Positions 1 to 64,000 of a stretch of 64,000 bases of DNA are shown here, in pieces. Each line of letters begins with the position of its first letter. The first letter of the stretch is position 1. The stretch is from NCBI GenBank assembly GCA_017543285.1, contig JAFYGK010000028.1, positions 62,001 through 126,000 on the forward strand, in the 5' to 3' direction. Position numbers and translations under genes: made by a program. The notes under the pieces were generated by a model. That model was not told the DNA's origin. It saw only the letters and a program-made list of their open reading frames with translations, and searched no databases. Source of the DNA: Clostridia bacterium (lineage in GTDB: Bacteria > Bacillota > Clostridia > Oscillospirales > Acutalibacteraceae).

Positions 1-42
1 GACAATATAACGGCAGTTCTTATGGAATATGACGGAGAGTAA
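1..42 (+). CDS. C-terminal end of PP2C-type protein phosphatase (partial)
   Basis: Only the last 13 codons and the TAA stop are inside the window; they read DNITAVLMEYDGE. The DN(I/V)T(A/V)V ending is typical of bacterial PP2C phosphatases (Stp/PrpC), whose final strand carries a metal-binding Asp-Asn pair. These enzymes remove phosphate from targets of the PASTA kinase, and in Gram-positive bacteria the gene normally sits directly upstream of the kinase gene, as here. The call rests on this short motif plus position. Confidence 0.7.
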   Translation, partial: DNITAVLMEYDGE

Positions 43-161
43 ATACCGTTTTCTTACTGCAAAAGCATGAAAGTATAATATACAGCAGAGAACCCTGCGC
101 CGTTTGTTCCGGCATAAACGGCAGGACTGGTTTAATCAACGGCCGGAGAATGGAGTACAGT

Positions 162-2408
162 ATGGATAGATATGTCGGAAAAAGACTTGACGGCAGATAT
201 GAGATAATGAGCGTTATCGGCGTCGGCGGAATGGCTGTCGTCTATAAGGCGCGCGATATAGTTGACGATCGCGTTGTCGCCGTCAAAATCCTCAAGGACG
301 AATACCACAACAACGAGGAATTCCGCACACGTTTCAGAACAGAGTGCAAGGCCATTGCCGTTTTATCTCACCCGAATATCGTCAAGATTTATGACGTCAG
401 CTTCGGCGACAGGCTGGAGTATATCGTTATGGAGTATGTCGACGGCATAACCCTGAAGGAATACGTTCAGCAGCAGGGAAGAGTACGCTGGAGCGAGGTT
501 GTGCATTTTACGCTGCAAATCCTTAAGGCGCTGCAGCATGCTCACGACAAAGGCATTATCCACAGAGACATAAAGTCGCAGAACATAATGCTCATGCGCA
601 ACGGCACGATAAAGGTCATGGATTTCGGCATCGCCAGGTTCAATAATCTTGAACCCAACGGCCGCGCAGGCGAAGCAATCGGTTCCGTGCATTATATCAG
701 CCCGGAGCAGGCGAGAGGCGAAATGGTCGACGAGCGTTCGGATATCTATTCTGTAGGTATCATTATGTATGAAATGCTGTCCGGCAGACTTCCCTTTGAC
801 GGCGACAATACCGTGGCCATTGCCATAAAACAGATGGAATCACAGCCTGCTTCCATAAGGGAGCAGAATCCCACCGTTCCGGAAGGTCTCGAAGAGATCA
901 CCATGAAAGCGATCGCAAAGGACAAGAATTCCCGTTATCAGTCCGCCGCAACGATGATCGCTGATATAGAAAAATTCAAAAGCAATCCGAATATAAGGTT
1001 TAATTATAAATATTTCGTTGATGAAACGCCGACAAGATTTGTCAGCGCGGCTGCAGCGGCTTCTGCTGAAAAGCAGGCGGAAAAGCCCAAAATGCAGAAC
1101 CAGCCGACAAGACCGGCTCCCGTCAATCAGAGCAAGTCGGCAGACGGCAGAACCGTTCAGAGAACGGCGCAGCCTGTCCGTCAGCCGGCACGACAGCCAG
1201 TCCGTCAGCCGGCAAAGCAACCGGTGAAAGCTCCTGCAAGACAGCCGGTCAAGCAGCAGCCTTCCCGCCAGCCTCAGGCGGGCCGTCCGGCCGGTAAAAG
1301 CGACACCAAAGGCAAAAAAAGATACGTATACTATGACGATGATGAATACGACAGGCCCAAACGCCGCTCGATCCTTCCGCTTCTGGCGGCAGTATTGGCT
1401 TGCTTTATTCTGTTCGGAACCGTCTGCGTCGTCTATATTGATGAGCTGACAGGAATATTCACGCAGGATCAGAAAACGGTTGAGGTTCCCAAGCTGGTTG
1501 GAATGCTTCTGCGCGACGCTAATGAAAAATATTCCGATTCGCTGATTATTTCGGTAATGAATGAGCAGTTCAGCGCCGATTATCCAGAAGGTACTATTTT
1601 GCAGCAGTCCCGAACAGAGGGCCAGAAGGTTGCCAAGCTCACTACAATTCAGGTTGTCGTCAGCAAGGGCACAAAAGGCGAAAAGGTTCCCGACGTTTAC
1701 GGTCAGACAGAGAACGATGCAAGAACTGCCGTTTCAGAAGCCGGATTTGTCGTTCAGCTCGTAGGAATGGGCAGCAATGATGTTGCTGAAGGCTGCGTAA
1801 TCAAGACCGAACCGGAGAGAAACACATCGTTTGCCGAAGGACAGACGGTCATTGTCTTCATCAGCACCGGCCCCATAAAGAATCCCATGAGGGTTCCCAA
1901 TGTCATAGGACTCAAGGAGAATGACGCAAAGGCGCTCATCGAGGAATCCGGACTCAAATATTCCAAGTCGATCCAGAAGGACAGCGACAAGCCTCAGGGC
2001 GAGGTCATTGGTGTTGCTCCCGGTGAAGGCGAAACTGTTGAAAAGGGCTCTACGGTCACCCTTATCATCAGTAACGAATACCTGATCGAAAAGAATGTCA
2101 CTATCGACATTCCGCTTCCGTCAAAGGCGAAAAAGAGCGTTTACTTTAAAATATATCAGGATGATCAGCTCATTGAACAGACAAACGCCATTGATCCGTC
2201 GGATAAGACCTATTCCCTCAGCATAAGCGGTTCGGGCGAGGGAGCTGTCAGGGTAACCATAAGCGCATATCAGGACAGCAGCTACAGCGAATATATCCTT
2301 TATTATGTAAACTATACGACCGGCAAGGTTAGAAAGACCAGCTCGTACAACTACGTTGAGCCCAAAACGCCGGAAAGCGAAGACGGACAGCAGGAAAACA
2401 ATGAATAA
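162..2408 (+). CDS. prkC: PASTA-domain serine/threonine protein kinase PrkC (Stk1)
   Basis: Membrane Ser/Thr kinase that senses cell-wall fragments and controls growth, division and germination in Gram-positive bacteria. From the chosen start the protein has 748 residues. The N-terminal kinase domain (about 10-275) has a glycine loop IGVGGMAVVY, Lys42 in VAVK, HRD with Asp136, DFG with Asp154 and a SPEQARG activation segment. A basic Pro/Gln/Arg linker (about 310-400) leads to one membrane helix (about 404-426) and three PASTA repeats that begin near VEVPKLVG, EKVPDVYG and MRVPNVIG. A further ~100-residue acidic-ended extracellular tail matches nothing I recognise. The ATG at 162 has GGAG at 152-155, six bases upstream; the in-frame ATG at 150 has its GGAG only one base away. 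It overlaps rsgA by 8 bases. Confidence 0.95.
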   Translation: MDRYVGKRLDGRYEIMSVIGVGGMAVVYKARDIVDDRVVAVKILKDEYHNNEEFRTRFRTECKAIAVLSHPNIVKIYDVSFGDRLEYIVMEYVDGITLKEYVQQQGRVRWSEVVHFTLQILKALQHAHDKGIIHRDIKSQNIMLMRNGTIKVMDFGIARFNNLEPNGRAGEAIGSVHYISPEQARGEMVDERSDIYSVGIIMYEMLSGRLPFDGDNTVAIAIKQMESQPASIREQNPTVPEGLEEITMKAIAKDKNSRYQSAATMIADIEKFKSNPNIRFNYKYFVDETPTRFVSAAAAASAEKQAEKPKMQNQPTRPAPVNQSKSADGRTVQRTAQPVRQPARQPVRQPAKQPVKAPARQPVKQQPSRQPQAGRPAGKSDTKGKKRYVYYDDDEYDRPKRRSILPLLAAVLACFILFGTVCVVYIDELTGIFTQDQKTVEVPKLVGMLLRDANEKYSDSLIISVMNEQFSADYPEGTILQQSRTEGQKVAKLTTIQVVVSKGTKGEKVPDVYGQTENDARTAVSEAGFVVQLVGMGSNDVAEGCVIKTEPERNTSFAEGQTVIVFISTGPIKNPMRVPNVIGLKENDAKALIEESGLKYSKSIQKDSDKPQGEVIGVAPGEGETVEKGSTVTLIISNEYLIEKNVTIDIPLPSKAKKSVYFKIYQDDQLIEQTNAIDPSDKTYSLSISGSGEGAVRVTISAYQDSSYSEYILYYVNYTTGKVRKTSSYNYVEPKTPESEDGQQENNE
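1165..1275 (+). repeat. Short tandem repeat coding for the PrkC basic linker
   Basis: About twelve imperfect copies of a short unit code for (R/K)QP(V/A)-type tetrapeptides in the cytoplasmic juxtamembrane linker of PrkC. The unit CGTCAGCCGGCA and close variants recur, for example around 1180, 1195 and 1207. Such runs often vary in copy number between strains. This is direct reading; any effect on kinase activity is unknown. Confidence 0.7.
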
Positions 2409-3294
2409 TGAATCGGGCCTGAAAGGAATAATTCTCAAAGGAATCGGCGGTTTCTATTATATTGAAACCGCCGAAGGCGTCTTTGAATGTAAGGCGAGAG
2501 GGGTCTTTCGCAGAGAGGGACTGACGCCGGTTGCGGGAGACAGAGTCATCATCACTCCCGGCGAAGAGGAGAACAAGGGAGTCATCGACCTGATCGAGGA
2601 AAGAAAAAATGTCCTCATCAGACCTCCCGTTGCCAACCTGGACAGATTGATAATAACCTCATCTGTCGCAGAGCCTTATCCCAACCTTTTTGTGCTGGAT
2701 AAACTCATTGCCATTTGCGAAACCAAAAATATCGAGCCTGTCATTGTTTTTACAAAAAGCGATCTTGGCAGCACGGATGAATATTGCAGGATATATCGCA
2801 GCGCCGGCTTTATGTCGGTTGCCGTTTCCAATGTGACCGGTGAAGGGTGCGAGCAGGTCAGGAAATGCCTTGAGGGATACATCAGCGCGTTTACAGGCAA
2901 TTCAGGCGTCGGAAAATCGAGCCTGCTCAACATGCTTTATCCCGATTTAAAGCTCGAAACTGCACAGATCAGCCGCAAGCTGGGCAGAGGCCGTCATACT
3001 ACAAGAAGCGTTGAGCTTTTTAAAATCGGAAACAACAGCTACATAGCGGATACGCCGGGTTTCTCGTCTCTCGATATGCAACGGTATGAGCCCATACGGA
3101 AGGACGATCTGCCTTATGCCTTTCGTGAATTCAGAAAAAGCCTCGGCAAATGCAGATTCACCTCATGCACCCACACGGCAGAGCCCGACTGTGACATAAG
3201 ACTCAGACTTGAGGCCGGAGAAATTGAAAAGACCAGATATGACAGCTATATTAAAATGTATGAGGAAGTAAAGAATATCCCCGACTGGAAATGA
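2401..3294 (+). CDS. rsgA: Ribosome small subunit-dependent GTPase RsgA (YjeQ)
   Basis: Circularly permuted GTPase that checks late 30S subunit maturation. The 297-residue protein has an N-terminal OB fold (about 1-75), then G4 TKSD (118-121), P-loop GNSGVGKS (166-173), G3 DTPG (217-220), and a C-terminal zinc knuckle with Cys251, Cys256, His258 and Cys264. This G4-G1-G3 order is the family hallmark. ATG 2401 is chosen because AGGA at 2392-2395 sits five bases upstream; it overlaps the prkC stop, suggesting translational coupling. The prkC-rsgA pairing is usual in Firmicutes. Confidence 0.95.
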   Translation: MNNESGLKGIILKGIGGFYYIETAEGVFECKARGVFRREGLTPVAGDRVIITPGEEENKGVIDLIEERKNVLIRPPVANLDRLIITSSVAEPYPNLFVLDKLIAICETKNIEPVIVFTKSDLGSTDEYCRIYRSAGFMSVAVSNVTGEGCEQVRKCLEGYISAFTGNSGVGKSSLLNMLYPDLKLETAQISRKLGRGRHTTRSVELFKIGNNSYIADTPGFSSLDMQRYEPIRKDDLPYAFREFRKSLGKCRFTSCTHTAEPDCDIRLRLEAGEIEKTRYDSYIKMYEEVKNIPDWK

Positions 3295-3354
3295 CGGCAA
3301 AATGCCTCCGATACGTAAACAGTGCCGATAAACCGATCGAAAGAAGGCGCAGCT

Positions 3355-4086
3355 TTGCCCAGATTTTTTATCAGCGACGATCAGATCAGCGGAGAAAGTA
3401 TTATTATTACCGGCGACGACGCGCGGCATATTTCGCGTTCGCTGCGAATGAGAACGGGAGAGAGCATAACTCTGTGCGACGGCTGCGGCAGAGATTACTT
3501 TTGCACGGTAAAAAGCATAACCGATGAAACTGTCGTCTGCGCGATAGAAAGAACAGAAAGCAGCCTATCCGAGCCGTCCGTAAAGGTGACGCTCTATCAG
3601 GGATTGCCGAAGGGAGACAAGCTGGACACCATAATAAAAAAATGCACCGAGCTCGGCGTCGTTAAAATAGTGCCCGTCATGATGAGCAGATGCGTTTCCC
3701 GACCTGACGATAAAAAGAACGATAAAAAGACTGCCCGATGGCAGAAAATTGCTGAAGAAGCCGCAAAGCAAAGCGGGCGCGGTATCATTCCGAAGATAGA
3801 ATCCGTTATCTCATTTGATGAACTGATCCGGCGCGTCGGTCTTCATAAAAAAACAATAGTGTTTTACGAAAACTCACGCGAACCCTTTTCTGAGATTCTG
3901 CAAAATGCCTCTGATGATATTGCAATAATAATCGGTCCCGAAGGCGGGTTTGAACCCGAGGAGATAGAGGCGCTTGCCGATTCCGGGGCAAATCAGGCGA
4001 CGCTGGGCGGCAGGATACTCCGCACCGAAACGGCAGGCATGGCGGCTCTTGCGGCAATAATGTTTGCCACCGGCAATTTAGGATGA
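3355..4086 (+). CDS. rsmE: 16S rRNA (uracil1498-N3)-methyltransferase RsmE
   Basis: SPOUT-class methyltransferase that makes m3U1498 in 16S rRNA. The protein has 243 residues: an N-terminal PUA-like domain beginning with PRFF and followed by DARHISRSLRMR, and a C-terminal SPOUT knot with the SAM-binding segments IIIGPEGGF and LGGRILRTETA. TTG 3355 is preferred: AAGAAGG lies seven bases upstream and the next residues are the conserved family start PRFF. An in-frame GTG at 3322 has no ribosome binding site. It lies 60 bases after rsgA and 16 before the next gene, so it probably shares their transcript. Confidence 0.93.
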   Translation: MPRFFISDDQISGESIIITGDDARHISRSLRMRTGESITLCDGCGRDYFCTVKSITDETVVCAIERTESSLSEPSVKVTLYQGLPKGDKLDTIIKKCTELGVVKIVPVMMSRCVSRPDDKKNDKKTARWQKIAEEAAKQSGRGIIPKIESVISFDELIRRVGLHKKTIVFYENSREPFSEILQNASDDIAIIIGPEGGFEPEEIEALADSGANQATLGGRILRTETAGMAALAAIMFATGNLG

Positions 4087-4102
4087 TAAGAGGAAGGCAA
4101 AA

Positions 4103-4963
4103 ATGGTCAACAACAATATAACGAAAAAGCATGCTTTTTCCAAGGATGAGTATACTAGCCTGCGCAGCGAGCTTATAGCGAGAATCGGCATGATCAACAG
4201 TCAATCGCACAGCGCCATTCTTACAATAGTTTCGACTTGGGTTGCAGGAATAACAATACTCGTTTTCATTTCCGGCAGCACATTCCGTCAGCTCGGCGCA
4301 GCAGGCAGCCTGAACAATATTGAGTATATTGATCTGATGGGAACCTTTATTTTTCTGATACCCATACTGTACTTTATGCCGCTTGCCGTCAAGAGCGGAG
4401 AAAATCTGACTCAGATAGCGTCTATTTCCGCATATATCCGCGTCTTTTATGAATATCTTTCAGAGCGCAGTCAAACCGACCGTTACGGTTGGGAAACGAC
4501 AAACAATCTTGTCAGCAGCGTAAATGTTGACAGAGGAAGAAAAAGCTTCATAATGAAGTTTCTGAATGAGGAATATTCCATATTGTCATTATGTTCTCTT
4601 GTACTGTTTTCCATCAGAGCTATAATTTCGGCAATTTATTTTTTTGATGTGTATGTTTCAAACGCCCAGAGGATAATCATGACGGTTATTTATATGCTGC
4701 TTTTGGCGCTTGCTGTATGCGCCTGCGTGTTCATTCATAAAGCGTCGAGCGTTAAAAGAGTATTTATGCATGCTTCCAAACAATATGTAGAGTCTTATAT
4801 CAAAAGAGCGGTCGAAATGGGCATCATACCAAAAGAGGAATATTACAAAGCCATAGATGAGTTGGATCCTGCACGCTCGATAAGGTTTGATCCAAAAGAC
4901 CTTTTGAATATCGATGATGAAAGCTCTGACGGGCAGACGGCCGGATATGATGAAACAGACTAA
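4103..4963 (+). CDS. Unknown four-helix membrane protein
   Basis: I do not recognise this 286-residue protein. It has two pairs of hydrophobic helices at about 38-60, 75-95, 152-176 and 186-210, with a soluble stretch between the pairs and a charged cytoplasmic-looking tail of about 75 residues ending in an acidic run. The N-terminal 35 residues look helical and amphipathic. The start ATG 4103 has AGGAAGG eight bases upstream. It follows rsmE by 16 bases and is probably co-transcribed; a strong promoter for the next operon begins 53 bases after its stop. No catalytic motif is visible. Confidence 0.85.
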   Translation: MVNNNITKKHAFSKDEYTSLRSELIARIGMINSQSHSAILTIVSTWVAGITILVFISGSTFRQLGAAGSLNNIEYIDLMGTFIFLIPILYFMPLAVKSGENLTQIASISAYIRVFYEYLSERSQTDRYGWETTNNLVSSVNVDRGRKSFIMKFLNEEYSILSLCSLVLFSIRAIISAIYFFDVYVSNAQRIIMTVIYMLLLALAVCACVFIHKASSVKRVFMHASKQYVESYIKRAVEMGIIPKEEYYKAIDELDPARSIRFDPKDLLNIDDESSDGQTAGYDETD

Positions 4964-5015
4964 AAATAAGCGAACGCTTTTTTCGGTAAAATTTTCAAAA
5001 AAAATCAAAAATCAC

Positions 5016-5044
5016 TTGAAATATAATAACCGTTCTGATATAAT
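5016..5044 (+). promoter_or_regulatory. Sigma-A promoter of rpsB-tsf
   Basis: TTGAAA at 5016-5021 and a perfect TATAAT at 5039-5044 are separated by 17 bases, with a TG one base before the -10 (extended -10). Transcription should begin near 5051, giving a leader of about 140 bases ahead of rpsB. Confidence 0.85.
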
Positions 5045-5165
5045 ATTAAGGCAAATCGCACGCATAGGTCTTGCGCAGCGGTTGCCTTAATATTCTTAAC
5101 GGCGAAAATTCTATAATCCGCCGCATTAATATTAAGGTCTTGCGCAAAAAATATGGCATATGCGG
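5042..5165 (+). promoter_or_regulatory. Repeat-rich, structured rpsB leader
   Basis: A perfect 13-base inverted repeat (AATATTAAGGCAA at 5042-5054; TTGCCTTAATATT at 5082-5094) overlaps the -10 and start point. A third copy, AATATTAAGG at 5128-5137, can pair over 10 bases with 5085-5094, enclosing a hairpin CGGCG/CGCCG (5100-5104/5119-5123). AGGTCTTGCGCA occurs twice (5066-5077, 5135-5146). CCGCAT at 5121-5126 can also pair with ATGCGG at 5160-5165, near the ribosome binding site. Competing pairings like these fit an S2 autoregulatory leader or an operator; no known family was recognised. Confidence 0.5.
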
Positions 5166-5192
5166 AGGTTTAAACCAAAGGAGGACTTTACA

Positions 5193-5930
5193 ATGTCAGT
5201 AGTATCAATGAAACAGCTTCTCGAAGCAGGCGTACATTTCGGTCATCAGACCAGACGCTGGAACCCCAAGATGGCTCCCTATATCTTCACAGAGCGCAAC
5301 GGTATCTACATCATCGACCTGCAGAAGACCGTCAAGAAGCTTGAAGAAGCCTACATGTTTATCCGTGAAGTTGCCGAAAGAGGCGATTCGGTTCTTTTCG
5401 TAGGCACAAAGAAGCAGGCTCAGGATTCCATTCGTGACGAAGCTGTCCGCGCAGGCGCACATTATGTAAACGCAAGATGGCTCGGCGGTATGCTCACAAA
5501 CTTCCGCACGATCCGCCGCAGAATAGATCGTCTTTCCCAGCTGCGCCAGATGGAAAGCGACGGCACATTCGATATGCTGCCCAAAAAGGAAGTTGTCAAG
5601 CTCAACCTTGAAATAGAGAAGCTTGAAAAATTCCTCGGCGGTATCAAGGACATGAAGAAGCTGCCCGGCGCGCTCTTCGTCGTCGATCCGAGAAAAGAAA
5701 AGATTGCCGTTGCCGAAGCCAAGAAGCTCGGCATCCCCGTAGTTGCCATAGTCGATACAAACTGCGATCCCGACGAGATCGATTATGTTATCCCCGGCAA
5801 CGATGACGCTATCCGTGCGGTCAAGCTCATTGCCGGCACAATGGCAAACGCTATCCTCGAAGCAGGCCAGGGTGAACAGCTTGGCGACGCCGCTGCAAAG
5901 GAAAACGAAGAGGACGCAGTAGAGGAATAA
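5193..5930 (+). CDS. rpsB: 30S ribosomal protein S2
   Basis: Ribosomal protein S2, 245 residues, needed late in 30S assembly and for binding S1 where present. The start [20 protein letters not shown] is the family signature, followed by [29 protein letters not shown] and a C-terminal [12 protein letters not shown] motif, then an acidic tail. ATG 5193 has AAAGGAGG at 5177-5184. It is the first gene after a strong promoter and is followed by tsf after 140 bases, the usual bacterial pair. Confidence 0.98.
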
Positions 5931-6070
5931 TAACTGCTTTTTCCTAAAAAAACTTTCCGGCGCGCATATTAGGATAATCATCTGAACTGAACCGTATGCG
6001 ATTAATAATTCGCAGATTTCGGAATATATAAAGCGTTAAACCGCAAATCAAATATGGAGGTATAATAATC

Positions 6071-6994
6071 ATGGCATTTACAGCTTCTGATGTTAAGAAT
6101 TTAAGAGAAATGACCGGCTGCGGCATGATGGACTGCAAAAAGGCCCTTGTCGCTACTGACGGCGATATGGATAAGGCTGTTGACTTCCTTCGTGAAAAGG
6201 GACTGGCTGCCGCCGCAAAGAAGGCCGGAAGAATAGCCGCGGAAGGCATGGTTTACGCGGGCGTATATAACGATGGCAAGATCGGCGTCATTATTGAAGT
6301 AAACTCCGAGACAGACTTCGTTGCAAAGAACGCTCAGTTCCAGCAGTTCGTCAAGACTCTGGCAGGCATAGTTGCAGAAAAGTCTCCCGCTTCCGTCGAA
6401 GAGCTCACTGCTATGCCCTATGACGATCAGTTTACCGTTGAGCAGACCCTGCAGAATCTCATCCTCGTTATCGGCGAGAACATGAAGATCCGCCGTTTTG
6501 AACGTCTCGAAGGCAACTGCGTTTCTTATATACACGGCGGCGGCAGAATCGGCGTTATCGTAAACTTTGACGCTGACGAGGCTGTAGCCGGCACAGACAA
6601 GTTTATAGAAGCCGGTAAGGATGTTGCAATGCAGCTTGCAGCTCTCAACGCTCCTTATCTCAACAAGGAATCGGTTCCCACTGAGGTTCTCGAGAAGGAG
6701 AAGGAAATCCTTATCGCTCAGATCCAGAACGATCCCAAGACAGCCAACAAGCCGCAGCAGATCATTGAAAAGATGGTCGACGGCAGAATCGGCAAGTATT
6801 ACACCCTTAACTGCCTCGTAGATCAGGCGTTTGTCAAGAACGGTGACATCACCGTCGGCAAGTATGTCGCTGACACCGCCAAGGAGCTCGGCGGCAAAAT
6901 GGATATCACAGGCTTTGTCCGTTTTGAAAAGGGCGAGGGCCTTCAGAAGCGCGAGGACGACTTTGCAAGCGAAGTCGCCGCAATGGCAAAATAA
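6071..6994 (+). CDS. tsf: Translation elongation factor Ts
   Basis: Guanine nucleotide exchange factor for EF-Tu. The 307-residue protein opens with a UBA-like domain and the signature LREMTGCGMMDCKKAL (about 11-26), then has the conserved EVNSETDFVAKN in the dimerisation core (about 77-88). The length is normal for the family. ATG 6071 has GGAGG about ten bases upstream. It is co-directional with rpsB and ends before two hairpins that separate it from pyrH. Confidence 0.98.
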   Translation: MAFTASDVKNLREMTGCGMMDCKKALVATDGDMDKAVDFLREKGLAAAAKKAGRIAAEGMVYAGVYNDGKIGVIIEVNSETDFVAKNAQFQQFVKTLAGIVAEKSPASVEELTAMPYDDQFTVEQTLQNLILVIGENMKIRRFERLEGNCVSYIHGGGRIGVIVNFDADEAVAGTDKFIEAGKDVAMQLAALNAPYLNKESVPTEVLEKEKEILIAQIQNDPKTANKPQQIIEKMVDGRIGKYYTLNCLVDQAFVKNGDITVGKYVADTAKELGGKMDITGFVRFEKGEGLQKREDDFASEVAAMAK

Positions 6995-7005
6995 GAATAG
7001 CTTTA

Positions 7006-7033
7006 AAGGGCTGCGGCGAAAGCCGCGGCCCTT
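7006..7033 (+). terminator. Strong hairpin after tsf
   Basis: A 12-pair GC-rich stem (7006-7017 with 7022-7033, one G-T wobble) closes on a GAAA tetraloop 12 bases after the tsf stop. No T-run follows, so it may act as a pausing or 3'-end-protecting hairpin with the next stem rather than as a terminator alone. Confidence 0.5.
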
Positions 7034-7069
7034 ATGTTATATTCCGGGCCGGCATGACGAATCTGCGCG

Positions 7070-7103
7070 TGCCGGACAATTTCGGTCCGGCAATTTTTGT
7101 TGT
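7070..7103 (+). terminator. Intrinsic terminator of rpsB-tsf
   Basis: TGCCGGAC (7070-7077) pairs with GTCCGGCA (7085-7092), loop of seven, followed by ATTTTTGTTGT. It lies just before the pyrH promoter, so it closes the rpsB-tsf transcript. Confidence 0.75.
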
Positions 7104-7110
7104 AATACTC

Positions 7111-7139
7111 TTTACATAAATGGAAAAATAGGCTACAAT
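7111..7139 (+). promoter_or_regulatory. Promoter of pyrH operon
   Basis: TTTACA at 7111-7116 and TACAAT at 7134-7139 with a 17-base spacer, directly after the tsf terminator. Transcription should start near 7146, giving a leader of about 70 bases before pyrH. Confidence 0.75.
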
Positions 7140-7213
7140 ATGTAGTAGCGTATATGTCGGTTTGTTTTGTCATGATACAACTGACACAAATTAAAAACAA
7201 AGGACGTTTGTTT

Positions 7214-7933
7214 ATGGAACCCAAGTATAAAAGAATCCTGCTTAAGCTAAGCGGCGAAGCCCTTGCCGGTCCCAATTCAGGATTCGGACTGGATTTTGAC
7301 ACCGTGCTCGATATATGCTCAGCGGTAAAAAAGGTCAGCGATATGGGCGTTGAGGTCGCAATTGTTGTCGGCGGCGGCAATTTCTGGCGCGGTCGTTCCA
7401 GCGGCAAAATGGACAGGACAAGAGCCGACCACATGGGTATGCTGGCAACGGTCATAAATTCGCTCGCTCTTGCCGACGCTCTTGAGCAGCTTGGCGCAAT
7501 GCCCAGAGTAATGACGGCTATCGCTATGCATGAGGTTGCAGAGCCGTATATCAGAAACAGAGCGGTCCGGCATCTTGAAAAGGGCAGAATAGTCATCGCG
7601 GGAGCCGGAACAGGCAACCCGTTTTTCTCGACCGATACTGCCTCGGCTCTCAGAGCCGCTGAAATCGAAGCCGACATTATCTTTAAAGCGACGAATGTAG
7701 ACGGCGTATATGACAGTGATCCCAATATAAATGACAATGCCAAAAAATATGACGAGCTGTCCTTCCTTGATATGCTTAATAAAGAGCTTGCCGTTATGGA
7801 TTCCACCGCGGCTTCTCTCTGCAAGGATAATGACATACCAATACTTGTCTTTGACCTCAAGGATCCGGAGAATATTGTCAGAGCTGTCATGGGCGAAAAC
7901 ATCGGCACAATAGTCCGCAAGGAACAAAACTGA
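7214..7933 (+). CDS. pyrH: UMP kinase
   Basis: Amino-acid-kinase-fold enzyme that phosphorylates UMP to UDP. The 239-residue protein has [10 protein letters not shown] at its start, [10 protein letters not shown], the central [17 protein letters not shown] helix and [12 protein letters not shown] near the active site, all family signatures. ATG 7214 is chosen (AAAGGAC about nine bases upstream); an in-frame start at 7154 adds unconserved residues and lies within the leader. It is the first gene of the pyrH-frr-uppS-cdsA-dxr string. Confidence 0.97.
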
Positions 7934-8020
7934 ATCGGCGTCATTTCGCGCTCTAATTAACGCATAATCTGCAGCCAATCAAATGCAACCGGCAATCTCA
8001 TTTTACAGGAGGTTTTTGTT

Positions 8021-8575
8021 ATGAAGGAAATAATTGATAGAATGGAACACAAAATGAACAAGTCTTTGGATAATCAGCTCAACGAGTATGCCTCGATAAG
8101 AGCCGGAAGGGCAAATCCGGGCGTTCTTGATAAGCTGACTGTCAACTATTACGGAACCGATTCTCCGATAGCTCAGGTTGCATCCGTTTCGGTTACCGAG
8201 GCGCGTACCCTTGTGATCCAGCCATGGGACGCATCTCTTGTCAGAGGAATTGAAAAGGCTATCCTTAACAGTGATATCGGCATAAATCCGCAGAACGACG
8301 GCAAAACAATACGTCTTATTTTTCCGCCGCTGACCGAAGAACGCCGCCGCGAAATCTGTAAGAAGGTCGACAAAATGGGAGAGGAGACAAAGATAGCCAT
8401 CCGCTCCATCCGCCGCGACGCGATTGAAAAACTCAAGGCAAAGAAAAAGACTTCAGAAATAACCGAGGACGATCTCAAGGACGCCGAGAAAAAGGTTCAG
8501 GACATAACCGACAAGTTCTGCAAGAAGGCTGATGAGAACGCCAAAGAAAAATCCAAGGAAGTCATGGAGATCTAA
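8021..8575 (+). CDS. frr: Ribosome recycling factor
   Basis: Splits post-termination ribosomes together with EF-G. At 184 residues it has the normal length, with the family features SIRAGRANPGVLD, VTEARTLVIQPWD, NPQNDGKTIRLIFPPLTEERR and a charged three-helix-bundle tail ending in KEVMEI. AGGAGG lies nine bases before ATG 8021. It follows pyrH as in most bacteria. Confidence 0.98.
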   Translation: MKEIIDRMEHKMNKSLDNQLNEYASIRAGRANPGVLDKLTVNYYGTDSPIAQVASVSVTEARTLVIQPWDASLVRGIEKAILNSDIGINPQNDGKTIRLIFPPLTEERRREICKKVDKMGEETKIAIRSIRRDAIEKLKAKKKTSEITEDDLKDAEKKVQDITDKFCKKADENAKEKSKEVMEI

Positions 8576-8660
8576 GACATTTTTTGCGGCGGCAGCGTTT
8601 CATTCATGTCTGCGTATATGATATGCTTTACCGCGCAATAAAATTTTACAGGCGAATATC

Positions 8661-8692
8661 TGGGGCAGACGGCTTTGGCTCCGTTTGCCCCA
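8661..8692 (+). terminator. Hairpin between frr and uppS
   Basis: TGGGGCAGACGG (8661-8672) pairs with CCGTTTGCCCCA (8681-8692) over 12 positions including one G-T wobble, loop of eight. Only TTAAT follows, so termination would be weak; it could attenuate read-through or protect the upstream mRNA. Confidence 0.4.
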
Positions 8693-8735
8693 TTAATGCG
8701 GTCTGACAAAATGAAATTCGGAGGAGGATTTGAAG

Positions 8736-9506
8736 GTGTCATTTATCGGCAAAGGTCTAAACTCATTTTTCAAGGGGAAAAAGCATACCGTGTCGAACGA
8801 TGCCGACAGATCCCTGCCCAGTCATATCGATATTATAATGGACGGAAACGGCAGATGGGCTAAAAATCACAACAGGCCCCGCACCTACGGCCATTCGCAG
8901 GGCTCTGCGAAATTCAGGGAGATAACAAGATACTGCGACAGTATCGGCCTAAAATATCTTACCGTATATGCTTTTTCGACTGAGAACTGGCGGCGTCCGC
9001 AGAGCGAGGTTGCCGCGATAATGAAGATTTTTAAAGAATACATGGAAGAGGCTCTCTCTGACTTTACAAATGAAAACATAGTCATCAGATTTATCGGGGA
9101 TCGCTCGCCTCTCGCGCCTGAACTCGTCGACCTGATGAACAGGTGCGAACAGGCCACAAAAGACAAAACCGGCCTTGTATGCAATATCGCCGTAAATTAC
9201 GGAGGCCGTCAGGAGATCGTCTTCGCCGCGCAAAGAATTGCGCAGAAATGCCTTGACGGTCTTATCAGTCCGTCAGATATTACCGAGGATATGATTTCCT
9301 CTCATACATACACCGCCGGACAAAACGACCCGGATTTAATAATAAGACCGAGCGGAGAAAAAAGAATTTCCAATTTTCTCATATGGCAGTCGGCGTACGC
9401 AGAATACTATTTCGACGATATTCTGTGGCCCGATTATACTGTAGAGGCTCTTGAAGAAGCAATTTCTGAATTCAACAAAAGAAACCGACGCTTCGGAGGG
9501 ATTTAA
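8736..9506 (+). CDS. uppS: Isoprenyl transferase (undecaprenyl diphosphate synthase)
   Basis: Cis-prenyltransferase that makes the C55 lipid carrier for cell-wall synthesis. The 256-residue protein has all UPPS motifs: HIDIIMDGNGRWA (catalytic Asp), TYGHSQGS, YAFSTENWRRP, and DLIIRPSGEKRISNFLIWQ near the end. GTG 8736 is preferred because GGAGGAGG (8720-8727) lies eight bases upstream; TTG 8730 would be only two bases away. The next gene, cdsA, starts 40 bases downstream. Confidence 0.96.
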   Translation: MSFIGKGLNSFFKGKKHTVSNDADRSLPSHIDIIMDGNGRWAKNHNRPRTYGHSQGSAKFREITRYCDSIGLKYLTVYAFSTENWRRPQSEVAAIMKIFKEYMEEALSDFTNENIVIRFIGDRSPLAPELVDLMNRCEQATKDKTGLVCNIAVNYGGRQEIVFAAQRIAQKCLDGLISPSDITEDMISSHTYTAGQNDPDLIIRPSGEKRISNFLIWQSAYAEYYFDDILWPDYTVEALEEAISEFNKRNRRFGGI

Positions 9507-9546
9507 AAGAGCAGCGTAATTTATACACAACGGAAGGCACATTATT

Positions 9547-10374
9547 ATGAAGACAAGAATAATCACCGGCTTGATACTTGCCGCTATGGTAATAATACTG
9601 CTCATGCTGCAGAACAATCTGCTGCTTTGCGCTGTTATATCCCTTATCGCGGCCGCTATGACCTTTGAACTTATTCGTGCGCTAGAATGCCACAGGATTT
9701 ATCCGTTTCTGATCATCAATCTGTTATTCTCTCTTGCGCTGCCGTTTATGGTTATGCAGCAAACGATAAAATATCTGCCGCTTGTTGTTCCTTTGTATCT
9801 GACGATCTCTCTTTTTTTCGTCATGCTCAGCTACACAAAACTCGATATGAAGAAGATAGGTCTGTTCTACACGGAACATATGCTCATATCCTTCGGGATA
9901 GGGTCGCTCACCCTTTTGAAGCTGAATTTCGGAGCCGACAGCACATTTTACATTATAATGGCAATGCTGTTTGCCTTTATCACCGACGCCGGAGCCTATT
10001 TCACAGGACGCGCGCTCGGCAAACACAAGCTGTCTCCTCATGTAAGCCCGCACAAGACTGTTGAGGGCAGCATAGGCGGAGTTATTATATCTCTTGTAAT
10101 CTGCACCGGCGTAACACTGGGATACAAGGCATGGTTTTTAAAGGAATCCGCTCAGATAAACTATGTCGGTATGATTGTTCTGACTCTGCTGGCTTCGCTT
10201 TCATCCATGATAGGGGATCTTATGGCCTCTGCGATAAAGCGTTCCTGCGGCATAAAGGATTTCGGTAAGCTGCTGCCCGGTCACGGCGGCATGCTCGACC
10301 GGCTTGATTCGCTGATGTTTACCACACCGATAACACTGGGATTTATTTCGCTGTTCCCCATTGTATCAAGATAA
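9547..10374 (+). CDS. cdsA: Phosphatidate cytidylyltransferase
   Basis: Integral membrane enzyme making CDP-diacylglycerol from phosphatidate and CTP, the entry to phospholipid synthesis. The 275-residue protein has about eight membrane helices, a conserved middle region AFITDAGAYFTGRALGKHKLSPHVSPHKT and the C-terminal signature SxxGDLMASAIKR followed by KDFGKLLPGHGGMLDRLDS. It lies between uppS and dxr as in Bacillus and Clostridia. Confidence 0.96.
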   Translation: MKTRIITGLILAAMVIILLMLQNNLLLCAVISLIAAAMTFELIRALECHRIYPFLIINLLFSLALPFMVMQQTIKYLPLVVPLYLTISLFFVMLSYTKLDMKKIGLFYTEHMLISFGIGSLTLLKLNFGADSTFYIIMAMLFAFITDAGAYFTGRALGKHKLSPHVSPHKTVEGSIGGVIISLVICTGVTLGYKAWFLKESAQINYVGMIVLTLLASLSSMIGDLMASAIKRSCGIKDFGKLLPGHGGMLDRLDSLMFTTPITLGFISLFPIVSR

Positions 10375-10393
10375 AGAGAAGGAAGAATAACTG

Positions 10394-11533
10394 ATGGACA
10401 GTATCACCGTTTTAGGCTCGACCGGCTCCATTGGAACGCAGGCGCTTGAGGTGCTTGAAAAGGCCGGCACAAAGATAGCCGGACTTTCGGCTCATAACAA
10501 CATAAATCTGCTTGAAACGCAGATAAGAAAATATAAACCGTCATTTGCTGCGGTATCTGACGAAAAATCAGCAGAGCTGCTGAAAATTGCCGTAGCCGAC
10601 ACAGACTGCGAGATTCTCGCAGGGCAAAACGGCGTCATCGAGGCGGCGGCCGACTGCAGAGCCGATACCGTGCTGAACGCCATTGTCGGAATAGCAGGGT
10701 TTTTACCGACGCTTGCAGCAATCGACACAAACAAAAGGATAGCTCTTGCAAACAAAGAAACCCTTGTCGCCGGCGGAGAGATCGTCATGAAGCGCGCCGG
10801 GGAAAGAGGCGTTGCCATTTTGCCGGTAGACAGCGAGCATTCGGCCATATTCCAGTGTCTGCAGGGCGTGCCTGACGGCAGCCTGAAAAGGATATTGCTT
10901 ACGGCTTCGGGAGGACCCTTTTTCGGCATGACCCTGGAGCAGATGGAAAATGTCACAGTGGAGATGGCGCTCGATCATCCCAATTGGGACATGGGCGGAA
11001 AAATAACGATTGATTCGGCAACCATGATGAATAAGGGTCTTGAGCTTATCGAAGCCATGCACCTGTTCAATGTGTCTCCAGACGACGTCCAGATCATTGT
11101 TCACCGTCAGAGCATAGTTCATTCCATGATTGAGCTTAACGACAATTCGGTTCTTGCGCAGCTCGGCATGCCCGACATGCGTATACCCATTCAATACGCT
11201 CTGTTTTATCCTGAACGCCGCGAAGGGGTCGCTGATAAACTGGATCTGTTCGGACGTTCGTTAACCTTTGAAAAACCTGATCTTGATAATTTTCCGTGTC
11301 TTGCAGGCTGTATCAGGGCCGCAAAGCTCGGCGGTCTTGCCCCTGCCTTTGCAAACGGTGCAAACGAAGCCGCGGTAGGTCTGTTTCTCGGCGGTAAAAT
11401 CGGTTTTAACGACATAGGGAGATACGTGGCAAAAGCAGTTGATTTCTCTGATAAAACCGGTAATCCGTCGGTTGACGATATCCTTGCCGCCGACCGCGAA
11501 GCAAGGCAAAGGGTTTATTCGGATTTGACGTGA
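10394..11533 (+). CDS. dxr: 1-Deoxy-D-xylulose 5-phosphate reductoisomerase
   Basis: Second enzyme of the MEP isoprenoid pathway; it converts DXP to MEP with NADPH. The 379-residue protein has an N-terminal Rossmann motif LGSTGSIGTQALEVL, ANKETLVAGG, PVDSEHSAIFQ (metal ligands) and KITIDSATMMNKGLE. Start ATG 10394 follows cdsA by 19 bases with AGAAGGAAG upstream. Together with ispG downstream it shows that the organism makes isoprenoids by the MEP route. Confidence 0.97.
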   Translation: MDSITVLGSTGSIGTQALEVLEKAGTKIAGLSAHNNINLLETQIRKYKPSFAAVSDEKSAELLKIAVADTDCEILAGQNGVIEAAADCRADTVLNAIVGIAGFLPTLAAIDTNKRIALANKETLVAGGEIVMKRAGERGVAILPVDSEHSAIFQCLQGVPDGSLKRILLTASGGPFFGMTLEQMENVTVEMALDHPNWDMGGKITIDSATMMNKGLELIEAMHLFNVSPDDVQIIVHRQSIVHSMIELNDNSVLAQLGMPDMRIPIQYALFYPERREGVADKLDLFGRSLTFEKPDLDNFPCLAGCIRAAKLGGLAPAFANGANEAAVGLFLGGKIGFNDIGRYVAKAVDFSDKTGNPSVDDILAADREARQRVYSDLT

Positions 11534-11661
11534 TTTGACTTTTCTGATGCGTCATTCATCAAATAACAGATGAATTTTAGTATTATTGATATATTCTAAG
11601 GATATATTATATGGATATAAACCTGATTTGAGGTGATACCATCAATATCGTAACCTCCATT

Positions 11662-12705
11662 TTGATTGCCCTTCTGATCTTTTCCGTTCTGATATTTGTA
11701 CATGAGCTCGGACATTTTCTCTTTGCCAAGCTGTTCAATGTTCAGGTCAACGAATTTTCCATCGGAATGGGCCCGAGAATCCTTTCAAAAAAAGGCAAAG
11801 AGACCGTTTATTCCTGGAGACTTTTTCCGATCGGCGGCTTTTGCGCCATGGAAGGAGAGGACAGAGAAGAGGAAAACTTCAACCCCCGTTCCATAAATAA
11901 TATTTCGCCCTATAAACGGTTTGTCGTTATTATTGCCGGAGCGCTTGTAAATCTGCTGTTGGGTTTTATTCTGATGATAATCATAATAACTCCCGAGAAA
12001 ATGCTTCCTTCAACGACAGTCAGCGTTTTCGACAATGACGCCGTGACCCCTGCATACGGTTTACAGGTCGGAGATCGGATAACCTCCATCAACGGCTCCG
12101 CTGTATATGTCGATACCGATATTTCCTTTAATATTCTCAGGGATAAGGACGGCGTCATCGACGTCGGCGTAAAAAGAAACGACGAGAGCATAATACTGAA
12201 AGACGTTAACTTCGCAACCGTTTCCGAAGACGGCAGGACGATTGCAAGGGTGGATTTTTATGTTGAGCCGATGGAAAAGACATTTTTCTCGGTGATGGGT
12301 CAGGCGGGACTTCGGACCGTTTCATGCGTCAGAATGGTTTGGCTGTCACTGTTTGATCTGATTACCGGAAACGCCGGAATGGATGAGGTTGCCGGTCCGA
12401 TAGGCACGGTTTCCATTATCGGAGAAGTCGCCTCCAACGCCATGAAAACCGGCGCGACTGTCGATTGGATGAGACTGCTTAATCTGATGGCGCTTATAAC
12501 CATAAATCTCGGCGTATTCAATCTGCTGCCGCTTCCTGCTCTTGACGGAGGCAGACTGGTATTTATCATAATCGAAATAATCAGAGGAAAGCCCATTAAT
12601 CCGAAATACGAGGGATATGTCCACCTCGTCGGAATGGCGCTGTTCATTCTGCTTGTGCTGTTTGTGACTTATTCGGATATAATGCGGCTGATAAGCGGCG
12701 GATGA
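11662..12705 (+). CDS. rseP: RIP metalloprotease RseP (site-2 protease family)
   Basis: Intramembrane zinc protease (M50) that cleaves membrane anchors such as anti-sigma factors. The protein has HELGH in the first helix, a PDZ domain (about residues 115-195) and the C-terminal NLLPLPALDGG motif supplying the third zinc ligand. TTG 11662 is the only standard start but has no ribosome binding site and would cut the first helix short. GAGGTGAT at 11630-11637 instead precedes an in-frame ATC at 11641, which would give the family-like N-terminus xINIVTSILIALLIFSVLIF. True start uncertain. Confidence 0.92.
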   Translation: MIALLIFSVLIFVHELGHFLFAKLFNVQVNEFSIGMGPRILSKKGKETVYSWRLFPIGGFCAMEGEDREEENFNPRSINNISPYKRFVVIIAGALVNLLLGFILMIIIITPEKMLPSTTVSVFDNDAVTPAYGLQVGDRITSINGSAVYVDTDISFNILRDKDGVIDVGVKRNDESIILKDVNFATVSEDGRTIARVDFYVEPMEKTFFSVMGQAGLRTVSCVRMVWLSLFDLITGNAGMDEVAGPIGTVSIIGEVASNAMKTGATVDWMRLLNLMALITINLGVFNLLPLPALDGGRLVFIIIEIIRGKPINPKYEGYVHLVGMALFILLVLFVTYSDIMRLISGG

Positions 12706-12737
12706 TTCGCCGCCTGTCTTTGCGAAAGGGAAACATT

Positions 12738-13775
12738 ATGAGTAAGACTATCAATATAGGTCCGGTCAAAATCGGCGGAGGGAGCAAAATCGCGATTCAA
12801 TCCATGCTTAACCGCGAGGCACATGATATTGAAGGCAATATAGAGCAGGCCCTTCAGCTTCAAAACGCCGGCTGCGATATTGTTCGTATAGCGGTGCCGG
12901 ATATGGATTCCGTAAAAACGCTTCACGCCGTAAAAGATAAAATAAGCATACCTCTTGTAGCAGATATTCATTTTGATTACCGTCTTGCGATAGAATCGGC
13001 TGCTGCCGGAGCCGACAAGATAAGGATCAATCCCGGCAACATCGGCAGCGCGGACAGGGTAAAGGCGGTAGTCGCTGCATGCCGCGAGAAAAATCTCCCG
13101 ATAAGGATAGGCGTCAATTCCGGCTCTCTTGAAAAAAGCATACTTGCAAAATACGGCGGGGCAACTCCGGAGGGTATGGTTGATAGCGCTCTTTATAATG
13201 TCAGCCTGCTGGAAAAATTTGATTTTGACGATATCGTGATCTCGCTTAAATCCTCCGATGTAAAGACCATGGTATCTGCCTACAGACTTATGAGCGGGAA
13301 GTGCAGCTATCCGCTGCACATCGGAGTGACCGAAGCCGGCAGTGAGCGTATGGGAATCATTAAATCGGCAGCCGGAATAGGCGCTTTGCTTGTTGACGGC
13401 ATAGGGGATACGATCAGGGTTTCGCTCACGGCGGATCCAGTCAAGGAAATATTTGCCGCTAAGGATATTTTAAAATCATTGGGCTACAAGGGCTACGGCG
13501 TGAATATCGTATCCTGCCCGACCTGCGGCAGAACGAGAATAGATCTCATCGCACTCGCAAATGCAGCCTCAGAAGCCCTCAGGAATGTCGATAAGGATAT
13601 AACGGTCGCAATAATGGGATGCGTTGTAAACGGCCCCGGAGAGGCTTCTGCTGCCGATATTGGCATTGCAGGCGGTATAGACAGCGGACTTATCTTCAAA
13701 AAGGGCGCTGCGCTCAGAAAGGTTCCGCAGGGCAAGCTGCTTGAAGAGCTTATAAGTGAGATAGAAAAAATGTAA
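12738..13775 (+). CDS. ispG: 4-Hydroxy-3-methylbut-2-enyl-diphosphate synthase (flavodoxin)
   Basis: Iron-sulfur enzyme of the MEP pathway that turns MEcPP into HMBPP. The 345-residue protein has an N-terminal TIM barrel with GGxSKIAIQSML, DIHFDYRLA and RINPGNIG, and a C-terminal domain with cluster cysteines in SCPTCGRT and MGCVVNGPGE. ATG 12738 is chosen over the ATG at 12702 that overlaps the rseP stop, since GAAAGGG lies about seven bases upstream and the family start is kept. It is the last gene before polC. Confidence 0.97.
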   Translation: MSKTINIGPVKIGGGSKIAIQSMLNREAHDIEGNIEQALQLQNAGCDIVRIAVPDMDSVKTLHAVKDKISIPLVADIHFDYRLAIESAAAGADKIRINPGNIGSADRVKAVVAACREKNLPIRIGVNSGSLEKSILAKYGGATPEGMVDSALYNVSLLEKFDFDDIVISLKSSDVKTMVSAYRLMSGKCSYPLHIGVTEAGSERMGIIKSAAGIGALLVDGIGDTIRVSLTADPVKEIFAAKDILKSLGYKGYGVNIVSCPTCGRTRIDLIALANAASEALRNVDKDITVAIMGCVVNGPGEASAADIGIAGGIDSGLIFKKGAALRKVPQGKLLEELISEIEKM

Positions 13776-13885
13776 GTTTGCCGCGCAGTATTTTCCGCAG
13801 GATCTAATTTCGGCAAATCAGTATGCGCTCCGGAAATAGTATTTTCATTGCAGATGCGGCGAAGGGAAAACGGAGAAAACACGAT

Positions 13886-16800
13886 ATGAAAAAAGAAATC
13901 AGATTCGGTGAGCTGTTTGACGGCTTTATCGAGCTCAATGATATGCCTCGGTCATTGATTGATTCCCGAATTATATCCGTTTATATAATTATTGCAAAGC
14001 AGAGCATGGAGATAAAGCTCGCTTTCGACAAAATTGTTAGCGTCGAAGATATTGAAAAAGCCGAGAAGATCATACGTTCATGCATGGAGATAAAGTCATG
14101 CAGAATATTCCCGACATTTTCATTGAGCGAGCTTATGCCGGATAATTGGGGCATGATAATAAATCTGCTTAAGAAGGATTCATCCTCACTGAACGGTTAT
14201 CTGGAAGGATCAAGCATAGAAATATCCGGCAGCAGTCTTTGCGTATCTCTGAAAAACGGAGGGGAATGGCTCCTCGATTCTGCGGATTCTCCCGTAAAAA
14301 GGGCTCTTTTTGATATGTTCGGCACTATGCTTGACGTTCGTTTTTGCGGAGAAACAGAAATAGCCAGTGAACAGATCGACGTGCTTTTGCCGCCTCCGGA
14401 TCCTGATATAATAACTCAGATGAAGAAAGAGGAACAGAAGTCCTCCTTCATTTTGTCAGGCGGCGTTTCACGCGAGGCTTCAACAAAGGGCGCGCCCGTT
14501 TCTGTCATCGTTTTGCAGTCTGAGCATTTTGACGCGTCCGGCGCGGAACTGCTTTTCGGAAGAGGAAAGTTTCTCTCGGGACAGACCCTTGCGCTGCGAG
14601 ATATGGACAGCGAAATGCAGGGAATCGTTGTCTGGGGCGAGGTTTTCAGCATAAACAGCAAGACAAGCCGTGACGGAAAGACCGATATAATCTCATTTTA
14701 CATAACCGATAAGACAAGCTCTGTTTCACTGAAAATAATCGGTAAAAAAGAGCGCACTGCACAGCTTTCCTCACTTCAGGAGGGTGACTGTGTCGTAGCG
14801 TACGGCGACTATGCGCAGGACAGCTTTGACAGGGAGTATGTCCTTCGCGTGAAGGAGATGGCAAGGGTAAAACCTGTTTTAAAGCAGGATAATGCCGAAA
14901 GGAAACGAGTCGAACTGCATCTGCATACAAACATGTCCATGATGGACGCCATGACCCCTGCCGACAAACTGGTTAAGCGCGCCGCCCAGTGGGGCCATCC
15001 CGCTATTGCGATAACTGACCACGGCGTTGTGCAGGCGTTTCCCGATGCCGCCAAAGCCAAAAACGGGCTGAAAAAGAAGGGGAAGGACATTAAAATAATC
15101 TACGGCGAGGAATGCTATTTTGTCAACGACATGGTACCTGCTGTGGACGGCAGCGAAGACGCCTCATTCAATGACGAGATCATCGTTTTCGATCTGGAAA
15201 CCACCGGTCTCAGCCCGCAAAGCGAAAAAATTACCGAGATCGGCGCAGTCAGAATAAAAAACGGCGAAATAATCGACAACTTCGATATTTTCGTAAACCC
15301 TGAAAAACCCATCCCGGAAAAGATACAAAAGCTCACCGGAATCACCGACGAGATGGTAAAAGACGCGCCAAAAGAAAGGGAAGCCCTTGAAAAATTCCTC
15401 GGATATTGCGGTGGCTGCAATATTTTGTCGGCACACAACGCGGCCTTTGACATGTCGTTTATTAACGCTGCAATGAAGAGGCAGGGGATTGACAGGAGCT
15501 TTACTTCGATAGATACGCTGCCCATATGCCGTGTGCTTTATCCCGAAATGAAAAGGCACAGGCTTAACGATATGGCTGACATGCTTGGGGTCGTCGAGCT
15601 TAATCATCACAGAGCGGACGACGACGCCCGCGTTTTGGCTGAAATCCTGATAAAGATATTTGATGAACTGGAAATCAGGGGCAAAATAACCCGTGTCGGA
15701 GAAATAAACAAATACCTTCCTACGCTTGGTACAAGCATGTCAAGAGATACATATCACATGATACTGCTTGTCAAAAATCTTGTTGGGCTCAAGAATCTCT
15801 ACAAGATGGTGACACTGTCCAATCTTCAGTACTTTAAAAAGCGTCCGAGGATCCCAAAATCCGTGCTCATGCGGCACCGAGAAGGCATAATAGTCGGCAG
15901 CGCATGTGAAGCGGGAGAGCTGTTCAGAGCCATCGTTGAGGACAAAAGCTGGAATGAGCTTTGCGATATAGCGTCATTTTATGACTATCTTGAGATTCAG
16001 CCGCTGGGCAATAATGAATTCATGATAGACGACAACGACCGTCACCCGAATATAAAATCGCGTGACGATCTCATAGAGATAAACAAGACAATATGCAGAT
16101 TGGGCGAATCATTAAATAAACCCGTAGTTGCGACCTGTGACGTTCATTTCCTTGATCCGGAAGACAGCATATTCAGAGCCATTTTACAGGCAGGACAGGG
16201 ATACAGCGACGCCGACCGCCAGGCCCCTCTTTATTTCCGCACGACCGATGAAATGCTCGGCGAGTTTGAATATCTCGGTGAGAAAAAAGCATATGAGGTC
16301 GTCGTTGAGAACACCAATCTCATAAGCGACATGATAGAAGACATCCAGCCAATTCCGAGCGGCACATATCCTCCGTCCATAGAGGGCGCAAAGGAACAGC
16401 TTACCTCAATCTGCTACAACAGAGCGCATGAACTTTACGGCGACCCGCTGCCGGAAATTGTCGCAAAGCGTCTTGAAAGGGAACTGACTCCTATCACAAA
16501 ATACGGCTTTGACGTTATGTATATGATAGCGCAGAAGCTGGTTGCCCGATCGGTTGAAAGCGGATATCTCGTAGGATCAAGAGGCTCTGTCGGATCAAGC
16601 TTTGTCGCTACCATGGCGGGAATATCTGAAGTAAATCCGCTGTCGCCGCATTATCGATGTCCCGGATGCCGCCACAGTGAATTCATAACCGACGGATCCT
16701 ACGGCTCAGGCTTTGACATGCCGCCGAAAGACTGTCCGCATTGCGGCACGCCTATGGACAGAGACGGTCACGAGATCCCGTTTGAAACATTTCTCGGCTT

Positions 16801-18247
16801 CGACGGCGACAAGGCTCCGGATATTGACTTAAACTTTGCCGGCGAATATCAGGCGATGGCTCAAAAGCACACAGAGGAGCTTTTCGGTAAAGATCATGTT
16901 TTCCGTGCCGGTACTATATCGACCGTTGCTGAAAAAACCGCCTATGGTTATGTCAGAAAATATGCGGAGGAGCGCGGCAGAGTGCTTCCGAGCGGAGAAG
17001 TCGAGCGTCTTAAAAAGGGAGTTATGGGTGTAAAGCGCACCACGGGTCAGCATCCCGGAGGCATGGTCGTCGTCCCTGCCGACAAGGAAGTCGAGGATTT
17101 CACGCCGGCGCAGCACCCTGCCGACGACGTAAATTCCGATATTCGAACAACACACTTTGACTTCCATTCGATACACGATACTATATTAAAACTGGACAAC
17201 CTCGGGCACATCGTTCCGAATATATATAAATATCTTGAGGAATACTCAGGCATACCTGTTATGTCGGTTTCCATGTGCGACGAACAGGTAATGAAGCTGT
17301 TCACTTCGCCCGAGCCTTTGGGTGTAACGCCCGAGGAAATCGGCTGTAAGACCGGATCTCTTGCCCTTCCTGAAATGGGCACTCCGTTTGTGCGCCAGAT
17401 GCTTGTTGAGGCAAAGCCGAAAACCTTCACGGATCTCGTTCAGATTTCCGGCCTGTCGCACGGCACAGATGTTTGGCTGGGAAACGCGCAGGAGCTGATC
17501 AAAAGCGGAACATGCGATATATCCAACGTAATCGGAACAAGAGACTCAATAATGACCTATCTCATGCACAAGGGTCTCGAGCCGCTCATGGCTTTCAAAA
17601 TAATGGAGATAGTCCGTAAAGGAAACGCGACAAAACTGCTGACACAGGAGCATTTTGACGCAATGAAAAAATGCGGCGTTCCGCAGTGGTATGTCGATAG
17701 CTGCATGAAAATAAAATACATGTTCCCAAAAGCTCATGCCGCGGCTTACGTTATTTCCGCGCTTCGCACCGGATGGTACAAGGTGCATGAGCCGATCGCA
17801 TTCTACTGCGCATATTTCACATCCAGAAGCGAAAACTTTGATTCCGAGGCAGCTATAGGCGGTCTTTCGGCTGTAAGGCGGAAGATGGAGGAAATCAAAG
17901 CCAAGGGCAAGGAGGCCACTGCAAAAGAAAGCGATACATGCGATATTTTACAGGTTGTGCAGGAAATGCTGTGCAGAGGTTTTGAATTTCTCCCGATCGA
18001 TCTGTACAAATCACATTCGCATAAATTCTTGCCGGAGGACGGTAAAATAAGATTGCCCTTTGTTTCCATGAGCGGTACGGGCGACGTTGCCGCCAGAAGC
18101 CTGTACGAAGCGGCGCAGCAAAAGCCCTTTATGTCGGTTGAGGATATGGTTTCCCGTTCCGGCGTATCAAAAACCGTAATTGATATTATGAGAAAGACCG
18201 GAGCGCTGAACGGGCTGCCTGAAAGCGCACAACTGAGCTTTTTCTGA
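13886..18247 (+). CDS. polC: DNA polymerase III alpha subunit, Gram-positive type PolC
   Basis: Replicative polymerase with built-in proofreading, typical of low-GC Gram-positive bacteria. In 1453 residues the order is: N-terminal domain, OB fold (about 205-330), first half of the PHP domain with HLHTNMSMMDAMTP (about 343), inserted DEDD 3'-5' exonuclease starting at VFDLETTGLSP (about 433), second PHP part, a zinc-binding segment with CPGC and CPHC, and the polymerase core with PDIDLNF (about 978). ATG 13886 has GGAG ten bases upstream; the upstream in-frame ATG at 13823 adds unconserved residues. It ends the rpsB-to-polC cluster; proS, often next to polC in Bacillus, is absent here. Confidence 0.97.
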   Translation: MKKEIRFGELFDGFIELNDMPRSLIDSRIISVYIIIAKQSMEIKLAFDKIVSVEDIEKAEKIIRSCMEIKSCRIFPTFSLSELMPDNWGMIINLLKKDSSSLNGYLEGSSIEISGSSLCVSLKNGGEWLLDSADSPVKRALFDMFGTMLDVRFCGETEIASEQIDVLLPPPDPDIITQMKKEEQKSSFILSGGVSREASTKGAPVSVIVLQSEHFDASGAELLFGRGKFLSGQTLALRDMDSEMQGIVVWGEVFSINSKTSRDGKTDIISFYITDKTSSVSLKIIGKKERTAQLSSLQEGDCVVAYGDYAQDSFDREYVLRVKEMARVKPVLKQDNAERKRVELHLHTNMSMMDAMTPADKLVKRAAQWGHPAIAITDHGVVQAFPDAAKAKNGLKKKGKDIKIIYGEECYFVNDMVPAVDGSEDASFNDEIIVFDLETTGLSPQSEKITEIGAVRIKNGEIIDNFDIFVNPEKPIPEKIQKLTGITDEMVKDAPKEREALEKFLGYCGGCNILSAHNAAFDMSFINAAMKRQGIDRSFTSIDTLPICRVLYPEMKRHRLNDMADMLGVVELNHHRADDDARVLAEILIKIFDELEIRGKITRVGEINKYLPTLGTSMSRDTYHMILLVKNLVGLKNLYKMVTLSNLQYFKKRPRIPKSVLMRHREGIIVGSACEAGELFRAIVEDKSWNELCDIASFYDYLEIQPLGNNEFMIDDNDRHPNIKSRDDLIEINKTICRLGESLNKPVVATCDVHFLDPEDSIFRAILQAGQGYSDADRQAPLYFRTTDEMLGEFEYLGEKKAYEVVVENTNLISDMIEDIQPIPSGTYPPSIEGAKEQLTSICYNRAHELYGDPLPEIVAKRLERELTPITKYGFDVMYMIAQKLVARSVESGYLVGSRGSVGSSFVATMAGISEVNPLSPHYRCPGCRHSEFITDGSYGSGFDMPPKDCPHCGTPMDRDGHEIPFETFLGFDGDKAPDIDLNFAGEYQAMAQKHTEELFGKDHVFRAGTISTVAEKTAYGYVRKYAEERGRVLPSGEVERLKKGVMGVKRTTGQHPGGMVVVPADKEVEDFTPAQHPADDVNSDIRTTHFDFHSIHDTILKLDNLGHIVPNIYKYLEEYSGIPVMSVSMCDEQVMKLFTSPEPLGVTPEEIGCKTGSLALPEMGTPFVRQMLVEAKPKTFTDLVQISGLSHGTDVWLGNAQELIKSGTCDISNVIGTRDSIMTYLMHKGLEPLMAFKIMEIVRKGNATKLLTQEHFDAMKKCGVPQWYVDSCMKIKYMFPKAHAAAYVISALRTGWYKVHEPIAFYCAYFTSRSENFDSEAAIGGLSAVRRKMEEIKAKGKEATAKESDTCDILQVVQEMLCRGFEFLPIDLYKSHSHKFLPEDGKIRLPFVSMSGTGDVAARSLYEAAQQKPFMSVEDMVSRSGVSKTVIDIMRKTGALNGLPESAQLSFF

Positions 18248-18264
18248 TTAGCAGTCAAAATCAA

Positions 18265-18307
18265 AATACGCCATCAGGCATAAGGTATTCCTGCCTGATG
18301 GCGTATT
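18265..18307. terminator. Hairpin between convergent polC and radical SAM gene
   Basis: A perfect 16-base inverted repeat, AATACGCCATCAGGCA (18265-18280) and its complement (18292-18307), with an 11-base loop. On the minus strand it is followed by TTTTGATTTTG, a fair T-tract, so it mainly terminates the minus-strand operon; on the plus strand no T-run follows. It overlaps the stop codon of the minus-strand gene. Confidence 0.75.
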
Positions 18308-19184
18308 AAACTGTAAATTCCGGTATGTAATCATCTCCGGAGCTGGACAGCTCCTGAACAAATCCGTTTGTCAATCCAAGCGAAAGCATATATTCCGTGA
18401 CCTTGTTCAGCTCACGTCTTGTTATTTTTCGCTGAAGCTCCGGGAAATCGGCTACATCTCCGTGAGGCGTGTACTGGCTCATCAGGCTCAGCATGGTATC
18501 ATGCGGCAGATTTTGCGCGATCCAGTCCATTACCGCGATTGAGTTTTTGGTGTTGCCCGGCAGTATCAGATGACGTATGATGACTCCCTTTTGCATTATC
18601 CCGTTTTTATCAAATATATCATCAGGGCAAAGCTGCTTCATCTTTTTTGCCGCCTTTGCCGCTACGTCAAAATAATCCGGCGCGCCCGAATATTTCAGTC
18701 CTTTTTGGTTTGAGCCGTATTTAATATCGGTTAGCCATATATCTACGAATCCGGACAGCATCTGAAGGGTATCGGTTTTTTCATATCCGCCGCAGTTATA
18801 AACGATAGGTATATCCGGACGGTAGATTTTAAGCGCTTCGATTATCTGTCTGACATACTGTGTCGGTGAAACGAGATTTATATTGTGCGCGCCCATGTGT
18901 TCAAGCTCTTTGAATTTTTCGGCAAGTTCCCATGGGGTCACCGCGATACCGCAGGGTCTGCGGCTTATTTCACTGTTCTGGCAGTAAACGCATCGCAGAA
19001 CGCATCCCGCGAAAAAAACCGTTCCGCTGCCTTTCGTTCCGCTTATGACAGGCTCTTCCCAGAAATGAAGCGCGCTTCTGCATATCATAGCAGTTGACGG
19101 CATTTTGCAGAATCCTCCGCCTGTTTTGCCTCTCAGTGCCCCGCAGTCTCTCGGACAGAGATTGCAGATATATTCCCCGTTCAT
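18306..19184 (-). CDS. PflX-like radical SAM protein
   Basis: Radical SAM protein resembling pyruvate formate-lyase activating enzymes (COG1313, PflX); the substrate is unknown. The 292-residue protein has the cluster motif CVLRCVYC (Cys61, Cys65, Cys68). Ahead of it is a cysteine-rich N-terminus (Cys7, Cys10, Cys14, Cys26, Cys35), and it has conserved VYNCGGYE and a late RHLILPGN strand. The ATG overlaps the tgt stop by four bases, so the two are translationally coupled. The N-terminal cysteines could hold a second metal site; this is inference. Confidence 0.85.
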   Translation of the reverse strand: MNGEYICNLCPRDCGALRGKTGGGFCKMPSTAMICRSALHFWEEPVISGTKGSGTVFFAGCVLRCVYCQNSEISRRPCGIAVTPWELAEKFKELEHMGAHNINLVSPTQYVRQIIEALKIYRPDIPIVYNCGGYEKTDTLQMLSGFVDIWLTDIKYGSNQKGLKYSGAPDYFDVAAKAAKKMKQLCPDDIFDKNGIMQKGVIIRHLILPGNTKNSIAVMDWIAQNLPHDTMLSLMSQYTPHGDVADFPELQRKITRRELNKVTEYMLSLGLTNGFVQELSSSGDDYIPEFTV

Positions 19185-20311
19185 ATGCGCTGTCCTATGA
19201 CGTCTTTGAAGCGAAGATAGAATTCCTCAAATCTGTCCTCATCAATGGCGTTTCTGATCTCGGTCATAAGCTGATTGTAAAAATAAAGATTGTGCATTGC
19301 ACAAAGACGCGCTCCGAGCATTTCTCCGGACTTCAGCAGGTGACGGACGTATGCTCTTGAATAGTTTCTGCAGGCTTCACAGCCGCATCCTTCCATGATC
19401 GGACTATCGTCGAGGAGATATTTTTCATTGTTGAGATTTCGTATGCCTTCCCATGTGAAAAGGTGGCCGTGTCTTCCGTTTCTGGTCGGCATTACGCAGT
19501 CAAACATATCGACGCCCGAATGCACCGCTTCAAGTATATTGGCCGGTGTGCCGACTCCCATAAGGTATCTCGGTTTGTCCTTGGGCATAAACGGCTCGAC
19601 GGCGTCAATTATTCTGTACATTTCTTCCGTCGGCTCGCCTACGGCCAGACCGCCGATCGCATAACCGTCAAGATTCAGTTCGGCTATCTCCTGCATATTT
19701 TCTATCCTCAGCTTTTCATATGTGCAGCCCTGATTTATGCCGAATAGAAGCTGATTTTTATTGATGGTCTGCGGCAGACTATTGAGCCTTTCCATCTCGG
19801 TTTTGCAGCGTTTCAGCCAGCGGACAGTTCGCCGGCAGGAATCATAGGCGTAAGAAAACTCTGCGGGGTTTTCAACGCACTCATCAAACGCCATGGCAAT
19901 GGTCGAAGCGAGGTTGCTCTGAATGCGCATGCTTTCCTCGGGACCCATGAATATTCTTTTGCCGTCAACGTGCGAAGAAAAATAGACGCCTTCCTCTTTG
20001 ATTTTTCTGAGCGACGCCAGCGAAAAAACCTGAAAGCCGCCGCTGTCGGTCAGTATTGGCTTATGCCATGCAGTAAATTTATGAAGTCCGCCCAGAGCAG
20101 CTATTTTTTCATCGCCCGGTCTTATGTGCAGATGATAAGTGTTGCACAGCATCACCTGACAGTTGAGGTTTTCCAGATCTCTTGCGGAAATGCCGCCCTT
20201 TATCGCGGCGGCAGTCGCCACATTCATAAAAAACGGAGTCTGGATGATTCCGTGGACAGTATGGAATTCGCCCCGTCTTGCCCTGCCGTTTGTTTTAATA
20301 AGCTTGTACAT
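19181..20311 (-). CDS. tgt: Queuine tRNA-guanine transglycosylase (Tgt)
   Basis: Exchanges guanine-34 of GUN-anticodon tRNAs for the queuosine precursor preQ1. The 376-residue protein has Asp89 in DSGGFQVFSL, GGLAVGE, the nucleophile Asp271 in FDCVMPTRNGRHG and zinc ligands Cys309, Cys311, Cys314 and His340. It lies 15 bases after the C39-like peptidase gene and overlaps the radical SAM gene. No queC-D-E-F or queA genes are nearby, so preQ1 synthesis or uptake must be encoded elsewhere. Confidence 0.96.
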   Translation of the reverse strand: MYKLIKTNGRARRGEFHTVHGIIQTPFFMNVATAAAIKGGISARDLENLNCQVMLCNTYHLHIRPGDEKIAALGGLHKFTAWHKPILTDSGGFQVFSLASLRKIKEEGVYFSSHVDGKRIFMGPEESMRIQSNLASTIAMAFDECVENPAEFSYAYDSCRRTVRWLKRCKTEMERLNSLPQTINKNQLLFGINQGCTYEKLRIENMQEIAELNLDGYAIGGLAVGEPTEEMYRIIDAVEPFMPKDKPRYLMGVGTPANILEAVHSGVDMFDCVMPTRNGRHGHLFTWEGIRNLNNEKYLLDDSPIMEGCGCEACRNYSRAYVRHLLKSGEMLGARLCAMHNLYFYNQLMTEIRNAIDEDRFEEFYLRFKDVIGQRI

Positions 20312-20326
20312 ATAAGACCGTCCTGA

Positions 20327-21055
20327 TTATTTTTTGATGATAACTACTGCCTGCTTTCCCATGGCGTCATAGGCCGCTTCGACGTCCTTTCTGCTGTAGG
20401 CCTGCTGTTTCTGTGTCTGCGGATCATTGAAGTAATAGTTTTGCGAATCATATCCGACCAGAAGCAGGCAGTGCATGGGTGTTTTCCAGGTGAATTCTTC
20501 GCCCGTGTCGCTTATTGTCCAGGTCATTCCGTCCTTGACCTCCTTCATTTTCTGAGAGGCCCAGAAGATGACCGGAACGCCCTTTCGCACATAGGACGAG
20601 CACATTCTTTGTACAGAATAACCGTCCAGCTGTTTTACATCGTAAACCGAATCAATTTCCTTATCCTTCAGAAGATCTTCGACCGCCTTTTTTATAACAG
20701 GCGCAAAACAGCCGTAACCTTCGTCGGTATAAGGATTGCCGATAAAGAATTCGTTCGGGTCGCTGCCAACCCTTTTGCCTTTACTGTTTTTTCGGGGATT
20801 TTTCGCTCTGGGGAGATAGTCGTCGATAAACTCATCCACGGTAATATCTATTCCGACATGATTGAGCGCCATCACTGTCGATACGCTTTCGCATCCGGTC
20901 GGATATTTCTTCACCTGATTTATATAATCAACATCTATCATGCTTTCATCTGTTAAAAAGCAGAAAAAAAGCGCAATGCAGGAAAGAAATACAAATAAAA
21001 AAATGATGGGGATAACCCCCGGCTTTTTTGCCGGCAAAGCATTACTCTGATTCAT
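20327..21055 (-). CDS. C39-like papain-fold peptidase, membrane-anchored
   Basis: The 242-residue protein has a short cytoplasmic start, one hydrophobic helix (about 14-34) and an extracytoplasmic domain of the peptidase_C39_2 type. The likely catalytic residues are Cys55 in GCESVSTVMALNHVG, His195 in MHCLLLVGYD and Asn210/Asp211 in YFNDPQ. ATG 21055 is chosen because GAGGTG lies about seven bases upstream; the annotated-style GTG at 21064 falls inside that site. The substrate is unknown; relatives act on bacteriocin leaders or surface peptides. It is followed after 15 bases by tgt, a functionally odd pairing. Confidence 0.82.
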   Translation of the reverse strand: MNQSNALPAKKPGVIPIIFLFVFLSCIALFFCFLTDESMIDVDYINQVKKYPTGCESVSTVMALNHVGIDITVDEFIDDYLPRAKNPRKNSKGKRVGSDPNEFFIGNPYTDEGYGCFAPVIKKAVEDLLKDKEIDSVYDVKQLDGYSVQRMCSSYVRKGVPVIFWASQKMKEVKDGMTWTISDTGEEFTWKTPMHCLLLVGYDSQNYYFNDPQTQKQQAYSRKDVEAAYDAMGKQAVVIIKK

Positions 21056-21104
21056 CAATAACACCTCTTATCAATATTTGTGAGAATTAAAGCAATATAG
21101 CTTT

Positions 21105-21680
21105 TTATTGATCGCAAAAGCGAATAAAATCCTCCGCCAGCTCCTCAAGCCTCTCTGACGGGAATATGCCGGCAGGGCTGTCGGTATTGCTGCGCACAGC
21201 CATACCTGCGTACTTTGTGTTGATTATGGAGTAAATCTGTTTGGCCTGTTTTTCCATTACCTCGAACGCAAACCGGTTATCGGAACCGCCGCACAAAAGC
21301 AGAGCGCCGAGCTTGGGCCTGGCAACGGTCGGACGGATCCTTCTGATAAAATGCGCGGAATAATATCTCTGACAGCGGTCGATTATATTTTTGAGCGGAG
21401 CGGGATAGGAAAGAAAATATACAGGCGAAGCGATAACTATGGCGTCGCTGTCTTCAAGGGTGACGAAAAAACCGTCCATATCGGAATATACGCATCCGTC
21501 GTTTTCCTCACAATAGCCGCAAGCGCAGCAGGGGGAAAAGGCGTTGCCGAAGCAATCAAAAACGGTGATGTCGTAAAGGATCGACAGTTTGCCTGCAAAG
21601 AAATTTATCATTTCAGACGTGCAGCCGTCCTTACGCGGAGACCCGTTGATTATCAGCATTTTTTTCGCAGGATTTTCCAT
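21105..21680 (-). CDS. Flavodoxin-fold NAD(P)H/FMN oxidoreductase (iron-sulfur flavoprotein type)
   Basis: The 191-residue protein starts with the FMN phosphate loop MLIINGSPRKDGCTS, then a cysteine cluster CCACGYCEENDGC like that of archaeal and clostridial iron-sulfur flavoproteins. VIASPVYFLSYPAPLKNIIDRCQ, the flavin ring pocket, follows. Family members pass electrons in anaerobes, but the partner is unknown. ATG 21680 follows AGAGGGAAA. It is the first gene of the minus-strand unit leading to the C39 peptidase, 49 bases downstream. Confidence 0.85.
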   Translation of the reverse strand: MENPAKKMLIINGSPRKDGCTSEMINFFAGKLSILYDITVFDCFGNAFSPCCACGYCEENDGCVYSDMDGFFVTLEDSDAIVIASPVYFLSYPAPLKNIIDRCQRYYSAHFIRRIRPTVARPKLGALLLCGGSDNRFAFEVMEKQAKQIYSIINTKYAGMAVRSNTDSPAGIFPSERLEELAEDFIRFCDQ

Positions 21681-22037
21681 GATTCATTTTCCCTCTGAAC
21701 ATTATTCTTTCGCTAAACTATTTTATCACTCTTTGTTCTTTCTGAAAAGTGATAATTTGTTAATAATAATCTGCGTCGGGATTTTTTATTAAAGTCTCAT
21801 CCTGAAAATCATTTAAACAACATCACGGATCAGCGACGTGAAAAAACGACTGTATATCAGATCGGCATGCGCTGTAGACATAAAGAATCGGAAGACAGCT
21901 TTTGAGGACGTTATTTTTTATTTAATAAACAATACAAAATAATATCTTAATAATTTTGTTACACAACCGTGTGAAAATTTGATATGATTAATTGGGATAT
22001 ATTATAAGTTATTCAAAAAGTTAAGGAGCGGTGCAGC
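21681..22037. other. Divergent intergenic region with inverted repeat
   Basis: No gene is visible in these 357 AT-rich bases. It separates the minus-strand flavoprotein unit from the plus-strand ABC cassette. It contains a perfect 8-base inverted repeat (TTATCACT 21723-21730, AGTGATAA 21748-21755, spacer 17) around a weak minus-strand promoter (TTTTCA / TAAAAT, plus positions 21743-21748 and 21720-21725). The stretch 21770-21950 shows nothing I can name. Confidence 0.5.
21979..22008 (+). promoter_or_regulatory. Candidate promoter of the ABC cassette
   Basis: TTGATA at 21979-21984 and TATAAG at 22003-22008 with an 18-base spacer, leaving a short leader before GTG 22038. The region is AT-rich, so other pairs are possible. 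Confidence 0.4.
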
Positions 22038-23021
22038 GTGATCGAGGTTAAAAACCTGACCAAACGATACAGCGGCGGCAGACCGGCGGTCAAAGATATT
22101 TCCTTCAAAATTGACAAAGGGGAAATAGTAGGCTTTCTCGGACCGAACGGCGCCGGAAAATCCACCACAATGAATATTCTTACCGATTATCTTTCCGCAA
22201 CCTCCGGAAGCGTAAGGATAGGCGGTTTTGATGTTTTGCAGCAGCCCAACAAAGCCAAGGCAAAAATTGGTTTTCTGCCGGAGCAGCCTCCGCTTTACAT
22301 TGACATGACGGTTGAGGAATATCTTAATTTTGTTTTTGAGCTGAAAAAAGTAAGGCTGGACAGGGCGCGTCATATCGAAGAGGTGTGCCGCCTTGTAAAG
22401 ATAGAGGAGGTTTACCGCCGGGTTATCAGAAATCTATCCAAGGGATACCGTCAGCGTGTCGGGATCGCTCAGGCATTGATCGGAAATCCTGAGGTCCTGA
22501 TCCTCGACGAGCCGACGGTCGGCCTTGATCCAAAACAGATCGTTGAAATACGTTCTCTTATAAAGCGTCTGGGCAAGGATCATACGGTCATCCTGTCATC
22601 GCATATCCTAAGCGAAATTCAGGCGGTATGCGAGCGGATCATAATTATCAGCAACGGAAGCATTGTCGCTGACGATCAGACCGAAAACCTCTCAAAAGGT
22701 TTTTCGGAGAACAGTCATCTTACGGTACAAATCGAAGGCGACAAAGAGGAATGCCTGAAAGCGCTTCGCGGGATCGATTCTGTTTCCGAGGTTACCGTGA
22801 CGGGACAAAAGGACGAAAATATATTTGAGTATTACATAGAAACAAAGAAAAATGCTGACAGACGACGCGAGGTTTTCGGCTGTGCGGTGAAAAACAGATT
22901 TGTGATTTTGGCAATGCAGGACAGCTCCATGACCCTTGAGGAAATTTTTATGAAGCTGACAAGCACTGCCGCAGTTTCAACGGATAAAACGCAGAAAACA
23001 AAACCGGGCAAGGAGGGATAA
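22038..23021 (+). CDS. ABC transporter ATP-binding protein (GldA/CcmA type)
   Basis: Nucleotide-binding subunit of an ABC-2 type exporter. The 327-residue protein has Walker A GPNGAGKST (about 35-43), a Q-loop LPEQPPLY, signature LSKGYRQRVGIAQAL, Walker B VLILDEPTVGLDP and switch HILSE, then an ~100-residue C-terminal domain seen in exporter ATPases of this type. GTG 22038 follows AAGGAG nine bases upstream. It is the first gene of a four-gene cassette with permease, GldG-like and DUF4340 genes. The exported substrate is unknown. Confidence 0.92.
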   Translation: MIEVKNLTKRYSGGRPAVKDISFKIDKGEIVGFLGPNGAGKSTTMNILTDYLSATSGSVRIGGFDVLQQPNKAKAKIGFLPEQPPLYIDMTVEEYLNFVFELKKVRLDRARHIEEVCRLVKIEEVYRRVIRNLSKGYRQRVGIAQALIGNPEVLILDEPTVGLDPKQIVEIRSLIKRLGKDHTVILSSHILSEIQAVCERIIIISNGSIVADDQTENLSKGFSENSHLTVQIEGDKEECLKALRGIDSVSEVTVTGQKDENIFEYYIETKKNADRRREVFGCAVKNRFVILAMQDSSMTLEEIFMKLTSTAAVSTDKTQKTKPGKEG

Positions 23022-23024
23022 GCA

Positions 23025-23726
23025 TTGTTTGCAGTTTTTAAAAGAGAGCTTTCATCCTATCTGAATTCCATGATAGGCGCTACCTTCCTTTTTGTATATT
23101 TCCTCTTTTCGGGAATATATTTTTTCTATGTTCTGAGCTACGGCACGGCTTCATTGGCTCCGATTTTCAATAATATGTTTATCGTGCTTATTCTTCTTAT
23201 TCCTATTCTGACCATGAGGCTTCTCAGCGAAGAGCGCCGTACTAAGACCGACCAGGTTCTGCTGACCGCTCCGGTTGGACTGTGGGCGATAGTTTTGGGA
23301 AAATTCCTTTCGGCTTTCATAATGCTCTGCATCGCAACGAGCATAAATGTAATTTTCGGTCTTGTACTGAATCTTTTCGGCAGCCCCGACTGGATGAGCA
23401 TACTGAGCAACATAATCGGTCAGCTCCTTCTTGGAGCCGCCCTGATCGCGATAGGCTTATTTATTTCCAGCCTTACCGAAAGTCAGGTTATTGCCGCAAT
23501 ATCCACCTTCGGAGTGTCGCTGTTTTTTGTCCTTCTTGATTCGGCAGCTTCACTTGTTGAATATAAGTGGGTGAGCGATGCCGTAAAATGGATATCATTC
23601 AACGACCGGTACAATGAATTTACCGAAGGAGTTGTAAACATATCCAGCATAGTATTTTTCATCAGCGCCGCGGTAATATTTATTTTTCTGACCACCCGTT
23701 CGCTTGACAAGCGCCGCTGGAACTGA
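23025..23726 (+). CDS. ABC-2 type permease (GldF-like)
   Basis: Membrane subunit of the exporter, 233 residues with six hydrophobic helices. It opens MFAVFKRELSSYLNSMIG, a start common to GldF/NosY-like permeases, with the conserved RLLSEERRTKTDQVLLTAP cytoplasmic loop about 70 residues in. Start is TTG 23025, three bases after the ATPase stop, with AAGGAGG about eight bases upstream. It must act with the preceding ATPase; GldG and DUF4340 partners follow. Confidence 0.9.
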   Translation: MFAVFKRELSSYLNSMIGATFLFVYFLFSGIYFFYVLSYGTASLAPIFNNMFIVLILLIPILTMRLLSEERRTKTDQVLLTAPVGLWAIVLGKFLSAFIMLCIATSINVIFGLVLNLFGSPDWMSILSNIIGQLLLGAALIAIGLFISSLTESQVIAAISTFGVSLFFVLLDSAASLVEYKWVSDAVKWISFNDRYNEFTEGVVNISSIVFFISAAVIFIFLTTRSLDKRRWN

Positions 23727-23739
23727 CAGGAGGATTTAA

Positions 23740-25248
23740 ATGAGCAGCAAAAATATTAAAGATCCTTCGAAATCCACACCGTGGTATAAAAAGCGCAGCT
23801 TTAAAACAGGAGCGCTCGCCGCAACGATAACCGCGGTATTCATCGCCGTTATTGTTGTGCTGAACATAATACTTTCCGTCCTGGGGAATACCTTCTCCTT
23901 AAAGCTGGATATGACTTCCGACAATCTGTTTACCATGAGCAAGTCGACCGAGGAAGCCGTAAAGGGATTTGATAAAAAGATCGAGATAACATCTTTTTTG
24001 AAGCGCGACGATCTGGAAAGATACTTTGAAGCCTTTGCCGGCAATACAGCGGCCGTTAGCGCTCTTGACGACTGCGTTCGGATCAACCCGAATATTTCCA
24101 TGCGATATATAGATCTGAACACCTATCCTGATCTTGCCAACGAGTTCAACACCACAATGATAGGATACGGAAACGTGCTGTGCTTTGCATGCGGAAAAAA
24201 TCAGCAATACGCCGGAACATCAGATTTTTATGTTCTCGGTGTTGACGATACCACCGGCTATAATTATGATTCAAACGGCTCTCCCGTTATTACGGGCGAC
24301 CAGATCGAGCGGTGTATTATTAAAAACCTGCTGCTTGTAACATCCTCCGAGAGACCCAAAGCAGCGCTTGTATCAGGGCATGATGAGGTTGGAAACTCCA
24401 ATCTTCCGTCAATGATAACCGAATCGGGGGTTGAACTTGCCCAGGTAAAGCTGTTGATCGAGGATATTCCTGCCGGTACAGACTTTATACTCATTCCCGC
24501 TCCGACGACCGATTACTCTCTTTTGGAAATTGATAAGCTCAACAGATTTCTTGAGAGGCAGGGCTCCAACAGTATCGTTGTTATGCTCAGCGCAACGCAG
24601 GGCGACATGCCCAACCTCGACGCTTTTCTGAATAAATGGGGAATAGATCCCCGCGAGGGAGTTATTGAAGAGACCGACAGTTCGTCCTACGCCTCGGGCA
24701 TGCCTGAGCTGATACTGACCTCAGCCGAAGCGGAAACCGAAAGCTTTATCGACGATATGCCGTCAGGAAGACCTGTGCTTTCATTCCGGACGAGAAACGC
24801 CGGAATACTGTTCGAACAGCGCGACGAAATCACCGTCACGACCCTTATACGCACTTTCGGCACAGCGACCGTAAAATATCCCGACGGAAGCTATGGCGAC
24901 AAGGATACATATCCGGTCCTGACCAGATCGGCAAAGTACTCAGACGAAGATGGCCAGACGTATGTTGACGCAGTGTATGTGTTCATGACCCCCGAAGTAT
25001 TTAACGACGATATTATCTCGACCTATTCTGGCGCGATCAATAATGAAAGCCTCGGAAACGCGATGATAAACTCGCTGACCTACAGAACGGTCGATGTGGA
25101 TATTCCCGACAGAAATATTACCGACAGAGCTCTTAACATCAGCCAGAGCGTCGTAACGATTATTGGATTTTATCTATTTACGATAATTGTTCCGCTTTCT
25201 GTTCTGATTGCCGGCTTTGTCGTCTGGATCAAAAGGAGAAGGCTGTAA
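23740..25248 (+). CDS. GldG-family ABC-associated protein
   Basis: The 502-residue protein has a membrane helix near the N-terminus (about 27-50), a long extracytoplasmic region and a second helix at about 472-494 ending in basic residues. The segment DMTSDNLFTMSKSTEEAVKGF followed by a thioredoxin-like DUF4350-like domain is typical of GldG family (ABC_transp_aux) proteins, which pair with GldA/GldF exporters. Outside gliding Bacteroidetes these cassettes are of unknown function. The start follows AGGAGG by seven bases; the downstream gene begins at the base after its stop. Confidence 0.85.
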   Translation: MSSKNIKDPSKSTPWYKKRSFKTGALAATITAVFIAVIVVLNIILSVLGNTFSLKLDMTSDNLFTMSKSTEEAVKGFDKKIEITSFLKRDDLERYFEAFAGNTAAVSALDDCVRINPNISMRYIDLNTYPDLANEFNTTMIGYGNVLCFACGKNQQYAGTSDFYVLGVDDTTGYNYDSNGSPVITGDQIERCIIKNLLLVTSSERPKAALVSGHDEVGNSNLPSMITESGVELAQVKLLIEDIPAGTDFILIPAPTTDYSLLEIDKLNRFLERQGSNSIVVMLSATQGDMPNLDAFLNKWGIDPREGVIEETDSSSYASGMPELILTSAEAETESFIDDMPSGRPVLSFRTRNAGILFEQRDEITVTTLIRTFGTATVKYPDGSYGDKDTYPVLTRSAKYSDEDGQTYVDAVYVFMTPEVFNDDIISTYSGAINNESLGNAMINSLTYRTVDVDIPDRNITDRALNISQSVVTIIGFYLFTIIVPLSVLIAGFVVWIKRRRL

Positions 25249-26667
25249 TTGAACGATAAAAAAACGCTGCTTATCCTGCTTGCTCTGCTTTTGGGACTGT
25301 TCGTCATTCTGGGAGCCGTTCTGCTCATATCAAACGGCTCTGCGATAAGCGGGCAGTCAGGCTCTTCGCAGATCGAAGTTTCATCTTCATCCGTAACCCT
25401 TATTAATAAAAGACCCGAAAGCATTAAAACCGCCGCCGTAAAAACATCGACGCAGACGTATACGCTTAGCCGCGGTGGAGACGGAAGGCTTATTGCCGAC
25501 GGGCTCAACGGACTTTTGCAGAGCGAAACGGCTTTGAACGCCGCTGCAAGCGCCATGGCTTTTATCCAGGCAGATGAAAAGATAATTGATAATGCCGAAA
25601 ACCTCTCGATATACGGCTTTGACAATGTACGGTCGTTCAGGATAACATTCGATGACGGAGAGATTTTTACCTTTGAGGCCGGAGGAGAGGCTCCTTTGGG
25701 AGGAACATATGTCAGGGTCAACGGGGAAAACACCGTCTATCTGATAAAGGACGGCGTTTCCGGTTTATTTCCCGACAGAGAAAGCTTTGTCGAAAAGAAT
25801 TTGATTTCGGATCCGACATATACGGATGAGAATACCGGAAAGATCGTAGTTGTTAATGCCGAAAATATTGTGCTGAGCGGCGCCATACGCGAAAACGAAA
25901 TAATCCTGTCGGACAACCCGGATCCGGATCCGGACAGCGGAGCCTTTTACAGCAGCCATACGATAGAAACATATTACGATATGCCCTGTGACGACAATAT
26001 TATGAGTGAAATAATGTCCTCCCTGCTTCCGTTTTCCGCCGATACGGCCGTCTTCGCAAATCCTGACGAGGATATATTGGAGCGTTACGGCCTAAACCGG
26101 CCGCGGTCGGTTATAATGTTTGAAGTGCAGGGACAAAAACATACCATACGGCTCGGCAATAAGAATAATGACAGCTATTTCTGTACAGTTGACGATGTGC
26201 CGTGTCTGTTTCTTGTCAATTCAATCAATGTTCCTTGGGCTGAGCTGTCCGAATATCAGCTGATCGGAGATCCTGCCTTTGAGCCGAAGGAGACCCAAAT
26301 CAGCAATATAACCTTCGATTCCGGCTCTGAAATCGACGTATATGCCCTAACGATCGGCAAGGTCGGAGATGAGAACAGCGTCACCGCGGCAAGGCTTAAC
26401 GGAAAGGATTGCCCGGTCGATAACTACAAGAATATCTATTATGCTCTGCTTGACGCGTTAAAGCCGGTTCAGAAAGGCGAAGCGTTGTACGGAGAAAGGC
26501 GGCTTCTCACTGTGGAATACGGCTACTTTGCCTCAGACAAGATAGACGTTCTCGATTTTTATGAAGCAGATGCCACTACATGCAGACTTGTGATAAACGG
26601 TCAGGCGGAAGTATTTGTATCTGCCGACAGGGTAAAAAGCGTAATCAGTCTTATAGGAATTGAATAA
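25249..26667 (+). CDS. DUF4340 domain protein
   Basis: The 472-residue protein has a signal-anchor helix at about 5-28 and a large extracytoplasmic region containing two related halves with the DUF4340 pattern (for example TYTLSRGGDGRLIADGL and later ENLSIYGFDN, EDILERYGLN). DUF4340 proteins regularly follow GldG genes and are thought to work in the same exporter; the mechanism is unknown. Start TTG 25249 directly abuts the gldG-like stop, with AAGGAG about eleven bases upstream. It is the last gene of the cassette. Confidence 0.82.
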   Translation: MNDKKTLLILLALLLGLFVILGAVLLISNGSAISGQSGSSQIEVSSSSVTLINKRPESIKTAAVKTSTQTYTLSRGGDGRLIADGLNGLLQSETALNAAASAMAFIQADEKIIDNAENLSIYGFDNVRSFRITFDDGEIFTFEAGGEAPLGGTYVRVNGENTVYLIKDGVSGLFPDRESFVEKNLISDPTYTDENTGKIVVVNAENIVLSGAIRENEIILSDNPDPDPDSGAFYSSHTIETYYDMPCDDNIMSEIMSSLLPFSADTAVFANPDEDILERYGLNRPRSVIMFEVQGQKHTIRLGNKNNDSYFCTVDDVPCLFLVNSINVPWAELSEYQLIGDPAFEPKETQISNITFDSGSEIDVYALTIGKVGDENSVTAARLNGKDCPVDNYKNIYYALLDALKPVQKGEALYGERRLLTVEYGYFASDKIDVLDFYEADATTCRLVINGQAEVFVSADRVKSVISLIGIE

Positions 26668-26701
26668 TTTGGATTTTTTCCGACATTTTTTTAAAATATG
26701 A

Positions 26702-26730
26702 TTGATTAAAGATTTAAAATACCATATAAT
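26702..26730 (+). promoter_or_regulatory. Promoter of gpmI
   Basis: TTGATT at 26702-26707 and a perfect TATAAT at 26725-26730 with a 17-base spacer. The leader to ATG 26772 is about 35 bases and carries AGGAGG. Confidence 0.8.
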
Positions 26731-26771
26731 AAAAAGTGTTAATTATTTGACAATTCACAGGAGGTAATTCA

Positions 26772-28346
26772 ATGGCTACAAAACCGGTAGTATTGGTTGT
26801 TATGGACGGAGTAGGTATCGGCGACGGAGGCGCCGGCGATGCGGTAAAGCTTGCCAACACCCCGACGCTTGACAGGCTTTTAAAGGAATGCCCCAATACC
26901 ATATTAAAGGCTCACGGCACCGCGGTCGGTCTTCCCAGCGACGACGATATGGGCAACAGCGAGGTAGGACACAACGCTCTCGGCTGCGGACAGGTTTACA
27001 GTCAGGGCGCTAAACTCGTTAACGAGAATATCGAAAACGGTAAAATGTATAACAGCAAAAGCTGGAAGGAAATCATAGGAAATGTCATCGACAACGGTTC
27101 CACGCTGCATTTTATCGGTCTTTTGTCGGACGGCAATGTTCATTCCAATATATCTCACCTCAAGACCATGATTGCCAAGGCCAAGGAATCAGGCGTCAGG
27201 ACCGTAAGGGTTCACGCGCTTCTCGATGGACGTGATGTTCCCGCGACCTCTGCTCTGGAATATGTCGACGATCTTGAAGAACTGATGGATTCTCTCAACG
27301 ACGGCTCTTTCAACGCTGCAATCGCTTCCGGCGGCGGAAGAATGAAGATCACGATGGACCGCTATCAGGCAAATTGGGGCATGGTTGAGCTTGGCTGGAA
27401 GACTCACGTTCTGGGCGAGGGCAGACAGTTTGACAGCGCTGCCGACGCCATCAATACATACCGCAAGGAAAACGAAGGCGTCATTGATCAGGATCTTCCT
27501 GCGTTCGTTATCGCAAAAGACGGCAAGCCTATCGGCACGATAGAGGATAACGACAGCGTCGTTCTCTATAACTTCCGCGGAGACCGCGCCATAGAGCTTT
27601 CAATGGCGTTTGACTATGCAGACTTTAACAAATTTGACAGGAAGCGTTATCCGAAGGTTGTATTTGCCGGTATGCTTCAGTATGACGGTGACTTAAAGCT
27701 GCCCGAGCGTTACCTTGTAAATCCTCCGGAAATAGAAAATACCCTTTCCGAGCTTCTCGTTAAAAACAATGTAAACCAGTACGCCGTTTCCGAAACACAG
27801 AAATACGGTCATGTTACATATTTCTGGAACGGCAACCGCAGCGGCAAATTCAGCGAGGAGCTGGAAACCTTCTGTGAGATACCGTCCGATAAGGTCAGCT
27901 TTGACGAGCGTCCTTGGATGAAGTGCGCCGAGGTTACCGATAAGGTAATTGAAGCCATCGAATCCCAGAAGTACGGATTTATACGCTGCAACTACCCGAA
28001 CGGCGATATGGTCGGCCACACCGGCAGCATCGAGGCGACAAGAATTGCGGTTGAGGGCGTCGATCTTTGTCTTGCAAGACTCCTCAAGACGGTCGATAAA
28101 TACGGAGTGACCCTTTTGATAACCGCCGACCACGGCAACTCAGACCAGATGTATGACAAGGCAAAGGACGGTTCCCTTTCCATCCGCACCGCCCATTCCC
28201 TCAATCCGGTTCCTTTTATAATCTACTCTGACGATAAATCCATTTCCGTCAAGGACGGCAAGTACGGTCTTGCCAATGTAGCCCCCACTATTGTAAAGCT
28301 GCTCGGAATAGAGAAGCCCGACTGCTGGGAAAAAAGCATTATCTGA
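26772..28346 (+). CDS. gpmI: 2,3-Bisphosphoglycerate-independent phosphoglycerate mutase
   Basis: Glycolytic enzyme that interconverts 3- and 2-phosphoglycerate with two metal ions. The 524-residue protein has VVMDGVGIGD at the start (metal Asp), the serine nucleophile in DDMGNSEVGHNALG, HALLDGRDVPATSAL, YNFRGDRAIELS and the C-terminal TADHGNSDQM metal motif. It has its own promoter and a bidirectional terminator, so it is probably monocistronic. Ribosome binding site CAGGAGGT lies about eight bases upstream of ATG 26772. Confidence 0.97.
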   Translation: MATKPVVLVVMDGVGIGDGGAGDAVKLANTPTLDRLLKECPNTILKAHGTAVGLPSDDDMGNSEVGHNALGCGQVYSQGAKLVNENIENGKMYNSKSWKEIIGNVIDNGSTLHFIGLLSDGNVHSNISHLKTMIAKAKESGVRTVRVHALLDGRDVPATSALEYVDDLEELMDSLNDGSFNAAIASGGGRMKITMDRYQANWGMVELGWKTHVLGEGRQFDSAADAINTYRKENEGVIDQDLPAFVIAKDGKPIGTIEDNDSVVLYNFRGDRAIELSMAFDYADFNKFDRKRYPKVVFAGMLQYDGDLKLPERYLVNPPEIENTLSELLVKNNVNQYAVSETQKYGHVTYFWNGNRSGKFSEELETFCEIPSDKVSFDERPWMKCAEVTDKVIEAIESQKYGFIRCNYPNGDMVGHTGSIEATRIAVEGVDLCLARLLKTVDKYGVTLLITADHGNSDQMYDKAKDGSLSIRTAHSLNPVPFIIYSDDKSISVKDGKYGLANVAPTIVKLLGIEKPDCWEKSII

Positions 28347-28360
28347 TTTAATATTCATCA

Positions 28361-28405
28361 AAAATGCCTCCTGTTCTGTTTGAACAGGAGGCTGATTTTA
28401 TTATT
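28361..28405. terminator. Bidirectional terminator between gpmI and mgtE
   Basis: GCCTCCTGTTC (28366-28376) and GAACAGGAGGC (28382-28392) form an 11-pair stem with a five-base loop. TGATTTTATTATT follows on the plus strand and ATTTTTGATG on the minus strand, so it can stop both convergent transcripts. Confidence 0.88.
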
Positions 28406-28470
28406 ATGATCTCTCTTTGAAACGCCAGAGAAAACGCGTCGGAAGTTACAATAATAAGCAGGGCTCGTTT

Positions 28471-29814
28471 TTATATATTCAGAATCTTTGTTGCAACAGT
28501 AAAATAAATAATTACCGAACAGCAGTCGACTATTGTCGTGATGAGCGGCGAAGCCATTATCGCCGGGTCGAGCTTGAGGCGTTTTGCGAGCATGGGCATT
28601 ATAACGCCAAGTGATTTTGCAATGCACACTGTGCAGAACATTGCAAGAGATGTCGCCAATGCAAGCGGAAGGTCCTGATACATAATCATTACCCTTGCCG
28701 TGTTTACCGCGGCAAGCGCGGCGCCGACGATCAACGCGATCCTGATTTCCTTGAACCAGGCCTTTAAAAAATCCCCGAGGCCAATATCGTCGATTGCCAT
28801 ACCTCTGATGATCATTGTGGATGCCTGCGATCCGCAGTTTCCTCCCGTATCCATCAGCATGGGCAAAAAAGCGATGAGAAGGGGATAGGCGGCAAAAGCA
28901 GTCTGATAATTAGTAATTATGAGACCGGTCAGCGTCGCGGAAACCATAAGAACAAGCAGCCAGAGTATTCTGTTTTTCGCATGGTGTAAAACGGTGGTTT
29001 TGAAGTAACTGTCCTCGATGGGGCTCATAGCAGCCATCTTAGCGAAGTCTTCCTCGTTTTCCTCCTGCATGACGTCCATAGCGTCGTCGACCGTGATTAT
29101 TCCGACCAGACGACCCTCTCTGTCAACAACAGGGAGCGCAAGAAAATCGTATTTATCGAAGATTTTAGCGACGTTTTCCTTGTCCTCCATGGTATCGACA
29201 TAAATAATGTTTGTTTCCATTATATCGCCGATCAGAGCGTTCGGGTCACTGAGAAGCAGAGTTCTGGCCGTAACGATTCCGATCAGGTGGCGCGCGTCGT
29301 CGGTTACATAGCAGGTATAGATGGTTTCCTTGTCTATCGCGTAGGCTCTGATCCTTTTGAAAGCCTGCTCAACAGTCATGTTTTTTCTCAGATCCACATA
29401 CTCTATGGTCATGATGGATCCGGCGCTGTCCTTGGGGTATTTTAAAACCTCATTGATAATCTGACGGGTCTGCGGGTCTGTATTTTTTAAAATCCTTCTT
29501 ACGACGTTTGCAGGCATTTCCTCGATGATATCAACGGTATCGTCGAGGAACAGCTCGTCGAGAACCTCGCGAAGCTCTTTATCACTGAATGCATGAATCA
29601 GTGATTCCTGAACATCCGGATCCATTTCGACAAAACAGTCGGCTGCAAGCTCCTTGGGCAGAATACGGAAGACCAAAGGAACGTATTCCTCGGGTATCTC
29701 CTCGACAAGGATCGCTATATCGGCCGGTTCCATTGTTGTCAGGATGTTGCGAAGATCGGATATTTTATGCTGCTGCAAAAGGTCAAGCATATCTGTGATT
29801 TGAGTCATTGGCAT
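28471..29814 (-). CDS. mgtE: Magnesium transporter MgtE
   Basis: Mg2+ channel with a cytoplasmic sensor. The 447-residue protein has an N-domain of helical repeats (about 15-125) and two CBS domains (about 130-255, with the closing DVMQEENEEDFAKMAAMSP plug helix). Five membrane helices follow, containing the pore segment PLLIAFLPMLMDTGGNCGSQASTMIIRG. ATG 29814 has AAGGAGG four bases upstream; the ATG two codons later (29808) has ten bases of spacing and is equally possible. It is preceded by a 490-base leader with an M-box riboswitch and a small open frame. Confidence 0.96.
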   Translation of the reverse strand: MPMTQITDMLDLLQQHKISDLRNILTTMEPADIAILVEEIPEEYVPLVFRILPKELAADCFVEMDPDVQESLIHAFSDKELREVLDELFLDDTVDIIEEMPANVVRRILKNTDPQTRQIINEVLKYPKDSAGSIMTIEYVDLRKNMTVEQAFKRIRAYAIDKETIYTCYVTDDARHLIGIVTARTLLLSDPNALIGDIMETNIIYVDTMEDKENVAKIFDKYDFLALPVVDREGRLVGIITVDDAMDVMQEENEEDFAKMAAMSPIEDSYFKTTVLHHAKNRILWLLVLMVSATLTGLIITNYQTAFAAYPLLIAFLPMLMDTGGNCGSQASTMIIRGMAIDDIGLGDFLKAWFKEIRIALIVGAALAAVNTARVMIMYQDLPLALATSLAMFCTVCIAKSLGVIMPMLAKRLKLDPAIMASPLITTIVDCCSVIIYFTVATKILNI

Positions 29815-29840
29815 CTGTCCTCCTTACCGATTTAATGCGT

Positions 29841-29857
29841 CCGCTTAAACTAAGCGG
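29841..29857 (-). promoter_or_regulatory. Small hairpin just upstream of the mgtE ribosome binding site
   Basis: CCGCTTA (29841-29847) and TAAGCGG (29851-29857) make a seven-pair stem with a three-base loop, about 15 bases upstream of AAGGAGG for mgtE. It could affect ribosome access; the role is inference. Confidence 0.4.
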
Positions 29858-29900
29858 TTACTCGGAAGTAATACACAAATGCGAAAAGCTGCAAAACCGC

Positions 29901-29976
29901 TGTCCGATACCGGTCTCCCGGAAAACAGGAGCGCAATTTTTATTGCATGCCGGGATCGGTGCAAAAACATCGGACA
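29901..29976 (-). promoter_or_regulatory. Nested RNA structure in the mgtE leader
   Basis: Four helices nest inside each other: TGTCCGAT/ATCGGACA (29901-29908 with 29969-29976), ACCG/CGGT (29909-29912 with 29957-29960), CCCGG/CCGGG (29917-29921 with 29950-29954) and GCAAT/ATTGC (29933-29937 with 29942-29946). In the mRNA, the 5' arms lie in the last dozen codons of the small open frame at 29940-30044 and the 3' arms lie after its stop. A translating ribosome would therefore break the structure. No T-run follows, so it is not a simple intrinsic terminator. Confidence 0.55.
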
Positions 29977-30044
29977 CAAACGGCTGCTGTTTTTGCGCTG
30001 CTTCGTCGCTTGTCGCCTGTGTCGTTACCGCCGGATGTATCCAT
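29940..30044 (-). CDS. Candidate 34-residue leader peptide of mgtE
   Basis: A short open frame between the M-box terminator and mgtE. ATG at 30042-30044 (complement) has the strong ribosome binding site GAGAGGTG six bases upstream, and the frame ends with TAA at 29940-29942, 125 bases before mgtE. The peptide begins MDTSGGNDTGDKRR and ends in a cysteine-rich segment VCVRCFCTDPGMQ. It matches no protein I know. The strong start site and the overlap of its 3' half with a nested RNA structure suggest a regulatory leader peptide; a chance frame is possible. Confidence 0.5.
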   Translation of the reverse strand: MDTSGGNDTGDKRRSSAKTAAVCVRCFCTDPGMQ

Positions 30045-30080
30045 TGTTTTCACCTCTCAATAAGATAATTTTTGGAAATT

Positions 30081-30106
30081 AAAAAATCCGCCGATATGCC
30101 GGCGGA
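30081..30106 (-). terminator. Riboswitch-controlled terminator of the mgtE leader
   Basis: On the minus strand TCCGCCG (30106-30100) and CGGCGGA (30093-30087) form a seven-pair stem with a six-base loop, followed by six T residues (30086-30081). It lies directly downstream of the M-box aptamer, the place of its expression platform. Confidence 0.9.
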
Positions 30107-30302
30107 AAACTGGGGTGCAACAATATAATTGCTATCCGTTCAAGCTTTAGCATCACAGGGCGATGAAATTGCGTTAAATCACACCTTGGTTTCGATATGA
30201 TCTGTTGACCTTCTCATAGTGTCTCCACTACTCCGCGGCAGCAACCCGTATCCCTGTGGTAGCCTTACCTACCGAGCATATCATTCAGAGAAAAAATCCT
30301 CT
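30107..30302 (-). promoter_or_regulatory. M-box (ykoK) magnesium riboswitch
   Basis: Read on the minus strand, the leader contains the conserved M-box segments in order: GGTAGGTAAGGCTACC, GGGATACGGGTTGCTGCCG, GGTCAACAGATCATATCGA, AAGGTGTGATTTAA and GTGATGCTAAAGC. These match the B. subtilis ykoK leader as I know it. The aptamer core spans about 30135-30285. High Mg2+ folds the aptamer and allows the terminator at 30081-30106; low Mg2+ permits read-through to mgtE. The regulatory logic is family knowledge, not tested here. Confidence 0.93.
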
Positions 30303-30308
30303 TGTATT

Positions 30309-30337
30309 ATTTTATTATATCAATAATCCGTTGTCAA
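30309..30337 (-). promoter_or_regulatory. Promoter of the mgtE leader
   Basis: On the minus strand a perfect TTGACA (30337-30332), 17-base spacer and TAAAAT (30314-30309). Transcription should start near 30302, just before the M-box. Confidence 0.85.
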
Positions 30338-30386
30338 CAATTTTTGCAATGTCCCTGCAAATATTATTTGCCATGGCAGGAGGATA

Positions 30387-30656
30387 TTATCTCAGAAGGA
30401 AATAGATCAGCAGCCCCTGCAGTATCATTATGGCCGGGATCCCGGCCATAAATTTTAGCTTTTTGGTTTTGTGGCGTATCGTCAGCATTGTAATAAGCAT
30501 TGCCGCCGAACCTCCCAGAACAGACAAAAGCAGCAGTGTGTTTTCCGGCACGCGGCGTTTATGCTTTTTTGCCCTGAGTTTGTCGGAAACGGTCACAACG
30601 ACCGATATTATGCTTATTATTGCCAGACAGGTTATAACGATATGTTCCGATTTCAT
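30387..30656 (-). CDS. DUF1294 small membrane protein
   Basis: The 89-residue protein has three hydrophobic helices and the DUF1294 signature: DKLRAKKHKRRVPENTLLL, then GGSAAMLITMLTIRHKTKK. The domain is common in Firmicutes (YsdA-like) and its function is unknown. ATG 30656 has only a poor ribosome binding site (AGAGG twelve bases upstream). It is divergent from the GHL10 gene, with 50 bases between them, and its stop is 50 bases before the mgtE promoter. Confidence 0.85.
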   Translation of the reverse strand: MKSEHIVITCLAIISIISVVVTVSDKLRAKKHKRRVPENTLLLLSVLGGSAAMLITMLTIRHKTKKLKFMAGIPAIMILQGLLIYFLLR

Positions 30657-30706
30657 ATTATCTTACTGCCTCTTTAAAATGAATAATTGCCGAAGGAGAT
30701 GGTCGA

Positions 30707-32017
30707 ATGAAGAAAATCGCAGCGATTATATTTATGATTATAACTCTTTTATGCTCCTGTGACAATAAAAACTATGCTTCATCCAAACTCGGATTTGACG
30801 GATATATTCCCGACGGAGAATATCCCGGATTATTAAGCAAGGAAAAACCCGGTTCAAAACAAATGAAAGAGCGAACATCGGAGATAATAAATTACGGTAT
30901 TGTCAAGGGAATATGGATCTCCTACGGCGATCTCAATCTGAAGGACATGAATGAAAAGACATACAAAAGATATGTTGATAAAATGATGAATAACATTTCC
31001 TCCTTCGGGTTGAATACCGTTTTCTTCCACACGCGGCCGTTTGGCGATTCCATGTATGAATCGGAGTATTTTCCGTCGTCGCATCTTATAACCGGAACTC
31101 AGGGGGAAAAGGCTGATTTTGATCCGCTTAAAATAGCTGCTGATTCTGCGCATAAATACAAGCTGTCCTTTCACGCATGGATTAATCCGATGCGGATAAT
31201 GCTCGACCTCGGCGGCAGCACCCTGCCCGAAAAGCTGTCTCGGGACAATCCGGCATATAAATGGCTGAACGACGGCATAAAGGAAAACGACAACTTTGTT
31301 CTTCAAAGCGGCAAAAGCCTTTATTACAATATCGGCTGCGATGAAGTCGTAGACCTGATAGCTGACGGAGTGGAGGAGTGCGCCGCAGAATACGGCGTAG
31401 ACGGCATTCATTTTGACGATTATTTTTATCCTGAAGATGATGAAAACTGCGACAAAGACACGTTTGAAAGGTACATCGTCGAAGGAGGCGTTCTCGATCT
31501 TAAGAGTTTCAGAAGGCAGAGGGTAAATATGCTTTTGCGAGAATGCCGCGGCAGAGTCAAGAAAACCGACACAAGACTGAAATTCGGCGTCAGTCCTTCG
31601 GGAAACATCGGATATAACTATGACAGTATTTGCGCCGATTGCGAAAGCTGGATAGAAGATCGGATCGTCGATTATATCATTCCGCAGATTTACTATGGTT
31701 TTGAAAATGAGACAAAGCCGTTCGGTAAAACTCTGCAATCATGGAAAGACATGACAAAAAGCAGCGATATTCCGCTCATTGTCGGGATCGCCGGATATAA
31801 AACCGGGGAAACTGACGAGTATGCTTTGAGCGGCAAAGAGGAATGGCTCTGTAACAGTGATATTCTGTCAAGGCAGGCGGACATCATTCTGCGGGACAAA
31901 AGCTGCTCCGGTCTGTGCATCTTTGACTATGACGCTCTGTTTGCAGAAACCGGCTCGGATATAAGAAAGAATGAAAGAAGCGGGCTTAAAAAGAAATTAT
32001 CGCAGATATGCGCGTAA
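30707..32017 (+). CDS. GHL10 (DUF187) family lipoprotein, putative glycoside hydrolase
   Basis: The 436-residue protein starts with a lipoprotein signal peptide, KKIAAIIFMIITLLCSC, with a plausible lipidated Cys at about 18. The mature part is a TIM-barrel of the GHL10/PF02638 type: GIWISYGDL, NTVFFHTRPFGDSMYESEYFP, LSFHAWINPMRIM, GVDGIHFDDYFYP and IIPQIYYGFEN. Related proteins are thought to act on cell-wall or other polysaccharides, but no activity is established for the subgroup. Ribosome binding site GGAGATGG precedes ATG 30707. Confidence 0.88.
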   Translation: MKKIAAIIFMIITLLCSCDNKNYASSKLGFDGYIPDGEYPGLLSKEKPGSKQMKERTSEIINYGIVKGIWISYGDLNLKDMNEKTYKRYVDKMMNNISSFGLNTVFFHTRPFGDSMYESEYFPSSHLITGTQGEKADFDPLKIAADSAHKYKLSFHAWINPMRIMLDLGGSTLPEKLSRDNPAYKWLNDGIKENDNFVLQSGKSLYYNIGCDEVVDLIADGVEECAAEYGVDGIHFDDYFYPEDDENCDKDTFERYIVEGGVLDLKSFRRQRVNMLLRECRGRVKKTDTRLKFGVSPSGNIGYNYDSICADCESWIEDRIVDYIIPQIYYGFENETKPFGKTLQSWKDMTKSSDIPLIVGIAGYKTGETDEYALSGKEEWLCNSDILSRQADIILRDKSCSGLCIFDYDALFAETGSDIRKNERSGLKKKLSQICA

Positions 32018-32166
32018 TTGTGCTTTTTGCTGTGTTTGTATTGCATTATCTTTACAATTAATTCACAAAGCAAAAGAATATATCATGTAAAATAATTATG
32101 ACATGAGCGCTATTATACAATTTCAGGTCGCCAAGGCTGCTTCGGACAAAAACAGAGGTCGAAAAA

Positions 32167-33054
32167 TTGTTTGGTTATATCAAACCGTTCAAGCCGGATC
32201 TTCGCTTTTGCGAATATGATATTTACAAGGCTTCATATTGTACGCTGTGCAAATATCTCGGAAAGAATTTCGGGATTATTTCAAGGCTCTTTTTAAATTA
32301 CGATTTTGCCTTTCTAGCTTTGGCTTGTCTTGCCGTCGGCGAGGATCAGCCCGAAATCACCGACGGGAGATGCGGCTGCAACCCTTTAAAAAAATGCAAA
32401 TACTGCTCCGGCAGGGAAGAGGTGTTCGATACCCTTTCGGGAGTTGTTGTTATTTCAGTTTACAACAATCTTACCGACGATATTGAAGATTTACCGAAAA
32501 TCAAAGCCCTTCCAAAGCTGCTGCTGAGGCTTCTTCTCAAGCGCGCATATAAAAAGGCGAAGAGTTTTTGCCCTCAGATCGACGATATAACACAAAGCCT
32601 TATGGAAAGCCAGCGTGAGATAGAAAGAAAAAAATGCGCATCAATCGACGAGGCGGCTCATCCGTCGTCGATTTATCTGAGCAGACTTGCCCAAAAGGTA
32701 TGTTCTCCTCAAATGGCTGACATCGGATATTATCTCGGAAGATGGATCTACCTTATCGACTGCGCCGATGATCTGCAAAAGGACATTAATACCGGCGAAT
32801 ACAATCCGCTTAAGCTGAGGTTCCTGCTCGACGGCAGAAATGCCGGCAGCATGGATGAAGCATATGATTATATCAGCGAGGCCATCTCCAGGACACAGGT
32901 AAAGTTATGCTATGAATTTGACGCGCTGAAATTCCGGCGTTACGACCAGATAATAGGAAATGTAATTTTTGAAGGGTTGGTCTTTGAGCAGAAAAGAGTG
33001 TTCAGAGAAATAGCAAAAAGAAGATTGAAATCCGGAAAGGATGTAAATAAATGA
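32167..33054 (+). CDS. DUF5685 family protein
   Basis: A 295-residue, mostly helical protein of unknown function common in Clostridia, starting MFGYIKPFKPDLRFCEYDIYK-(ASYCTLC). Cysteines cluster at 15, 25, 28 and at 69-80 (CGCNPLKKCKYC). Two acidic helical motifs stand out: TDDIED (about 103-108) and IDCADDLQKD (about 197-206) followed by GEYNP. Spaced Asp motifs like these resemble metal-binding helices of isoprenyl-synthase-fold enzymes, but this is only resemblance. Start TTG 32167 follows GAGGT; its stop overlaps the next start by four bases. Confidence 0.82.
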   Translation: MFGYIKPFKPDLRFCEYDIYKASYCTLCKYLGKNFGIISRLFLNYDFAFLALACLAVGEDQPEITDGRCGCNPLKKCKYCSGREEVFDTLSGVVVISVYNNLTDDIEDLPKIKALPKLLLRLLLKRAYKKAKSFCPQIDDITQSLMESQREIERKKCASIDEAAHPSSIYLSRLAQKVCSPQMADIGYYLGRWIYLIDCADDLQKDINTGEYNPLKLRFLLDGRNAGSMDEAYDYISEAISRTQVKLCYEFDALKFRRYDQIIGNVIFEGLVFEQKRVFREIAKRRLKSGKDVNK

Positions 33055-33680
33055 ACGATCCCTACAAAGTTTTAGGAGTACAGCGAAACGCTTCCGAGGA
33101 AGAAATCAAAAACGCGTACAGAAACCTTGCGCGCAGCATAAATGAAATGGACGGCGAGCGGGCCGCAGCTAAAATGCAGGAGCTGAACGAGGCCTACGAC
33201 AGAATAATAGAGGAAAAAAGGAGCCAGGGCTCAGGCTCAAGAACTGAAAGCTACAGCTACGGAAACACTTCCGGCGGCGGCTCAAATTATTATCGCACAT
33301 CAGGCAATTATACCGATATACGTTCTCTGCTTAATTCCAACCGTCTCAGCGAAGCCGAACAGCTTCTTGACGGTATACCCAACTCAAGCCGCGACGCCGA
33401 ATGGTATTATCTCAAGGGCTTGCTTCTGCAGAAAAAGGGCTGGCTTGAAGATTCCTATTCTCATTTTTCAACTGCCTGCCGAATGGATCCCAATAACACC
33501 GAGTACCGCAACGCGCTCAACAATATATCTGGTTATAACCGGAACGGATACGGCGGCTACAGAACCGGACCTGCTTATAATCAAAACAGGGGCTGCTCCG
33601 GCTGCGACGTATGCACCGGTCTTATGTGTGCCGACTGCTGCTGCGAATGTATGGGCGGAGACCTCATAAGATGCTGCTGA
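33051..33680 (+). CDS. J-domain-like/TPR protein lacking HPD, with Cys-rich tail
   Basis: The 209-residue protein opens with a J-domain-like helical fold (DPYKVLGVQRNASEEEIKNAYRNLA, later ELNEAYDRI). The loop that should carry HPD, essential for activating DnaK, reads SINEMDGERAA instead. A Gly/Ser/Tyr-rich linker (about 60-90) leads to a TPR-like pair of helices (about 95-160), another Gly/Tyr segment and a tail with ten Cys in CSGCDVCTGLMCADCCCECM, ending DLIRCC. It overlaps the DUF5685 stop (ATGA), so the two likely work together. It probably is not a functional DnaK co-chaperone. Confidence 0.85.
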   Translation: MNDPYKVLGVQRNASEEEIKNAYRNLARSINEMDGERAAAKMQELNEAYDRIIEEKRSQGSGSRTESYSYGNTSGGGSNYYRTSGNYTDIRSLLNSNRLSEAEQLLDGIPNSSRDAEWYYLKGLLLQKKGWLEDSYSHFSTACRMDPNNTEYRNALNNISGYNRNGYGGYRTGPAYNQNRGCSGCDVCTGLMCADCCCECMGGDLIRCC

Positions 33681-33717
33681 TCGTGATTGATGATTTTGCT
33701 TATACCGAGGCTATAAA

Positions 33718-34263
33718 ATGAACAACCGTATGAAAAGCAACACATTCAAGATAACACTGGGCGGTATGATTACCGCTCTTTCTGTTTTGTTTATGTTCAT
33801 GACCGGTCTTTTCCCGTTTGCCACCTTTGCACTGCCCGGTATAGCGGGCGCGCTGCTGATCATGGCAGTAGTGGAAATGGGCAAGGGCTGGGCAGCGCTC
33901 ATCTATGCTGCGGTTTCGCTCTTATCGCTCTTTATCGCGCCCGACAAAGAATCGGCCGTAGTATATGTTCTTATCCTCGGCCACTACGCAATAACAAAGA
34001 GTCTGATCGAAAGAATAGACAAAAAGTGGATCAGGATTATATTGAAGCTCGCGGTTTTCAACATCACCGCCGGCATCTCGTATTTTATTGTGATAAAATT
34101 TATCGGGATCACCGAGGATCTGCCGTTTGGCAAGTGGTTTATCGCCGTTTTCTTTGCCGCCGCAAACATTGCTTTTATTGCTTATGATTACGCATTGACT
34201 CAGCTTGTCATACTTTATTTTCAGAAGATAAGACCGACGCTCAAAAAAATATTCAGATTTTAA
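33718..34263 (+). CDS. Unknown five- or six-helix membrane protein
   Basis: The 181-residue protein is almost entirely membrane-embedded, with helices at about 12-32, 36-55, 58-75, 80-100, 108-130 and 140-165. The compact small-helix pattern and GGMITALSVLFMFMTGLFPF start recall substrate-binding (S) components of ECF transporters or DUF2232-like proteins, but no defining motif is present, so I give no function. It begins 37 bases after the J-like gene and is probably in the same operon. The stop is followed by a strong terminator. Confidence 0.75.
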   Translation: MNNRMKSNTFKITLGGMITALSVLFMFMTGLFPFATFALPGIAGALLIMAVVEMGKGWAALIYAAVSLLSLFIAPDKESAVVYVLILGHYAITKSLIERIDKKWIRIILKLAVFNITAGISYFIVIKFIGITEDLPFGKWFIAVFFAAANIAFIAYDYALTQLVILYFQKIRPTLKKIFRF

Positions 34264-34279
34264 CCGTCCGCCAAAACAC

Positions 34280-34308
34280 AAAGCCGCTGCTGATTCAGCA
34301 GCGGCTTT
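34280..34308. terminator. Bidirectional terminator
   Basis: AAAGCCGCTGCTG (34280-34292) and CAGCAGCGGCTTT (34296-34308) make a 13-pair stem with a three-base loop, flanked by AT-rich sequence on both sides. It separates the plus-strand DUF5685 group from the minus-strand gat operon. Confidence 0.85.
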
Positions 34309-34324
34309 AATAATATGCGTTATA

Positions 34325-35518
34325 TCAATATGTGGGCGACAGGGGAGACTTTTTGCCTGAAATAAGATCACGGTAAATTCCCATTGCCTTTTCTGAAACA
34401 TGCAGGGTATCAAACTGCGAGGCAACATCAAGCAAATGCCCGGTCGTAAAATCTCCTGATCTGAGTCTTTTATACATCCTGCCTATTGCCTGTGCCATAT
34501 CGTCAACATCGTTGACGCTGCAAAGCTCTGCGCAGCTTTCGTCGAGGTATTCGTCCATACCGCCGTTTCTTGTGGAAATAACCGGCATTCCGGTTGCGAG
34601 AGCCTCTATCCCGGGTATGCCGAAGGTCTCCTTTTCACTTGCTACGATAAGGGCGTGGGCATCGTGATAATACGGTTCCAAATCGTCATGAGGAACCTGT
34701 CCCGCAAAGGTAACATGATCGCTCATTCCGCACTCGCTGACAGCATTTTTGTATATCTGACCGTAAAACCCGTCTCCTACAACGGTAAGATGAATATTCG
34801 GGACGAGTCCTGTTTCCATCGCCTTTTTCATAGCCTGAGCCATAAGGTCGATTCGCTTTCCGACACGAAGAGCGCATACACTGACCAGTTTTAACGTGTC
34901 GTCGGGAGCAGGACGCTCTATCGGAGAAAAAAGGGAAGTATCAACGAGATTGGGAAGCTGTTCGCATGGCACACCCTTTTCTTTGAAAGCGTCGAGCATA
35001 TATTTTGATACGCAGGTGCAGTATGCATGCTTTAAAACCGACTGCATAAAAGTCCCTTCCTTGCCGGAAAAATACCTTCTGAAATAGCTGGAATGTTCGG
35101 TCACGACAACGGGGACATTGATTTCCTTTGCAAGCTCTATCGAAGCATATCCGGCCGGAACGCAAACCTGCGCATGGATAACGTCGGGTTTTTCACACTG
35201 CTTTATATAGTCTTTATATGCTTTTTTTAGTTTTTTCGCATATCGCTTTGTCTGCCATGAAAAACTTACAGGCGAAACATTAAGCATTCTGTACCTGAAA
35301 ACACGATACCCGTTTTCGTCCTGCGCGGTCTTTTTTGTCATGGTTATATAGGATAGCAGTTTTTTGAGCGGTATGCGTTCAATAAAAATAACATTGACAT
35401 TCGCAGGCTGATGGCGGCTGAGCGCTTCGCAGAAATGCTGGTGGTATACGCCCATATTTTTGTCTTTACCGTAGGGCATCCACGTAGGGATGACCAAAAC
35501 ATTTAGTTTATCTTTCAT
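34325..35518 (-). CDS. GT4-family glycosyltransferase
   Basis: The 397-residue protein has a GT-B fold: N-terminal VLVIPTWMPYGKDKNMGVYHQHF, a mid-domain HAQVCVPAGYASIELA, and the C-terminal nucleotide-sugar motif EKETFGIPGIEALATGMPVIST with the E-x7-E pattern. No signal peptide; it should act at the cytoplasmic membrane face on cell-surface glycans, though donor and acceptor are unknown. ATG 35518 has CGGAG upstream. It lies 27 bases after gatB with no terminator between, so read-through from the T-box-controlled operon is likely. Confidence 0.88.
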   Translation of the reverse strand: MKDKLNVLVIPTWMPYGKDKNMGVYHQHFCEALSRHQPANVNVIFIERIPLKKLLSYITMTKKTAQDENGYRVFRYRMLNVSPVSFSWQTKRYAKKLKKAYKDYIKQCEKPDVIHAQVCVPAGYASIELAKEINVPVVVTEHSSYFRRYFSGKEGTFMQSVLKHAYCTCVSKYMLDAFKEKGVPCEQLPNLVDTSLFSPIERPAPDDTLKLVSVCALRVGKRIDLMAQAMKKAMETGLVPNIHLTVVGDGFYGQIYKNAVSECGMSDHVTFAGQVPHDDLEPYYHDAHALIVASEKETFGIPGIEALATGMPVISTRNGGMDEYLDESCAELCSVNDVDDMAQAIGRMYKRLRSGDFTTGHLLDVASQFDTLHVSEKAMGIYRDLISGKKSPLSPTY

Positions 35519-35545
35519 AATACAACTCCGTAAACATATCGGTTA

Positions 35546-36973
35546 TCAGCCGAGCGTCTTCCTTAACAGCTCGTTCACGGTCGCGGGATTTGCCTTGCCT
35601 TTCAGCTCCTTCATGCACTGACCGACGATATAGCCGAATGCCTTCTGCTTTCCGTTTTTATAATCGCTGACCGACTGAGGGTTATTCTCCAGCACTCTTG
35701 CAATAACCGATTCAACAGCGCCTTCGTCGTTCACCATTTCAAGGCCGTTGTCCTTTACATATTTCCCGCAGTCTTCGTTTTCATCGAATATGGCTTCAAG
35801 CACCTTTTTTGCCGTATTGCGGTTTATCTTTCCGTTATCAATAAGGCCAATCAGCTTTGACAGATTTTCCGGAGTCAGAACCATCTGCTTGGCTTCAATG
35901 GATTTTTCCTTTAACAGGCGGAATATATCGCCCATTATCCAGTTGGAAACCTCCTTGGGCTTACCGCAAACCGAAACAGCTTTCTCAAAAAAGTCAGCCA
36001 TGGCTTTTTCTTCGGTTATCATTCTGGCGTCGTATTCAGGCAGACCGTATTCCTTTTGATAGCGCTCGCGCTTTTCATGCGCAAGCTCTGGCTGCTCAGC
36101 CTTCAATCGCTCGATCCATTTGTCGGAAATCTCAATGGGAGGTAAATCCGGCTCCGGGAAGTAGCGGTAGTCATTGGCGTTTTCCTTGGAACGCATGGCA
36201 TAGCCGCGGCCGGCATTGTCATCCCAGCGGCGTGTCTCCTGTATTATCTCTTCTCCGTCTTCGATCGCTTCGATCTGACGCTCATATTCGGCGGCAATTG
36301 CGCGGGCAATCGCCTTAAAGGAGTTCAGGTTCTTTGTTTCAGTGCGTGTGCCGAATTTGTCCGAACCGATTGGACGCACCGACAGATTGACGTCGCAGCG
36401 CATTGAACCCTCCTGCATTTTGCAGTCGGAAATCTCCAGATACTCAAAGATTGATTTCAGCTTTTGAAGATAGGCTATAACTTCGTCAGCAGAACGAAAA
36501 TCCGGTTCGGATACAATTTCCAGGAGGGGTATTCCGCATCGGTTGTAGTCGCACAGAGTTACGTCCTCATGGGGATCGTGGATCAGTTTGCCGGCGTCTT
36601 CCTCCATATGGATTTCATGAATACCGATGGATTTTTCTCCGTTTTCGGTCTCGATATCGACATGGCCGTTCCGGCATATCGGCAGATAGAGCTGACTTAC
36701 CTGATAAGCCTTGGGCAGATCGGGATAAAAATAATTCTTGCGGTCGAATTTATTATACTGCGTTATCTCGCAGTTGGTTGCGATACCGACTCTGATTGCG
36801 TAATCGACCACCTTTTCATTCAGGACGGGCAGAACGCCGGGCAGACCGGTGCAGACCGGACAGCAGTGCGTGTTCGGTGCGCCGCCGAACTCGGTAGAGC
36901 AGGAGCAGAAGATCTTCGTTTTGGTAGAAAGCTCGACGTGAACCTCCAGACCGATTATCATCTCATATCGCAT
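35546..36973 (-). CDS. gatB: Asp-tRNA(Asn)/Glu-tRNA(Gln) amidotransferase subunit B
   Basis: tRNA-binding and kinase subunit of the GatCAB complex that converts Asp-tRNA(Asn) and/or Glu-tRNA(Gln) to the amide. The 475-residue protein starts YEMIIGLEVHVELSTKTK, with CCPVCTGLPGVLPVLN, the GFDRKNYFYPDLPK-like segment KFDRKNYFYPDLPKAYQ, and a helical YqeY-like tail. ATG overlaps the gatA stop by one base (TAATG) with AAAGGAG inside gatA. Third gene of the T-box operon. Confidence 0.97.
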   Translation of the reverse strand: MRYEMIIGLEVHVELSTKTKIFCSCSTEFGGAPNTHCCPVCTGLPGVLPVLNEKVVDYAIRVGIATNCEITQYNKFDRKNYFYPDLPKAYQVSQLYLPICRNGHVDIETENGEKSIGIHEIHMEEDAGKLIHDPHEDVTLCDYNRCGIPLLEIVSEPDFRSADEVIAYLQKLKSIFEYLEISDCKMQEGSMRCDVNLSVRPIGSDKFGTRTETKNLNSFKAIARAIAAEYERQIEAIEDGEEIIQETRRWDDNAGRGYAMRSKENANDYRYFPEPDLPPIEISDKWIERLKAEQPELAHEKRERYQKEYGLPEYDARMITEEKAMADFFEKAVSVCGKPKEVSNWIMGDIFRLLKEKSIEAKQMVLTPENLSKLIGLIDNGKINRNTAKKVLEAIFDENEDCGKYVKDNGLEMVNDEGAVESVIARVLENNPQSVSDYKNGKQKAFGYIVGQCMKELKGKANPATVNELLRKTLG

Positions 36974-38436
36974 TATTCCGCAGCTCCTTTCACCCTGTTA
37001 TGAAAATCTGTCGCCTGCTGGAAAGCGTATGCGGCATTGAGCAGGCGGTTTTCCTCAAAATGCCTTCCGATAAACTGTACGCCTATGGGCATACCGTTCG
37101 AACCAAATCCGCACGGAGCGACAAGGCCCGGCAGACCTGTAAGATTTACCGAAACGGTGTATATATCGGTCAGGTACATTTTGAGCGGATCGGAAAGGCT
37201 CTCACCAAGCTTCGGAGCCGTTGTCGGCGCGGTAGGGCCGAGGATCATATCGTATTTCAAAAATGCTTCGTCGTACGCTTTTTTGATGAGCGCCTTTATT
37301 TGCAATGCCTTTTTGTAGTATGCGTCATAATATCCGGAGGACAGCACAAAGTTGCCAAGCATTATTCTGCGCTTTACCTCCATACCGAAGCCTTCGCTTC
37401 TCGATTCAAGGTAAAGATCATATAGATCGGTGAATTTTTCGGAACGGTAGCCGTATTTTATTCCGTCGTAACGAGACAGATTTGATCCTGCCTCGGCGGC
37501 CGCAATGATGTAATAGGCGGGAATATAATAATCGACCATCGGCAGGTTAAATTCCTCGATCTCCGCTCCGAGCGATCGAAGGGTTTTTGCGGCGTTAAGC
37601 ACGCTTTCCTTTACATCGCCGTCAAGACCGTTGCCGAAGTATTCTCTCGGTATGCCGATTTTCAGCCCCTTAATGTCGCCGGTCAGCGAAGCCGATGCTT
37701 TGCCCGAATCAAAGGAAACGGAGGTGGAATCCCTGTCATCCTTGCCGGTTATGACGTCGAGAACGGCGGCAATATCCTCGGCGTTTTTTCCGATCGGGCC
37801 TATCTGATCAAGTGAAGATGCGTACGCAACAAGACCGTAGCGCGACACTGCGCCATAGGTCGGCTTTAAGCCGGTTACGCCGCAATAGGAGCAGGGCTGG
37901 CGTATCGAGCCGCCCGTGTCGCTGCCGAGAGTATAATATGCCTCGTTCAGCGCGACTGCCGCGGCGGAGCCGCCTGAGGATCCGCCGGGAACGCGTGAAT
38001 CGTCCCAGGGGTTTTTTGCGGCTCCGAAATATGAAGTTTCGCAGGTGGATCCCATGGCAAATTCGTCCATGTTGAGCTTTCCGAGAATGACCGCTCCGGC
38101 ATGATTCAGCTTTTCAACGACAGTCGCATTGTAAGGCGGCAGAAAATTTTCCAGCATTTTCGAACCGCAGGTGGTTTTCTTATTCATGACGCAGATATTG
38201 TCCTTTATGGCCATAGGAACTCCCGCTAACGGCGAAGAAAGCTCACCTGCGTCTATTTTCTTCTGTATCGCGTCGGCATAATCCAGCGCGTCGTCGAACA
38301 CGGTGATATATGCGTTGTATATTTTATCGGTTTCGGCAATTCTGTCAAGAACGGCCTGCGCCGCCTCGCGCACGCCTATTTCATGTTTCTTGATTTTATT
38401 GCCGAGCTCAAGAGCTGAAAGTCTGAGTATCTCCAT
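36973..38436 (-). CDS. gatA: Asp-tRNA(Asn)/Glu-tRNA(Gln) amidotransferase subunit A
   Basis: Amidase subunit of GatCAB that frees ammonia from glutamine. The 487-residue protein has the amidase-signature triad Lys78 (MAIKDN), cis-Ser153 (GGSSGGS) and Ser177 (GSDTGGSIRQP), plus GTKPTYG-like LKPTYGAVSRYGLVAYASS. AAAAGGAG lies upstream of ATG 38436; gatC ends 27 bases before. Together with gatB and gatC it forms the complete complex. Confidence 0.98.
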   Translation of the reverse strand: MEILRLSALELGNKIKKHEIGVREAAQAVLDRIAETDKIYNAYITVFDDALDYADAIQKKIDAGELSSPLAGVPMAIKDNICVMNKKTTCGSKMLENFLPPYNATVVEKLNHAGAVILGKLNMDEFAMGSTCETSYFGAAKNPWDDSRVPGGSSGGSAAAVALNEAYYTLGSDTGGSIRQPCSYCGVTGLKPTYGAVSRYGLVAYASSLDQIGPIGKNAEDIAAVLDVITGKDDRDSTSVSFDSGKASASLTGDIKGLKIGIPREYFGNGLDGDVKESVLNAAKTLRSLGAEIEEFNLPMVDYYIPAYYIIAAAEAGSNLSRYDGIKYGYRSEKFTDLYDLYLESRSEGFGMEVKRRIMLGNFVLSSGYYDAYYKKALQIKALIKKAYDEAFLKYDMILGPTAPTTAPKLGESLSDPLKMYLTDIYTVSVNLTGLPGLVAPCGFGSNGMPIGVQFIGRHFEENRLLNAAYAFQQATDFHNRVKGAAE

Positions 38437-38463
38437 ATATGCTTCTCCTTTTGAGTAGGTCTA

Positions 38464-38751
38464 TTATTCGACAGCCTTCGGCACCTTGAAACAGCCGTCC
38501 TTCTGTGCCGGCGCGTTTTGCAGCACAAGCTCTCTGTCCATCGACGGTTCTACGGTATCCTCGCGAAAGACATTCCGCACGTCGAACGCGTGGGACATGG
38601 CTTCTACTCCGGCGACGTCAAGCTCATTGAGCATCTCGATATAACCAATGATATTGCCCAGATCGCGTATCAGCCTTTCGCGCTCGCTTTCCTGAACCTT
38701 GAGACGCGATAGTGAGGCGACGTAATCGATAAGGCTGTTGTCTATTATCAT
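38464..38751 (-). CDS. gatC: Asp-tRNA(Asn)/Glu-tRNA(Gln) amidotransferase subunit C
   Basis: Small subunit that wraps around GatA and joins it to GatB. The 95-residue protein has the usual order: VASLSRLKV near the start, then LGNIIGYIEMLNELDVAGVEAMSH, and an R-x-D-x-V segment LREDTVEPS-like (FREDTVEPS). AGGAGG precedes ATG 38751. First gene of the operon behind a T-box leader. Confidence 0.95.
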   Translation of the reverse strand: MIIDNSLIDYVASLSRLKVQESERERLIRDLGNIIGYIEMLNELDVAGVEAMSHAFDVRNVFREDTVEPSMDRELVLQNAPAQKDGCFKVPKAVE

Positions 38752-38865
38752 ATGTAAACCTCCTTTTGGATGTTGTATTCCGGTGATCGGAAAATATACT
38801 CAAATCAAGAATGAATAAAAATACCGTTTAATCAGAACGTCTTCGTTTAAAAAATGATATAAAAT

Positions 38866-38897
38866 GAAAAAAGTCCGTCCCAATAAACGGGACGGAC
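38866..38897 (-). terminator. T-box-controlled terminator of gatCAB
   Basis: On the minus strand GTCCGTCCC (38897-38889) and GGGACGGAC (38881-38873) form a nine-pair stem with a seven-base loop, followed by six T residues (38872-38867). It directly follows the T-box sequence and is the terminator half of the attenuator. Confidence 0.9.
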
Positions 38898-39162
38898 AAA
38901 TAATATCCGCGGTACCACCCGACTTGCCGACGCCTTTGCCGACCGCTTGTCAGATACTTTACTGCAAAAAGCACAGTTAGTACAAAAACGCTTTAACGCT
39001 CGCCATGCGTGTTTACCTACCGCCGCACAGGTTTCGGAAAAACAGGCTCAAAAGTGTTCTTCATCTGCCATACCCTCCTGCACCGTCTCAGTCACGCGGC
39101 ACAATCCCTGTGAAGGCTCAATGCAGACTACTGCTCTTTATCGCTGCCTTTAGCTTTATTAC
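38898..39162 (-). promoter_or_regulatory. T-box riboswitch leader of gatCAB, probable Asn specificity
   Basis: The minus strand carries the antiterminator core GGGTGGTACCGCGG (38920-38907) just before a terminator, and upstream a stem I with AGAGCAGTAG-type 5' strand. The 3' side of stem I reads GAAG-AAC-ACTTTTGAGCC; aligned to the usual specifier-A-CTTTTGAGC pattern, the specifier codon is AAC (39058-39056), i.e. Asn. Uncharged tRNA(Asn) would stabilise the antiterminator and raise gatCAB expression. The T-box call is firm; the specifier reading is an alignment by eye. Confidence 0.9.
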
Positions 39163-39168
39163 ATAAAT

Positions 39169-39197
39169 ATAATATTATTTTTTGTTCGGTTTGTCAA
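39169..39197 (-). promoter_or_regulatory. Promoter of the gatCAB T-box leader
   Basis: On the minus strand a perfect TTGACA (39197-39192), 17-base spacer and TATTAT (39174-39169); start expected near 39162. Confidence 0.85.
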
Positions 39198-39251
39198 TAT
39201 ATTTTTTAACGCTTTAATTTGATGAATTTTGTGGTACCGAGGATTTTACGG

Positions 39252-39279
39252 TTGATTAATAATTGTAACCGTGTATAAT
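39252..39279 (+). promoter_or_regulatory. Promoter of rubrerythrin gene
   Basis: TTGATT at 39252-39257 and a perfect TATAAT at 39274-39279 with a 16-base spacer. The leader to ATG 39334 is about 48 bases. No PerR box was recognised. Confidence 0.7.
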
Positions 39280-39333
39280 ATAGTTAGGCTTGTATTATAG
39301 GCGGGCTGAGATTAAAGCGAAGGAGTTGTTTTA

Positions 39334-39876
39334 ATGTCTAACTTGAAAGGAACAAAAACAGAAGCCAATTTATGGACTGCTTTTGCGGGAGAATCGCAGG
39401 CAAGAAACAAGTACACATATTACGCTTCAGCGGCAAAAAAAGAAGGCTATGAGCAGTTAGCTGCAATTTTTCTCGAAACCGCTGACAACGAGAAGGAGCA
39501 TGCCAAGCTGTGGTTCAAGGCTCTGCACGGCGGAAAGGTTCCTTCTACCGTCGAAAACCTTAACGACGCGGCGGACGGCGAAAACTACGAATGGACAGAG
39601 ATGTACAGGGAATTTGCTCAGACGGCAAGAGAAGAGGGCTTTGAGGAAATCGCTGCGCAGATGGAGCTTGTCGGCAAGATCGAAAAGGAGCATGAGGAAA
39701 GATACCGCAAGCTGCTCGAAAATATCGAGAGCGACAGGGTGTTCATCCGTGAGGATGTGGTTATCTGGAAATGCAGAAACTGCGGACATATCCACATAGG
39801 AAAAGAGGCTCCCGAGCTGTGTCCTGCCTGTAAGCACCCGAGATCCTTCTTTGAAATCAAGTCAGAGAATTATTGA
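39334..39876 (+). CDS. Rubrerythrin
   Basis: Peroxide-reducing di-iron protein of anaerobes. The 180-residue protein has an N-terminal four-helix ferritin-like domain with iron ligands in [21 protein letters not shown] and IEKEHEERY, and a C-terminal rubredoxin-like domain with [10 protein letters not shown] and LCPACKHP. It takes electrons from NADH via other carriers and protects against H2O2. Single gene with its own promoter and terminator; AAGGAG precedes ATG 39334. It supports an anaerobic lifestyle. Confidence 0.96.
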
Positions 39877-39897
39877 CAACAGTTTTATAAAAAAATC

Positions 39898-39938
39898 AAA
39901 AGCAGCAGCGGACCGCATTTTCAGCCGCTGCTGCTTTT
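39898..39938. terminator. Bidirectional terminator between rubrerythrin and prs
   Basis: AAAAGCAGCAGCGG (39898-39911) pairs with CCGCTGCTGCTTTT (39925-39938), 14 pairs, loop 13. The T and A runs at the stem base serve both strands of this convergent pair. Confidence 0.82.
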
Positions 39939-39953
39939 CGGTGTAACAAAAAA

Positions 39954-41219
39954 TCATTGATCGCTCTCGTTTGCCGCATCGATTTCATTTTGAGTGCGAA
40001 GACCCTTTCTGACGAGAAAGCTTTCGATCTTTTTCTTGGGATCGAGTATGGAGCTGATGGAAACGTCATGGTTGATGCGGTCTACAATAAATGACATGTA
40101 CTTTGACATATCTACCTCAACATACCAGTCTCTTGTTTTAAGCTCAGGCTGTCTGTATACGAGATTGGTTGTGAACGCCATATCAAAAAGGCCCTGTTCA
40201 AATGCCTTATCAAAGGCTTCGAGCCCGTTGCTGAAAAGGCCGAAGGCTGCGAGGAAGAAGATCCTGCGGGCGTTCATTTCCTTGAGCTTTTTTGCAATAC
40301 TGAGAACAGATTCTCCCGAGGATATCATATCGTCGGCAATGATGACGTCTTTTCCGCTGACATCCTCACCGAGATATTCATGAGCGACGATAGGATTGCG
40401 TCCGTTTACGATCCTGGAGTAGTCGCGTCTCTTATAAAACATTCCGAGGTTAATGTTAAGAACGGTGGAGTAATAGATGTTTCTCGTCATGGCTCCCTCA
40501 TCGGGGGAAATGACCATTATATGCTCTCTGTCAAGGCTGAGATCCGGAATATTATTGACCATAGCCTTTATCATCTGGTAATACGGCTGAACATTTTCAA
40601 AGCCGGCAAGCGGAATGGCGTTTTGCACTCTCGGATCGTGGGCGTCAAAGGTTATGATGTTTTCCACGCCCATAGAGGCCAGCTCATGCAGGCACATCGC
40701 GCTGTCAAGCGATTCTCTCGCGCTGCGTTTGTGCTGTCTTCCACAGTAGAGCATCGGCATTATCACTGTGATTCTTCTTGCTTTGCCGCCGGCGGCGTCA
40801 ATTATCCTCTTGAGGTCGGCAAAATGATCGTCGGGGCTCATTCGGTGCCATTCACCGTACATTCTGTATTTAACGCCATAATTGAAACAGTCGCAAATTA
40901 TAAAAAGGTCGCAGCCCCTGACCGTTTCCTTGATCAGTCCTTTTGCTTCGCCTGTGCTGAATCTGGAGCAGCAGGAATCAATGATATAATTATCCCTGAC
41001 ATAACCGACGAAAGCAATATCGTTCATATGCTTGCTGTTGCGTATCGTCCGGAACTCAGTGAGATACGAGCTGATTTTTTTTGCCAGATCCTCGCAGCCG
41101 GCCATGGCAATAATACCGAGCCTGCCCTTGGGAATGGTATTGATGTCCTCAACCGCGTTGGGTTCCGTCAGATTGGTGATCTGACAAACTTCTTTCGTTC
41201 CTGCGCCCAATTTTAACAT
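39954..41219 (-). CDS. Divergent ribose-phosphate pyrophosphokinase (PRPP synthetase)
   Basis: Makes PRPP from ribose 5-phosphate and ATP, a precursor for nucleotides and for the neighbouring histidine pathway. From ATG 41219 it has 421 residues, about 100 more than classical Prs. Family features are SRFSTGEAKGLIKETVRGCDLFII, FDAHDPRVQNAIP, the catalytic loop KRRDYSRIV, and the PRPP loop as IIADDMISSGES instead of VDDMIDTAGT. GAGGGG almost touches ATG 41219; TTG 41210, nine bases after that site, is an alternative start. It belongs to a long Prs-like clostridial subgroup, so kinetics may differ. Confidence 0.85.
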   Translation of the reverse strand: MLKLGAGTKEVCQITNLTEPNAVEDINTIPKGRLGIIAMAGCEDLAKKISSYLTEFRTIRNSKHMNDIAFVGYVRDNYIIDSCCSRFSTGEAKGLIKETVRGCDLFIICDCFNYGVKYRMYGEWHRMSPDDHFADLKRIIDAAGGKARRITVIMPMLYCGRQHKRSARESLDSAMCLHELASMGVENIITFDAHDPRVQNAIPLAGFENVQPYYQMIKAMVNNIPDLSLDREHIMVISPDEGAMTRNIYYSTVLNINLGMFYKRRDYSRIVNGRNPIVAHEYLGEDVSGKDVIIADDMISSGESVLSIAKKLKEMNARRIFFLAAFGLFSNGLEAFDKAFEQGLFDMAFTTNLVYRQPELKTRDWYVEVDMSKYMSFIVDRINHDVSISSILDPKKKIESFLVRKGLRTQNEIDAANESDQ

Positions 41220-41235
41220 CCCCCTCGTAAGACCG

Positions 41236-41265
41236 TTCGTATTTTTTGTCAATAATAAATACGAA
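41236..41265 (-). promoter_or_regulatory. Inverted repeat upstream of prs
   Basis: A perfect 9-base inverted repeat, TTCGTATTT (41236-41244) and AAATACGAA (41257-41265), spacer 12, lies 17 bases upstream of the prs ATG. It can be an operator in DNA or a hairpin in the mRNA leader close to the ribosome binding site. Confidence 0.45.
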
Positions 41266-41472
41266 AAATAAAGAACACCTTACTCATATTAATATTATTT
41301 TACATCATTTTTTAAAATTTGAAAAGGTGTAAGAATATTAAATAATTGGTTTTACATTCAACGCTATTTTGTATATAAAAACAAAATATTCCGCTATTTT
41401 ATGCAAGTATACAACATATAGTATATACTTTATATCAATCTGATATTACGTTTAGATGATCTTTCGTTAATA

Positions 41473-41501
41473 TTGACAATTCTAATTTAGTATGCTATCA
41501 T
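41473..41501 (+). promoter_or_regulatory. his operon promoter P1
   Basis: Perfect TTGACA (41473-41478), 17-base spacer, TATCAT (41496-41501). The spacer contains a repeat motif described separately. Confidence 0.75.
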
Positions 41502-41517
41502 ATTAGCACGCTAAATT
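41484..41517 (+). promoter_or_regulatory. Tandem near-palindromes in the his promoter (candidate operator)
   Basis: Two related elements, TTAGTATGCTA (41487-41497) and TTAGCACGCTAA (41503-41514), lie side by side inside an outer inverted repeat AATTTAG/CTAAATT (41484-41490, 41511-41517). They overlap the spacer and -10 of P1. This is the right place for a repressor of histidine synthesis, for example a HisR/YerC (TrpR-fold) regulator; the match to that family is not verified. Confidence 0.5.
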
Positions 41518-41519
41518 AT

Positions 41520-41556
41520 TTGACATAGTGACACAATAGTATTATATTATTATAAT
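41520..41556 (+). promoter_or_regulatory. his operon promoters P2/P3
   Basis: P2: perfect TTGACA (41520-41525), 17-base spacer, TATATT (41543-41548). P3: GTGACA (41528-41533), 17-base spacer, TATAAT (41551-41556). They overlap by 8 bases shift, so which is used cannot be told from sequence. ATG of hisZ is at 41590 with GAAAGGA upstream. Confidence 0.65.
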
Positions 41557-41589
41557 GAAAGTTCTATAATCTCGAAAGGATTTTTTCGG

Positions 41590-42825
41590 ATGAAAAGATA
41601 TTACAGGACTACTCCCGAGGGCACAAAGGATCTGCTTTTCAAGGAAAGCCTTTACCGCAGGCGCTGCGAGGCAAAGCTGCTTTCTCTTTTTACAAGACGC
41701 GGCTATAATGAGGTCAGCACGCCGGGTATAGAATTTTTTGACCTGTTCAACCTCAAAAACAGCGGCCTTGAGCAGGAACTGATGTATAAAATGACCGACA
41801 GCAAAGGCAGACTTCTTGTCATGCGTCCCGACAATACGCTGCCCATAGCCCGCCTCGTGGCAACTCGAATGCAAAACGCGTACATGCCGATACGTTTTCA
41901 TTATTGCCAGAGTGTTGCCGCAAGCAACTCTCTTTTGTCCGGCAAGCCGCATGAAACCCTTCAGGCAGGCGTCGAGCTTATCGGCGTAGACGGCATTATG
42001 CCCGACCTTGAGGTGATCAGGCTTGCCGCCGACTGCCTCTGCGAATGTTATATTGACGATTTTATGATTGAAATAGGCCATTCGGGGATTTACAGAGATA
42101 TAATATCAAGGCTCAGCATCAGTGATGACGACAAAAAGGAAATTAGAAATCTTGTTGAAGACAAAAGCTATTCCGCCCTCAATGATTATCTTGACTCGCT
42201 GGGCGAATGCGGAGACGTCGAGTCTCTGAAGAAGCTGCCGAAAATGTTCGGCGGAGAAGAAATATTTGATATTGCCGCCAGACAATGCTCACTGGAAAAC
42301 AACGAAAACCTCAATTATCTCCGCTCTATATACAAGGGTCTGTGCGCCATGGGGCTCAAGGACAAAATTATGGTTGACCTAAGTCTCGTACACCGCAACA
42401 ATTATTATTCTGGCGTTATCTTCCGCGGGTATGTTGAGGGATTCGGCGACACCGTCTTTTCGGGCGGACGTTACGACAATCTGCTGAACGAATTCAATCT
42501 CGATCTTCCCGCTACCGGCTTCGCCGTGAATGTGGACAGCCTTTCCAACCTTCTGCTGCGCCGCAACAGGAGGTTGTGGAGTATGAAAACGCCGGACTGC
42601 CTTGTTCACGCGATCAAAGGATTTGAAGCCAAAGCGCTTGATATTATATCAGCCGCCACAAAAGACTCCGACGACCGGCGCGTGTATATGGCAAGCACGT
42701 TCGACAGCGTGGAACAGGCAAAGAATTTTGCTGAGGAGCAGGGGATCCCAAAGCTGATTATCGTGGGAAAAACAACAGAAACAATTGATATTGCGGCGAA
42801 AGATAAAGACCGCCCCGGAGAATGA
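41590..42825 (+). CDS. hisZ: ATP phosphoribosyltransferase regulatory subunit HisZ
   Basis: Histidyl-tRNA-synthetase-like protein that pairs with short HisG and gives it activity and histidine feedback control. The 411-residue protein has class II motifs: TPEGTKDLLF at the start, LVMRPDNTLPIARLVATR (motif 2 region) and GFGDTVFSGGRYDNLL. It has no HxxxR-type aminoacylation set that I can see and has a short C-terminal domain. First gene of the his operon, overlapping spacing of one base with hisG (stop TGA then ATG 42827). Confidence 0.94.
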   Translation: MKRYYRTTPEGTKDLLFKESLYRRRCEAKLLSLFTRRGYNEVSTPGIEFFDLFNLKNSGLEQELMYKMTDSKGRLLVMRPDNTLPIARLVATRMQNAYMPIRFHYCQSVAASNSLLSGKPHETLQAGVELIGVDGIMPDLEVIRLAADCLCECYIDDFMIEIGHSGIYRDIISRLSISDDDKKEIRNLVEDKSYSALNDYLDSLGECGDVESLKKLPKMFGGEEIFDIAARQCSLENNENLNYLRSIYKGLCAMGLKDKIMVDLSLVHRNNYYSGVIFRGYVEGFGDTVFSGGRYDNLLNEFNLDLPATGFAVNVDSLSNLLLRRNRRLWSMKTPDCLVHAIKGFEAKALDIISAATKDSDDRRVYMASTFDSVEQAKNFAEEQGIPKLIIVGKTTETIDIAAKDKDRPGE

Positions 42826-42826
42826 T

Positions 42827-43456
42827 ATGAAACCATTAAGAATAGCCTTAACAAAAGGAAGACTGGAAAAATCCACGGTTGAGCTTTTTGAAAAAACCGG
42901 CTGCGACTGTACGGAAATACGTGAAAAAGGCAGAAGGCTTGTTTTGCCTCTGGGCGACTGCGAGGCAGTTCTGGCAAAGGCTGCCGATGTTATAACATAT
43001 GTTGAGCACGGCGTATGCGATCTGGGCGTAGTCGGCAAGGATACCATAGCCGAACATGGCGGCAGATATTATGAAATACTCGATTTCGGATTCGGAAAAT
43101 GCCGATTCTGTCTTGCCGGCAAAAAGAACTTCGATTTTTACTCCGGCTTTGATTCCAGGACTATTGCGACAAAATATCCAAACATCACCCGCGCCTTTTT
43201 TGAAAAAAAGGGTATGAATGTCGATATTATCAAGATCGAGGGTTCGGTTGAGCTTGCACCGCTTCTGGGTCTTGCCGACGGAATAGTTGATATTGTTGAA
43301 ACAGGAAGCACTCTCAGGGAAAACGGGCTTGAGATTTTTGAAGAGATTATGCCCATTTCAGCGCGGCTTATAGCCAATGTCGCCAGTCTGAAAACAAGAA
43401 AGGCCGAAATTGAATCTCTCACCGAAAGATTTGAAAAGGCGCTTTCTCAAAAATAA
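42827..43456 (+). CDS. hisG: ATP phosphoribosyltransferase, short form
   Basis: First step of histidine synthesis: ATP + PRPP to PR-ATP. The 209-residue protein lacks the C-terminal regulatory domain of long HisG, so it needs HisZ, encoded just upstream. It has IALTKGRLEKSTVELF, DLGVVGKDTI, IATKYPNITRAFF and the PRPP loop DIVETGSTLRENGL. ATG 42827 lies one base after the hisZ stop with GGAG upstream. Confidence 0.96.
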   Translation: MKPLRIALTKGRLEKSTVELFEKTGCDCTEIREKGRRLVLPLGDCEAVLAKAADVITYVEHGVCDLGVVGKDTIAEHGGRYYEILDFGFGKCRFCLAGKKNFDFYSGFDSRTIATKYPNITRAFFEKKGMNVDIIKIEGSVELAPLLGLADGIVDIVETGSTLRENGLEIFEEIMPISARLIANVASLKTRKAEIESLTERFEKALSQK

Positions 43457-43544
43457 TGTCAACCGGCGTCTTTTATATCGTGGAGATTGTTTTCGTATTA
43501 TGATAAAATAAAAGAAAATCATTTTTTAATTCAGAGGTAAATAC

Positions 43545-44840
43545 ATGATCAATATTACATACGCCGACGGAATAAAAGAAGAAGAACTGATGAAAAAGAT
43601 TAAAAGCCGCGCCGGCGAGACCGATAAAAAGGTAACCGCCGCGGTCAGCGAGATAATTGAAAACGTCAGGCTCAAGGGCGATGAGGCGGTTCGGGATTAT
43701 ACCCTGAAATTTGACGGCAAGCTGCCCAAACGCACGGAAATACCGAAGGATGAGCTTGAGGACTCTATCGGACTTTGCGATGCGGCCTTTGTTGACGCGA
43801 TGTACAGGGCCGCTGACAACATCGAAGATTTTCATCGCCGTCAACTGCAGCAGAGCTGGCTGACAACCAGAGACGACGGCGTTATCATGGGTCAGCGTAT
43901 CAGGGGCATAGAACGCGTTGGCATTTATGTACCCGGCGGCACGGCGGCGTATCCCTCTTCCGTTCTTATGAACGCCCTTCCGGCAAGAATAGCCGGAGTT
44001 AAGGAAATCATAATGGCAACGCCTCCCGGAAAGGATGGAAAGCCCAATCCGAATATTCTTGCAGCCGCAGCCATCGCCGGCGTAGACAGGGTATTTCTGG
44101 TCGGCGGCGCTCAGGCGGTTGCAGCTCTTGCATACGGCACGGCAACAATTCCCAAGGTCGACAAAATAGTCGGCCCGGGCAATATATATGTTGCCACGGC
44201 CAAGCGTCTGCTCTACGGTACGGTCGATATTGACATGGTTGCCGGTCCGAGCGAGATTCTTGTAATTGCAGACGACACCGCTAACGCTAAATATGTTGCG
44301 GCAGATCTGCTCAGTCAGGCGGAGCACGACGTTCTTGCCAGCGCCATACTGCTCACCACAAGCTCGGAGCTTGCCGAAAACGTAAAGGCCGAGCTTCAGA
44401 GGCAGACCGAAAAGCTGTCCCGCCGTGAGATTATTGAAAAGTCCATTTCCGATTACGGACAGATAATCGTCTTTGACGACATGGAACAGGTCGTCGAATA
44501 CGCAAATATTTTTGCGCCCGAGCATCTTGAGGTCTGCTGCGAAAACCCCATGGAATACATTGGTAAGATTGATAACGCAGGCTCTGTTTTCCTCGGAAAT
44601 TATTCGCCCGAACCTCTTGGAGATTACTTTGCCGGACCCAATCACGTTCTTCCCACCGGAGGGACCGCAAGGTTCTTCTCTCCGCTGTCGGTTGACAGCT
44701 TTATAAAGAAATCGAGTTTTATCTATTACACAAGAGAGGCTCTTGAAGCCGCGCATGACGATATAGCTGTCATGGCAAAGACCGAAGGCTTGACAGCGCA
44801 CGCCAATTCAGTTATCATTAGATTCAACAGCAAAGAATAA
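43545..44840 (+). CDS. hisD: Histidinol dehydrogenase
   Basis: Zinc- and NAD-dependent enzyme for the last two steps, histidinol to histidine. The 431-residue protein has YVPGGTAAYPSSVLMNALPA, VDMVAGPSEILVIAD, the zinc ligands in LLSQAEHDVLAS and near the end LPTGGTARF. GAGGT precedes ATG 43545; an 88-base gap separates it from hisG without a clear terminator or promoter. Confidence 0.97.
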   Translation: MINITYADGIKEEELMKKIKSRAGETDKKVTAAVSEIIENVRLKGDEAVRDYTLKFDGKLPKRTEIPKDELEDSIGLCDAAFVDAMYRAADNIEDFHRRQLQQSWLTTRDDGVIMGQRIRGIERVGIYVPGGTAAYPSSVLMNALPARIAGVKEIIMATPPGKDGKPNPNILAAAAIAGVDRVFLVGGAQAVAALAYGTATIPKVDKIVGPGNIYVATAKRLLYGTVDIDMVAGPSEILVIADDTANAKYVAADLLSQAEHDVLASAILLTTSSELAENVKAELQRQTEKLSRREIIEKSISDYGQIIVFDDMEQVVEYANIFAPEHLEVCCENPMEYIGKIDNAGSVFLGNYSPEPLGDYFAGPNHVLPTGGTARFFSPLSVDSFIKKSSFIYYTREALEAAHDDIAVMAKTEGLTAHANSVIIRFNSKE

Positions 44841-44872
44841 TAATCGCATAATAATCAAGAAGGAATACCGAA

Positions 44873-45946
44873 ATGAGCTACAAACTGAATGATAAAATAA
44901 TCGGCCTGAAGCCGTATGATCCGATAAGCGGAAACTACAGGATGAGGCTTGACGCAAACGAATCCTATATCTCTCTCAACGAAGATATTAGAATGGACAT
45001 CGCTTATGCGATAAATGAAGCCGATTTTAACCGTTATCCCGATCCGACCGCTGCAAAGGCATGCAGGAAATTTGCAGATTTTTACGGAATAAAAGCCGAA
45101 CATGTAACGGCCGGCAACGGATCGGATGAGCTTATTTCGCTAATAATGACAGCCTTCTTAAAAAAAGATGAAGGCGTTCTCGTTTTCGACCCGGACTTTT
45201 CAATGTATAAATTCTACGCGGGCCTGACGGAAAATCCCGTGATGATTCTGAAAAAGGACGAGAACCTTAATATCGACGTTGAAAACGCCATTAGAGAGAT
45301 AAATGAAAACGGCATTAAGGCTGTCTTTTTCAGTAATCCGTGCAATCCTACCGGACAGGTTCTTGCCAGAGATCAGGTCAGACGTCTTATAAACGGAGTC
45401 GAAGCTCTTGTTGTGCTCGACGAGGCATATATGGATTTCTGGGACGAATCACTCATCAAAGAGGTGCATGAATACGATAATGTGATCTGCCTTCGCACCA
45501 TGTCAAAAGCAATAGGCATGGCCGCCGTAAGAATGGGCTTTGCCGTTGCAAATCCCACGCTTACAAAGGTACTCAGAGCCGTCAAATCTCCCTATAATGT
45601 CAATTCGCTGACTCAGGCGGCCGCTGAGACCGTTTTATCCAATCAGGGATATCTTATAGACTGCATTCAGCTTATATGCCGTTCGAGAGACAAACTGTAT
45701 ATGCTTGTCAAATCGGTGCTCGACGTCAGAAGCGACGCAATTCTTTATCCTACACATACTAATTTTGTATTTTTCAGAACCGATGCGGCAAGGGAGCTGT
45801 ATGATTATTTTGCCGCTTACGGCATTGCAATAAGACGCCTTGGGGACGGAATCAGAATAACCTGTTCTTCCGACACCGACAACAGAGAAGTCGCCCGGCT
45901 TTTAGAACAGTTTTTTGCTCAGCGGGATGAAGCTCAAGGCAAATAA
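44873..45946 (+). CDS. hisC: Histidinol-phosphate aminotransferase
   Basis: PLP enzyme that makes histidinol phosphate from imidazole acetol phosphate. The 357-residue protein has the class I/II fold: VTAGNGSDELISLIM, VFFSNPCNPTGQV, VVLDEAYMDFW and the PLP lysine in LRTMSKAIGMAAVRMGF. It follows hisD by 32 bases with AGAAGGAA upstream. Broad substrate use is possible, but the position settles the role. Confidence 0.95.
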   Translation: MSYKLNDKIIGLKPYDPISGNYRMRLDANESYISLNEDIRMDIAYAINEADFNRYPDPTAAKACRKFADFYGIKAEHVTAGNGSDELISLIMTAFLKKDEGVLVFDPDFSMYKFYAGLTENPVMILKKDENLNIDVENAIREINENGIKAVFFSNPCNPTGQVLARDQVRRLINGVEALVVLDEAYMDFWDESLIKEVHEYDNVICLRTMSKAIGMAAVRMGFAVANPTLTKVLRAVKSPYNVNSLTQAAAETVLSNQGYLIDCIQLICRSRDKLYMLVKSVLDVRSDAILYPTHTNFVFFRTDAARELYDYFAAYGIAIRRLGDGIRITCSSDTDNREVARLLEQFFAQRDEAQGK

Positions 45947-45962
45947 TCAGGAGGAGCAAATC

Positions 45963-46538
45963 ATGAGAAGCGCTCAGGTAAACCGCACGACAAAGGAAAC
46001 GGGCATTTCTGTATTCCTCGACCTCGACGGCGGTGAAGTCGATATTTCCACCGGGATAGGTTTTTTCGACCATATGCTGACAGCGTTTGCCGTTCATGGC
46101 GGTTTCGGCCTCACCGTTAAGACGGAGGGCGACCTTGAGGTTGACTGCCATCACACGGTAGAGGATACCGGAATCGTTCTGGGCAAGGCTTTGGATAAAG
46201 CACTGGGCGATAAAACCGGTATAAGGCGCTTCGGCAGCTTTTTTGTGCCGATGGATGAATCACTGTCGCTGGCAAGCGTAGATATAAGCGGCAGGCCGTA
46301 TCTTGTTTTCAACGCTGACTTTCCTCAGGAAAAATGCGGGGATTACGACTGCTGCATGACCGAGGAATTCATGCGTGCGTTATGCTTCAATTCAAAGATA
46401 ACGCTGCATTTAAGCTGTCTCTACGGAAGCAACTCGCACCATATTGCTGAGTCGCTTTTCAAGGCGGCGGCGCGCGCACTGCGTGAAGCTGTTTCTCTTT
46501 CCGACGCGCAGGTTTCGACCAAGGGCGTAATTGATTAG
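45963..46538 (+). CDS. hisB: Imidazoleglycerol-phosphate dehydratase
   Basis: Mn-dependent dehydratase, monofunctional at 191 residues (no phosphatase domain). Motifs: GIGFFDHMLTAFAVHGGF, DCHHTVEDTGIVLGKAL and the second metal set SNSHHIAESLFKAAARAL. AGGAGG precedes ATG 45963, 16 bases after hisC. Histidinol-phosphatase must come from another gene. Confidence 0.97.
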   Translation: MRSAQVNRTTKETGISVFLDLDGGEVDISTGIGFFDHMLTAFAVHGGFGLTVKTEGDLEVDCHHTVEDTGIVLGKALDKALGDKTGIRRFGSFFVPMDESLSLASVDISGRPYLVFNADFPQEKCGDYDCCMTEEFMRALCFNSKITLHLSCLYGSNSHHIAESLFKAAARALREAVSLSDAQVSTKGVID

Positions 46539-46557
46539 CTTTCAGAGGAAATTAAGA

Positions 46558-47271
46558 ATGATAATTCTACCGGCAATTGACATAAAGGACGGCAGATGCG
46601 TCCGTCTTTACAAAGGCGACTACGGCAGCGTGACGCAGGTTGCGGACAGCATCCTTGATACCGCTGCAAAATTCCAGAATGCAGGAGCAAAGTGGCTGCA
46701 TATGGTCGATCTGGACGGTGCGAAGGACGGTATGCCGCAGAACACGAAGATTTTTCTTGATGTCGCAAAAAGCACCGCAATGAAGGTGGAGCTTGGCGGC
46801 GGAATAAGAAATATCAAAACAATTGAGCACTACCTTGAAAACGGAATAAGTCGTGTCATATTGGGCTCGGCCGCCGTAAAAAACCCCGAAATGACCGCAT
46901 TTGCTCTTAAAGAATACGGAGATAAAATCGCAATCGGGATCGACGCCAAAAACGGCTTTGTCGCAACGCAGGGCTGGCTGGACACAAACGAGATCGACTA
47001 TATAGAAATGGCAAAACGTATGGAGGATATCGGTGCAAAATATATAATCTACACCGATATTTCCAAGGACGGAACCCTTCAGGGGCCTAATTCGGAACAA
47101 CTTGAAAAGATTAACAACGCGGTTTCCTGCAACATAATTGCAAGCGGCGGAATAAGAAACATCGACGATATAGTCAATCTCAAAAATATCGGCATGCACG
47201 GCGCAATTTGCGGAATTTCGCTGTACAAGGGCACCCTCGATCTTGCCGAAGCATTGAAGATCGCAGAATAA
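46558..47271 (+). CDS. hisA: ProFAR isomerase HisA
   Basis: TIM-barrel isomerase that opens the ribose ring of ProFAR. The 237-residue protein has the catalytic Asp in LPAIDIKDGRCVRLYKG and the second in YTDISKDGTLQGPN, with phosphate loops GGIRN repeated twice. ATG 46558 (AGAGGAA upstream) is chosen over an in-frame upstream start at 46531 that runs into hisB. hisF, its close relative that normally follows, is absent. Confidence 0.96.
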   Translation: MIILPAIDIKDGRCVRLYKGDYGSVTQVADSILDTAAKFQNAGAKWLHMVDLDGAKDGMPQNTKIFLDVAKSTAMKVELGGGIRNIKTIEHYLENGISRVILGSAAVKNPEMTAFALKEYGDKIAIGIDAKNGFVATQGWLDTNEIDYIEMAKRMEDIGAKYIIYTDISKDGTLQGPNSEQLEKINNAVSCNIIASGGIRNIDDIVNLKNIGMHGAICGISLYKGTLDLAEALKIAE

Positions 47272-47286
47272 TAAAAGGGAAACAAA

Positions 47287-47604
47287 ATGTTTGACATGGA
47301 TTCGCTTTTTAAAAAATCCGAGCTTATACCTGCCATTATTCAGGAGGATTCCACGGGAGAAGTCCTTATGCTCGCATATATGAATAAAACATCTCTGCAA
47401 AAAACCATTGATTCCGGCTATACTTGGTTCTGGAGCCGCTCCCGTCAGGAGTACTGGAACAAGGGCGCAACATCCGGGCATGTGCAGAGGGTGATTTCAA
47501 TATGCGCCGATTGTGACGACGACACTTTACTGATCAAAGTAGAGCAGACCGGCGCTGCATGCCACACCGGCAGCCACAGCTGCTTTTTTAAAAAGATAGT
47601 TTAG
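47287..47604 (+). CDS. hisI: Phosphoribosyl-AMP cyclohydrolase
   Basis: Hydrolyses the ring of PR-AMP; separate from HisE here. The 105-residue protein has [32 protein letters not shown] and the Zn/Mg motifs CADCDDD and [13 protein letters not shown]. It starts 15 bases after hisA and ends 12 before hisE, so no room remains for hisF. Confidence 0.96.
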
Positions 47605-47616
47605 GGGGAATAAAAG

Positions 47617-47940
47617 ATGGACGCGTTAAGCAGACTTTATGAAGTTGTTTGCGACAGGCAGAAAAATCCGCAGGAGGGTTCTTATACATGCTATCTGTTC
47701 GAAAAAGGACTCGATAAAATACTAAAGAAAGTAGGGGAGGAATCGGCGGAAACAATTATCGCGGCGAAAAACAACGATAATAACGAACTCGCCAACGAGA
47801 TTTGCGATCTGCTTTATCATCTGACCGTCCTGATGGCGCAGCAGAATCTTCCCGTTGAACAGGTGATGGATATTCTGGACCAGAGATCAAAGAAAATAGG
47901 AAATCTCAAGCAGTTTCATAATGTTGACAAGAACAGCTGA
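47617..47940 (+). CDS. hisE: Phosphoribosyl-ATP pyrophosphatase
   Basis: MazG-fold hydrolase for the second step of histidine synthesis. The 107-residue protein has KKVGEESAETIIAAKN and NEICDLLYHLTVLM, with the metal-binding E-E-x2-E and D residues. GGGGGA precedes ATG 47617. Last gene of the his operon; a clear terminator follows. Confidence 0.95.
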   Translation: MDALSRLYEVVCDRQKNPQEGSYTCYLFEKGLDKILKKVGEESAETIIAAKNNDNNELANEICDLLYHLTVLMAQQNLPVEQVMDILDQRSKKIGNLKQFHNVDKNS

Positions 47941-47945
47941 TTTTT

Positions 47946-47977
47946 AAAGCGCGGCAGATAAGACCGCGCTTTTTTTG
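47946..47977 (+). terminator. Terminator of the his operon
   Basis: AAAGCGCGG (47946-47954) and CCGCGCTTT (47964-47972), loop of nine, followed by a run of T residues to 47977. Just after the hisE stop. Confidence 0.9.
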
Positions 47978-48070
47978 TTTAATGGATAAACTGCCGCAGC
48001 AGGGCAGGAACTGTCATTACTTTCGTTGCATAATTAATCCAATTTTATAAAGTATAATCTCAAAATACAG

Positions 48071-48099
48071 TTGTTTTATCTGTAAAAATGTGCTATCAT
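48071..48099 (+). promoter_or_regulatory. Promoter of the V/A-ATPase operon
   Basis: TTGTTT (48071-48076), 17-base spacer, TATCAT (48094-48099). The leader to ATG 48185 is about 80 bases. Another TATAAT at 48053-48058 has no suitable -35. Confidence 0.6.
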
Positions 48100-48184
48100 A
48101 TAAAAAGGTTATTGTATAAAATGGGGGAGGTTCGGAAGAAAAAGAATAATTATTCAAATCATTATTTTAACGGTGGTGAAAAAA

Positions 48185-48499
48185 ATGGACAGCCCAACTG
48201 TAAACAAAATTATCGAGACAGAGGAGCAGTCGGCACAGATCATTGCCGAGGCGCATGACAAGGCGGCTCAGATCATCGATCAGGCAAAGGCCGAATGTGA
48301 AAAGATTGCCTCTGACTCAAAGAGCAAAGCTGCCGGCGACGGTGATAATCTATGCCTTGCCGCCGAAAAATCTGGAAAGAAAAAGGCGGATAAAATAGCG
48401 TCGGACTACAGCAAAAAGGTTTCTGTGCTTTTGTCTCAGGCAAAAGCAAATAAACAGGATGCAGTCAAGGCTGCAATTGACGCTGTATTGTCCTTTTAA
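48185..48499 (+). CDS. V/A-type ATPase peripheral stalk subunit (H/G-like)
   Basis: The 104-residue protein is a single long Ala/Lys/Glu-rich coiled-coil (about 5-95) with heptad-like AQIIAEAHDKAAQIIDQAK, matching the small stalk subunit that pairs with subunit E (AhaH/NtpF-like). It opens the operon, as in Clostridia. GGTGGTG lies upstream of ATG 48185; the GTG four codons earlier is part of that site. The coiled coil alone is not diagnostic, but the position is. Confidence 0.8.
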   Translation: MDSPTVNKIIETEEQSAQIIAEAHDKAAQIIDQAKAECEKIASDSKSKAAGDGDNLCLAAEKSGKKKADKIASDYSKKVSVLLSQAKANKQDAVKAAIDAVLSF

Positions 48500-48604
48500 A
48501 CCGCATAATCATCAATTGTTTCGCTCTTTTAGCACAATTATTAATTATTTATTCGCCTTCTCAACAGTCAATACGGCGAATATTGAAAAGAAGGTGGCAA
48601 AAAA

Positions 48605-51065
<2,461 letters not shown>

Positions 51066-51120
51066 CGGAAGCGACGGTTTTAAACACGCTAAGTCAACAT
51101 AATGCAAAAGGAGACCTTAC

Positions 51121-51705
51121 ATGAACGGTCTGATCAATATACAGGAAAAGATAATCAGTGATGCCAAAGCAAAGGCTGATGAGATCATCTCTCAGGCGCA
51201 GAACGACGCCGGCGAGATTCTTGAGCAGGCGCGCATTCAAAGCGAAGCTGATTGCAGGGAATTGATAGGAGACAGCGAAAAGCGCGCTCTGGCAATAGAA
51301 AGATCCGCTGAATCCGCCGCTCATCTGCGCGGGAAAAATCTGCTTCTCAAAACCAAAGGCGAACTGATGAATCAGGTTATAGAACAGGCGCACGAAAGCA
51401 TACTGGCTCTGCCTGACAAAGAGTATTTCGATATAATCTGCAAAATGGCGGCAAAATACAGCCATGACAGTGAAGGACAGATGCTGCTCAATAAGAAGGA
51501 TCTTTCCAGGCTGCCTGCCGGTTTTGAAGCAAAGATCGCGAAAGCAGTCAGAGGCACACTGAAGATTTCCGATAAGCCGTGCGATATTGACGGCGGATTT
51601 ATTCTGACCTACGGCGGTATTGAGGAAAACTGCAGCTTCGATGCACTATTCAAGGCAAAATATGACAAGATCAGGGATATTATCTCGACGGTTTTGTTCG
51701 GATAG
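51121..51705 (+). CDS. V/A-type ATP synthase subunit E
   Basis: Peripheral stalk subunit, 194 residues. The N-terminal half is a long coiled coil rich in Ala, Glu and Gln (KADEIISQAQNDAGEILEQA), the C-terminal half a globular domain that binds subunit B, ending GGFILTYGGIEENCSFDALF, a common family signature. AAAAGGAGA precedes ATG 51121. Confidence 0.92.
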   Translation: MNGLINIQEKIISDAKAKADEIISQAQNDAGEILEQARIQSEADCRELIGDSEKRALAIERSAESAAHLRGKNLLLKTKGELMNQVIEQAHESILALPDKEYFDIICKMAAKYSHDSEGQMLLNKKDLSRLPAGFEAKIAKAVRGTLKISDKPCDIDGGFILTYGGIEENCSFDALFKAKYDKIRDIISTVLFG

Positions 51706-51738
51706 CCTTTCATCTTAACTTGCAAAGGAGTGAGGCCA

Positions 51739-52725
51739 TTGAGCGAAAAAGCTCTTCGCGATACAGATTATGCGTATGCGGTCGGCAGAATAAGGGCACT
51801 TGAATTAAAGCTTCTCACTAAAAGCGATATTGATACGCTTTTGTCGGCCAAAAGCGCTGAAGATGCGCTTCGTGCTCTTGGCGATAAGGGTTGGGATACG
51901 GAAAATGTCACGCCTGACAGCTTTGAAAGCGTTCTTACTCAGGAAAGCGAGAAAACCTGGCAGATAATCGAGGAAACCGTTCCCGAACCCGATCAGTTTA
52001 ATCTGTTAAAATACAAATACGATTTTCACAATTTAAAGGTCGCTCTCAAGAGTATTATGCTCCGGAGCGATAACGATGATTATTTTATAAATTCCGGTAC
52101 ATGCGATCCGGCAGTTTTGAAAAAGACCGTTTCTCAGAAGGATTTCAAATCGGTTCCGGAGCATTTGCGCGACGCAGCCGAGGAATGCTATACGGTCCTG
52201 CTTGAAACGGGCGACGGCCAGCTTTGCGATATCATTATAGACAAAGCGGCGCTTGAGCACACGGTAAAATCAGGTGAAAAATCAGGCGGATTCATGAAGG
52301 GTCTTGCCCGGCTTATGTGCGCGACCGCGGATATAAAAATAGCTCTGCGCGGCTGCCGCACTTCAAAAAACCTCGGATTTTTCGAAAGATCGCTCGCTGC
52401 CTGCGACGGACTTGACATCGAAAGAATGGCGCGTGCCGCCGCATCTGGTGAAAACGACCTTTTGGACTATCTCGGCACAACGGATTATTCCGAGTGCGTC
52501 GGTTATATCGAAAAGTCCGCGCTGGAATTTGAAAAATGGTGTGATAATATAATTATTGAATATGTCCGTTCCGCCAAAATGACTGCTCTCGGAATATCTC
52601 CGATCGTCGCTTATATTCTTGCGCGCGAAGCAGAAATAAAGGCGGTCAGGATCATTGTTTCCGCAAAGCATAACAATGTTTCTCAGGATGTCATAAAGGA
52701 AAGGCTGCGTGAAACTTATGTATAG
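51739..52725 (+). CDS. V/A-type ATP synthase subunit C
   Basis: Funnel-shaped all-helical subunit linking the central stalk to the c-ring. The 328-residue protein has DTDYAYAVGRIRALE at the start, KYDFHNLKVALKS and IVAYILAREAEIKAVRII near the end, typical of the family. TTG 51739 has AAAGGAG eight bases upstream; the in-frame GTG at 51730 overlaps that site. Its end overlaps subunit F by 17 bases. Confidence 0.92.
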   Translation: MSEKALRDTDYAYAVGRIRALELKLLTKSDIDTLLSAKSAEDALRALGDKGWDTENVTPDSFESVLTQESEKTWQIIEETVPEPDQFNLLKYKYDFHNLKVALKSIMLRSDNDDYFINSGTCDPAVLKKTVSQKDFKSVPEHLRDAAEECYTVLLETGDGQLCDIIIDKAALEHTVKSGEKSGGFMKGLARLMCATADIKIALRGCRTSKNLGFFERSLAACDGLDIERMARAAASGENDLLDYLGTTDYSECVGYIEKSALEFEKWCDNIIIEYVRSAKMTALGISPIVAYILAREAEIKAVRIIVSAKHNNVSQDVIKERLRETYV

Positions 52726-53038
52726 GATCGGCGTTATTGGCGACAGCGACTCCATATGCGGCTACGCGGCTTTGGGGCTTGATATTTTTCCGGTTTCCGA
52801 TACCTCCGAGGCCTCTCAGACGCTGAAAAAGCTCTGCGCCGGTGATTTTGCCATTATCTATATCACCGAACAGATGGTCAAGGGCATAGAATCGGAAATT
52901 GACAGGTATTCCTCTCAGAGAATTCCGGCGATAATACCCATTCCTGGCGCTGGCGGTTCTCTCGGAATAGGAATGGACAGCGTAAGGAAATCTGTGGAAA
53001 AAGCCGTTGGCTCGGATATTTTATTCGGCGGCAAATAA
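52709..53038 (+). CDS. V/A-type ATP synthase subunit F
   Basis: Small central-stalk subunit (NtpG), about 106-109 residues with an alternating alpha/beta fold: YRIGVIGDSDSICGYAALGL, then FAIIYITEQM and IPAIIPIPG near the end. Start is GTG 52709 with AAGGA eight bases upstream, or ATG 52718, three codons later. It overlaps the subunit C stop either way. Confidence 0.9.
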   Translation: MKLMYRIGVIGDSDSICGYAALGLDIFPVSDTSEASQTLKKLCAGDFAIIYITEQMVKGIESEIDRYSSQRIPAIIPIPGAGGSLGIGMDSVRKSVEKAVGSDILFGGK

Positions 53039-53143
53039 TTTGCTTCCGGATGTTTCCGGTTCTTTTCCACTTCCAGAGTTAAAAAATATCCGCTTTTCGC
53101 CAGACGGAGAAAGGCGGCAAACAAAGATAGGCGGAGAATGCTA

Positions 53144-54919
53144 ATGAGTTACAGCAAAGGCGTTATAAAAAAGGTATCCGGCCCGCTTGTTATAGCCGAG
53201 GGCATGCGCGACGCCAATATGTTTGACGTTGTGCGCGTCAGCGACGAAAAGCTGGTCGGCGAAATAATTGAAATGCACGGAGATCGTGCATCTATACAGG
53301 TTTATGAGGAGACCTCCGGTCTCGGTCCGGGCGGTGAAGTCGAATCCACCGGCGCGCCTCTCTCGGTTGAGCTTGGCCCCGGACTGATAAAAAGCATATA
53401 CGACGGAATCCAGCGTCCGCTTGACGAGCTGGTCCGCAAGGTGGGAAATAATCTGACAAGAGGCGTAACCGTTCCTGCGCTTGACAGAAACAAAAAATGG
53501 AGCTTTGACGCGGCAGCAAAGGTCGGAGACAGGGTTTCCGGCGGCGATATAATCGGTACCGTCAAGGAAACCGCCGTCGTGACGCAAAGGATAATGATAC
53601 CGCCGAATGTGAGCGGAACAATTGTATCAATAAAAAGCGGCAGTTATACCATAATGGATACCGTCGCCGTCGTTGAAACGGAAAAGGGAGAAAAGATCAA
53701 TATTCAGCTCATGCAGAAATGGCCAGTCCGAATCGGCAGACCCTACAAGAGCAAGCTCCCTCTTGATATTCCTCTTCTCACCGGTCAGCGTAATGTCGAC
53801 ACCATTTTCCCGATTGCCAAGGGCGGCGTCGCGGCCATTCCCGGACCGTTCGGAAGCGGCAAGACGGTCGTTCAGCACCAGCTTGCAAAATGGGCTGCCG
53901 CCGACATCATAGTGTATATCGGATGCGGCGAACGCGGCAACGAAATGACCGACGTTCTCAATGAATTTCCCGAGCTGAAAGATGTCCGCACGGGCACTTC
54001 TCTCATGGAAAGAACCGTTCTAATAGCAAACACATCGGATATGCCTGTTGCGGCGCGTGAAGCCTCCATTTCTACAGGCATTACGATCGCGGAATACTTC
54101 CGCGATATGGGTTATTCCGTAGCCCTCATGGCCGACTCGACTTCTCGCTGGGCAGAAGCCCTGCGCGAAATGTCCGGCCGTCTTGAAGAAATGCCCGGCG
54201 AAGAAGGCTATCCCGCCTATCTCGGCTCGCGTCTGGCTCAGTTCTACGAAAGAGCAGGCTATGTAAAGACGCTCGGCTCGGATGATCGTGAAGGCGCCCT
54301 GTCGGTTATCGGCGCCGTTTCACCTCCCGGCGGTGACATCTCTGAGCCTGTATCCCAGGCTACTCTGCGAATCGTCAAGGTGTTCTGGGGTCTCGATTCG
54401 GCTCTTGCCTACAAGCGCCATTTCCCCGCTATCAACTGGCTCAACAGTTACTCGCTCTATCAGGATTCTCTGGGCGTTTGGTTCAATAAAAATGTCGGAG
54501 AAGACTGGACCGCATTGCGTGCAAGATTCATGCTTATTCTTCAGGAAGAGGCCGAGCTTGAGGAAATCGTAAAGCTGGTCGGTATGGATGCTCTGTCCGC
54601 GGAAGACAGGCTCAAAATGGAAGCTGCCCGTTCCATCCGCGAGGACTTTCTCATGCAGGATGCCATGCATGAAATCGACACATATGCTTCCCTTAACAAG
54701 CAGTATAAGATGATGAAGCTTATTCTCCAGTTCTATGACGAGGCGAAGGATGCTCTTGCCAACGGATTTGATATAGAAAAGCTCATCTCTCTTCCGATTC
54801 GTGAAAGGATCGGCCGTATCAAGTATGTCGAAGAAAACAAATTTGACGCGGAATATGAAGATATATCACATAAAATTAATGTTGAGATCAACAAGTACGC
54901 AGCTAAGGAGGAGATCTGA
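53144..54919 (+). CDS. V/A-type ATP synthase catalytic subunit A
   Basis: Catalytic subunit, 591 residues. It has an N-terminal barrel, the V-type bulge domain (about 110-190), Walker A GPFGSGKT (about 234-241), catalytic [25 protein letters not shown] and [15 protein letters not shown] 53144 is chosen (GGAG seven bases upstream) over ATG 53138, one base from that site. Its stop overlaps the subunit B start by one base. Confidence 0.97.
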
Positions 54920-56292
54920 TGCCTAAGGAATACAGAACCATACAGGAGGTAGCGGGTCCTCTGATGCTTGTGCAGGGCGTTGAGGGCGTAACCTACAACG
55001 AGCTTGGTGAAATCGAGCTTGCCTCCGGCGAAACACGCCGCTGCCGCGTTCTTGAAATAGACGGAGGAAACGCCGTCGTCCAGCTTTTTGAAAGCTCCGC
55101 CGGTATTAATCTTGCCGACAGTAAGGTACGTTTTTTAGGGCGCGGTATCGAGCTCGGGGTTTCCGAGGATATACTGTCCAGAGTTTTTGACGGCATGGGC
55201 AGACCCATTGACGACGGTCCTGAGATAATCCCCGAAAGACGTGTCGATATAAACGGCGTTCCGATGAATCCGGCTGCAAGAAACTATCCCAACGAGTTTA
55301 TTCAGACCGGTGTTTCGGCTATCGACGGACTTAATACCCTTGTCAGAGGACAAAAGCTGCCCATCTTTTCGGGTTCAGGTCTGCCTCACGCAAATCTCGC
55401 GGCGCAGATTGCAAGACAGGCAAAGGTTCTCGGAAAGGATGAAAAATTCGCCGTTGTATTCGCCGCCGTCGGAATTACCTTCGAGGAGTCAAATTTCTTT
55501 ATCAATGACTTCAGAAGGACCGGCGCCATAGACAGAACGGTGCTCTTCATCAATCTTGCAAACGACCCTGCCGTCGAGCGTATCGCAACCCCCAGAATGG
55601 CGCTCACAGCCGCCGAATACCTTGCTTTTGAAAAGGATATGCACGTCCTCGTTATAATTACCGATATTACTAACTATGCCGACGCTCTGCGCGAAGTTTC
55701 CGCTGCGCGAAAGGAGGTCCCCGGCAGACGAGGCTATCCCGGATATATGTACACCGACCTTGCTACCCTTTACGAAAGAGCCGGCAGGCAGGCGGGTAAA
55801 AAGGGTTCCATCACGATGATCCCCATTCTTACCATGCCCGAAGATGACAAGACCCATCCGATACCAGACCTTACCGGCTACATTACCGAGGGCCAGATTA
55901 TCCTTTCCCGCGAGCTTTACAGAAAGAATATAACTCCGCCCATCGATGTTTTGCCTTCTCTTTCCCGACTCAAGGATAAGGGCATAGGCAAGGGTAAAAC
56001 AAGAGCCGACCACTCCAATGTTCTGAATCAGCTTTTTGCCGCCTACGCAAGAGGCAAGGACGCAAAAGAGCTTATGACCATTCTCGGTGAAGCCGCTCTT
56101 ACCGATATAGACAAGCTTTACGCAAAATTTGCCGACCGGTTTGAAAATGAGTATGTTTCACAGGGTTACGAAACCGACCGCTCAATTGAGGATACCCTTG
56201 CGATCGGCTGGAAGCTTCTGTCAATACTTCCTCGAAGTGAACTGAAACGTATCAAGGACGAGTTCCTTGACGAGTACTACGGTAAATACTGA
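54919..56292 (+). CDS. V/A-type ATP synthase subunit B
   Basis: Non-catalytic partner of subunit A; 457 residues, without a Walker A motif. It has [45 protein letters not shown]-type [55 protein letters not shown] overlap with subunit A and ribosome binding site AAGGAGGA inside A support coupling. The acetyltransferase gene follows with another one-base overlap. Confidence 0.97.
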
Positions 56293-56858
56293 TGCCGAGG
56301 ATAATTGGAAGAAACGTGATGCTTCGTGAATACATGCACGAGGATATCAGATTTATTGACCGCTGGGTAAACGATAAGGCAACGACAAGAATGCTCGATC
56401 CCAATGTTTTCACATTTCCGCGTCCGCTTGAAAAGACGGCTGAGTTTGTTGCGGAAAACATCGAACACGGAGGTCCCGCGTTCGTCATTGCAAACGTACA
56501 GAACGGCGAATACATCGGACAGATCGATCTGCATAATGTCAATTACCGTCACAGAAGCGCCGAAATGGGTATTGTCATCGGCGTGTCAAAGCATCGCCAT
56601 TCGGGCTACGGCACAGAAGCAATAGAGCTGCTGCTGAAATTCGCCTTTGAGGAAATGAATCTCAACAGAATATCGCTGCATGTGCTGGAATACAATACGT
56701 CTGCGATCGCCTGCTACGAAAAACTCGGTTTTGTCCGTGAGGGCGTCTTGCGGCAGGCACACTGGGGCGAGGGCAAATACGCCGATCTCCTTGTTTACGG
56801 CATACTCCGGGAAGAATGGGAAAGGCAAAGTCAGAGAAAACCGATAAATCAGCCTTAA
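56292..56858 (+). CDS. GNAT family acetyltransferase (RimJ/RimL type) inside the ATPase operon
   Basis: The 188-residue protein has the GNAT fold: GRNVMLREYMHEDIRFIDRW at the start and acetyl-CoA loop KHRHSGYGTEAIELLLKFAF (Q/R-x-x-G-x-G/A-like). It then has LNRISLHVLEYNTSAIACYEKLGFVREGVLR with the catalytic Tyr. It could acetylate an N-terminus or small molecule; the target is unknown. Its ATG overlaps the subunit B stop (TGATG), and subunit D follows after 51 bases, so it is inserted between core ATPase genes. Whether it modifies an ATPase subunit is only speculation. Confidence 0.9.
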   Translation: MPRIIGRNVMLREYMHEDIRFIDRWVNDKATTRMLDPNVFTFPRPLEKTAEFVAENIEHGGPAFVIANVQNGEYIGQIDLHNVNYRHRSAEMGIVIGVSKHRHSGYGTEAIELLLKFAFEEMNLNRISLHVLEYNTSAIACYEKLGFVREGVLRQAHWGEGKYADLLVYGILREEWERQSQRKPINQP

Positions 56859-56909
56859 GCCAAGTCTTCACAACAGCGGAATAATTCGTTAAGAATGGAA
56901 TGATAAATC

Positions 56910-57578
56910 ATGGCAACCATGAGGGTTAATCCCACAAGAATGGAGCTTACACGGCTCAAAAAGCGTCTTGTCACGGCAATTCGCGGACATAAGCTGCTCA
57001 AGGACAAGCGCGATGAGCTGATGCGGCAGTTCCTTGAAATAGTCAGACAGAACCGTGTTCTGCGCGAAAAGGTGGAAAAGGGAATAGAGGAGGCAAACCG
57101 TCATTTCGTCATAGCCAGATCGGTTATGCAGAATGAAATGCTTTCCGCTGCTCTTATGCTTCCGAAACAGCAGGTCAGCCTCGAAGTCGGCAATAAAAAC
57201 ATAATGAGCGTCAATATCCCTGTTTTTGAAACCAAGACCAAAACCGACAATCCAAACGACATCTTTTCCTACGGCTATGCCTTCACAACCAGCGATCTTG
57301 ACGACGCAGTCCTTGCTCTTGCTAAGGTGCTGCCCGATATGCTCGCTCTTGCCGAAAGCGAAAAATCCGCCCAGCTCCTTGCCGACGAGATTGAAAAGAC
57401 ACGTCGGCGCGTTAACGCGCTGGAGCACGTCATGATCCCAGATCTCCAGGACACTATCAGATTCATCACCATGAAGCTCGACGAAAGCGAGCGCTCTAAT
57501 CTGACAAGGCTTATGAAGGTCAAGGATATGATGATAGAGCAGACCATCAGGGAGCGTCAGGCGCAAAACGCGCGTTGA
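56910..57578 (+). CDS. V/A-type ATP synthase subunit D
   Basis: Central rotor-shaft subunit, 222 residues, forming a long coiled coil. It has the family start RVNPTRMELTRLKKRLVTAIRGHKLLKDKRDELMR and the C-terminal helix RVNALEHVMIPDLQDTIRFI. Its ribosome binding site is weak. With subunits I, K, E, C, F, A, B this completes the set; it ends at a strong terminator. Confidence 0.96.
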   Translation: MATMRVNPTRMELTRLKKRLVTAIRGHKLLKDKRDELMRQFLEIVRQNRVLREKVEKGIEEANRHFVIARSVMQNEMLSAALMLPKQQVSLEVGNKNIMSVNIPVFETKTKTDNPNDIFSYGYAFTTSDLDDAVLALAKVLPDMLALAESEKSAQLLADEIEKTRRRVNALEHVMIPDLQDTIRFITMKLDESERSNLTRLMKVKDMMIEQTIRERQAQNAR

Positions 57579-57625
57579 TCACCGCCTGACCCGTTCATAT
57601 TGCTTCAGATCCGATAAGGTATACT

Positions 57626-57668
57626 AAAACCGGTCGATTCGATGCCCGACCGGTTTTATTTTTTATTA
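57626..57668. terminator. Terminator between ATPase operon and uvrB
   Basis: AAAACCGGTCG (57626-57636, approximate) and CGACCGGTTTT (57647-57657) form an 11-pair stem followed on the plus strand by ATTTTTTATTATTTTT. It serves the plus-strand operon; its A-rich left side could also serve the minus-strand uvrB. Confidence 0.9.
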
Positions 57669-59645
57669 TTTTTCCTCTTCAAGACTTCTTATTTTATCGC
57701 GCAGATATGCGGCATGCTCAAATTCAAGGATCTTTGCCGCCGCCTTCATTTCGCGTCTGAGCTGCTCGATGAGCTGCTGCTTCTGCGCCTTGGTCATGCG
57801 CTTTGCCCGGCTGCTCTTTTTGTCGATCTCATCATGAGTGGATATTTCCAGTATATCAGCAACCTTTTTTGACACGGATTTAGGAATGATCCCGTGCAGT
57901 TCGTTGTATTTTTGCTGTATGGACCGCCTGCGGTTTGTTTCATCAATAGCGCGTTCCATGGACGGGGTCACGGTATCGGCATACATAATGACCTTGCCTT
58001 CGGCATTCCTTGCCGCTCTGCCAATGGTCTGAATAAGCGAAGTCTCACTGCGGAGAAATCCTTCTTTATCTGCGTCAAGAATAACGACAAGCGATACCTC
58101 GGGCAGATCAAGTCCTTCGCGCAGCAGATTTATTCCGACCAAAACGTCAAACTCTCCCAGGCGAAGATCGCGTATAATCTCCATTCGTTCAATAGTGTCT
58201 ATATCGTGGTGCATATACCGCACACGAATGTCGTGCTTCTCAAGATAAGACGTCAGATCCTCCGCCATTTTTTTGGTCAGAGTCGTAATAAGTACCCTTT
58301 CCTTTTTGGACGCGCGCTCATTCACCTGACCGATTATATCCTCTATCTGCCCTTCGGTCGGCTTGACCGTTATTTCGGGATCAAGAAGCCCTGTCGGTCT
58401 GATGACCTGCTCGGCTATCTGCGAGCTGTGCTCACGCTCGTACTGAGCCGGAGTTGCACTGACGAAAATTGCCTGGTTTACCCGGGAAATAAACTCATCA
58501 AAATTGAGAGGACGGTTATCGTAAGCGGACGGCAGACGAAAACCATAATCTATCAGTGAAGTTTTTCTGGCCCTGTCTCCTGCAAACATGCTTTTGGTCT
58601 GGGGAAGTGTGACGTGCGATTCATCTACAAATAAAAGATAATCCTTGGGGAAATAGTCCAGCAGGGTAAACGGAGCGCTTCCCGGAGCTCGTCCCGCCAT
58701 AATGCGGGAATAGTTTTCGATACCCTTGCAGAACCCTATTTCGCGAAGCATTTCTATATCGTATCTGGTACGCTGCAGAATCCTCTGCGCTTCCAGCAGC
58801 TTATTCTCGCCGTTGAACCAGCGCACCCTCTCGTCAAGCTCACGCTCGATTTCCTCTATGGCCGACTCCAGCTTGTCTTTGGGGACAATATAGTGCGAGG
58901 CCGGATAGATTGCAACATGAGAAACGACGCTTTTCAGCTCGCCTGTCAGAGGATTAATCAGGCTTATCCTGTCAACTTCATCGCCGAAAAACTCAACCCT
59001 TATGACCTCTTCGCCCGAATATGCCGGAAAAACCTCAACAACATCTCCTCTTACCCGGAATTTGTTTCGTACAAAGTTGATGTCATTTCTTTCGTACTGG
59101 ATATCTACCAGCTTGGAAAGCAGCTCATCCCTGCTTTTTTTCATTCCCGGCCGCAGAGAAATCACCATGTTGCGGTAATCTATGGGGTTACCGAGGCTGT
59201 AAATACATGATACAGACGCAACGATGATTACATCTTTCCTTTCAGAAAGAGAGGCTGTCGCAGAATGCCGCAATTTTTCAATCTCGTCATTTATCGCCGA
59301 GTCCTTTTCAATATATGTGTCTGTTGTCGCAATATACGCCTCCGGCTGATAATAGTCGTAATAAGAAACAAAATACTCAACGGCGTTTTCCGGAAAAAAC
59401 TCCCTGAACTCGCTGCAAAGCTGAGCCGCAAGCGTTTTGTTGTGCGCCAGTACAAGCGTAGGTTTATTGACGTTGGCAATTATATTTGCCATAGTAAAGG
59501 TTTTTCCCGAGCCGGTTACGCCGAGAAGGGTTTGGTTTTTAAAGCCGTCGAGCACGCCTCTGGTCAGGGTCTCTATTGCTTCGGGCTGATCACCGGTCGG
59601 CTTATAGGGAGCATGCAGAATAAATCTGTCCAAAGAAACACACAC
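57666..59645 (-). CDS. uvrB: UvrABC excinuclease subunit B
   Basis: DNA helicase-like damage-binding subunit of nucleotide excision repair. The 659-residue protein has Walker A GVTGSGKT (42-49), the beta-hairpin [19 protein letters not shown], helicase motifs [14 protein letters not shown] and IGRAARN, and a C-terminal UVR domain binding UvrC ([27 protein letters not shown]). Annotated-style start GTG 59645; TTG 59633 gives the classic family start [20 protein letters not shown] and may be the true one. uvrA and uvrC are not in the window. Confidence 0.96.
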
Positions 59646-59672
59646 TTTCTTATTATTAATCCTTTTATCAAT

Positions 59673-59696
59673 AATGCCGGGAGCAGTCCCGGCATT
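59673..59696. other. Hairpin between radC and uvrB
   Basis: AATGCCGGGA (59673-59682) and TCCCGGCATT (59687-59696) form a ten-pair stem with a GCAG loop. No T-run follows on either strand, so it looks more like an mRNA processing or stability hairpin than a terminator. A second stem, GACGGTAT/ATACCGTC, overlaps the radC stop just to the right. Confidence 0.45.
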
Positions 59697-59714
59697 GAAG
59701 ACGGTATGTATTCA

Positions 59715-60443
59715 TTAAATACCGTCATTAATTTTAAAGATATTTTTACTCTTTTTACTCTCACGCATGGAGACAAACTCATTACCGGCCACAACGATAT
59801 GATCAAGCAGGCAAACATTGACCATTGAAAGCGCGTTGAATATCTGCCATGTGGTTTCGATGTCCGTGTTGGACGGAACGGCAACTCCGCCGGGATGGTT
59901 ATGCGCCAGAATAACTCCCACGGCTTTATTTTTCATCGCTATCTCAACCACGGTGCGCACGCTCAAAGCCACCTCGTTCACTGTACCGACAGCGATAACA
60001 TCACAGCCGATAACCCGCGATTTCCCGTCGAGCGAAACGACCATAAGCCGTTCGTCAGTATATCCTATAAAGCGCGGCAGAATAAAATTGCCGGCCTTTA
60101 CGGTGGAATTGAGAGTGTCGTTGTAACCAATAACATCGGAAATATACAGCCTCGAAAGCTCAGGTATGAGCTTTAACAGGCCTGCGGCATGACGTCCCAC
60201 TCCGTTTACGCTTTCAAGCTCCTTCAGATCGGCGTCGAAAACCCCGGCAAGCGATCCGAAACGATTTATCAGCTCATGTGCGGTTTCATTGGTGTCTCTG
60301 CGCGGAATACCGTAAAACAAGAGCAGCTCAAGCACTTCATGCGCCTCAAAGGAATCTATTCCCTGCTCGAAATACTTTTTCCTCAGACGCATTCTGTGTC
60401 CGTTGTGGAGACCGCCTTTGGGTTTATCATCCTTTTGAGCCAT
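59715..60443 (-). CDS. radC: RadC family JAB-domain protein
   Basis: The 242-residue protein has an N-terminal helix-hairpin-helix region (ELESVNGVGRHAAGLLKLIPEL) and a JAB metal domain with VILAHNHPGGVAVPSNTDIE, matching H-x-H-x(7)-S/P-x2-D. RadC was named for repair, but its real function is unknown; in other systems related proteins are tied to competence. ATG 60443 comes two bases after the pyrE stop (TAAGATG); longer in-frame starts run into pyrE and are rejected. Confidence 0.93.
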   Translation of the reverse strand: MAQKDDKPKGGLHNGHRMRLRKKYFEQGIDSFEAHEVLELLLFYGIPRRDTNETAHELINRFGSLAGVFDADLKELESVNGVGRHAAGLLKLIPELSRLYISDVIGYNDTLNSTVKAGNFILPRFIGYTDERLMVVSLDGKSRVIGCDVIAVGTVNEVALSVRTVVEIAMKNKAVGVILAHNHPGGVAVPSNTDIETTWQIFNALSMVNVCLLDHIVVAGNEFVSMRESKKSKNIFKINDGI

Positions 60444-60444
60444 C

Positions 60445-61023
60445 TTATATTTTTCTGCTGCCGGGCTTAATCGGTTCGCCTGCGCCCGCCTTGCAGAGCG
60501 GGCAGTCATCAGGTTCCCATGAATCAACATCGACAGCTATCACCGATTTGAACGGCACGCCGAAATCTGCCTTGCCGTTGGAACGGTCAACAATCGAACC
60601 GACGCCAATTACAACACCGCCCTGCTCTTTTATAAGGCCGATAACCTCCTTGACAGAGCCGCCTGTCGTAACAACGTCCTCGACTACCAGAACGCGCTGC
60701 CCGGGATTAACGGCAAAGCCCCGGCGAAGGGTCATTTTTCCGTCCTCGCGTTCGGCAAAGAAATTCTCGCAGCCAATGGAACGGCTTACCTCATAAGCCA
60801 TCTGAACGGCTCCGAGGGCGGGACCAACCACAAGCTCGACATTTTCATCCTTGAACTGCTCTGCAAGTGCAGCGCAGAGCTCTTCGCTGTATTTTGTATT
60901 ACGGAAAATTTTCGCGCACTGAAGATATCTGTTGGAATGTCTGCCGGAGGTCAGCTTAAAATGCCCTTCGAGCAGTACGCCGGCTTCGGTCAGTATTTCC
61001 AAAACGCGTTCTCTTGTTATCAT
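60445..61023 (-). CDS. pyrE: Orotate phosphoribosyltransferase
   Basis: Makes OMP from orotate and PRPP in pyrimidine synthesis. The 192-residue protein has FKLTSGRHSNRYLQ, AGREDGKMTLRRG-like FFAEREDGKMTLRRGF and the PRPP loop VLVVEDVVTTGGSVKEVI. ATG 61023 is chosen because AAAGG lies about ten bases upstream; ATG 61032 touches that site. An unusual C-terminal segment DDCPLCKAGAGEPIKPGS has a CxxC. First gene of a pyrE-radC-uvrB unit. Confidence 0.96.
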   Translation of the reverse strand: MITRERVLEILTEAGVLLEGHFKLTSGRHSNRYLQCAKIFRNTKYSEELCAALAEQFKDENVELVVGPALGAVQMAYEVSRSIGCENFFAEREDGKMTLRRGFAVNPGQRVLVVEDVVTTGGSVKEVIGLIKEQGGVVIGVGSIVDRSNGKADFGVPFKSVIAVDVDSWEPDDCPLCKAGAGEPIKPGSRKI

Positions 61024-61059
61024 TCTTATCATCCTTTATATTAATAATTCATTTTTATT

Positions 61060-61088
61060 ATTATACTACATACACAGACGTTTGAAAA
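61060..61088 (-). promoter_or_regulatory. Promoter of pyrE-radC-uvrB
   Basis: On the minus strand TTTTCA (61088-61083), 17-base spacer and a perfect TATAAT (61065-61060), start near 61053. The leader to ATG 61023 is about 30 bases, too short for a pyrimidine attenuator or PyrR element. Confidence 0.75.
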
Positions 61089-61109
61089 GTAGATTTTGAT
61101 CGTTTTTTA

Positions 61110-61118
61110 TGCTACAAT
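61110..61118 (+). promoter_or_regulatory. Extended -10 promoter of the pseudouridine synthase gene
   Basis: TGCTACAAT (61110-61118) has the extended TGN and a good -10; the best -35, TAGATT at 61090-61095, is weak. It overlaps the region of the divergent pyrE promoter. Confidence 0.6.
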
Positions 61119-61151
61119 AATATCAGAAAAAACACTTCGGGAAGTATTGTA

Positions 61152-62123
61152 ATGAAAAGCTTTGTTGTAAATAAAAACGACAGCGGACAACGCATGGACA
61201 AGTTTGTTTTAAAGACGGTTCCGCTGCTGCCGAAGTCCCTGATGTATAAATACATCCGCCTTAAAAGAATAAAGCTCAACGGCAGGCGATGCGAAATATC
61301 CTCCGTTTTATCCGTCGGAGATAAAATAGATATGTATATAAACGACGAGTTTTTTGAAAAAAAGAGGCAGCACCATGACTTTGAAGATTCATCAAGGGAG
61401 CTGGACATCGTTTACGAGGATGAAAACCTACTGATCTGCGACAAAAAAGCCGGGGTTCTGACCCATCCGGGAGAAAAATGGAGCTGCGACTGCATGGTTT
61501 ACAGGGTGCAGAGGTATTTGTACGAAAAAGGGGAGTATCATCCCGACTCGGAAAACTCCTTCAGTCCGGCGCTTGCAAACCGCCTTGACAGAAACACAGC
61601 CGGACTTATTATTGCCGCAAAAAACTCGGCGGCGCTGCGCTCGATCAATCTTTGCATAAAGGAGCGAAGGGTAACCAAGCTATATCTCTGCGCTGTAAAG
61701 GGGAAAATGCCGCATGAGACGGGCGAGCTTACAGGGTATCTTTTCAAGGATGAGAGAAATAAAACTGTAAGCGTTTCAAAATCGGATAACGGCGGCAAAA
61801 AGATAGTAACGGCTTACAGGGTGCTTTGCTGCAAAAACGGCTTGTCTCTGCTTGAAATCGACCTTAAAACGGGCAGAACGCACCAGATAAGAGCTCATCT
61901 CGCGTCGCTTGGGCATCCCATCGTCGGTGATATGAAATACGGCGGCAGGGCAAAAAATATTGATAATCAAACCGTCCGCGATAATCCGAATTTTCAGCTT
62001 CTATATTCATATAAGCTGGTTTTTTCCGACGATCAGGATGAGATTCTGTCCTCGCTGCGATCCAGGGAGATCAAAGCTGATTCGGTCTGGTTTGCAGGCG
62101 AGCTTTTTGATTACGCGATATAA
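61152..62123 (+). CDS. RluA-family pseudouridine synthase
   Basis: rRNA or tRNA pseudouridine synthase. The 323-residue protein has an N-terminal S4 RNA-binding domain (about 13-65), then the catalytic domain with Asp146 in NRLDRNTAGLII, TKLYLCAVKG and the C-terminal KTGRTHQIRAHLASLGHPIVGD. Its target base cannot be told from sequence: the RluA/RluC/RluD group is broad. ATG 61152 is preceded by GGGAAG. It stands alone, divergent from pyrE, and ends at a strong terminator. Confidence 0.93.
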   Translation: MKSFVVNKNDSGQRMDKFVLKTVPLLPKSLMYKYIRLKRIKLNGRRCEISSVLSVGDKIDMYINDEFFEKKRQHHDFEDSSRELDIVYEDENLLICDKKAGVLTHPGEKWSCDCMVYRVQRYLYEKGEYHPDSENSFSPALANRLDRNTAGLIIAAKNSAALRSINLCIKERRVTKLYLCAVKGKMPHETGELTGYLFKDERNKTVSVSKSDNGGKKIVTAYRVLCCKNGLSLLEIDLKTGRTHQIRAHLASLGHPIVGDMKYGGRAKNIDNQTVRDNPNFQLLYSYKLVFSDDQDEILSSLRSREIKADSVWFAGELFDYAI

Positions 62124-62147
62124 CGGACGGAAATGAATATAACTAAA

Positions 62148-62212
62148 AGCGCATCCTCTGTCGGACGGCATGACATACAATGCCCGACGGAGGGTGCGCT
62201 TCAGATTTTTAA
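62148..62212 (+). terminator. Terminator after the pseudouridine synthase gene
   Basis: A 17-position stem, AGCGCATCCTCTGTCGG (62148-62164) with CCGACGGAGGGTGCGCT (62184-62200), two G-T pairs, loop about 19, followed by TCAGATTTTTAAT. Probably shared with the convergent CotH gene ending at 62228. Confidence 0.85.
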
Positions 62213-62227
62213 TATGGTTCCTGACTT

Positions 62228-64000
62228 TTAGTCGTTCGGAAAAAGCTCATGCATTCGCTCGTTGGACAGATTAAAAAAGTCCTGGAGGTGTTCCTTGCTC
62301 CACTCAACGCGCTGAGTGAGCGCCTTGTCAAGGAAATTAATCTGGTTTTCCCATGTTTCCAGACCCGGAGCCTGCCAACGCTGATTCTGCCTCGGTATTT
62401 CGCTCCTTATTTCATCGGCCATTTCGTGAAGTATTGCCGTTGTGCGTTCCGGCGCGAAAACCGTCTGGAGGTATTTGGCGTATGTTTCAACAAACTTGTC
62501 GCGGAAATTTTTGTTCTTTTTCAAGCCGCACATCAGAGTTGTGCTGAACATTTTTCCGACGCCGTGGCCTCTGGGATTAAACGCCTCTTCAATCATATTC
62601 CAGTGATAGGTCGAACCGTTGAGGCCCCAGTCAAGATCAAAGAGCAGCCAGCGCCATTTGTCGCCTTCTTCGTTGCCCCTCCAGAATTTTATATTGCCGG
62701 TATCGGTGTTGCAGAAGAAGGTTTCGACGATCCAATAATTGATAAGCTCATCGACGTCGACCCTGTCGCAAACATATTGATAGCACTCGTCGCTGGACAT
62801 GTTGTGGGATGAAACATACTCAAGAAGCTCTTTATATTCTGCATTGGTTCCGGCGAGAACCTTAGCGTTTGCTTTTATGATATTTACGTCGTCAGGGTTT
62901 GTTCCGTGATGGGTATAGAGATAGTCTTCATTTTCTTTATCGCGCAGATTATAAAGACCCCAGTATTCTCCGTTGATATAAACCGCAACCGGCTGACAGT
63001 CCATTATGTCGAGATCCATCTGACCCTTTACCACCCTGTGAAAAAAGGCGTCACGCAGTTTTGACAGGTTATAGTCCTGTCCGGAGGTTCTGAGCAGCAG
63101 ATCGTGATACTCGGTAACATCGTTATCCTTGAAAAACGGATAGATCACTGCGTTTTGTCCGTAAGCCTCGCGCAGATGTATGGAGACACTTTTCTGGTCT
63201 ATCGCGCGGCTGTACTGTCCGAAGACCCTTATACCCGCGTTGAAGTCGACGCCCAGCTTGCCGTCGGTCTCGTAATATTCAAAATGTACAGGGCGCTCCC
63301 AGTCTTTCCAGAAGTTTGCACCCTGATAGGGAAACTCTGAAGATTTTCCGGGTCCGTCGGCAAAAATGCCTTTGTTGTAGTTGAAAAGATTTTCCGGATC
63401 GGTCGAAAGGCAGATGACAGGAATATCGTGCTTTTCCTCGGTAATAAAGGTTCTTGTTACGCTGCCTCCGCTGATTGCGCCGTCTGCAAAACATGCAGCT
63501 CTGATGGTTGCGCTTTTATTTAACTTTATGGGGCCGGAATAGGCCGCAGAGGAGGCCGTAGGCTCGGTTCCATCGGTTGTGTAGCGTATGGTAAAATCGC
63601 CGTAGGGTACGCTCAGCTCTATTTCATCGCCGCTGCTTATATAGGTGTTGTCATTGGAAAAAACGGGCAGAGGGGCATATTCCGAAAAACCGTTTGTATT
63701 TTGCTTTCCGGGAGTCGGATTGCTGAAAAATCTGCGTTCGTCAGACTGGGTGCCTGCTCTGCCGGAGGAGATCCCGTTTTGCTGTCTGCCGGTCATAAAG
63801 CTGTCCACAAGGAACCCGTCGGGCGTCGTCAGATAAAGCGTCTCTCCGAGATTGGAAATTTTGAATGGCGTCTGCAATGCAGAGGAGAATATATCAGCGT
63901 CATCGGAATCGCTGCGCGAGACAACCTCTCCTCCCGCGGCGAGCAATAAATACTCGCCATCAGAGATGGTAATGTCTTCAAATGTATATTTGAAACGATC
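62228..64000 (-). CDS. CotH-family protein with lamin-tail and chitobiase-like domains (5' end outside window)
   Basis: The gene enters from the right edge; 590 codons are visible. The frame is open to base 64000 (residues DRFKYTFEDITISDGEYLLLAA, part of a lamin-tail domain), so the TTG at 63946 is not the start. Next come a chitobiase C-terminal-like repeat with RYTTDGTEPTASSAAYSGPI and a CotH kinase-like domain: IRVFGQYSRAIDQKSVSIHLRE, LRTSGQDYNLSKLRDAFFHRV and KWRWLLFDLDWGLNGS. CotH proteins phosphorylate spore-coat proteins in Bacillus, but this domain order points to an extracellular surface protein, typical of gut Clostridia. Role unknown. Confidence 0.9.
   Translation of the reverse strand, partial: DRFKYTFEDITISDGEYLLLAAGGEVVSRSDSDDADIFSSALQTPFKISNLGETLYLTTPDGFLVDSFMTGRQQNGISSGRAGTQSDERRFFSNPTPGKQNTNGFSEYAPLPVFSNDNTYISSGDEIELSVPYGDFTIRYTTDGTEPTASSAAYSGPIKLNKSATIRAACFADGAISGGSVTRTFITEEKHDIPVICLSTDPENLFNYNKGIFADGPGKSSEFPYQGANFWKDWERPVHFEYYETDGKLGVDFNAGIRVFGQYSRAIDQKSVSIHLREAYGQNAVIYPFFKDNDVTEYHDLLLRTSGQDYNLSKLRDAFFHRVVKGQMDLDIMDCQPVAVYINGEYWGLYNLRDKENEDYLYTHHGTNPDDVNIIKANAKVLAGTNAEYKELLEYVSSHNMSSDECYQYVCDRVDVDELINYWIVETFFCNTDTGNIKFWRGNEEGDKWRWLLFDLDWGLNGSTYHWNMIEEAFNPRGHGVGKMFSTTLMCGLKKNKNFRDKFVETYAKYLQTVFAPERTTAILHEMADEIRSEIPRQNQRWQAPGLETWENQINFLDKALTQRVEWSKEHLQDFFNLSNERMHELFPND

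Follow-up and report, generated by a model that had tools for sequence, protein, structure and literature searches.

The leader of the Mg2+ transporter gene mgtE described here probably holds two Mg2+ controls in series, an M-box riboswitch and, behind it, a small upstream open reading frame (uORF) whose translation would shut the start of the transporter gene. We give this reading, which was drawn from sequence, a probability of about 0.6. The leader lies in the window, a stretch of 64,000 nucleotides from a Clostridia bacterium (contig JAFYGK010000028.1, positions 62,001 to 126,000), and its parts are the following.

30309-30337, minus strand: sigma-70-type promoter, TTGACA-17-TAAAAT (consensus scan, 11/12)
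30125-30283, minus strand: M-box Mg2+ riboswitch aptamer (Rfam RF00380, 102.5 bits, E 1.1e-21)
30087-30106, minus strand: expression platform of the M-box, an intrinsic terminator, CCGCC..GGCGG followed by T6 (consensus scan)
30058-30051, minus strand: Shine-Dalgarno (SD) sequence of the uORF, GAGAGGTG, strong and ideally spaced to the ATG
30044 (ATG) to 29940 (stop), minus strand: uORF of 34 codons, MDTSGGNDTGDKRRSSAKTAAVCVRCFCTDPGMQ (ORF list)
30035-30059, minus strand: segment S, the uORF SD, start codon and codons 2-4; partner R (duplex -22.8 kcal/mol)
29997-30034, minus strand: segment A, uORF codons 4-16; partner B (duplex -34.6 kcal/mol)
30003-30008, minus strand: rare arginine codons CGA-CGA in frame, codons 13-14 (sequence)
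29953-29979, minus strand: segment R, 3' part of the uORF; partner S, and also the 5' arm of the outer nest helix (duplex fold)
29901-29976, minus strand: nested local helices, predicted to compete with S:R and to bury the anti-SD (minimum-energy fold, z -2.9)
29908-29929, minus strand: anti-SD segment, CCTGTTTTCCGGGAGACCGGTA; partner C (duplex -19.2 kcal/mol, or -20.4 with slightly wider segments)
29862-29901, minus strand: segment B, spacer segment with TTACTTCC; partner A (duplex fold and covariation)
29841-29857, minus strand: CCGCTTAGTTTAAGCGG, a small hairpin shortly before the mgtE SD (folding energy of 29860-29838: -8.6 kcal/mol)
29815-29832, minus strand: segment C, ribosome binding site of mgtE, AATCGGTAAGGAGGACAG (duplex fold)
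28471-29814, minus strand: mgtE, Mg2+ transporter of 447 amino acids (PF03448, PF00571 (CBS), PF01769)

The aptamer scores above the RF00380 gathering score of 44, and with a terminator on its 3' side and mgtE downstream the element is by its make-up an ordinary transcription-terminating M-box, its switching being predicted. The M-box, its terminator, the 34-codon frame with its strong SD and a set of nested helices had all been proposed in an initial annotation of this DNA and were confirmed in the window, as was a stem close to the mgtE ribosome binding site, which corresponds to the hairpin CCGCTTAGTTTAAGCGG. Also seen in the window were a strong palindrome, TTATGGCCGGGATCCCGGCCATAA (30428-30451, plus strand), which lies upstream of the mgtE promoter within a small frame (30387-30656, minus strand) and is a possible plus-strand terminator, and an ordinary T-box leader (38885-39153, minus strand, 100.6 bits).

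In M-box leaders of the taxonomic family of the window (27 of 200 genomes) the terminator is often followed by a short frame that shares this strong SD and begins in a related way; it precedes mgtE and also the gene of an MgtA-type P-type ATPase, and was present as well in many mgtE leaders that have no M-box at all. One other genome of the same genus (n=1, 88% complete) gave neither an M-box nor an mgtE match. A sequence-only model of 73 nucleotides, R1, covering the SD and 19 codons, was built from 20 sequences and used to scan whole genomes at the level of family, order, class and phylum; the uORF of the window, itself one of the 20 sequences used in building the model, scored 32.9 bits (E 9.9e-8). 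It was found that 77 of the 80 model loci examined lie upstream of mgtE or mgtA. The remaining three (L127, L129 and L240) are weak matches (E 3e-4 to 7e-4) with no transporter leader at the site, and were rejected as transporter leaders; judged by eye, L127 is presumably the start of a longer gene, which we take to be accA, and L240 presumably lies within dnaX. Independently of the model, an exact 30-nucleotide pattern, GAGGTGAN{4,7}ATGGAYGCNGGNRGYAGY, was run on 84,980 genomes and gave 105 matches, 103 of which precede mgtE or mgtA; the other two had no gene identification (contig edge or too little sequence).

Matches to the uORF place it in Clostridia and Negativicutes, and probably in Bacilli. 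Named carriers are Evtepia gabavorous, Bittarella massiliensis, Phascolarctobacterium faecium, Clostridium sp. OS1-26 and Clostridioides difficile CD160, and in Trichococcus palustris the uORF stands behind an M-box, the search having given no identity for the gene downstream. Cultured, non-pathogenic carriers include E. gabavorous, P. faecium, T. palustris and B. massiliensis. A few loci depart from the usual arrangement. In Clostridium sp. OS1-26 (L165) the uORF is present and the nearest recognised transporter gene is 804 nucleotides away, and at two other loci (L145 and L213) the uORF is followed only by a distant MgtE relative, with 33% and 27% identity.

The encoded peptide is about 30 amino acids long, usually starts with MDAGSS and has the consensus M-D-A-G-S-S-x-G-T-x-P-x-G-R-S over 55 non-redundant leaders. 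Residue 2, the sole conserved acidic position, is Asp or Glu in all 55; the window peptide starts MDTSGGND. Across codons 2-12 in the same leaders, the first, second and third codon positions had mean entropies of about 1.0, 0.9 and 1.5 bits, respectively. Codon usage in the uORFs was compared with that of the downstream transporter genes: arginine is written CGA in 50 of 76 cases in the uORFs and in 55 of 978 downstream, and serine is written AGT in 96 of 156 and 161 of 1333, respectively. The motif CGAAGY was in frame 51 of 53 times while shifting between codons 11 and 19, and an in-frame CGA at codons 8-18 occurs in 85 of 103 uORFs; when the transporter genes were divided into 11-codon windows, 2.5% of these contained one. 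The peptide is not conserved in the late part of the uORF. By comparison among leaders, the entropy pattern and the codon choice show that the uORF is under coding selection, with the rare CGA held in frame, and this coding conservation suggests that it is translated.

It could also be proposed that the element is a structured RNA, either a riboswitch or a protein-binding leader, in which the frame is coincidental, as its covarying helices (see below) are strong and some of the conserved letters could be RNA contacts. However, third positions vary, CGAAGY stays in frame at a shifting distance, and the SD and start codon are ideally spaced, making a coincidental frame extremely improbable; the first two of these grounds, together with the codon bias, led us to reject a purely RNA-based, non-coding motif. 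Pfam, NCBIfam and Rfam gave no family for the uORF region. Divergent members were also seen. Two M-box mgtE leaders (L015 and L030) have a GTG start, peptides beginning MDPSDYN... and MDSSDYN..., and CGAAGTA in another frame, while L019, L007, L024 and L025 have the starts MEPGYPDGP, MEPGSTGG and MEGNPGDR, somewhat nearer the acidic/proline start of enterobacterial MgtL.

The relation of the uORF to the M-box was assessed in those leaders with enough upstream sequence. When M-box calls made with a simple pattern were checked with Rfam, an M-box was found in 18 of 18 pattern-positive leaders and in 0 of 20 pattern-negative ones. An M-box was present in 12 of 16 mgtA and in 6 of 82 mgtE uORF leaders. 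The initial annotation had viewed the second layer as an addition to the M-box, a part of the proposal that did not hold, as 76 of the 82 mgtE and 4 of the 16 mgtA uORF leaders are without one. Dependence of the uORF on the M-box was rejected, and since the M-box is missing from most mgtE uORF leaders, the uORF can be regarded as an independent device. The window is of a minority type of mgtE leader, in which M-box and uORF are stacked. A tandem arrangement was observed in L073 / L164 (L008), where two uORFs about 227 nucleotides apart follow one M-box; the order is a frame starting MDNGHHRSF... with an in-frame CGA AGT, a terminator-like hairpin, a standard MDAGSSNG uORF and mgtA.

Three pairings tie the uORF to the rest of the leader. 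In S:R the SD, AUG and codons 2-4 of the uORF pair with its 3' part, in A:B codons 4-16 pair with the spacer, and in B:C the spacer pairs with the transporter SD up to the start codon, often through bases overlapping the partner of A. In the window these three (30059-30035/29979-29953, 30034-29997/29901-29862 and 29929-29908/29832-29815) had been missed by the initial annotation, and they involve more of the leader than it had drawn. Covariation was assessed by an alignment-free test, in which the duplex energy between the two arms of a leader was set against the energies obtained with arms from other genomes, with row, column and GC effects removed; kinship among leaders would lessen, not produce, a contrast between own and foreign arms. 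In a discovery set of 55 leaders the z values for S:R, A:B and B:C were -13.9, -13.4 and -8.2, and in a held-out set of 48 leaders, obtained from the pattern alone, they were -11.3, -11.8 and -5.5. Five control pairings (S:B, A:R, R:C, S:A and A:C) gave no signal, with z between -0.8 and +2.2. Compensatory change can be seen in L063, which has AAAAATGGATGC/GCATCTGTTTTT where L059 has AAAAAATGGACGC/GCGTCTGTTTTTT; further examples of pairing are L125 (GACATAAAA/TTTTATGTC) and L093 (GGTGCAAA/TTTGCATC). The position of the three pairings suggests their link to uORF translation.

The same holds for the window itself, where 0 of 101 foreign R arms fit S as well as its own, and where the foreign arms as good as its own numbered 1 of 102 spacers (B arms) for A and 5 of 102 anti-SD spacers for C. 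As the window M-box has a complete terminator, it might be supposed that only the M-box matters there and that the uORF is a relic. A relic is very unlikely, however, for nearly all foreign arms match the S:R, A:B and B:C arms of the window less well than these match each other, which argues that the pairings are maintained.

In about 80% of leaders the partners of A and C have an overlap above 30%, although the family-wide overlap of 0.68 is only modestly higher than the 0.60 found for random placement. In the window the anti-SD (29929-29908) adjoins the A partner (29901-29862) and shares no bases with it, so exclusion between A:B and B:C would be steric. S:R and A:B have no bases in common, and they could therefore be alternatives or parts of one pseudoknot.

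The initial annotation had centred on the nested helices, with the 5' arms in the last codons of the uORF and the 3' arms after its stop. The nest (29976-29901) is indeed the minimum-energy fold of its stretch, and its outer helix has the 5' arm in the last uORF codons and the 3' arm past the stop as drawn; the region 29990-29890 folds at -37.2 kcal/mol (z = -2.9, with 2 of 200 shuffles as good). Pairings attached to the uORF do covary, yet those with conservation seen across genomes are S:R, A:B and B:C rather than the nest drawn there. In the predicted fold R forms the outer 5' arm of the nest and the anti-SD lies buried. The nest would thus compete with S:R and tend to leave the mgtE start open, and it might be a local variation on the logic of the three conserved pairings. 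A terminator-like hairpin in the 3' half of the uORF was present in 27 of 103 leaders, compared with 6.1 expected from codon shuffling, and was not found within the uORF of the window. A terminator inside the uORF was rejected as a universal part, as it occurs in 27 of 103 leaders only, was not seen in the window uORF and has no clear link to absence of the M-box; it is a variable extra and not a defining part. The wider idea of a second, translation-coupled layer gained support from the strong conservation of the frame and its start site before mgtE and mgtA and from the covariation of the attached helices. Of the two features whose joint absence in relatives would speak against it, covariation and conservation, both were found, and the idea was clearly not refuted.

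We propose that when a ribosome initiates on the uORF and slowly crosses codons 1-14 it would occupy S and A, with the CGA codon, plausibly a timing device, lengthening its stay. With S and A occupied, B would pair with C and translation of the transporter would be off, and in about a quarter of leaders the terminator-like hairpin in the 3' half of the uORF may add to the shut-off. At low Mg2+, initiation on the uORF would fail or ribosomes would drop off early; without a ribosome S:R and A:B would form, the uORF start would be sealed, C would be free and the importer would be made. For the sign of the response and for its dependence on Mg2+ we rely on inference from the geometry of the leader and from the mgtL precedent of enterobacteria. 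As the downstream genes encode Mg2+ importers, one would most naturally suppose that the uORF is translated efficiently at sufficient Mg2+ and that its translation fails when Mg2+ is scarce, as with mgtL, while early drop-off at low Mg2+ is an assumption, as the MDAGSS peptide lacks the EPDP motif of MgtL.

The same architecture might serve a different signal. The uORF may read general translation capacity (ribosome number, antibiotic or amino acid supply) and not Mg2+ itself, so that import follows ribosome activity. What is read is ribosome occupancy, with no ligand, Mg2+ is already sensed by the M-box in some leaders, and cellular Mg2+ is tied to ribosome content. We nevertheless hold this to be doubtful, since both the near-exclusive association with mgtE and mgtA and the uORF leaders lacking an M-box suit a Mg2+ signal. 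Another suggestion would be arrest, in which the peptide or CGA stalls the ribosome at low Mg2+ or under other stress and opens the transporter start, as in erm leaders, the uORF then being an activator when stalled. The N-terminal peptide is conserved and a rare in-frame CGA lies near codons 12-14, and Clostridia do use arrest peptides, as reported for CliM (PMC13183943). But a ribosome at codons 12-14 would cover most of A, so that A:B would be prevented and the start closed by B:C, which is the wrong sign at low Mg2+, and a stall would be of use in the late uORF, whose peptide is not conserved; arrest is therefore unlikely. The reading in which uORF translation shuts the transporter start at sufficient Mg2+ is the one we retain. 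Beyond the window, and more tentatively, with the odds somewhat against, Bacillota may have a widespread, undescribed ribosome-based Mg2+ sensor, in which the MDAGSS nascent peptide and the slow CGA time the ribosome against the folding of the mRNA being translated, and which some leaders have stacked behind an M-box. If this is true, the mRNA of a stacked leader would read free Mg2+ by its aptamer and ribosome-effective Mg2+ by its leader peptide.

The findings suggest a widespread and so far undescribed control in which the translating ribosome decides when to import magnesium. Leaders with the MDAGSS uORF are common in gut bacteria, where they are used with or without an M-box, and the in-frame CGA and the covarying helices offer precise targets for mutation. 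In the literature, in a search that took in few subscription journals and whose silence is therefore no proof, neither a paper with an "MDAGSS" peptide nor a description of such a uORF before mgtE was found.

A standard M-box (ykoK, RF00380) and its intrinsic terminator make up the upstream half of the window leader; the M-box family proper is without a uORF layer, and most mgtE uORF leaders are without an M-box. The initial annotation knew of no described example of the combined arrangement, a statement that needs qualifying, as a leader with a conserved uORF behind its M-box was reported in Mycobacterium tuberculosis in 2026 (PMC12810186), although with an unrelated peptide and mechanism. 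In the pe20 leader of that species an M-box precedes a highly conserved uORF2 (Rv1805A), whose conserved proline 7 belongs to a peptide reported to be specific to mycobacteria, and the M-box itself switches uORF2 translation via an anti-SD, with Rho-dependent termination (PMC12810186). The two leaders are alike in joining an M-box and a conserved uORF; where uORF2 has proline 7, the window peptide has N and the family mostly N, S, G, C or K.

Attenuators of the erm type are alike in that the main SD is opened or closed by alternative pairings, the choice between them falling to a ribosome on a leader frame. There, however, a drug-induced stall opens the gene; the signal and sign are other and no homology exists. 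The uORFs lack the run of codons for a regulated amino acid that marks trp-type attenuators: they contain just one or two CGA codons, and the gene behind them encodes a metal transporter.

Leader-peptide control of Mg2+ import is known in enterobacteria from mgtL and corL. In the mgtL system, efficient uORF translation represses mgtA, and of the two exclusive folds of the leader one closes off the SD of the uORF itself (PMC11552253; PMC11282234). Like mgtL/mgtA of Salmonella and E. coli (and also corL/corA), the leaders described here have a uORF before a Mg2+ transporter gene, mutually exclusive leader folds, a stem sealing the uORF SD and, as proposed, the transporter off when the uORF is translated. 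MgtL differs in relying on an acidic/proline EPDP motif, whereas MDAGSSxGTxPxGRS is unrelated in sequence and has no EPDP. The output of mgtL is Rho-dependent termination, while here it would mainly be sequestration of the transporter SD, some leaders adding a terminator-like hairpin, and mgtL is enterobacterial whereas the MDAGSS uORF occurs in Bacillota, often with mgtE. The MDAGSS uORF is thus best described as a putative new, non-homologous family of Mg2+-transporter leader peptides. A second unrelated family, if true, would mean that reporting of Mg2+ by the ribosome arose more than once.
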